This document shows, piece by piece, positions 1-27,474 of a stretch of 27,474 bases of DNA (position 1 is the stretch's first letter; each line of letters starts with the position of its first letter). The DNA comes from Faecalimonas sp. Lineage in GTDB: Bacteria; Bacillota_A; Clostridia; Lachnospirales; Lachnospiraceae. The stretch lies in assembly GCA_026169575.1 (NCBI GenBank), contig JAPFCT010000116.1, positions 1 through 27,474 of the forward strand. Reading direction: 5' to 3'. The position numbers and the translations under genes were made by a program. The notes under the pieces are model-generated. The model was not told where the DNA came from, ran no database searches, and saw only the letters and a program-made list of their open reading frames with translations.

Positions 1-194
1 AAATACTCATGCTTGTCCACCTCCTTTCTCGTCACTCCCTGCGTGGGAGTGTGGATTGAAATAAGCCTTACGCGTATACCACCGTCTGCGGAATATAGTC
101 ACTCCCTGCGTGGGAGTGTGGATTGAAATATCGTGATTGACGGAATGCATAGATTGTATGGTGTCACTCCCTGCGTGGGAGTATGGATTAGAAT
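1..194 (+). CRISPR. Type I-C CRISPR array, leader-distal end (partial)
   Basis: Three 32-base repeats are visible at 31-62, 98-129 and 163-194. Each begins GTCACTCCCTGCGTGGGAGT and ends in GTGGATTGAAAT (last copy altered). The spacers are 63-97 (35 bases) and 130-162 (33 bases), and bases 1-30 look like the end of another spacer. The repeat carries the short inverted core ACTCCC...GGGAGT and the ATTGAAA(T) 3' end typical of subtype I-C repeats, which also fixes the + orientation. The third repeat has a G-to-A change and a GA/AG swap near its 3' end, as expected for the decayed leader-distal repeat, so the array continues to the left of the window. No cas gene is present here. The subtype is inferred from the repeat only. 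Confidence 0.93.
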
Positions 195-311
195 ATAAGT
201 ACCATATACGGTAGGTGAATTGAAGATTATCTATGGAGATAAAGAGAATGACAAACTATAACATAAGACATTAAAAGATACCATCAGAAAGATATAATAT
301 ATTTTAATAAG

Positions 312-360
312 ATAAGTAGTGCAGACATTTTACAAAGGAAAAGTTTGTACTACTTATTTT
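312..360 (+). terminator. Hairpin downstream of CRISPR array, possible terminator
   Basis: Arms 312-326 and 343-357 form a continuous 15-base-pair RNA stem with two G-U pairs, a 16-base loop and a short U run (357-360). The two wobble pairs would be A-C mismatches on the opposite strand, so the structure fits RNA made from the + strand, the direction of the CRISPR precursor. It lies about 120 bases past the last repeat. Its role as the array terminator is inferred. Confidence 0.45.
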
Positions 361-612
361 GTAATCAAAGTTTTGTTTCAAAGAATAAGTTTTCTTATTT
401 ATTCTTTTATTAAGAATGTATTATACGTATTTTTATTTACTAAAAATCTATAATTATACTGAAATACAATTTTATAAAGTACAAAATGTGAAGTGCCAGC
501 AAGAATAATTATAATAATATGATTGATATAATATATTTGCTTTTAGAAATATGTGAAAATATACTGCTAATGTATTTAGAACACGAAATTTTTGTGAAAA
601 ATATATTAAAAT

Positions 613-659
613 AAAGTACGTATTTTATGAAATATATCAATGTTAAAAATACGTATTTT
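613..659. promoter_or_regulatory. Paired palindromic operator candidates upstream of EIIC-like gene
   Basis: AAAATACGTATTTT at 646-659 is a perfect 14-base palindrome. AAAGTACGTATTTT at 613-626 is the same sequence with one change. Together they give a direct repeat of TACGTATTTTATGA at 617-630 and 650-663, 33 bases apart. They end 43 bases before the start codon of a gene unit that encodes its own GntR/HutC regulator, a class that binds short palindromes and usually controls adjacent genes. Binding by that regulator is inferred. Confidence 0.55.
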
Positions 660-702
660 ATGATAATATGAAACCATACTAAAAAGAACGGAGGAGATGA
701 CA

Positions 703-2274
703 ATGAAGAAACTCGCAGTGATTGGAAGTAGTGGTGGAAATCTCTATAATCAGGGAGGAAATGATCCGGCAAAAATGATGAGAGAAATATTTGTTCAAGC
801 AGAGTCGGCAGGTATGGAAATTGCTTATGTGCAGTTTATAGGAACGGATACGACGATGGATAATATTTCTCAGAATGCAAAAGCAAGGCTTTGGACATTA
901 GAAGGAGAAAGAGAAGTGTCATGCGGAGAGGATATGACCTTACAGCAGGTGAATGAACAGGCTAAAAAGAATGATGCGGAACTGGCCGGGATGGTGAGAA
1001 ACGGACAGATTGACGGAATGATTTTGCTAAGTTGTGATCCAAAGGGAGTAAATTTTGAGGCACTTACTGAGGCGGCAAAGAAGCAGATTCCACTGGCAGG
1101 AACTGGTGGGACTTCTATGGCAAATACACAGGCGATGGGATGCAGAGTCATTGCAGCTTCGGGAACGACCGGGACAACAAACCGGACAAGGGCAATTTCT
1201 GCTGTTTCAGCTTTTGCGAAAGAATGGAAATTGAAGTACAGTCCGGTTATAGGTGAAACTGCAGGAGGAAAGCAGAATCAGGAAGGCAGTATATGGAAAC
1301 GGATCAACTTCAGGGGAATTATGATGGCATCTATGCCGGGCTTTATTGCAATGGCATTATGCCTTGCTCTTAGCAAGATTCCAGGACTTGGCATGTTGGA
1401 AGATGTATTTAATACATTGGTAGGATTTCTTCCGATTGTTCTTTCAGCGATTGCGGCCAAGCAGATTTCTGGTCTGGATGAGGTTGGGATTGTAGCGGGA
1501 ATTGTAGGAGGAGCATTGTCTGTCGATGGCGGTATTATTGGAGGAATGATTGTTGGTATTTTAGCTGGAATTTTTTCTTATTACATTATCTCTATTTGCT
1601 TTAAATACAAAGTGCCGGGAACGACTGCTAATATAGCAGCAGGAGGTGTTGCAGGTCTTGTGGCAGGATTTATAGGGATGTTTCTTGTGGCGCCGGCAGC
1701 GTCATGGGGAGGAAATATGATCAAAGCAGCGATTGACTGGGCACTCGACTATAATGCGGTTCTTGCAGGAGGCATTGCGGGATTTACCATTTGGTTTGCA
1801 ATTATAGGCGGGGTGTATCATGCGGCGATTCTTCCAATAGTGCTTTTGGAAATGGAGGCTTCAGGTTATAGTTTTCTCGGATGTATTGATCTGTGTTGTC
1901 TGATCATGGTATGTGCGGGAATTCAGCTTGCAAATATTGTTGCTCCTAGAAAAACAAGTGACAGGGTTGCAAGTATTCCGAATCTGATTATCAATCTGGC
2001 ATTTGGAACCTTTGCGGAAGCAGCCTATCCTTTTATGTTTTCCAGCAAGAAAGTATTCGCTTCCACAATTGCGGCAGCAACGTTCAGTGGACTTTTGATA
2101 GGGGCGCTCAATGTAAAATGTACGGCATATGTTCCTTGCTTTATGGCGCCGTTTTTATCGAACAGTAAAGTTTTGGAAGCAATAATCTGTATGGTATTTT
2201 CTGTATTTGCCGCATTTATTTTGACAGCGTTTTGTAACAAAATAGAAAGAGGCAAAGAGAAAGCAGCAGAGTAG
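703..2274 (+). CDS. Fructose-PTS EIIC-like membrane protein with soluble N-terminal domain
   Basis: Two parts are visible in the 523-residue product. Residues 1 to about 195 are soluble and Rossmann-like, opening KKLAVIGSSGGN and later carrying the glycine/threonine-rich GTGGTSMANTQ and SGTTGTTNRT. The rest is about 9-10 hydrophobic segments with Gly-rich turns (GIVAGIVGGALSVDGGIIGG, then GGMIVGILAGIF) that resemble the EIIC permease of the fructose/mannitol PTS family. No EIIA or EIIB motif is recognisable, and none is encoded nearby. ATG 703 is preferred over ATG 697 because GGAGGAG (690-696) is then 6 bases away. The next gene follows after 61 bases, probably in the same transcript. Likely role: uptake of a sugar or sugar-like substrate across the cytoplasmic membrane. 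Substrate, energy source and the job of the N-terminal domain are unknown to me. Confidence 0.62.
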   Translation: MKKLAVIGSSGGNLYNQGGNDPAKMMREIFVQAESAGMEIAYVQFIGTDTTMDNISQNAKARLWTLEGEREVSCGEDMTLQQVNEQAKKNDAELAGMVRNGQIDGMILLSCDPKGVNFEALTEAAKKQIPLAGTGGTSMANTQAMGCRVIAASGTTGTTNRTRAISAVSAFAKEWKLKYSPVIGETAGGKQNQEGSIWKRINFRGIMMASMPGFIAMALCLALSKIPGLGMLEDVFNTLVGFLPIVLSAIAAKQISGLDEVGIVAGIVGGALSVDGGIIGGMIVGILAGIFSYYIISICFKYKVPGTTANIAAGGVAGLVAGFIGMFLVAPAASWGGNMIKAAIDWALDYNAVLAGGIAGFTIWFAIIGGVYHAAILPIVLLEMEASGYSFLGCIDLCCLIMVCAGIQLANIVAPRKTSDRVASIPNLIINLAFGTFAEAAYPFMFSSKKVFASTIAAATFSGLLIGALNVKCTAYVPCFMAPFLSNSKVLEAIICMVFSVFAAFILTAFCNKIERGKEKAAE

Positions 2275-2335
2275 AAGAATCGATTTGGAAAGGAAATATT
2301 TTCTATAAATAAGATAAAAACTGGAGGGAAAAAGG

Positions 2336-3175
2336 ATGTTTCAAAATGACATGAACAGAAAAATGCAATTTAGTATGGAAAAGGTAAGAAAAGCATTGGA
2401 GAAAGGAAATGGGCATACAATCCTGAGTACAGGGATTACAGGGGATGATGCGAGAATGGCAAAGGCAGCGGTGGATGCCGGAGTCAGTATGCTGGAGCCA
2501 AATCATCCGGCTCTTGCTCTGGCGAGAGGATACAAAGGAGTTACATCTATGCACGAAGCAGAAAAAATCCGACATGAGATTTCAGTTTCGCAGATGGCGG
2601 AAGTGACGAAAGGAATCCGGAACGTAGTTGGAAATGAGATCTATATTACAGTTGGAATTCCAGGAGGGTTTACGGAAATCATGCCGACGCCGATTCGAGA
2701 GGAGGATTTTATAAAAATAGCAAGAAGTGGGGCAGATGGACTTCATACGCATAAATCAAGTCTGGGGGATCTGGAAGAACTTGTAGCTGCAGCGCATAAA
2801 TATGGGCTCTGTGTAGATGCCTATATTGGTCTCCCGACAGATTTGCATACATTTGGGATTTCAGCAGAACAGCCAGAAGAAGTGGAGAAAACAGCAAAAA
2901 GAATGGAAAGTATCGGTGTCGATATGATTGGAATGATGACCGGAATGAGCTACGAAGGAGTGGAAGCAGGAAAAATACATCCATTTTTAAAAGAACGGCT
3001 CTGTGCTATGGTAGAAGCCGTACATGTTCCGACACTTGCGGAGGGAGGAATTAATTTGGAAAATTTTGAGGCATTCAAAGAGACGGGGGTAAATATTTTA
3101 GTGGTTGGCACAGCGATTGATAAAATGGCAGAGATGGCTGTGGAAAAGGCAATCCGGGGATTTTTGGCTGTTTGA
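2336..3175 (+). CDS. Phosphate-binding TIM-barrel enzyme (NanE/HisA/RPE-like superfamily)
   Basis: A 279-residue soluble protein that reads as an alternating beta/alpha barrel. Near the end, PTLAEGGINLENFEAF followed by VNILVVGTAID is the glycine-rich phosphate-binding signature of ribulose-phosphate-binding barrels such as NanE, HisA and KGPDC-type enzymes. Other likely active-site stretches are GADGLHTHKSSLGD and DMIGMMTGMSYEG. It sits between a sugar-permease-like gene and a GntR regulator, so it probably acts on the phosphorylated form of the transported compound as an epimerase, isomerase or aldolase. The reaction cannot be told from sequence. GGAGGG at 2323-2328 lies 7 bases before ATG 2336. 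Confidence 0.62.
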   Translation: MFQNDMNRKMQFSMEKVRKALEKGNGHTILSTGITGDDARMAKAAVDAGVSMLEPNHPALALARGYKGVTSMHEAEKIRHEISVSQMAEVTKGIRNVVGNEIYITVGIPGGFTEIMPTPIREEDFIKIARSGADGLHTHKSSLGDLEELVAAAHKYGLCVDAYIGLPTDLHTFGISAEQPEEVEKTAKRMESIGVDMIGMMTGMSYEGVEAGKIHPFLKERLCAMVEAVHVPTLAEGGINLENFEAFKETGVNILVVGTAIDKMAEMAVEKAIRGFLAV

Positions 3176-3236
3176 TCTGTAGTCGAAAAGGTAAAAGAAG
3201 GCTGCTGAAAAGTGGATAAAATATAGGGAACAATAT

Positions 3237-3264
3237 TTGCAGATAGCGTTTTTTTTGTTATGAT
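3237..3264 (+). promoter_or_regulatory. Candidate sigma-A promoter of the GntR gene
   Basis: TTGCAG (3237-3242) and TATGAT (3259-3264) are separated by 16 bases, just ahead of the GntR gene. This would give the regulator its own transcript in addition to readthrough from upstream. The -35 box is weak. Confidence 0.45.
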
Positions 3265-3289
3265 ATATTTAAATGTGAGGAGGAAAAAC

Positions 3290-4015
3290 ATGGAAAAAAA
3301 TCAGGCAAAATTTCGCTATCTGTTAATTTATGAGGATATGAAATCAAAGATAGAGAGTGGAGAATATGCTGCAGGAACGAAGCTGAAGACTGAAAAGGAA
3401 TATCAGGAACTGTATCAGGCGAGCAGAGATACTGTCAGAAAGGCTTTTGGAAAATTGGAAAATGAGGATTATATCGTCAGAAAAGCAGCAGTCGGTACCT
3501 TTGTAAAGCAGAAAAAATCGGATTATGGACTGACAAAATTAGAAAGTTTTACAGAACAGATGAGAAAGAGAAATGTGGTTCCATCTTCTGAATTTATTTC
3601 GATAGAACTATCGGCACTGTCAAATCAGCATATTTTAAAAGAACTTCATTTAGAGTCCTCAGAAAAATGCTATAAGATTGTCAGGATCAGGAAAGGTGAT
3701 GGACAGCCGATGGCATATGAAATTAATTATGTGCCGGAGAGACTGTGTCCAGACATTCAGAAACATTTAGATGATCATAGTTCACTCTACGAAATCTATG
3801 AAAAAGAATATCGCTTGAAGCTGGGACACGGAAAAGTTCGGTTGGAAGCAGAACTTCCGTCTCAGAAGGTACAGGAAAGTCTTCAAATTACACATGATTC
3901 ACCAGTGTTAAAGATGGAGTGCGTTGCGTTTTTAGACTCCGGGATGCCGCTATATTATGTGGAATGCTATTATATTGGAGAAAAATACTTCTTTTCTACA
4001 GTAATGCCGAGATAA
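3290..4015 (+). CDS. GntR family regulator, HutC/UTRA type
   Basis: A 241-residue repressor-like protein. Residues about 8-70 are the GntR winged helix (KSKIESGEYAAGTKLKTEKE, then SRDTVRKAFGKLENEDYIVR and the wing VGTFV). Residues about 85-238 are the UTRA effector domain, which in this family binds a small metabolite, often a sugar phosphate. ATG 3290 is chosen over ATG 3260 because GAGGAGG (3277-3283) lies 6 bases upstream, and the longer frame would start inside the -10 box. It closes the EIIC-like/TIM-barrel unit and probably controls it through the palindromes at 613-659. The ligand is likely the substrate of the TIM-barrel enzyme; this is inferred from position. Confidence 0.9.
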   Translation: MEKNQAKFRYLLIYEDMKSKIESGEYAAGTKLKTEKEYQELYQASRDTVRKAFGKLENEDYIVRKAAVGTFVKQKKSDYGLTKLESFTEQMRKRNVVPSSEFISIELSALSNQHILKELHLESSEKCYKIVRIRKGDGQPMAYEINYVPERLCPDIQKHLDDHSSLYEIYEKEYRLKLGHGKVRLEAELPSQKVQESLQITHDSPVLKMECVAFLDSGMPLYYVECYYIGEKYFFSTVMPR

Positions 4016-4077
4016 GTTTAAAAAATGCGGGAGAGAAAAGGAGTGAACGGTGCCGGAGGGAAGAGCAGAAGTTCAAA

Positions 4078-4106
4078 TTGCAAATCTTCCCCCTTTATAG
4101 TATCAT
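4078..4106 (+). promoter_or_regulatory. Candidate promoter of the parvulin gene
   Basis: TTGCAA (4078-4083) and TATCAT (4101-4106) with an ideal 17-base spacer, 40 bases before the start codon. A GGGAAGA/TCTTCCC inverted repeat overlaps it and may help end the GntR transcript, but it has no proper T run. Confidence 0.5.
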
Positions 4107-4145
4107 ATTCCCATAATGAATTTTTGAAACAAAAGGAGAAAGATC

Positions 4146-4886
4146 ATGAGTAATGAAGTTTTAGCAGTCGTTGCAGGTAAGGAAATTACAAATGCGGAGC
4201 TGGATGCATTTTTACAGAATGCGCCGAGAGAACAGCAGGCATATGTGACAAATCCGCAGTTCAGACAGCAGTATTTGGAGCAGTTGATCTCTTTACATTT
4301 ATTTGCGCAGGCAGGAGAGGATGCAAAGCTTGAGGAGACTGAGGAATTTGCGAAGATTTTAGAAAATGCGAAGAGAGATATTCTTGCGCAGCTCGCGATG
4401 AGAGAGACATTAAAGGATGTGACTGTGACAGATGAGGAAGTGGCAGCTTACTATGAGGAAAATAAGCAACAGTTTACAAAGGGAGAGACTGTCAGTGCAA
4501 AACATATTTTAGTAGATTCAGAAGAAAAGTGTACTTCTGTTCTGGAGTCTATTACAAGTGGAGAGAAAGCATTCGAGGATGCTGCAAAAGAAGTTTCCAC
4601 CTGTCCGTCCGGTGCAAGAGGAGGAGACCTCGGAGAATTTGGAAAGGGACAGATGGTAAAAGAATTTGAGGAAGCAGCATTTACAGCTGAGATCGGTCAT
4701 GTGGTAGGACCGGTAAAGACACAGTTTGGTTATCATCTGATCAAAGTTGAGAAGAAAAATGAGGCAGCTGTGGCATCTTTTGATGAGGTAAAAGATGCGA
4801 TCAGAAGAAATCTGATTCAGCAGAAGCAAAATGCCGCATACAGTGCAAAGGTTCAGGAACTGAAAGAAAAATATTTACAGAAATAA
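4146..4886 (+). CDS. Parvulin-type peptidylprolyl isomerase, cytosolic
   Basis: A 246-residue protein with an N-terminal SurA/PrsA-like helical region (about 1-105) and a rotamase (PpiC) domain at about 112-205. The domain shows the usual parvulin pattern: SAKHILV at its start, CPSGARGGDLGEFGKGQMVKE in the middle, and GPVKTQFGYHLIKVE at its end. Parvulins catalyse cis-trans isomerisation of prolyl bonds and assist folding. Unlike PrsA there is no signal peptide or lipobox; the N-terminus is MSNEVLAVVAGKEIT, so it should act in the cytosol. AAGGAG lies just upstream of ATG 4146. It is monocistronic, with its own promoter and a hairpin after the stop. Confidence 0.93.
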   Translation: MSNEVLAVVAGKEITNAELDAFLQNAPREQQAYVTNPQFRQQYLEQLISLHLFAQAGEDAKLEETEEFAKILENAKRDILAQLAMRETLKDVTVTDEEVAAYYEENKQQFTKGETVSAKHILVDSEEKCTSVLESITSGEKAFEDAAKEVSTCPSGARGGDLGEFGKGQMVKEFEEAAFTAEIGHVVGPVKTQFGYHLIKVEKKNEAAVASFDEVKDAIRRNLIQQKQNAAYSAKVQELKEKYLQK

Positions 4887-4900
4887 ATGAGTGATAGGAA

Positions 4901-4946
4901 GAATGCCGCAAAAGTGATCGCAGGAAGCGCTTTGCGGCATTCTTTG
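4901..4946. terminator. Terminator between convergent parvulin and ABC permease genes
   Basis: GAATGCCGCAAA (4901-4912) and its exact complement (4931-4942) form a 12-base-pair stem with an 18-base loop, followed by TTT. It lies between two convergent genes and could stop both. The T tract is short on both sides. Confidence 0.65.
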
Positions 4947-4961
4947 TGTATTCAGATGAAA

Positions 4962-7091
4962 TTATGCTTCAGAGCTGGTTTGGATTCCCAGCATCTGTTT
5001 CATCTTGCGGATCGTTGTATTGTATACGATCCAGATGATCAGGACGAGTGCGAACAAAAGTGCCAGGCACACAAGCAGTGAAGCGATTTCAGTGTAAGAA
5101 AGGATGCTGTCATTTGCGTACATGATCATGGTGAAGAAGAGGTACATGGCGACCATTCCGACGATGGAAGGTGTAAAGAAGATTTTTCTCGTCTGTGCCT
5201 TTACTTCTTTTGTGAGGAATGCAGGGGAAGCACCGAGGCGTTTCAGGTCCTCAAAGACGTAGCGGTTGTTCAGAACGATGGAAATACTTCTTGTATAGCA
5301 GATGATCAGAGCCGCCATGACACAGATGATCGTGATAAAGAGGAACAGCATCAGATAAACTGCCGTTGTGCGGATGAAATCAGTGGAGTCCAGCATTCTA
5401 AAGGAAGGCATATATTTCCATCCGAACCGGAAATTGCTTCCGTCACAGTCCGCATAATCTACTTTTGCCTCGGAGGCATATTCAGGTTCGTCGAGATAAT
5501 AGCTTTCTCCGTCTACGGAACGGCCATATTTGACAACGCGGTCATAGCCTGATGAGACCGCATATTTTTCTCCGAGAGCATCCATAAAAACATGGAAGAG
5601 TTTGTCGGCGAATTCGTAGTTGTCTTCTCCGTCAATGTTAAACAGAACGTGATGCTCTTTCCATTCATCATCCAGACCGAATGCTATCTTTTCATAGTCT
5701 GCATCGTTTAGGACATAGTAATTCGAGCGTCCGGAGAACAGACCGTAATGAACATAGCCGTCAAAGGTGACCGGAAGTTTTTCCATCGTTGTCATGTTGA
5801 TGATCTGATCTGCATCGGAGGCAAGCCAGTAGGTGTCGGTCTCATCCGCATTGGAAACAGCCTTGTATGTTCCGGGTGCAACTTCTGTCTCCTGCCCAGT
5901 CAGAAATTCAAAAGCGGAGGCGGTAAGGAAAGTTCCTTCGTTGGCAAATTCTTCATAGACCGTGTAGAGTTTTCCATCGTCTGTCGTTCGTTCTACCGTA
6001 GTTGACATGCCGAGAAGAATCGTTGCCTGTTCCTTGTAATCTTTGATCGAGAGGTCATAATCGCTGGCAAGACTGGCGATTTCCTCTTTTCCCGGAACCG
6101 GCTGACCGACCGGACAGTGGAAAGAATAATCATATGGGGTGGCTTTCACCTGCATCGCCTGACTGGTCTCGAGTGTTGGGATATAGAACAGTGCAAAGGC
6201 GCCGCCTGCTACGAGCAGTGCGATGACCATCATATTATTTACGGTCTGTTTTCCCTGAAATTTCATCATACTGCGCGAGATGATTCCTTTGTATGGGTGT
6301 TTTTTATGTCTTCCGAACCCATGCACAACGATGTGCAGAAGGAACATATACAGACCGATGAAGAGCGGTATGTAAAGCAGAGGCAAAAATGGAGAGGAAA
6401 AGCGCCGGAATACTGTCTGATAAATCTGTGGTCCAAAATATCCTGCGGTTCCTCCGAGGATCATCAGGAAAATACCGACAGAGGCATACCATGGCTTCAC
6501 ATCCCTCACCGGTTCGTTTTTGTGCTCTTCATTGACTACATCCATAATGTTCGTGCGGTGGAGTGTCCGTCTTCCGAGGGAGAAAGCAAAAAGGAGTACG
6601 ATCAGTACAAAGGCTGCCGGGATCAAAAGACAGCGAAAGTCCAGAACTAAAACCATCTCATCGCTGTCTACGACAAGCAGACGGAAGAGCTGCCAGATCG
6701 ACCAGGCAAATGGAATGCCGAGTGCGGTCCCGAGAAGGGAAGCGCTGAGGGAGGTAACTGCAGTATCTTTGTACAAATGATTCCGCAGTACCTTTTTTGA
6801 AGTTCCAAGTGCGAGAAAGATCCCGAGTTCTCTTGACTTCATGCGGAAGAAGATATTTCCGGCATAGATGGTGAAGATCACACATCCGACGCAGGCGAGT
6901 GCGAAGATCATCATTGCCTGTTTTCTGCTGTCGCCGCCCTCCGGAAGAACGAGAAGGACAGTTGGCGAGGTGAGAATGGCGGAATAAGCGGTAATCAATA
7001 ATAATGCCACAAAATTACAGACAAAGTACAGTGTATAATTTTTCCGGTTCTTTTTTCTTAAAGCAGAAAAAGTATCAGTTAAGGTTTTCAT
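4962..7091 (-). CDS. ABC transporter permease, FtsX/BceB-like
   Basis: A 709-residue membrane protein. The first segment is at about 20-42. The FtsX/MacB-type region RMKSRELGIFLALGTSKK is at about 83-100. Several more helices follow up to residue about 310, then a large non-membrane loop (about 315-570) and three closing helices (about 580-700). One FtsX region near each end with a large extracellular domain is the architecture of BceB-type permeases, which remove or sense peptide antibiotics, usually with a cognate two-component system. The start overlaps the end of the ATPase gene by 17 bases and AGGAGG precedes it, so the two are translationally coupled. The divergent LytTR/GHKL pair is the likely partner. 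The substrate is unknown. Confidence 0.85.
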   Translation of the reverse strand: MKTLTDTFSALRKKNRKNYTLYFVCNFVALLLITAYSAILTSPTVLLVLPEGGDSRKQAMMIFALACVGCVIFTIYAGNIFFRMKSRELGIFLALGTSKKVLRNHLYKDTAVTSLSASLLGTALGIPFAWSIWQLFRLLVVDSDEMVLVLDFRCLLIPAAFVLIVLLFAFSLGRRTLHRTNIMDVVNEEHKNEPVRDVKPWYASVGIFLMILGGTAGYFGPQIYQTVFRRFSSPFLPLLYIPLFIGLYMFLLHIVVHGFGRHKKHPYKGIISRSMMKFQGKQTVNNMMVIALLVAGGAFALFYIPTLETSQAMQVKATPYDYSFHCPVGQPVPGKEEIASLASDYDLSIKDYKEQATILLGMSTTVERTTDDGKLYTVYEEFANEGTFLTASAFEFLTGQETEVAPGTYKAVSNADETDTYWLASDADQIINMTTMEKLPVTFDGYVHYGLFSGRSNYYVLNDADYEKIAFGLDDEWKEHHVLFNIDGEDNYEFADKLFHVFMDALGEKYAVSSGYDRVVKYGRSVDGESYYLDEPEYASEAKVDYADCDGSNFRFGWKYMPSFRMLDSTDFIRTTAVYLMLFLFITIICVMAALIICYTRSISIVLNNRYVFEDLKRLGASPAFLTKEVKAQTRKIFFTPSIVGMVAMYLFFTMIMYANDSILSYTEIASLLVCLALLFALVLIIWIVYNTTIRKMKQMLGIQTSSEA

Positions 7092-7848
7092 CGTCAGTTT
7101 CCTCCTCTTCTAAAGTATTCATCTGTTTTAATTCTTCTAAAAGCGCATCGTGAAAATCATGCTGGGAACCATTCCGTTCCATATTTTTGTAGACAATCCC
7201 GTCTTTGAGCAGGATAACGCGGTCGCAGAAGGAAGCAGAAAAACTGTCGTGAGTTACCATGAAGATCGTCGCTTTCAGAGAAGCTTTTGCTTCCAGAAAA
7301 GAATCAATGACGGCGCGGCTGGATTTGGAGTCAAGATTTCCGGTCGGCTCATCTGCGAGGATCAGAAGAGGAGAGTTGATCAGCGCTCTTGCAACTGCGG
7401 TCCGCTGCCGTTCTCCGCCGGAGATTTCTGCCGGATATTTGCCGGCAATATGCTCGATGCCAAACAGGCTGCAGAGCCGGTCTGCCATCGCCTCTTCTTT
7501 TCTGCCCACATTTCCGCGGATGATCGCAGGGAGTAAGATGTTTTGCCGTACGGTCAGCCCGTCAAGCAGCATAAAATCCTGAAAGACAAACCCAAGTTTT
7601 TCATTTCGGATATGGGCAAGTTCATCTTCGGGCAAGCCTTTTAATTCTTTTTGTCCGAGCGTGATCTTCCCCTCCTCAAACGGAATGTAGCAGGAGATGC
7701 AGTTTAAAAGGGTACTTTTCCCGGAGCCGGATGGTCCCATGACAGCGACAAACTCTCCCTGCGCAACGCTGAGACTGACTCCTTTTAACACCTCGTAGCT
7801 GGCCGATCCGACCTGATAAGACTTATGAAGATTTTTTACATACAGCAT
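7075..7848 (-). CDS. ABC transporter ATP-binding protein (MacB/BceA-like)
   Basis: A 257-residue ATPase. The Walker A motif GPSGSGKS is at residues 38-45, the Q-loop is in FVFQDFMLLDGLTV (about 88-101), the signature ISGGERQRTAVARAL starts at about 142, Walker B LLILADEPTGNLDS is at 161-174, and the switch histidine is in MVTHD. The Q-loop and DEPTGNLD pattern fit the LolD/MacB/BceA group that pairs with FtsX permeases. The open frame extends upstream to 8142, but AAAGGTGG and MLYVKNLHKSYQ mark ATG 7848 as the start. The gene ends inside the permease start. It energises the 709-residue permease. Confidence 0.93.
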   Translation of the reverse strand: MLYVKNLHKSYQVGSASYEVLKGVSLSVAQGEFVAVMGPSGSGKSTLLNCISCYIPFEEGKITLGQKELKGLPEDELAHIRNEKLGFVFQDFMLLDGLTVRQNILLPAIIRGNVGRKEEAMADRLCSLFGIEHIAGKYPAEISGGERQRTAVARALINSPLLILADEPTGNLDSKSSRAVIDSFLEAKASLKATIFMVTHDSFSASFCDRVILLKDGIVYKNMERNGSQHDFHDALLEELKQMNTLEEEETDDENLN

Positions 7849-7896
7849 AAAAATACCACCTTTCTGAATTGTATAAATAAAATTTGTATCGACAGA

Positions 7897-7928
7897 ATCC
7901 GGGAGGGGCGAATCTGCTGCTCCCGGAT
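7897..7928 (-). promoter_or_regulatory. Inverted repeat in the ABC operon leader
   Basis: ATCCGGGAG (7897-7905) and CTCCCGGAT (7920-7928) are exact inverted arms around 14 bases. The repeat lies between the candidate -10 box (7954-7959) and the ATPase start. It could be an operator or an RNA hairpin in the 5' leader. No U run follows, so it is not an ordinary terminator. Confidence 0.45.
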
Positions 7929-7953
7929 CATTCTTCTGTGCTGTTGTTAAAAA

Positions 7954-7962
7954 AGTATAGCA
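7954..7962 (-). promoter_or_regulatory. Extended -10 promoter of the ABC operon
   Basis: On the minus strand TGCTATACT gives an extended -10 element. No good -35 box is seen, which suits a promoter that needs an activator such as the nearby LytTR regulator. It leaves a 5' leader of roughly 100 bases. Confidence 0.45.
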
Positions 7963-8114
7963 TGGGAAAGGAGAAACAGATTTGCGGATGGAAAGAATGG
8001 CAGCTCTGATGTAATGTTTGGAGGAGGATCGGGAGAAATGTAAAAACTGGCAGCCGGAATGGAAAGTTTTGCAAGCAGATAGAGAAATGCGGGGAGCGCA
8101 TATGGAGTGAGATA

Positions 8115-8123
8115 TGCTATAAT
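8115..8123 (+). promoter_or_regulatory. Extended -10 promoter of the two-component operon
   Basis: TGCTATAAT is a perfect extended -10 element 47 bases before the response-regulator start. No convincing -35 box is present at 8095-8100. Confidence 0.55.
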
Positions 8124-8170
8124 GATCAGAAGAGAAAAACAATCTGGATGACAGCAGGGAGGTAGAGACA

Positions 8171-8890
8171 GTGTTAAGAATCGGAATCTGTGATGATGAA
8201 AGTTGTGCGAGGGATGCGCTGCGGTTTGCGCTTGAGAAATTGTTGAAGGAAGGGCAGGAGGAGATCGTCTATGAGTTTTCCGGAGGAGAGACGGCGGTCA
8301 GCTGGCTGAAGAAGCATCCGGGCGAGATCGACCTTCTGTTTCTGGATGTGGAAATGAAGGGGATCAGCGGGATCCAGGCAGCAGAACAGATCCGCAGGTT
8401 TGATACGAGACTGCAGATTGTGTTCGTGACCGGATATCGGGATTTTGTGTTTGAAGGGTACCGGGTGCAGGCGGTTGATTATCTTGTAAAGCCGGTGGAG
8501 GCGGCCCGTCTCTCAGACGTTCTTGTCCGGGTGCGCAGGCAGCTGGAGCAGGCGGGAGAGAAGCAGTTTGTTTTTCAGAATGCAGATGGCGTGTACAGAC
8601 TCTATCTGGATGAAATCCGGTATTTTTACAGCGAGAAGCGAAAAGTGGTGGCGGTGACAAAGGAGCGGACATTGTCCTTTTATGCGAAGCTTGATGAAGT
8701 GGAAAAACGGGTTGGACGGTCTTTTGTGCGGATCCACCAGCGCTATCTCGTCAATGCAGATGCAGTGACATATATCGGGGCATCTTCCGTGCGCATCGGG
8801 GAGGAGGAGCTCCCGGTCAGTCGCGCGATGAAGCAGGATGCAGTAGCGGCATTTGCAAAAGCTATGATCGGCGGTGATCTTTCATGGTAG
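8171..8890 (+). CDS. LytTR family response regulator
   Basis: A 239-residue regulator. Residues 1-120 are a receiver domain with the acidic pair in ICDDE, the phosphoacceptor Asp59 in LLFLDVEM, Thr in FVTGY and Lys in YLVKPV. Residues about 130-235 are a LytTR DNA-binding domain (YLDEIRYFYSEKRKV, then FVRIHQRYLVNADAV). The start is GTG 8171, with GGGAGG at 8157-8162 and an 8-base spacing. It overlaps the kinase gene by 7 bases, and the divergent ABC exporter is the likely target. LytTR proteins bind pairs of short direct repeats; no clear pair was identified here. Confidence 0.93.
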   Translation: MLRIGICDDESCARDALRFALEKLLKEGQEEIVYEFSGGETAVSWLKKHPGEIDLLFLDVEMKGISGIQAAEQIRRFDTRLQIVFVTGYRDFVFEGYRVQAVDYLVKPVEAARLSDVLVRVRRQLEQAGEKQFVFQNADGVYRLYLDEIRYFYSEKRKVVAVTKERTLSFYAKLDEVEKRVGRSFVRIHQRYLVNADAVTYIGASSVRIGEEELPVSRAMKQDAVAAFAKAMIGGDLSW

Positions 8891-10197
8891 AAAAGGGGAT
8901 GCTTTTTCTTTCGGAACATTTCAGAGTATTTGAGATGCTATGTTCTGTCTTTATGGCTTTTGTAGTGAGCTTTATGATTGATCGTTTCTTTGTAGTGCGA
9001 AGACAATGGTACTGGAAAGCGCTGCTCTTTTGCGGCAGCTGGCTGTTAAGCTCCATACCGCTTTTTATCGGGGATCTTGTCAATCTGCCGCCGACGATAC
9101 TTGTATTTGTGGCGGGGATCTTGGTGAGTTGTGAAGGAAATCTGCTGAAAAAGTTGTCGATTTCTTTTATGATCATCAGCCTTGCATCCTCGTTCAGTGT
9201 GCTGACAGATAATTATCTGATGGTAACGATGATAACTGACGACGAGCTCTGGCCTGACAGGGGAAGAGTTTTCTATCTGTTTGTAAAGCTGTTTTTTTAT
9301 CTGCTGATTTATTTTAGCGTAAAGAAATTTGTTCCAAAGAAATCCTATGAATTATCAAATGGACTCTGGAGTCTTTTGGGACTGCTTACTATGACTCCTT
9401 TTTGTACGGTTTTATCCGTTGTGCTGTTTCAGCAATATAGCAATGACATTCTTCGGGCAAATGCAGCGTTTAATAAAACGGTGCTCTGTCTTTGCCTTCT
9501 CTCTTTTGTCGGGTTGATCTGGGCGGTCGTTGTGCTGTCTCACCAGTATGAACTGGAGCAGCGAAGCCGGCTTCTGGAGATGAACCAGCTTTATTATGAA
9601 TCTCTGGAGCGGCAGCAGCTGGAAGTCAGAAAGCTGCGGCACGATATGGCAAATCATCTTCAGACGCTGGCAGGGCTTTCTGGGGAAGAGCACAGGACAT
9701 ATCTTGACCGCCTTTTGGAGCAGCCGGGAATCAGGCGGAACGTGCAGTATTGCGCGAATCCGGTGATCAATGCCGTGCTGAGCACAAAGAGCGGGAAAAT
9801 GGCGCAGGAGCAGATCGACTTTGAATATCGTCTGCAAGTGCCGACCAGAATGGACATGGATTCGGTGGATCTTTCTGTATTATTTGCAAACAGCATTGAC
9901 AATGCGATCGAGGCATGTGAGAAACTGCCGGTGCAGAGAAGAAAGATCGCGCTGCAGGCAAAGAATGAGAAAGGACTGTTCGTGCTGAAAATAGAAAATA
10001 CGACAGACCAGGAAGAAAAGATGCCGGAAAAGAATGCGTCAGGCTTTCTTCCGCAGACAACGAAGAAGGATCAGAAGCTGCATGGATATGGTCTGAAGAG
10101 TATTCAGGAAATTGTACAGAGATATGAGGGAAGCATGGAGATCACAAAAGAAGACGGGCGGTTTGTATTGTTTTTATATATTCCGGTGATCGCATGA
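8884..10197 (+). CDS. GHKL sensor histidine kinase (AgrC-like)
   Basis: A 437-residue kinase with about six membrane helices in residues 15-220, a linker, and a cytoplasmic kinase. His253 in LRHDMANHLQ is the phosphorylation site. The ATP-binding domain has the N box ANSIDNAIEAC (about 335-345) and a glycine box HGYGLKSIQEI (about 400-410). This class pairs with LytTR regulators and often senses peptides at the membrane. There is no separate sensor domain, so the signal is probably read by the membrane part or through the neighbouring ABC transporter, as with Bce-type modules. Overlap with the regulator gene supports co-translation. Confidence 0.93.
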   Translation: MVEKGMLFLSEHFRVFEMLCSVFMAFVVSFMIDRFFVVRRQWYWKALLFCGSWLLSSIPLFIGDLVNLPPTILVFVAGILVSCEGNLLKKLSISFMIISLASSFSVLTDNYLMVTMITDDELWPDRGRVFYLFVKLFFYLLIYFSVKKFVPKKSYELSNGLWSLLGLLTMTPFCTVLSVVLFQQYSNDILRANAAFNKTVLCLCLLSFVGLIWAVVVLSHQYELEQRSRLLEMNQLYYESLERQQLEVRKLRHDMANHLQTLAGLSGEEHRTYLDRLLEQPGIRRNVQYCANPVINAVLSTKSGKMAQEQIDFEYRLQVPTRMDMDSVDLSVLFANSIDNAIEACEKLPVQRRKIALQAKNEKGLFVLKIENTTDQEEKMPEKNASGFLPQTTKKDQKLHGYGLKSIQEIVQRYEGSMEITKEDGRFVLFLYIPVIA

Positions 10198-10244
10198 TAC
10201 TCCTGATGTGATCTGAAAGAATGTGTGCGTAAAAGAATGACCGG

Positions 10245-10273
10245 TCGACTTATCCCCTTTTCTGTGGTATGAT
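10245..10273 (+). promoter_or_regulatory. Promoter of the GTPase-nuclease gene
   Basis: TCGACT (10245-10250) and TATGAT (10268-10273) with a 17-base spacer and an upstream TG (extended -10). The implied leader is about 30 bases, so there is no room for the long attenuator leader known for tet(M). Confidence 0.55.
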
Positions 10274-10310
10274 ACACATTGTATTATCAATCATAGAAAG
10301 GGGTATTTTC

Positions 10311-13046
10311 ATGGAAAATACGTCTGGGGACAGAGAAAAAAACAGGACGAAAAAGTCGTCAAAACATATATGTGCCGGTCTGCTGGCCCATGTAGATGCA
10401 GGCAAGACAACGTTGTCGGAAAGCATGCTTTATCTGAGCGGAAGGATCCGGCAGCAGGGAAGAGTGGACCATGGGAATGCCTATCTGGACACTTATGAGC
10501 TGGAACGTGCACGGGGGATCACGATCTTTTCTAAGCAGGCAGAACTTACATTCGGCGGACTTCAGATCACACTGCTGGACACGCCGGGACATGTGGATTT
10601 CTCGGCGGAAATGGAGCGGACACTCCGGGTGCTCGATTATGCGATTCTTGTGATCAATGGGGCGGACGGTGTGCAGGGACATACGGAGACGCTGTGGAAG
10701 CTTTTGAAACAGTACCGGATCCCGGTCTTTTTGTTCATCAATAAAATGGATCAGAATGGTACAGATGCAGAGAAGCTGATGAAGGAACTGCGCGTGAAGC
10801 TTTCCGGAAACTGTATCCGGTTTGGGGAGGAAGATTCGGAGGAATTTCTGGAAAATGTGGCGATGACAGAGGAGAAGGTGCTGGAAACTTATCTGGAAAG
10901 TGGTGCGATCGATTGCAGTGAGATTTCCAGACTGATCCGGGAGCGGAAAGTATTTCCATGTTATTTCGGGTCTGCGCTAAAAAATATTGGGGTGGAGGAA
11001 TTGCTTGCCGGACTGGAATACTATACCGAAGAGCGGTCCTGCCCGGATATATTTGGCGCAAAAGTTTATAAAATAGCGCGGGATTCCCAGGGGAGCCGTC
11101 TGACCTATCTGAAAGTGACCGGGGGCGTATTAAAAGTCCGGGATCTGATCCGATATCAGGATGTGGAAGAGAAAGTCAGCCAGATCCGGATTTACTCCGG
11201 TGAGAAATACGATGCGGTCCAGGAAGTAAGTGCGGGCCGCGTGTGTGCGGTGACCGGACTTACGAAAACGTATCCGGGAGAGGGACTTGGGGCAGAGCCG
11301 CCGTCGGAGGGACCGGTGCTGACTCCGGTTTTAAATTATCAGCTGATCCTTCCGGAAGGATGTGATACGCACGGAATGCTGCTGAAGCTTCGCCAGCTTG
11401 AGGAAGAAGACCCGGAACTGCATATCGTGTGGAACGAGGAACTTGGGGAGATCCACGCGCAGCTGATGGGGGAAGTACAGACGGAGATCCTTCAGAGTAT
11501 GATCCGGGAGCGGTTTCAGACGGAGGTTTCCTTCGGGGCAGGCAATATCGTATATAAGGAGACGATCAAACGCCCGGTGGAAGGTGTCGGACATTTTGAA
11601 CCGCTGCGGCACTATGCGGAAGTGCATCTGCTTTTGGAGCCGGGAGAGCCTGGAAGCGGACTGGTATTTGCGGCAGACTGCAGTGAGGATGTGCTTGACC
11701 GGAACTGGCAGCGGCTGATTCTGACGCATCTGGCGGAGAAAGAGCACAGAGGCGTGCTGACCGGATCTGCGATCACGGATATGAAGATCACGCTCGTTGC
11801 AGGGCGGGCGCATCTGAAACATACAGAAGGAGGAGATTTCCGGCAGGCGACTTACCGTGCCATCCGTCAGGGGTTAAAATCGACGGAGAGCGTGCTTTTG
11901 GAACCGTACTATGAATTTCGGATGGAGATCCCGTCAGAATTTGTCGGAAGGGCGCTGACCGATATCCAGAGAATGTCAGGAGAGTTTCAGCCGCCGGATA
12001 CAGAGGGCGATTTTTCGGTGATCACCGGGAGCGCTCCGGTGTCTGAGATGCGGGATTATCAGCTGGAAGTGACAAGCTACACGAAAGGAAGAGGAAGGCT
12101 GTTCTGTACTTTGAAGGGATATGAACCTTGTCACAATGCGGAGGAAGTGACAGAGCAGATCGGTTATGATTCCGAGCGGGATCTGGACAATCCGACCGGA
12201 TCGGTTTTCTGTGCACATGGCGCCGGATTTAATGTCAGCTGGGAGCAGGTACCGGAATATATGCATTTGGAGTATGCATGGAAACCTGAGTCAGAGGAAG
12301 AACAATCGGCAGATGCGGAGAAAAAAGAGCAGAGAGATCAGCAGGGAGTAAGACCCGGAAATCGCTTTGCAGGAAGCGCCGAAGAGGAGAAAGAGCTGGA
12401 GGAGATTTTTCTTCGCACCTATGGAAAAATTGAGCGGAGACGCCCGGTTGCCGAGCGGAGAGTAGAGAGTCCGGAGGAGCGGAAAAAACGAATCCGGAAA
12501 GAGCAGCTGGAAGAATATCTGCTTGTGGATGGCTACAATGTGATTTTTGCATGGGAGGATCTGAAAGAACTCGCTAAAGTCAATATCGAAGGGGCGAGGA
12601 ATAAACTGATGGATGTACTGTGCAACTATCAGGGATTTAAGAAATGCAATCTGATTCTTGTGTTTGATGCGTACAAGGTACAAGGGCAGGAATTAGGAGT
12701 TCAGAAATACCATAACATTCATGTGGTGTATACGAAAGAAGCGGAGACCGCAGATCAGTATATTGAAAAAGTTGTCCATGAAATCGGAAGAAAATACCAT
12801 GTGACCGTTGCCACCTCGGATAATGTTGAGCAGGTTGTAACACTGGGACAAGGCGGGAAGCTGCTGTCAGCCCGGGAGCTGCGGAAAGAGGTGGAAGAAG
12901 TGCAGCGCCAGATAAGGGAGGAGTACCTGAATCGTCCGCAGAAAGGGAAAAACTATCTATTTGATTACCTCGATGAAGAGATTTCGGGTCGGATGGAAGA
13001 GGTCCGACTTGGGAAAAAAGAGGTAAAGGATGTCTGGGGAGAGTGA
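10311..13046 (+). CDS. Tet(M)-like translational GTPase fused to a YacP/Rae1 NYN nuclease domain
   Basis: A 911-residue protein. Residues about 18-160 are the G domain with AHVDAGKT (26-33), RGIT (68-71), DTPGH (90-94) and NKMD (144-147). EF-G/Tet-like domains II-V follow to about 660. A charged linker (about 665-733) leads to a complete NYN/YacP domain (735 to about 880): LLVDGYNVIFAW with Asp740, LVFDAYKV, TKEAETADQYIEK and ATSDNVEQ. Known family facts: ribosome-protection GTPases bind the A site, and B. subtilis Rae1 (YacP) cuts mRNA in the ribosome. Domain IV aligned to the Tet(M) SPV loop reads AHLKHTEGG (500-508), so tetracycline rescue is doubtful. ATG 10311 has AAAGGGG upstream; the frame from 10269 starts within the -10 box. 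The gene overlaps the next one's spacing region. The nuclease fusion reads directly through with no frameshift. Confidence 0.88.
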   Translation: MENTSGDREKNRTKKSSKHICAGLLAHVDAGKTTLSESMLYLSGRIRQQGRVDHGNAYLDTYELERARGITIFSKQAELTFGGLQITLLDTPGHVDFSAEMERTLRVLDYAILVINGADGVQGHTETLWKLLKQYRIPVFLFINKMDQNGTDAEKLMKELRVKLSGNCIRFGEEDSEEFLENVAMTEEKVLETYLESGAIDCSEISRLIRERKVFPCYFGSALKNIGVEELLAGLEYYTEERSCPDIFGAKVYKIARDSQGSRLTYLKVTGGVLKVRDLIRYQDVEEKVSQIRIYSGEKYDAVQEVSAGRVCAVTGLTKTYPGEGLGAEPPSEGPVLTPVLNYQLILPEGCDTHGMLLKLRQLEEEDPELHIVWNEELGEIHAQLMGEVQTEILQSMIRERFQTEVSFGAGNIVYKETIKRPVEGVGHFEPLRHYAEVHLLLEPGEPGSGLVFAADCSEDVLDRNWQRLILTHLAEKEHRGVLTGSAITDMKITLVAGRAHLKHTEGGDFRQATYRAIRQGLKSTESVLLEPYYEFRMEIPSEFVGRALTDIQRMSGEFQPPDTEGDFSVITGSAPVSEMRDYQLEVTSYTKGRGRLFCTLKGYEPCHNAEEVTEQIGYDSERDLDNPTGSVFCAHGAGFNVSWEQVPEYMHLEYAWKPESEEEQSADAEKKEQRDQQGVRPGNRFAGSAEEEKELEEIFLRTYGKIERRRPVAERRVESPEERKKRIRKEQLEEYLLVDGYNVIFAWEDLKELAKVNIEGARNKLMDVLCNYQGFKKCNLILVFDAYKVQGQELGVQKYHNIHVVYTKEAETADQYIEKVVHEIGRKYHVTVATSDNVEQVVTLGQGGKLLSARELRKEVEEVQRQIREEYLNRPQKGKNYLFDYLDEEISGRMEEVRLGKKEVKDVWGE

Positions 13047-13048
13047 AG

Positions 13049-13558
13049 ATGGAGATAGAATTACGACATTTGAGCGAAAAAGATAAGAAAGAGATCTGCG
13101 GCTGGAAATATGATGGAAAATATGCGATGTATAATCTTCCTGATTATGAAGAGATGAGAAAAGAGAAGCGTGGGTTTCTCAATCCTGAGAAGGAAGAGGA
13201 ATATTGCGGGGCATGGGAAGATGGAGAATTGGTCGGATTTGTCCATCGATGTCCCGGGACTCAGAAGATCTCGATAGGACTTGGTGTGCGCCCGGAGTTT
13301 TGCGGAAAGAATTATGGGACAAGGATATTAAAGTTGGTTTGTGAAGATGCTGAAAAATGGTATCCGGGTAGGATGCTTTGCCTGCATGTCAGAAGTTGGA
13401 ATCAAAGAGCAATTAAATGTTATCAAAATGCAGGATTTCATATAGAAGGGACGGAATTTGAGATGACCACACCTGCAGGGAGAGGGATGTTTTATCAAAT
13501 GTGTTGTAAAATCCCTTGTTTTCGTTACGGGCAGTGTCAAGAAAATAAAATGATATAG
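13049..13558 (+). CDS. GNAT family N-acetyltransferase
   Basis: A 169-residue acetyltransferase. The acetyl-CoA-binding motif is IGLGVRPEFCGKNYGTRIL at mid-protein, followed by LHVRSWNQRAIKCYQNAGF, the usual GNAT end motif (N..A..CY...GF). The acceptor could be a protein N-terminus, a small amine or an antibiotic, and the sequence does not decide. ATG 13049 is preferred over GTG 13043 because GGGGAGA (13036-13042) then has a workable 6-base spacing. The start lies 2 bases past the stop of the GTPase-nuclease gene, so the two are probably translationally coupled. The gene ends before a strong terminator. Confidence 0.9.
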   Translation: MEIELRHLSEKDKKEICGWKYDGKYAMYNLPDYEEMRKEKRGFLNPEKEEEYCGAWEDGELVGFVHRCPGTQKISIGLGVRPEFCGKNYGTRILKLVCEDAEKWYPGRMLCLHVRSWNQRAIKCYQNAGFHIEGTEFEMTTPAGRGMFYQMCCKIPCFRYGQCQENKMI

Positions 13559-13564
13559 AGATAG

Positions 13565-13632
13565 AAAACACGAAAGTGACGAATGGATGCAAACAAACTT
13601 GCTATCATTCATTCCCGCTTTCGTGTTTTTTA
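13565..13632. terminator. Bidirectional terminator
   Basis: AAAACACGAAAG (13565-13576) pairs exactly with 13618-13629, and an inner GAATGGATG/CATTCATTC pairing extends the stem. On the + side TTTTTTATT follows, and on the minus side the A tract gives TTTTCTAT. It sits between convergent genes and should stop both. Confidence 0.88.
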
Positions 13633-13634
13633 TT

Positions 13635-14039
13635 CTAGAACATTTCTTCAATTGTCTGATAAAGCGACAGATCCTTCACTTCATCAATCGTAAATTCTTT
13701 TGCAAAAGCCAAAATACCTTCCTGAATCTCTTCCCGGCTATAATTGTGCTGTGTCAAAAATCCATCCGTGTACTCGTTGATATGGGAATAGAATGTCAGC
13801 CCCATCAGCAGGTAGTCTTTGTTGTCAGATTCGATATTTGCGTATAACAGATTCTCAGCTTCGTTGATCTTTCCGCCGTCTGCGAGGGCGAGGATCCGCG
13901 CGAAAATATCATCGCATGGGGTGTAAAGCCCGTCAGAAGGAAGTTCATAAATCGTGTCAGACTTTCCGGTAATCAGCTTAATCAGGAAGCTGACGATACT
14001 TTTGATCATTCTCATAATATAATCTTGCTCAAATTCCAT
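13635..14039 (-). CDS. Small helical protein of unknown function (possibly DUF6483)
   Basis: A 134-residue soluble, mostly helical protein starting MEFEQDYIMRMIKSIVSFLIKLI. The middle (IFARILALADGGKINEAENLLYANIE) reads like a TPR-like helix pair. I recall a family (DUF6483) with this N-terminus, but the match is from memory. The frame is open to 14141; AGGAGG just before ATG 14039 (in CAAGGAGGAGCC) sets the start. It lies 102 bases downstream of the membrane protein gene on the same strand. Function unknown. Confidence 0.8.
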   Translation of the reverse strand: MEFEQDYIMRMIKSIVSFLIKLITGKSDTIYELPSDGLYTPCDDIFARILALADGGKINEAENLLYANIESDNKDYLLMGLTFYSHINEYTDGFLTQHNYSREEIQEGILAFAKEFTIDEVKDLSLYQTIEEMF

Positions 14040-14141
14040 AGAGGCTCCTCCTTGTTTCTGAAAACTTTTGTCTATGTGACGCGTTGTTACAGGTGTAAGA
14101 GTGGCTGGCTGCACTTTGCCAGCAGTGTTCTGCAATTTCAA

Positions 14142-14606
14142 TCAGTCAAGCAAATCTGTATCATCTTCATCAAACTGGCCGGCAAGTTTCTTCTGGCGAT
14201 GTTTTGTATAGGTTCCCATTAGAAACAGAACGCTGAACATCAGAAGGAAGATGCCAATGGCAAACAGAGAACAGATGAACAGTACATGTTCGTAGCCGTT
14301 GAATGCGAGACCTGCTCCGAATAAAAAGGTAAAGATCAATGTTCCGATCAGGCTGGCGCTCAGATAAGTTTTTACACATGGTGTAGAGTCATATCCCCAA
14401 AGCCCTTTTTTCGCACAGCCGATCACGATGATCAGACATCCGCTCAGAAATGCAATATTTTCTCCGGCAGTTTCCTTCGGACTTGCTCCGAGGAAAAGGG
14501 ACTGTACGAGAAGCGATATGATCAGTACGGTCCACATGATCCAGAATCCTGTTCGCTCTACTTTCATCAGTTCCAGTTCCTGACGTTCGTCAACAATTTT
14601 CTTCAT
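14142..14606 (-). CDS. Four-helix membrane protein of unknown function (possibly DUF6773)
   Basis: A 154-residue protein with a charged N-terminus (MKKIVDERQELELMKVERTG) and four hydrophobic segments at about 20-42, 48-66, 80-100 and 108-132, then an acidic tail DEDDTDLLD. Genes of this kind commonly sit directly after a small XRE regulator in Firmicutes. Here the start is 2 bases after that regulator's stop, so the two form one operon. The family name is from memory and no biochemical role is known to me. Confidence 0.8.
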   Translation of the reverse strand: MKKIVDERQELELMKVERTGFWIMWTVLIISLLVQSLFLGASPKETAGENIAFLSGCLIIVIGCAKKGLWGYDSTPCVKTYLSASLIGTLIFTFLFGAGLAFNGYEHVLFICSLFAIGIFLLMFSVLFLMGTYTKHRQKKLAGQFDEDDTDLLD

Positions 14607-14608
14607 AG

Positions 14609-14806
14609 TTACTCAACCTCCCAAAATAAATCGTCTAATGTTTTGTCCAGAGCCTTGCAGATCCGGATACATAATTTCAGCGAAGGGTTAAAATCTCCTG
14701 CCTCGATCATGCCGATCGTCTGCCTTGTGACATCAGTCATCTCTGCAAGCTGGACTTGCGAAAGCCCTTTTTCCATGCGAGCAATCTTCAGTTTCATATT
14801 TTTCAT
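14609..14806 (-). CDS. Small XRE-family transcriptional regulator
   Basis: A 65-residue protein that is almost only a Cro/CI-type helix-turn-helix: MKLKIARMEKGLSQVQLAEM, TDVTRQTIGMIEAGDFNPSL, then LCIRICKALDKTLDDLFW. This YozG-like type usually controls its own operon with the adjacent membrane protein. The Shine-Dalgarno candidate GGGAG is about 15 bases upstream of ATG 14806, longer than usual, so the alternative start at the fourth codon remains possible. A good promoter lies at 14882-14910, overlapped by a repeated sequence that may be its operator. Confidence 0.9.
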   Translation of the reverse strand: MKNMKLKIARMEKGLSQVQLAEMTDVTRQTIGMIEAGDFNPSLKLCIRICKALDKTLDDLFWEVE

Positions 14807-14881
14807 ATATGGTTAAGAATCTCCCTTCCAGCCAGTAGATGCAGCGCATGCTGCTGACTTGATTTCTGTCTTCTTGCCTTC

Positions 14882-14910
14882 AGTATATGAGGTATACAAA
14901 AAGATATCAA
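14882..14910 (-). promoter_or_regulatory. Promoter of the XRE/membrane protein operon
   Basis: On the minus strand TTGATA (14905-14910) and TATACT (14882-14887) are separated by exactly 17 bases. Each box matches consensus at five of six positions. Confidence 0.7.
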
Positions 14911-14963
14911 GTATATATTGCATAATTAAAATATATATGACACAAATCAGGTATATATTGCAT
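14907..14963. repeat. Direct repeat at XRE promoter, operator candidate
   Basis: TCAAGTATATATTGCAT (14907-14923) and TCAGGTATATATTGCAT (14947-14963) differ by one base and start 40 bases apart. The first overlaps the -35 box of the minus-strand promoter, a position where a small XRE protein could repress its own operon. Confidence 0.5.
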
Positions 14964-15038
14964 TTGTGTAGTATGATTTACGTACAACAACTAGAGAGCA
15001 ATTCCCTTTCGAAGAGAAAGCAAAGGAATAAAAATGTG

Positions 15039-15105
15039 ATGAAAAAAGAAGACAGAAACATTGTGGAGCAGGTACGAAAAATCTTGCGCTTCTATGTTTC
15101 TGTCT
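15039..15105 (-). terminator. Terminator of the MATE gene
   Basis: AGACAGAAACAT (15050-15061) and ATGTTTCTGTCT (15094-15105) form a perfect 12-base-pair stem. Read on the minus strand it is followed by TCTTTTTTC. It lies 41 bases after the MATE stop codon. Confidence 0.75.
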
Positions 15106-15145
15106 AAGGTGTCCAATATGTAATTTTGTTTGTCTGACTTGTTGC

Positions 15146-16501
15146 TTAGTTTCGTCTGTCAAATCCGTGGATCCAGTCTGCCTTGAAATAGTAAATGATA
15201 AACAGAATCGAACTCAGTGTCCAGGTGATCGGGTATGCCCAGAAGATGACTTTGATATCTGGAACGATCCGGACAGCGATCGTGATATAAGATACACGGA
15301 TGATACACCAGCAGATCAGCATGACGAACATCGGTATCGTAGATTTTCCGGCGCCGCGGAGGATTCCGGCGATACAGTGCGAAAATGCGAGCAGGAAGTA
15401 GAACAAAGTGATTGTCCGCGCCTGCGCGGTTCCGAAAGCGACCACCTGTGGATCACTGTTAAATGCGGCAACAAGGTGTGGAGCGGCAAAGAAGATAATG
15501 ATTCCGACAATCTCTGCCATGGTGATGGAACAGAGCACACCGAATTTTGCCCCTTTTTTTGCACGTTCGTATTGTCTTGCACCGAGGTTCTGACTGATAA
15601 ACGTAGTCAGGGACAGGGCAAAACATGTGATTGGAAGGAAACCGAACCCTTCGATTTTTGAGTATGCGCCACAGCCTGCCACCGCCATTTTTCCGAAGGA
15701 GTTGATGTTGGACTGCACGATCACATTTGCAAAGGAAATGATCGAGTTCTGGAAGCCGGAAGGAAGTCCATTGGAAATAATCTGCTTTAACATCGGAAAG
15801 TCGAAGCGGATTTTCTTTAGGTGAATCCGATAATCTTCTTTGCAGCGGATCAGATGGATCAGGCAGAGGATTGCACTTAAAAATTGTGAAAGGATTGTAG
15901 CAACAGCTGCGGAGCCGACGCCAAAGCCGAAGACACCGATAAAAAGCAGATCCAGCACCACGTTTGTCATGGAGGAAATGATCAGGTAGATCAAAGGATG
16001 TCTGCTGTCACCCACAGACTGAAGGATTCCTACAAAAATATTATAGAGCACAAACGCGATTGACCCGAGAAAATAGATTCGGAAATACAGCACCGAATTC
16101 TTCAGAACATCTGCGGGGGTTCCCATCCACCGAAGAAAAGTGGGTGTCATGATCAGCCCGATGACGGTCAGAAGAATTCCCGCCACGATTCCAAAAGCGA
16201 CTGTTGTGTGGATTGCGTCCTGCACTTTCTCTTTCTCCTGTGCGCCAAAGTATCTGGCAATGACCACACCGGCTCCCAGCGAGATTCCGTTGAAGAAACC
16301 GACCATCAAGAAAATAAGACTTCCGGAAGAACTGACAGCGGCGAGGGCATCGCTTCCGAGAAAGTTACCGACAATCAGAGAGTCGGCAGTGTTATAAAGC
16401 TGCTGAAAAAGGTTCCCAAGAAACAGCGGAATTGCAAATAGGATCATTCGCTTCCAAATGGGCCCCTCGGTCATTAAAGTAGACTTTGTTTTCGTATTCA
16501 T
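15146..16501 (-). CDS. MATE family efflux transporter
   Basis: A 451-residue membrane protein with about 12 hydrophobic segments in two homologous halves. The first half opens PIWKRMILFAIPLFLGNLFQQLYNTADSLIVG, and the second repeats this pattern at ISNGLPSGFQNSIISFANVIVQ (about residue 240 on). These are hallmarks of MATE (MatE/NorM-DinF-like) exporters, which expel drugs or metabolites using a Na+ or H+ gradient. The length is normal. A ribosome site GGAGAG lies 9 bases before the ATG and an extended -10 promoter at 16542-16550. The substrate cannot be told. Confidence 0.93.
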   Translation of the reverse strand: MNTKTKSTLMTEGPIWKRMILFAIPLFLGNLFQQLYNTADSLIVGNFLGSDALAAVSSSGSLIFLMVGFFNGISLGAGVVIARYFGAQEKEKVQDAIHTTVAFGIVAGILLTVIGLIMTPTFLRWMGTPADVLKNSVLYFRIYFLGSIAFVLYNIFVGILQSVGDSRHPLIYLIISSMTNVVLDLLFIGVFGFGVGSAAVATILSQFLSAILCLIHLIRCKEDYRIHLKKIRFDFPMLKQIISNGLPSGFQNSIISFANVIVQSNINSFGKMAVAGCGAYSKIEGFGFLPITCFALSLTTFISQNLGARQYERAKKGAKFGVLCSITMAEIVGIIIFFAAPHLVAAFNSDPQVVAFGTAQARTITLFYFLLAFSHCIAGILRGAGKSTIPMFVMLICWCIIRVSYITIAVRIVPDIKVIFWAYPITWTLSSILFIIYYFKADWIHGFDRRN

Positions 16502-16541
16502 AATTCAGATCTCTCCATTCCCCAATATAGTATCTTCGACC

Positions 16542-16550
16542 ATTATATCA
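16542..16550 (-). promoter_or_regulatory. Extended -10 promoter of the MATE gene
   Basis: On the minus strand TGATATAAT is a perfect extended -10 element, 41 bases before the start codon. No clear -35 box is present. It lies between the AraC-type gene and the MATE gene, so the pump need not depend on readthrough. Confidence 0.55.
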
Positions 16551-16583
16551 TATTCTCAGAAAAGTGGCGTGAAAATCGAAGAA

Positions 16584-17414
16584 TTAAACGTGTTCCAGGC
16601 GCTTTTTTCTATATTCACTTGGAGAACAGCCATATTCCCTTTTGAAAGCGCGGTAAAAAGAAGAATAGTCAGAAAATCCGGTTGATTCCCAGATGGATTT
16701 CAGGGGAATTCCGGCAAGAATGGAATTTTTGGCGGCGACTAGCCGCTGGCTGTGTATATATTGATAAAAGGTGCAGTCATATTTTTTCCGGAACAACCGG
16801 GAAATTGTCTCACGGCATACATGGAACTGGTCTGCAACAGACTGGAGGGTGAGGGGGACATTGATATGCGTATCAATATAGGCTACAATCTGTTCGTCCA
16901 GTATCCGCTTTTCTGTCCGGGCATCGGTAATATTCTGGTAATGGTAGGTACGGCCGAGGTGCATGACCAGAAGCAGCAGTATGAAATCCAGATTTGTCTG
17001 CCATCCGAAATCCTGAGCATACTGCTCAGAAAGCGCCATATCCAGAACAGAGAAGAGCCCGGACCAGGTAACATAGCTGGTGCGCAGCAGACAATTTTGT
17101 GCGAGGGAAGCCTGTTCAAAGCAGTAACCCAGCTGCGGCCATGTAGCGGCTGCCGTATTCCAGAAAGAAGGTTCGATTTTTATAATATTTATAATTCCGC
17201 TTGTGTGATTCAGAGGAGTCAGCGTATAAGAGATTTCCGGAGGAAAAAGCAGGATGTCGCCTGTCTCGATTGTGTCGTAGGTAAGACTTTCGGTCTGACA
17301 GCAGAAAACTCCCTGCCGGATAAAAATCATCTGATAAGCGGGGGACGGATGTTGTCTGAATTTCTTATTAGAAGTTGTTTGAATCTCTAAAAATTCTAAA
17401 TGTTTGTTTCCCAT
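16584..17414 (-). CDS. AraC family transcriptional regulator
   Basis: A 276-residue regulator. The N-terminal half (about 10-110) is a cupin-like ligand domain (QMIFIRQGVFCCQTES, then GDILLFPPEISYTL). The C-terminal 90 residues hold two helix-turn-helix units, LQSVADQFHVCRETISRLFRKK and GFSDYSSFYRAFKREYGCSPSEYRKKR, the AraC signature. ATG 17414 with AAAGGA 10 bases upstream is preferred to GTG 17441, which lacks a ribosome site. It is divergent from the GPH symporter operon, the usual position for its activator. A pair of 21-base-spaced direct repeats in the shared region is its likely binding site. The effector is presumably the imported compound or a product of it. Confidence 0.93.
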   Translation of the reverse strand: MGNKHLEFLEIQTTSNKKFRQHPSPAYQMIFIRQGVFCCQTESLTYDTIETGDILLFPPEISYTLTPLNHTSGIINIIKIEPSFWNTAAATWPQLGYCFEQASLAQNCLLRTSYVTWSGLFSVLDMALSEQYAQDFGWQTNLDFILLLLVMHLGRTYHYQNITDARTEKRILDEQIVAYIDTHINVPLTLQSVADQFHVCRETISRLFRKKYDCTFYQYIHSQRLVAAKNSILAGIPLKSIWESTGFSDYSSFYRAFKREYGCSPSEYRKKRLEHV

Positions 17415-17484
17415 TTTTACTAGGTCCTTTCCACGGTTCACTAATTTGAACAGTATTATCTCATAATAGACTTATTTTTTGTAC

Positions 17485-17513
17485 ATTATATTTAATTATG
17501 TCTTTAAGTGCAA
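17485..17513 (-). promoter_or_regulatory. Promoter of the AraC-type gene
   Basis: On the minus strand TTGCAC (17508-17513) and TATAAT (17485-17490) have a 17-base spacer. The -35 box overlaps the first of the two putative AraC half-sites, which would allow autorepression. Confidence 0.55.
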
Positions 17514-17538
17514 TCTTATTGTTGTGAAATGCAATTTT
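17509..17538. promoter_or_regulatory. Direct-repeat binding site candidate for the AraC-type regulator
   Basis: TGCAATCTT (17509-17517) and TGCAATTTT (17530-17538) are direct repeats exactly 21 bases apart, two helical turns, the arrangement used by AraC-family activators. The second half-site abuts the -35 region of the symporter promoter. Confidence 0.55.
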
Positions 17539-17554
17539 TTTAGAGATCGGTTTA

Positions 17555-17563
17555 TGCTAGAAT
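17555..17563 (+). promoter_or_regulatory. Extended -10 promoter of the GPH symporter operon
   Basis: TGCTAGAAT gives an extended -10 box, with only a T tract where a -35 box would be. A weak -35 region directly beside an AraC half-site is what an activator-dependent promoter looks like. Confidence 0.5.
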
Positions 17564-17619
17564 TTTCTCGAAAGCAAAAGAAATACCAAAAAGTACAAGG
17601 TATAAGAGGAGGAAGAGTT

Positions 17620-19008
17620 ATGAAAGAGGTACGTAAGTTTAGTATCCGCGATGAGGTAGGATACGTATTTGGAGACATGGCGGGAAGCTTTGTCAATCTG
17701 TTTGTAGACGCTTACTTTCTGGTGTTCTGCACATATGCACTGGGAATTGATGCAAAATGGATGGGAACACTGTTCATTGCAGCGAGATTGTGGGACGCGA
17801 TCAATGATCCAATTATCGGATCATTTCCGGACCGGTGGCAAATTGGAAAAAGCGGTGATAAATTTAAGCCGTATATCAAAATATTCATGATTCCGCTGGC
17901 ACTTTCGGGAGTTTTATGTTTTACGGATGCAAGCGCATGGAATTTGAGCAGCTTTGCTCTGCATGCATGGGTTGCGTTTGTATATGTCCTTTTTGGAATG
18001 AGTTACACAGGTACAAGTATGCCGTTCGGTGCGATGGCAAGTGTGATCAGCGATGATCCGGTAGATCGTACAAAACTCAGCCGTGCACGTTCCATAGGAG
18101 GAGGTGTCATCGGAGTTGTTGTTGCGGCAGTTCCGCCGGTATTCTGTTTTGCAGACGGAAACGTAATGGTTCCGGGACGCTTTACAATTCTGGCGGTCAT
18201 TTTCGGAGTATGTTGTCTGATCAGTTACACATTGCTGAATCAGCTGACAATTGAACGTATCCGGCAGCCGAAAATGAAAAAAGAAAAATTCAATTATGGA
18301 AAAGTTTTAAAAAATGTATTGCATAACCGTCCTTTGCTTGGCGTGATGTTTGCAACACTTGGAAGCATGCTGTACATTACAGGAGCCAGCCAGCTTGGAA
18401 CGTACATCTACAAGGAATATTACCATAATACGGATGTGATGGCGCTTGTAAATGTGGCAAGTTTGCCGCTGATGCTGATTCTGCTGCCGGTTGTACCGCG
18501 TCTTGCCGAGAAATTTGGTAAGCGTAAGGTAGTGGTCGGATTTTCGGTGTTTGGGCTTGGTGTATTTGGATTACTTCTTGCAGTTCCGATCTCAAATGTG
18601 TATGTCTACGGAATCTTATCTGTACTTGGAATGTTTGGCACTTCAGGATTTGCTATGTTGATCTGGGCAATGGTTACAGATTGTCTTGATTACACAGAAT
18701 GGAAGACGGGAGAGAGAAACGACGGAAGTATGTACAGTATTTATACATTCAGCAGAAAAATCGGATCTACACTGGCAAGTGCGTTGGCTGCGTTTGGTCT
18801 GGATGCAATTGGATTCCAGTCAGGGTTGAATGTAGTGCAGACTGCGGATACAGTAAATAATATCCGGATACTTGTATGTGTGATCCCGGTAATTACCTGT
18901 GCGCTTCAGATTATCGGAGTCGGATTCATCTATAATCTGGATGATGCAAAGACAAAGAAAATGTACAAGGAACTTGCAAAGCGCCGGGCAGAAATGAAAG
19001 AAGAGTAG
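17620..19008 (+). CDS. GPH (MelB-like) sodium/proton symporter, MFS superfamily
   Basis: A 462-residue transporter with about 12 membrane helices. The N-terminal pattern DEVGYVFGDMAGSFVNLFVDAYFLVFCTY, then WDAINDPIIGSFPDRW, marks the glycoside-pentoside-hexuronide:cation symporter family, and DCLDYTEWKTGERNDGSMYSIYTFSRKIG is the matching C-terminal motif. Members take up glycosides, uronides and some non-sugar compounds with a cation. GAGGAGG (17606-17612) is 7 bases from ATG 17620; the longer frame to 17479 runs through the promoter and is rejected. It is the first gene of an operon with an amidohydrolase and two esterases, so the cargo is probably an ester- or amide-bearing small molecule. 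Confidence 0.92.
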   Translation: MKEVRKFSIRDEVGYVFGDMAGSFVNLFVDAYFLVFCTYALGIDAKWMGTLFIAARLWDAINDPIIGSFPDRWQIGKSGDKFKPYIKIFMIPLALSGVLCFTDASAWNLSSFALHAWVAFVYVLFGMSYTGTSMPFGAMASVISDDPVDRTKLSRARSIGGGVIGVVVAAVPPVFCFADGNVMVPGRFTILAVIFGVCCLISYTLLNQLTIERIRQPKMKKEKFNYGKVLKNVLHNRPLLGVMFATLGSMLYITGASQLGTYIYKEYYHNTDVMALVNVASLPLMLILLPVVPRLAEKFGKRKVVVGFSVFGLGVFGLLLAVPISNVYVYGILSVLGMFGTSGFAMLIWAMVTDCLDYTEWKTGERNDGSMYSIYTFSRKIGSTLASALAAFGLDAIGFQSGLNVVQTADTVNNIRILVCVIPVITCALQIIGVGFIYNLDDAKTKKMYKELAKRRAEMKEE

Positions 19009-19011
19009 ATT

Positions 19012-19875
19012 ATGGAAAAATATGATATTCATTTGCACTTGACATTGGAACAATATCCGCCGTTTGAGGGGATGCATGTGAGCAGTGCAGAAAACATGCT
19101 TCCCCATCTGAAGGAACTGGGGATAAAAAAGGGTGTACTGATGAGTACCGGCGAGGGTAGTATGATTCCGCTGGGGACAAACGAGGAGTGTGAAAAAATT
19201 GCAGAGAAGTTTCCAGAACATTACGCATGGATGTGTAATGTCGATGCAGTGAAACCGGAAACGCTCAGAGAAAGGCTTCAAAAATACAAAGAGGCGGGTG
19301 CTGTGGGAGTCGGGGAGGTTATACTTGGTCAGCGGATGGATTCTGCATTTATGCAGGTGCTGTTTGCGGCTGCGCAGGAGACAAAGCTTCCGATTTTGAT
19401 GCATCTAAGCCCGGATGAGAGAGAAGGATATGGCGTGGTAGAATTGCCGGGGCTTTTGCTCCTAAGGCAGACACTGGAGAAATATCCGGATCTTGTTGTA
19501 ATCGGGCACAGTCAGCCGTTTTGGCATGAAATCAGTAAGGATGCTTCCGAGGAAGCGGATGCGCGGAACCAGTGGGGAAGCGGCCCGGTTATTCCGGGAG
19601 GCATCCTGCCAAAGCTCCTCGATGAATATCCGAATCTGTATTGTGATCTCTCGGCAAACAGCGGTGGCTGTGCTCTGATGAGAGATCCTTCTTTCGGAAT
19701 AGACTTTTTAAAGAAATATCATGACAGGCTGCTCTTTGGAACAGATATGACAAATACGGATATGACATTTCCGCTTGGCAACTGGATCGAGGAACAGTGT
19801 GAAAAAGGCATGCTCTCTCGAGAAATATGCGAACAGATTTTTGTCGAAAATGCAAGAAAAATACTACATATATAA
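19012..19875 (+). CDS. Amidohydrolase-2-like TIM-barrel metal hydrolase
   Basis: A 287-residue enzyme of the amidohydrolase superfamily. Metal-ligand candidates are His7 and His9 (YDIHLHLT), His131 (LPILMHLS), His166 (VVIGHSQPFWHE) and Asp245 (LLFGTDMTNTD), in the order expected for this fold. Members hydrolyse or decarboxylate cyclic or aromatic substrates, lactones and amides. It begins 3 bases after the symporter stop, so the two are co-translated. The AraC-controlled operon points to breakdown of the imported compound. The actual substrate is not evident. Confidence 0.87.
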   Translation: MEKYDIHLHLTLEQYPPFEGMHVSSAENMLPHLKELGIKKGVLMSTGEGSMIPLGTNEECEKIAEKFPEHYAWMCNVDAVKPETLRERLQKYKEAGAVGVGEVILGQRMDSAFMQVLFAAAQETKLPILMHLSPDEREGYGVVELPGLLLLRQTLEKYPDLVVIGHSQPFWHEISKDASEEADARNQWGSGPVIPGGILPKLLDEYPNLYCDLSANSGGCALMRDPSFGIDFLKKYHDRLLFGTDMTNTDMTFPLGNWIEEQCEKGMLSREICEQIFVENARKILHI

Positions 19876-19890
19876 AGAAGGAAGAATGTT

Positions 19891-21252
19891 ATGGAAGAGT
19901 TTATTATAGATACGCCATGCGGGAAGATTCAGGGAACTGCGTGTGAAGGTGGAACGGTTTATAAAGGAATTCGATATGCAACTGCACAGAGATGGCATTA
20001 CCCGGAGATTGTGACACACTGGGACGGCGTGTATCGGGCGGAGCACTTCGGAAACTGCAGTTATCAGCCGAGATGCTTTCAAGATGAGTGGGCGGTTCCG
20101 GAGAAAGCGTTTTATGCCAGAGAATTTCGGGAAGGCGAAACTTATCAGTACTCAGAAGACTGTCTGTTCCTAAATATATGGGTACCTGAAGGGGCGAAAA
20201 AAGCTCCGGTTTTGTTCTATATTCACGGAGGCGGATTCACCGGAGGATGTGGACATGAAAAACATTTTTCAGGAGAAGCATACTGTAAGGAGGGAGTGAT
20301 CACAGTCACGATCAACTATCGTCTGGGACCACTTGGATTTTTCTGCCTGCCGGAATTAAAGGAGAGAGACGGGCGGACAGGAAACTATGGGCTGTTCGAT
20401 CAGCTGACCGCCCTTCGGTGGATTTATAACAATATTTCTGCTTTTGGCGGAGATGCTTCACGAATCACTCTGATGGGACAGTCAGCAGGAGCAATGAGTG
20501 TTCAGTTGTTGTGCTGCTCACCGCTTACGAAAGAGCTGATGGCCGGCGCGGTGATGCTGTCAGGCGGCGGTGTCTCAAAAATGCTGAATACTTCTCAGAG
20601 TCCTGAGGAATGCTTTGAGGCAGGAAAAGCGTTTTTGAGGGAGAGCGAGGCAAAAAGCTTTGAGGAGCTGGAACAGCTTTCACCGGAGAAATTATTTGAG
20701 ACATTTTCAAGGTTCAAAAAGAATCATAAAAAGGCGGCAAATGCGTTGGCACCGGTTGTGGATGGAGTGCTTTTGGAATGTTCATCGCTTGAAGTGGCAG
20801 AAAAGGGTGAGCATAGAAATATCCCATATCTTTTAGGATCAACGAGTGAAGACATTGTGCCGCCGATTGTCCACGAAATGGCAGTCGACTGGGCGCTGCT
20901 CCAGGAAAAACAAGGGAAATGCCCATCTTATGTATACTTTTTTAACAGACAGCTTCCGGGGGATGACAAAGGAGCATGGCATTCCAGTGATCTTTGGTAT
21001 ACTTTTGGCACATGGAAACGCTGCTGGCGTCCGTTTGAAGAGAGGGATGAGATCCTGAGTGAGGCGATGGTAAAGTATCTTGCGTCATTCATTAAAACAG
21101 GATCGCCGGATGCGCAGGGACTTCCGAAATGGTATCCTGTCACAAAACATCAAAAAAAGGTAATGTGCTTTGGAGATAGCGGATTCAAAATGGGCAGACC
21201 GAGCAGATGGAAACTTCTCTGGGGACTTACAAAGAAAGCTGTTGGAGAGTAA
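19891..21252 (+). CDS. Type B carboxylesterase
   Basis: A 453-residue alpha/beta hydrolase. It has the family marker SEDCLFLNIWVP (88-99), the oxyanion hole HGGGF (112-116) and the nucleophile Ser198 in GQSAGAMS. An acid candidate lies in GSTSEDIVP and a catalytic His candidate in AWHSSDLWYTFGTW near the C-terminus. There is no signal peptide, so it should act inside the cell on an imported ester. It is a little shorter than many type B esterases (about 480-550). It lies 15 bases after the amidohydrolase, third in the operon. Whether this enzyme and the second esterase act on the same compound or on related esters is open. Confidence 0.92.
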   Translation: MEEFIIDTPCGKIQGTACEGGTVYKGIRYATAQRWHYPEIVTHWDGVYRAEHFGNCSYQPRCFQDEWAVPEKAFYAREFREGETYQYSEDCLFLNIWVPEGAKKAPVLFYIHGGGFTGGCGHEKHFSGEAYCKEGVITVTINYRLGPLGFFCLPELKERDGRTGNYGLFDQLTALRWIYNNISAFGGDASRITLMGQSAGAMSVQLLCCSPLTKELMAGAVMLSGGGVSKMLNTSQSPEECFEAGKAFLRESEAKSFEELEQLSPEKLFETFSRFKKNHKKAANALAPVVDGVLLECSSLEVAEKGEHRNIPYLLGSTSEDIVPPIVHEMAVDWALLQEKQGKCPSYVYFFNRQLPGDDKGAWHSSDLWYTFGTWKRCWRPFEERDEILSEAMVKYLASFIKTGSPDAQGLPKWYPVTKHQKKVMCFGDSGFKMGRPSRWKLLWGLTKKAVGE

Positions 21253-21283
21253 CACGTAAGGAACAAAATGCTGGAGGAGAAGT

Positions 21284-22297
21284 ATGGAAAAGACAGAGTT
21301 GATGCAGGCAGGAAATGCTGAAAAGAATAAAGTGGAACCATATACGCGGATGAGTGACGGTATGAGGAAAGTGGTGGAATTTCAGGAGAACCAGTCCGGC
21401 GATGCTTTTGAAACAGGAGGAAGCTGGGAAGAACTCCGGGAGAAGTATGAGAAGGAAAGGCTGTTTTGGAATGAAGGCGGACCGATACCATACAAGATCA
21501 GGGAACATGAGGTGCCGGGGTCGTGTGGGAAAATACGGGTGCGTCTCTATTATCCGGATGCGGAAGAGAAGCATCATGCGCTGGTATTTATTCATGGAGG
21601 AGGCTTTACGGTCGGCAGCAATAACACGCATGACCGTATTATGAGAAGCCTGATGGAAGCGAGCGGATGTGTGGTGATCGGGGTGGATTATCACTTGGCA
21701 CCAGAAGTGAAGTTTCCGATACAGCTGTATGAATGTGCTGAAGTTGTAAAATATTTCCACGAGAGAGGGAGCGAATTCGGACTCTTTACGGAGACGATTG
21801 CTCTCAGCGGGGACTCCGGAGGAGCCAATCTTGCTATGAACACGAATTTGTATTTGAGAGATATTGAAAAAGACAACAGCTATATCAGCGCAATGCTTTT
21901 GTATTATGGAAGTTATGGACTGGAGGACTCCGTAAGCCAGAGACTGCATGGGACAAGCCTGGACGGTATGCGAAAATGTGATCTGGAATATTATATGTCC
22001 TGCTATTTTGAAAATGTACAAGAGGACAGCAAAAGCCCGTATTTTGCTTCTCTGAACAATGACTTGACATACGGAATTCCTCCGGTTTATCTATGCTGCG
22101 GAGACCTTGATCCGCTTTTGGACGATTCGACAGCGCTCTATCAGATTCTGAAAAATCAGGGAATCTATACTGAATTGGAGATAATACCTGGATGTCTTCA
22201 TGCATATCTGCACTACGGACGAATGATGGAAGAGGCAGTTTATTGTATCGAAAACAGCAGCAGATTTTTAAGAAAAATTTTAGAAAAGGGACAATAA
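21284..22297 (+). CDS. Alpha/beta hydrolase, hormone-sensitive-lipase (GDSGG) family esterase
   Basis: A 337-residue intracellular esterase. The HGGG oxyanion motif is at 104-107 (VFIHGGGF), the nucleophile Ser178 is in SGDSGGANLA, the acid candidate Asp276 is in CCGDLDPLLDDS, and His306 is in CLHAYLHYG. This is the HSL (bacterial type IV) esterase pattern. A leading segment of about 60 residues (rich in Glu and Lys) probably forms the cap. GGAGGAG in CTGGAGGAGAAGT is 5 bases before the ATG. It is the second esterase in the same operon and is of a different family from the first, which suggests a substrate with more than one ester bond or a mixture of esters. Confidence 0.92.
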   Translation: MEKTELMQAGNAEKNKVEPYTRMSDGMRKVVEFQENQSGDAFETGGSWEELREKYEKERLFWNEGGPIPYKIREHEVPGSCGKIRVRLYYPDAEEKHHALVFIHGGGFTVGSNNTHDRIMRSLMEASGCVVIGVDYHLAPEVKFPIQLYECAEVVKYFHERGSEFGLFTETIALSGDSGGANLAMNTNLYLRDIEKDNSYISAMLLYYGSYGLEDSVSQRLHGTSLDGMRKCDLEYYMSCYFENVQEDSKSPYFASLNNDLTYGIPPVYLCCGDLDPLLDDSTALYQILKNQGIYTELEIIPGCLHAYLHYGRMMEEAVYCIENSSRFLRKILEKGQ

Positions 22298-22300
22298 AAG

Positions 22301-23221
22301 ATGCAGGATGTGAGAAAAAGTTCTGGTGCACAAAAGCGGTATGCTAAGGAGAAGGCAGGACACAACTGGAAGGACAGTGAGAAGATCAAACAACTTTTAT
22401 TTTTCCTTTCGGGCAATTTCTGCTATGCATTTGCTATACAGTTGTTCCTGGCGGGAAACCGGATTGCGGCGGGAGGATTTGCGGGAATCGCGACGGTATT
22501 AAGTTCGTTTTTTCCTATTTCGATCAGTATGATTATTTTTCTTATGAATGTGCCGCTTCTTGTAATCAGTCTGAAAGTAAAGGGGTGGAAGTTTACAAGA
22601 AATACACTTATCTGCACAGCATTTTACAGCCTTGTGTTAGAATGTGTGAGCGGACTTCCGGTGCTGACGAAAAACCCTCTGGCAGCCAGTGTGTATGGAG
22701 GAGTGCTGTACGGATGTGGAATGGCTTGTCTTGTACGCAGCAACAGCTCAACAGGAGGAACTGATCTTCTGAACAGATTGCTGCTTACGCGGTTCCGAAA
22801 TATGAGTGTCGGAAAGATGTCAATGGTGCTGGACGGGACAGTTGTGCTGCTTTCTATGGCTGCGTTCCGGGAAATAGAGGTTGGTCTGTATGCAATCTTG
22901 ACGTTATATATTTGTTCGATTTTTGCAGATAAAGTACTGACCGGATTTGACAGGGCGGAATTATGTATGATCATTACCAATAAGGATCCTGTGATAATTT
23001 CTAATGTGCTGATGGAGCACATGCGCCGGGCAGTCACAAAAATAGAAGGGATGGGGATGTATGCGCAGACAGGACGAAGTGTCCTTTTGATGGCGGTACG
23101 TCCGGGAGAGGTTCCTAAGATCAAAGATCTCATCCGGACAGAAGATTCGGAGTCTGTTGTGATGGTTGTTCAGGTAAAAGAAGTGCTGGGAGGAGGGTTT
23201 AAGTCTCTGACGGCATCCTAA
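22301..23221 (+). CDS. YitT family membrane protein (DUF2179 C-terminus)
   Basis: A 306-residue protein with a charged N-terminus, five or six membrane helices (about 30-215), and a soluble C-terminal DUF2179 domain (about 220-300: AELCMIITNKDPVIISNVLMEH and GRSVLLMAVRPGEVPKIKDLI). The N-terminal region has AGGFAGIATVL and later STGGTDLLNRL, both typical of YitT proteins. The molecular role of this family is poorly known. It starts 3 bases after the second esterase and so appears to be the last gene of the operon, which makes a transport or membrane-signalling role for the same compound possible. Confidence 0.92.
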   Translation: MQDVRKSSGAQKRYAKEKAGHNWKDSEKIKQLLFFLSGNFCYAFAIQLFLAGNRIAAGGFAGIATVLSSFFPISISMIIFLMNVPLLVISLKVKGWKFTRNTLICTAFYSLVLECVSGLPVLTKNPLAASVYGGVLYGCGMACLVRSNSSTGGTDLLNRLLLTRFRNMSVGKMSMVLDGTVVLLSMAAFREIEVGLYAILTLYICSIFADKVLTGFDRAELCMIITNKDPVIISNVLMEHMRRAVTKIEGMGMYAQTGRSVLLMAVRPGEVPKIKDLIRTEDSESVVMVVQVKEVLGGGFKSLTAS

Positions 23222-23254
23222 AATAATAAATGCGTCTGATACTGTATGAAAAAG

Positions 23255-23283
23255 TAGATAATGCTGTCTGCATCTGATATAAT
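23255..23283 (+). promoter_or_regulatory. Promoter of the HAD-Maf operon
   Basis: TAGATA (23255-23260) and a perfect TATAAT (23278-23283) with a 17-base spacer, and TG one base upstream of the -10 box. Confidence 0.6.
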
Positions 23284-23374
23284 TAAAATGCTTGTATCCT
23301 ACATTTTTCACATAGAACAAATAGAATGCAGGAAATCAACGAGGCGGTACGGCTCGAGAGAAAGGGCACGGAGG

Positions 23375-24016
23375 ATGAAAAAGAAAGGAATTATTTTTGA
23401 CCTGGACGGAACAATCCTGGATTCGATGAATGTCTGGAAAGAGATTGATGTCAAATTTCTCGGCAGAAGAGGACTTGAGGTTCCGGAAGATTATTTCAAA
23501 CAGATTGCGCCGCTTGGATTTGAAGGGGCAGCGGCTTATACGATCAAGCGGTTTGGGTTTTCGGACACACCCGAGGAGATCATTGAGGAATGGTATCAGA
23601 TGGCAGGAGATGCCTATGCTAATGAGGTGGCATTAAAGCCGTTTGCGGGGGAGTATCTCCGGTATTTAAAAGAGCAGGGGGTAAAGATTGGAATTGCGAC
23701 TTCGTGCGAGACGTCGATGTTTCTGCCGGCGCTGGAGCGAAATGGAATTTTGGATTTGTTTGAGTCATATACAACCGTGCGGGAAGTGCCGCGGGGGAAG
23801 GAATTTCCGGATATCTATGAGCGGCAGGCAGAAAAGATGGGGCTTTTGCCGGAAGATTGTGCAGTGTTTGAAGATATTTTAAAGGCAGTTCAGGGGGCAA
23901 ATGCCGGAGGATTTTATACGGTTGGTGTGTATGATGTGCATTCAGAATATGAATGGGAAGAGATTCAGAAACAGGCAGACAGATTTATTTACAGTTATGA
24001 GGAGCTGATTAGATGA
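23375..24016 (+). CDS. HAD superfamily phosphatase (beta-phosphoglucomutase-like)
   Basis: A 213-residue hydrolase. Motif I IFDLDGTILDS near residue 7 holds the nucleophile Asp, motif II is ATSCETSMFLPAL, a motif III Lys candidate lies in REVPRGKEFPD, and motif IV is VFEDILKAVQGANAGG. The helical cap between motifs I and II places it with the PGMB/phosphoglycolate-phosphatase group, which dephosphorylates small phosphometabolites. ATG 23375 is the first Met of the conserved fold; GAAAGGG (23360-23366) is the likely ribosome site. The stop overlaps the Maf start by four bases (ATGA), so the two are translationally coupled. Confidence 0.92.
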   Translation: MKKKGIIFDLDGTILDSMNVWKEIDVKFLGRRGLEVPEDYFKQIAPLGFEGAAAYTIKRFGFSDTPEEIIEEWYQMAGDAYANEVALKPFAGEYLRYLKEQGVKIGIATSCETSMFLPALERNGILDLFESYTTVREVPRGKEFPDIYERQAEKMGLLPEDCAVFEDILKAVQGANAGGFYTVGVYDVHSEYEWEEIQKQADRFIYSYEELIR

Positions 24017-24603
24017 AAAAGATTATTTTAGCCTCCGGTTCGCCGAGGCGCAGAGAATTGCTGGAACAGATCGGATATACATTTGAGATTGTGACAAGTG
24101 AAAAGGAAGAAGTGTATCAAAGTACCGAACCTCAGGAAATCGTGAAGGAACTGGCGCTTTTAAAAGCGAAAGATGTGGCGGAAAAGATCGTATCGGACAG
24201 AGGAGAAGACAGCGATCGTCTGATTATTGGTGCAGATACGGTTGTAACGCATCAGGGGAAAATTTTAGGAAAGCCGAAAGATAAAGAAGATGCAGCACGC
24301 ATGCTGGAAGCGCTTCAGGGGGATGCACATGATGTCTATACCGGAGTTGCTGTGATCAGTTATGATGAGGAAGGAAAAGAAGAAGTGATATCGCATGCCG
24401 TTGGGACAAAAGTATATGTAGATCCGATGACAGAGGAAGAGATCCGGGAATATATCGCGACCGGAGAGCCGATGGATAAAGCCGGCGCTTATGGAATCCA
24501 GGGAAGATTTGCGGCACATATTTCAAAGATCGAAGGCGATTATTATAATGTAGTCGGACTTCCGGTGTCATATATTTATCAGGTTCTCCGGGAAAAAATC
24601 TGA
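24013..24603 (+). CDS. maf: Maf nucleotide pyrophosphatase (house-cleaning NTPase)
   Basis: A 196-residue Maf/HAM1-fold protein. The N-terminal LASGSPRRRELLEQIG is the family signature, followed by GADTVVTHQGKILGKPKD and then DVYTGVAVI. Near the end, GEPMDKAGAYGIQGRFAAHISKIEGDYYNVVGLPV is the conserved substrate-pocket region. Maf proteins hydrolyse non-canonical or modified NTPs to NMP and have been tied to septum control in Bacillus. The gene overlaps the upstream phosphatase by ATGA. The length is normal. Confidence 0.96.
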   Translation: MKKIILASGSPRRRELLEQIGYTFEIVTSEKEEVYQSTEPQEIVKELALLKAKDVAEKIVSDRGEDSDRLIIGADTVVTHQGKILGKPKDKEDAARMLEALQGDAHDVYTGVAVISYDEEGKEEVISHAVGTKVYVDPMTEEEIREYIATGEPMDKAGAYGIQGRFAAHISKIEGDYYNVVGLPVSYIYQVLREKI

Positions 24604-24704
24604 TTATTAGGCGCGAAAAAATCCGTTGTTTCTGCGATTTCTGTTAAGTTTCGGAACAAAAATAAAGAAAAAATAAAAAAACATCTGAATATAGAAGAAA
24701 ATCT

Positions 24705-24733
24705 TTTACATTCGCTTTGTTTTATATTATAAT
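24705..24733 (+). promoter_or_regulatory. Strong sigma-A promoter of the CofE-like gene
   Basis: TTTACA (24705-24710) and TATAAT (24728-24733) with exactly 17 bases between them, in an AT-rich surround. This is the best promoter in the window. The implied leader is about 90 bases. Confidence 0.8.
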
Positions 24734-24736
24734 ACT

Positions 24737-24793
24737 GTTGCAATACGCAGAGATGGCGGATCGTTCGACCTGACATTCTGTGCAGTCAGCAAC
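24737..24793 (+). promoter_or_regulatory. Possible structured 5' leader of the CofE-like gene
   Basis: GTTGC (24737-24741) can pair with GCAAC (24789-24793) to close a 57-base element with a short inner CAGA/TCTG pairing, starting close to the predicted transcript start. I do not recognise a riboswitch class. It may be chance. Confidence 0.25.
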
Positions 24794-24827
24794 GAAATTA
24801 AAGAAATAGATTTGGAGAGTGCAAAAG

Positions 24828-26018
24828 ATGGAACGTAAAGTAGGTACCATATCAAGAGGAATCCGCTGCCCGATCATCAGAGAAGGCGACAACCTCGCAA
24901 ATATTGTAGTAGAAAGCGTATTAGATGCAGCAGCAAGTGAAGGGTTTGAGTTAAGAGACAGAGATGTTATCTCCCTGACAGAGTCGATTGTTGCAAGATC
25001 ACAGGGAAACTACGCTTCTGTTGAGGCAATCGCAAGCGATGTGAGAGCAAAATTAGGCGGCGAGACAATCGGTGTTATTTTCCCGATTTTATCAAGAAAC
25101 CGTTTTGCGATCTGCTTAAAGGGAATTGCGATGGGCGCAAAGAAAGTAGTTCTTATGCTGAGCTATCCAAGCGATGAAGTTGGAAATCAGCTTGTATCTT
25201 TAGACAAGCTGGATGAAGCAGGAATCAATCCATACAGCGATGTACTTACTTTGGAGAAATACAGAGAACTGTTCGGAGAGAATAAGCATGAATTTACAGG
25301 GGTAGATTATGTAGAATACTACGGACAGCTGATCAGAGAAGCAGGTGCAGAAGTAGAGATTATCTTTGCAAACAATCCGAGAACAATCTTAGATTATACA
25401 AAGAATGTAATGACTTGTGATATCCACACAAGAGCAAGAACAAAACGGATCCTCAAAGCGGCAGGTGCAGAGCGCGTGTGCGGAATGGATGACATCCTGA
25501 CAGCGCCGGTGGACGGAAGCGGATGCAATGAGAGATATGGTCTCTTAGGATCTAACAAGTCTACAGAAGGCATGATCAAGTTATTCCCAAGAGAATGCCG
25601 CGACCTTGTAGATGAGATCCAGAAACAGATCTTAGACAAGACTGGAAAACATGTGGAAGTCATGGTATACGGAGACGGTGCATTTAAAGATCCTCAGGGA
25701 AAAATCTGGGAATTAGCCGATCCGGTCGTATCACCGGCATTCACAGACGGACTTCGTGGAACTCCGAACGAAGTAAAATTAAAATACCTTGCAGACAACG
25801 ATTTCAAAGATTTAAGCGGAGAAGCTTTAAAAGAAGCAATTTCCAAGAGGATCAAAGAAAAGAGCGACAACCTGGTAGGAGATATGGCTTCTCAGGGAAC
25901 AACACCGAGACAGCTTACAGACCTGATCGGTTCTCTCTGTGACCTTACAAGTGGTTCCGGAGACAAAGGAACACCGGTTGTATTAGTGCAGGGATACTTT
26001 GACAACTATACAAATTAG
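24828..26018 (+). CDS. CofE-like protein (coenzyme F420-0 glutamyl ligase family)
   Basis: A 396-residue protein that resembles the CofE/FbiB-N fold: an early REGDNLANIVVESVLDAA, the strand-turn LRDRDVISLTESIVARSQGNY, SRNRFAICLKGIAMGAKKVVLML, then DGSGCNERYGLLGSNKSTEGMIKLFP and a C-terminal VVLVQGYFDNYTN. Clostridia of this type are not known to make F420, so the true reaction is likely another gamma-glutamyl or amide ligation; the name is by homology only. It is longer than archaeal CofE (about 250). ATG 24828 is chosen over GTG 24819 because GGAGAG (24814-24819) then has 8-base spacing. The codon choice looks like that of well-expressed genes, matching the strong promoter. It has its own terminator. 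Confidence 0.75.
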   Translation: MERKVGTISRGIRCPIIREGDNLANIVVESVLDAAASEGFELRDRDVISLTESIVARSQGNYASVEAIASDVRAKLGGETIGVIFPILSRNRFAICLKGIAMGAKKVVLMLSYPSDEVGNQLVSLDKLDEAGINPYSDVLTLEKYRELFGENKHEFTGVDYVEYYGQLIREAGAEVEIIFANNPRTILDYTKNVMTCDIHTRARTKRILKAAGAERVCGMDDILTAPVDGSGCNERYGLLGSNKSTEGMIKLFPRECRDLVDEIQKQILDKTGKHVEVMVYGDGAFKDPQGKIWELADPVVSPAFTDGLRGTPNEVKLKYLADNDFKDLSGEALKEAISKRIKEKSDNLVGDMASQGTTPRQLTDLIGSLCDLTSGSGDKGTPVVLVQGYFDNYTN

Positions 26019-26091
26019 TACAGTAGGAAGAAGATTTTACTATTTGGTGGATATTCATTATATGTGTAAAAAATTATAAGGGATGAAAAAG

Positions 26092-26137
26092 AAGCTGCTG
26101 CTTTAACGGTTTAGGAATCGTAAAGCTGCGGCTTTTT
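26092..26137 (+). terminator. Rho-independent terminator after the CofE-like gene
   Basis: Arms 26092-26105 and 26121-26134 form a 14-base-pair stem with one mismatch and one G-U pair, ending in TTTTT. Confidence 0.88.
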
Positions 26138-26158
26138 GTATATCAGAATCTATTTTGG

Positions 26159-26187
26159 TTGACATTTGAATAGAAATAATATATTAT
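26159..26187 (+). promoter_or_regulatory. Promoter of the AbiE operon
   Basis: A perfect TTGACA (26159-26164) and TATTAT (26182-26187) with a 17-base spacer. The start codon is 32 bases further on. Confidence 0.8.
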
Positions 26188-26192
26188 TTCTA
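26171..26192. promoter_or_regulatory. Perfect palindrome over the AbiE -10 box
   Basis: The half TAGAAATAATA (26171-26181) is followed at once by its exact reverse complement (26182-26192), giving a 22-base palindrome that spans the spacer and -10 box. AbiEi antitoxins are known to repress their own promoter by binding inverted repeats, so this is the likely operator. Confidence 0.7.
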
Positions 26193-26219
26193 TGTAATTG
26201 TTGAATTTAGGTGATTGTT

Positions 26220-26813
26220 ATGCAGATAAATCCTACTATATTAGAAAAAATAAAAAGTAATAATAACATGATAACTACAGCACAAGTTAGTGAATTGGGC
26301 TTTTCTCGTTCCATTCTGACAAAGTATGTAAAAGAAGGAGTGCTTGAGCGCAGCAGGCAAGGAGTGTATATTCTTTCTGACTCCGTGGAGGATGATATGT
26401 ATACATTGATGATGCGTTCGGAAAGAATTATTTTTTCCCATGACACAGCATTGTTTTTAAATGGTTTATCTGAAAGGATACCGTTTACACATTCTGTGAC
26501 AATTCCGAGTAATACATCACTTCCAAATTCTCTGATCGGTGAATGCCAGTGTTACTATATAAAGCAGGAACTACATCAACTTGGAGTTATTAAGAAGAAA
26601 AATACTTTGGGGAATGAAGTCCGATGTTACAATATGGAGCGGACTATCTGTGATTTGCTACGTTCTCGCAGCAGACTTGATGAAGAAACTGTTATCAGTG
26701 CAATAAAAAATTATGCTGTATCGTCTCAAAAAAACTTGAATTTACTGGCTGCTTATTCGGCAAAGTTTGGGGTAGGTAAGATGTTAAAAAGATACATGGA
26801 GGTTTTGTTATGA
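26220..26813 (+). CDS. abiEi: AbiEi-type antitoxin / transcriptional autoregulator
   Basis: A 197-residue protein. Residues about 5-55 are the AbiEi N-terminal winged helix (MITTAQVSELGFSRSILTKYVKEGVLERSRQGVYIL). The remainder matches the antitoxin body, with FSHDTALFLNGLSERIP, VTIPSNTSLPNSL and RCYNMERTICDLLRSRSRLDEE. In type IV AbiE systems this protein neutralises the toxin without forming a stable complex and represses the operon. ATG 26220 is chosen over GTG 26211 because AGGTGA (26209-26214) is 5 bases away. The stop overlaps the toxin start (ATGA). The base composition is more AT-rich than the neighbours, as is common in mobile defence genes. Confidence 0.9.
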   Translation: MQINPTILEKIKSNNNMITTAQVSELGFSRSILTKYVKEGVLERSRQGVYILSDSVEDDMYTLMMRSERIIFSHDTALFLNGLSERIPFTHSVTIPSNTSLPNSLIGECQCYYIKQELHQLGVIKKKNTLGNEVRCYNMERTICDLLRSRSRLDEETVISAIKNYAVSSQKNLNLLAAYSAKFGVGKMLKRYMEVLL

Positions 26814-27474
26814 GTTCCAAGGCAATGAGTTTAAAAGGAAGAATTAAAAATTATGCGAAGAATAATAACATTGCTGCCCAAGTTGTCCTTCAAAACTATA
26901 TGTTTGAACGTTTTTTGGAAAGATTATCTATGTCAGAATATAGTGAAAAATTTGTTGTGAAGGGAGGCATGCTGATTGCGGCTATTGTTGGTCTTGATAC
27001 TAGATCTACAATGGATTTAGATACAACTTTACGAAATTTGCCCTTGACAGAAGAGCAGATTTTCCTATCACTTAGTTTAATTTGTAAGATAGATCTGAAT
27101 GATGATGTTTCTTTTGTGATTAAATCCATCGTTCCTATCCGTAAGGATGATATATATGGCGGATATTGCGTAAGAATGGATGCGATTTATGATACAATTG
27201 TTACCCCGCTTTCTATAGATATTTCTATAGGAGATATTATTACTCCGGAAGCCGTAAAATATGAGTTTGGAGGTATTTTTGATGAGAATGTCAAAATTGT
27301 TTTATGGGGATATAACATTGAGACTGTAATGGCAGAAAAAGTGGAAACGATTCTGAGTCGGGGAGTATTTACAACTCGTCCGAGAGATTTTTATGATGTA
27401 TATATTCTTGCGACTACTCAAAAATATGATAAAAAGGTTTTTAAGGAAGCTTTGAAAGCTACGGCAATCCATAG
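26810..27474 (+). CDS. abiEii: AbiEii-type nucleotidyltransferase toxin (partial, runs off window)
   Basis: The first 221 residues are visible, without a stop. The nucleotidyltransferase core shows FVVKGGMLIAA (about 48-58), RSTMDLDTT (65-73) with Asp69 and Asp71 as metal-ligand candidates, SIDISIGD (135-142) and MAEKVETILSRGVFTTRPRDFYDVYIL (174-200), the full AbiEii motif set. AbiEii toxins transfer nucleotides and cause growth arrest; related systems abort phage infection. Translation is coupled to the antitoxin by the ATGA overlap, and GGAGG (26798-26802) lies 7 bases upstream. Residues at key sites look intact, so it is probably functional if the unseen C-terminus is whole. Confidence 0.92.
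   Translation, partial: MSSKAMSLKGRIKNYAKNNNIAAQVVLQNYMFERFLERLSMSEYSEKFVVKGGMLIAAIVGLDTRSTMDLDTTLRNLPLTEEQIFLSLSLICKIDLNDDVSFVIKSIVPIRKDDIYGGYCVRMDAIYDTIVTPLSIDISIGDIITPEAVKYEFGGIFDENVKIVLWGYNIETVMAEKVETILSRGVFTTRPRDFYDVYILATTQKYDKKVFKEALKATAIH

Follow-up and report, generated by a model that had tools for sequence, protein, structure and literature searches.

The window, a stretch of 27,474 nucleotides, encodes a 911-aa protein in which an EF-G/Tet-type GTPase of five domains is followed by an NYN domain of the YacP/Rae1 kind, and our analysis confirmed that this fusion is real. The NYN half appears from sequence comparison to be a Rae1 domain, the relocated rae1 of most fused genomes, and the GTPase half is placed by its motifs and by trees in an EF-G-derived clade of its own, together with unfused relatives and apart from the Tet resistance proteins. 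We consider it probable that the fusion is the cell's Rae1, carried to ribosomes by a translational GTPase and cutting mRNA in the A site, and we infer that the cutting is under GTP control. The features on which this reading draws are as follows.

10245..10273, + strand: promoter-like site with an extended -10, weak, ending 38 bases 5' of the ATG
10311..13046, + strand: whole gene for the 911-aa GTPase-NYN fusion protein (open frame, Pfam, F. umbilicata relative)
10362..11024, + strand: G domain, residues 18-238, with P-loop AHVDAGKTT, DTPGH and NKMD (Pfam GTP_EFTU, E 2.8e-51)
11058..11267, + strand: EF-G domain II, residues 250-319 (Pfam EF-G_D2)
11364..11537, + strand: EF-G domain III, residues 352-409 (Pfam EFG_III)
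11544..11882, + strand: EF-G domain IV, residues 412-524, the best conserved region (Pfam EFG_IV)
11811..11843, + strand: tip loop of domain IV (HLKHTEGGDFR, residues 501-511), a distinguishing mark of the fusion's GTPase clade
11892..12140, + strand: EF-G domain V, residues 528-610 (Pfam EFG_C)
12147..12290, + strand: C-terminal extension with a GSVFC motif, residues 613-660, common to the unfused relatives
12291..12515, + strand: linker, residues 661-735; mostly low-confidence structure, one short helix (691-704)
12519..13007, + strand: YacP/Rae1 NYN nuclease domain, residues 737-899 (Pfam NYN_YacP, E 4.2e-54)
12528..12821, + strand: conserved D740, N743, D786, D815, E819 and D837 (alignment of fused and stand-alone rows)

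The ORF analysis finds the frame open from 10269, the first mechanical start, to the stop at 13046; the ATG at 10311, with GAAAGGGG directly 5' of it, gives the 911-aa product, which is 91% identical to its counterpart in Faecalimonas umbilicata. An earlier note on this DNA had described one uninterrupted frame with all G motifs and the NYN acidic residues intact, and each part of that description holds: the P-loop, DTPGH and NKxD are kept, and the acidic residues, including Asp740 as the first of the set, are kept in all or all but one of the fused homologues aligned. The domain search that it proposed recovered EF-G domains I-V plus NYN_YacP (PF05991), the survey of conservation found the fusion to be wide (97 of 120 genomes in the family of F. 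umbilicata), and its guess that databases carry the protein under a generic name was borne out by the labels 'translation factor GTPase family protein', 'NYN domain-containing protein' and 'small GTP-binding protein'. Because the GTPase and NYN domains share a single open frame in every one of the 80 fusion loci kept (from 130 relatives in 160 matched stretches; length 789-994 aa, with L055, L072 and L078 cut by contig ends), a chance joining is excluded.

Four frames to either side, no conserved operon partner was found in 76 of the 80 loci. Promoter-like sites number 4 in the scanned stretch against 3.9 expected, so that the site at 10245..10273 is weak; a stretch resembling it also precedes the fusion gene in locus L001. 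For an RNA leader, Rfam at gathering scores gave 0 matches across the window. The sole PADLOC match to an anti-phage defence system, ThsB at 17.8 bits, was stray and was disregarded.

The GTPase half has the hallmarks of the EF2/EF-G family, with the G motifs present and domains I-V in order. P-loop, DTPGH and NKxD are retained in relatives, with almost no variation in the GTPase motifs or in the tip loop. The structure model predicts two strands in the C-terminal extension (631-635, 638-642). Ordinary EF-G genes are also present in 4/4 genomes checked.

Among NCBIfam models and solved structures the top scores for the fusion belong to Tet proteins, and the fusion reaches 435.3 bits with the NCBIfam tet_protect model (NF012153), below its cut-off of 775. 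The tip of domain IV carries KHTxGGDF in 93/100 fused rows (at least one gene being repeated among them) and 15/16 unfused rows, and in 0/6 Tet, 0/5 third-type and 0/7 EF-G rows; four of the seven fused exceptions differ at the lysine only, and L135, L137 and L141 have other loops. The Tet tip motif, SPxSTxxDF, is found in 5/6 Tet rows (TetB(P) has SPASTPADF) and in 0/100 fused and 0/16 unfused rows. In TetM, a protein that overlaps the EF-G site and reaches the A site, Pro-509 of the domain IV loop sits in the drug site at C1054, according to the available part of PMC8161019. A second motif, GSVFC/SxFC in the C-terminal extension, is shared by 94/100 fused and 15/16 unfused rows and by 0/18 Tet, third-type and EF-G rows.

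The GTPase tree, which included rows for EF-G, Tet(M), Tet(O), Tet(S), tet(36), an OtrA-like protein and TetB(P), puts fused and unfused members into one group (SH-aLRT 100) and the Tet proteins plus TetB(P) into a second (100), with the third-type Tet-like proteins (L144-L147, L179) placed on the side of Tet (98); these are values from quick trees with SH-aLRT as the sole support and no bootstrap, for which the program warns of long branches at L194 and L179 and also of the join with EF-G. A first tree gave the same separation of the family from Tet and left the third type unplaced. TetB(P) was considered as a hidden founder of the fusion's clade and was rejected, as it groups with the other Tet proteins in the tree.

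The NYN half scores 183.4 bits against PF05991 (cut-off 24.6), covering profile positions 1-165 of 166, and matches the B. subtilis YacP structure 5mq9 (E 4.4e-28). The residues D740, N743, D786, D815, E819 and D837 occur in 103-104 of 104 fused rows and in 46/46 stand-alone Rae1 rows; among the fused rows one has gaps at these positions, and at least five duplicate a gene that is also listed from a different locus. The linker between the halves has predicted pLDDT values below 50 at 663-666, 673-690 and 707-731, and contains a motif, ELxxIFxxTYG, found in 51/100 fused and 0/16 unfused rows. The placement of the NYN domain is not fixed by the structure model (pTM 0.64), and fold searches with the whole model returned EF-G-type chains only, among the matches listed, and are thus uninformative on the NYN half.

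Both modules retain their catalytic motifs and, judged by substitution rates, are under purifying selection. The pairwise dN/dS between the window and F. umbilicata is 0.083 overall. Along the protein from its N-terminus the values are 1.35 (first 17 codons), 0.142 (G domain), 0.051 (domains II-III), 0.013 (domain IV), 0.058 (domain V), 0.144 (C-terminal extension), 0.129 (linker), 0.010 (NYN domain, 736-880) and 0.083 (tail). These values indicate that both working ends are under purifying selection in this pair. Mean column conservation over 81 rows and eight regions is highest in domain IV (0.838) and lowest in the linker at 681-735 (0.372), with the five GTPase domains spanning 0.700-0.838 and the NYN domain, at 0.667, below all five. 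A ranking of NYN and domain IV above all other parts in conservation is borne out by the dN/dS of the one pair but fails over the 81 rows, and was dropped.

The origin of the nuclease half was examined through the neighbourhood of rlmB. The genes near it that we take to be sigH, mrnC and cysS were assigned by eye. The rlmB gene itself was located by TIGR00186. The order rlmB-rae1-sigH is found in unfused genomes G208, G233 and G366, in G336 the pair rlmB-rae1 is separated from sigH by other genes, and the rae1 of G371 lies at another place; rae1 thus adjoins rlmB in 4 of the 5 unfused genomes examined. Among the seven fused genomes examined (G001-G006, G009), rae1 is absent beside rlmB in 7/7 and the fusion lies elsewhere in the genome in 7/7, with sigH directly after rlmB in G001-G004 and G009. 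In two counts of fused genomes the fusion is the only Rae1 (14/14 and 18/18).

Fused GTPases form one clade (100) that includes two further rows, a Ligilactobacillus salivarius plasmid copy and G791, whose frame ends at a contig end inside the linker motif. In the NYN tree, a short one of 150 columns, the fused rows are found together with stand-alone rows from their own family, nine of which are nested among the fused rows when the tree is free; holding the fused rows together gave a likelihood 22.9 better and was not rejected (AU p 0.818), which is no proof of a clade. The tree and the absence of rae1 beside rlmB favour an origin of the NYN half in that rae1 over one in another NYN family, though the tree does not prove this step. 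These comparisons support a single fusion, after which most lines lost the operon copy of rae1, and the simplest history would be that rae1 was placed behind the GTPase gene once and that the copy beside rlmB was lost afterwards. G896 carries the fusion plus a separate rae1 between rlmB and sigH, and may represent either a halfway state or a later gain. Strict replacement of the stand-alone Rae1 was accordingly set aside as near and not absolute, since this genome has both.

Within the family of F. umbilicata PF05991 is found in 108/120 genomes, in 97 of them as the fusion (frames >=516 aa) and in 11 as a short frame. One short frame is cut by a contig end (G407), another is a split frame overlapping a GTPase frame (G354), and nine are stand-alone; five of these nine genomes have an unfused GTPase elsewhere, including G411 (a 541-aa piece with a stop), and the remaining four lack a close GTPase (three have none, and G380 has a third-type protein only). 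A Bacillota sample of 299 genomes contains PF05991 in 155, of which 18 have it in a frame of 863-966 aa, with a second PF05991 match in 0/18. The GTPase profile (E 1e-125) identified 23 genomes in this sample, namely the 18 fused, G208 and G233 (unfused GTPases of 651 and 657 aa, each genome also having its own stand-alone Rae1) and three whose only matches are lower-scoring Tet-like proteins. Of the 137 genomes in this sample that have PF05991 outside a fusion, 135 lack a close GTPase.

A third sample, of 341 genomes from the class of F. umbilicata, contains the GTPase at E 1e-150 or better in 140: 115 with frames >=760 aa (counting G791, which is truncated at a contig end), 19 with an unfused GTPase (645-729 aa) and 6 cut or broken (G625, G700, G748, G876, G886, G894). 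PF05991 was found in 218/341 of these genomes among the matches listed, the profile search having scored the best few candidates per genome in genomes of unstated completeness. By their labels, fusion loci belong to Lachnospiraceae, Oscillospiraceae, Anaerovoracaceae and Desulfitobacteriaceae.

These samples also bear on how tightly the two halves are coupled. Among the 19 unfused-GTPase genomes of the class sample, a stand-alone Rae1 is present in 12 and PF05991 is absent in seven (G605, G609, G635, G650, G751, G774, G899), both among the matches listed. Thirteen of the 19, including all seven without Rae1, were placed in the GTPase tree and fall outside the fused clade. The occurrence of the unfused GTPase without Rae1 in 7/19 genomes therefore seems to indicate a Rae1-independent job for the GTPase, and the presence of Rae1 without a close GTPase in many genomes indicates that Rae1 works without the GTPase. 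A strict partnership, which early sets had suggested (Rae1 in 10/10 and 5/5 unfused genomes; GTPase at E 1e-100 in 0/12 Rae1-less genomes), was dropped on the class-sample count of 12/19. Two PF05991 matches occur in 5/115 fused class-sample genomes (G702, G705, G769, G809, G896) among the matches listed, and those of G702 are two fusions.

Could the fusion then be a passenger arrangement, in which halves with unrelated jobs have only a promoter in common? Each half is found alone in other genomes, the linker is long, variable and without confident structure, and one lineage seems to have dropped the NYN domain, the L. salivarius plasmid copies being unfused and without NYN yet inside the fused clade. 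The spread of the fusion over loci of four bacterial families speaks against this idea, as does the absence of the rlmB-adjacent copy in all seven fused genomes examined, though G896 has one; both partners moreover come from ribosome-acting families, and we regard a passenger fusion as unlikely.

We judge similarly improbable a role in rRNA/tRNA maturation or the checking of ribosome assembly, with the GTPase bound to an immature or idle ribosome while the NYN domain trims RNA. The product of mrnC acts in 23S maturation, and rae1 sits with mrnC and rlmB in unfused genomes. An earlier proposal for the role of NYN domains, cited in the available part of PMC4342817, is in line with such a function, and in B. 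subtilis loss of yacO or rae1 is reported to suppress efp via one pathway (PMC6613710, in part). Against it, the conserved domain IV tip is better suited to an A-site factor, and B. subtilis Rae1 is described, in the parts of the reports available, as an endoribonuclease that cuts mRNA in the A site and depends on translation (PMC6613710, PMC12320835, PMC10100781).

The suggestion in Atkinson 2015 (PMC4342817, available in part) that the GTPase dislodges a drug and the NYN domain cuts RNA for resistance has the Tet-first rankings and the TetM/W/O/S family labels on several plasmid records of this GTPase family in its favour, but we hold it to be very unlikely, given the score of 435 bits against 775, the position outside the clade of Tet(M), (O), (S), (36), OtrA-like and TetB(P), the replacement of SPxSTxxDF by another conserved loop (0/116 fused and unfused rows), carriage by 97/120 family genomes with no conserved neighbour, and the additional Tet(O)-like gene (L204) of F. 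umbilicata (G001). Such labels on clade members may represent false resistance calls. The description of the GTPase as Tet-type in the earlier note is therefore right as to fold and wrong as to membership, and its idea of drug-blocked ribosomes lacks specific support because the GTPase lies outside the Tet clade and is without the Tet tip loop. The note also knew of no described function; none was found in print, but the architecture had been published with a guess at resistance (PMC4342817, as available).

We return to the preferred reading, a ribosome-directed Rae1, which retains the earlier note's suggestion of a GTPase that takes an mRNA nuclease to stalled ribosomes. The GTPase in its GTP form would enter the factor site of a paused ribosome and push its KHTxGGDF tip into the empty A site. 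GTP hydrolysis would loosen the GTPase, and the NYN domain on its ~75-residue linker would cut the mRNA in or beside the A site, freeing the ribosome for rescue. A hand-over appears likelier than joint binding because a docked Rae1 would be in competition with domain IV for the A site. Alternatively the NYN domain could cut from the mRNA entry side, and the long linker would permit either. In the Rae1 literature, as far as its text was available, the way in which Rae1 enters the A site of a paused ribosome is still a proposal.

A bolder version, which we offer tentatively, is that the fusion may be a bacterial equivalent of no-go decay in a single chain. Ribosomes paused with nothing in the A site would be recognised by a member of an undescribed EF-G-like GTPase subfamily, whose GTP cycle would hand the A site to the tethered nuclease, so that cutting would be timed and proofread by hydrolysis. 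The fusion would then serve most family genomes, and many other Clostridia besides, as their standing stalled-ribosome nuclease; the unfused GTPase would be a separate, unnamed rescue or release factor. Whatever the fusion's mode of action, a gut-bacterial family here carries, in most of its genomes, Rae1 joined to a GTPase of an A-site-entering family. Should the coupling be real, the fusion would be a GTP-controlled mRNA quality-control nuclease, offering a handle on the timing of Rae1 and an undescribed translational GTPase subfamily.

The fused architecture itself has been known since Atkinson 2015 (PMC4342817), the available part of which describes Tet proteins of ten Clostridiales species that carry a YacP-like NYN domain and proposes a new kind of resistance involving RNase activity. 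A literature search that covered part of the Rae1 literature found no functional work on the fusion after that study, and the available part of PMC1780047 mentions neither NYN nor YacP. What appears to be new is that the fusion's GTPase stands apart from the resistance proteins, that it has unfused relatives branching outside the fused clade, that rae1 is missing next to rlmB in the fused genomes examined, and that most family genomes carry the fusion.

The Tet-NYN proteins of Atkinson 2015 have the same architecture, by which the window protein is one of that set; they were filed there, in the text available, under Tet, whereas the clade found here lies outside the resistance proteins and includes unfused relatives. 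B. subtilis Rae1/YacP (PDB 5mq8, 5mq9) aligns with the NYN half over residues 3-167 of 181 and shares its conserved acidic residues, but is a free protein (stand-alone frames are ~170-210 aa), whereas in the fusion the domain is attached to a GTPase. Tet(M) and Tet(O) are likewise EF-G-like GTPases with G motifs (identity to the fusion ~30%; TetB(P), 34%), and differ in tip loop, C-terminus and tree position and in having no NYN domain. EF-G has the same fold and domain order as the fusion's GTPase, which differs from it in forming a separate clade with different tip loops. With the Hbs1/Dom34 system of no-go decay the fusion shares, by analogy only, the idea of a GTPase that finds stalled ribosomes and is tied to mRNA cutting; Hbs1/Dom34 uses another GTPase subfamily and has no fused nuclease.

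Several other genes of the window are worth noting:

697-2274, a 525-aa protein, its C-terminal part membrane-spanning by eye
2336-3175, an aldolase-like gene (by eye), adjoining the gene for the 525-aa protein
24819-26018, a member of the F420-0:gamma-glutamyl ligase family (PF01996 match at E 4.5e-57)
26211-26813, an AbiEi-type antitoxin gene (PADLOC AbiEi match, 210.7 bits)
about 26810 to the window end (27474), a frame that comes after the AbiEi-type gene

The 525-aa protein found no match in Pfam at E 0.001. The bacterial group of the window's host is not known for coenzyme F420. By eye, the frame that runs to the window end looks like an AbiEii-type partner of the AbiEi-type gene.

Relatives of the fusion, the GTPase-NYN protein, also occur under other labels. 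Two lie unannotated in gut sequences deposited as 'Bacteriophage sp.', one in MT835563.1 (5409-7958; 58% identity over 92% of the fusion length) and the other in MT835514.1 (15267-17864; 50% identity over 96%), and both records are possibly host DNA deposited as phage. The fusion on a contig labelled 'Calditrichales bacterium' (L054) is nested among Clostridia in the tree; either the genome is mislabelled or the gene was transferred recently.

The tree further places inside the fused clade an unfused GTPase, lacking NYN, that is carried on Ligilactobacillus salivarius plasmids (L188, 4998-6917) and is labelled TetM/W/O/S family in most L. salivarius records among the matches listed. Five sequences from Bacillota genomes (L144-L147 and L179) form a third Tet-like GTPase type, whose domain IV tip loop reads [W/M]HTHPxDF in four of the five and which in the tree sits on the side of the tetracycline ribosomal protection (Tet) proteins.
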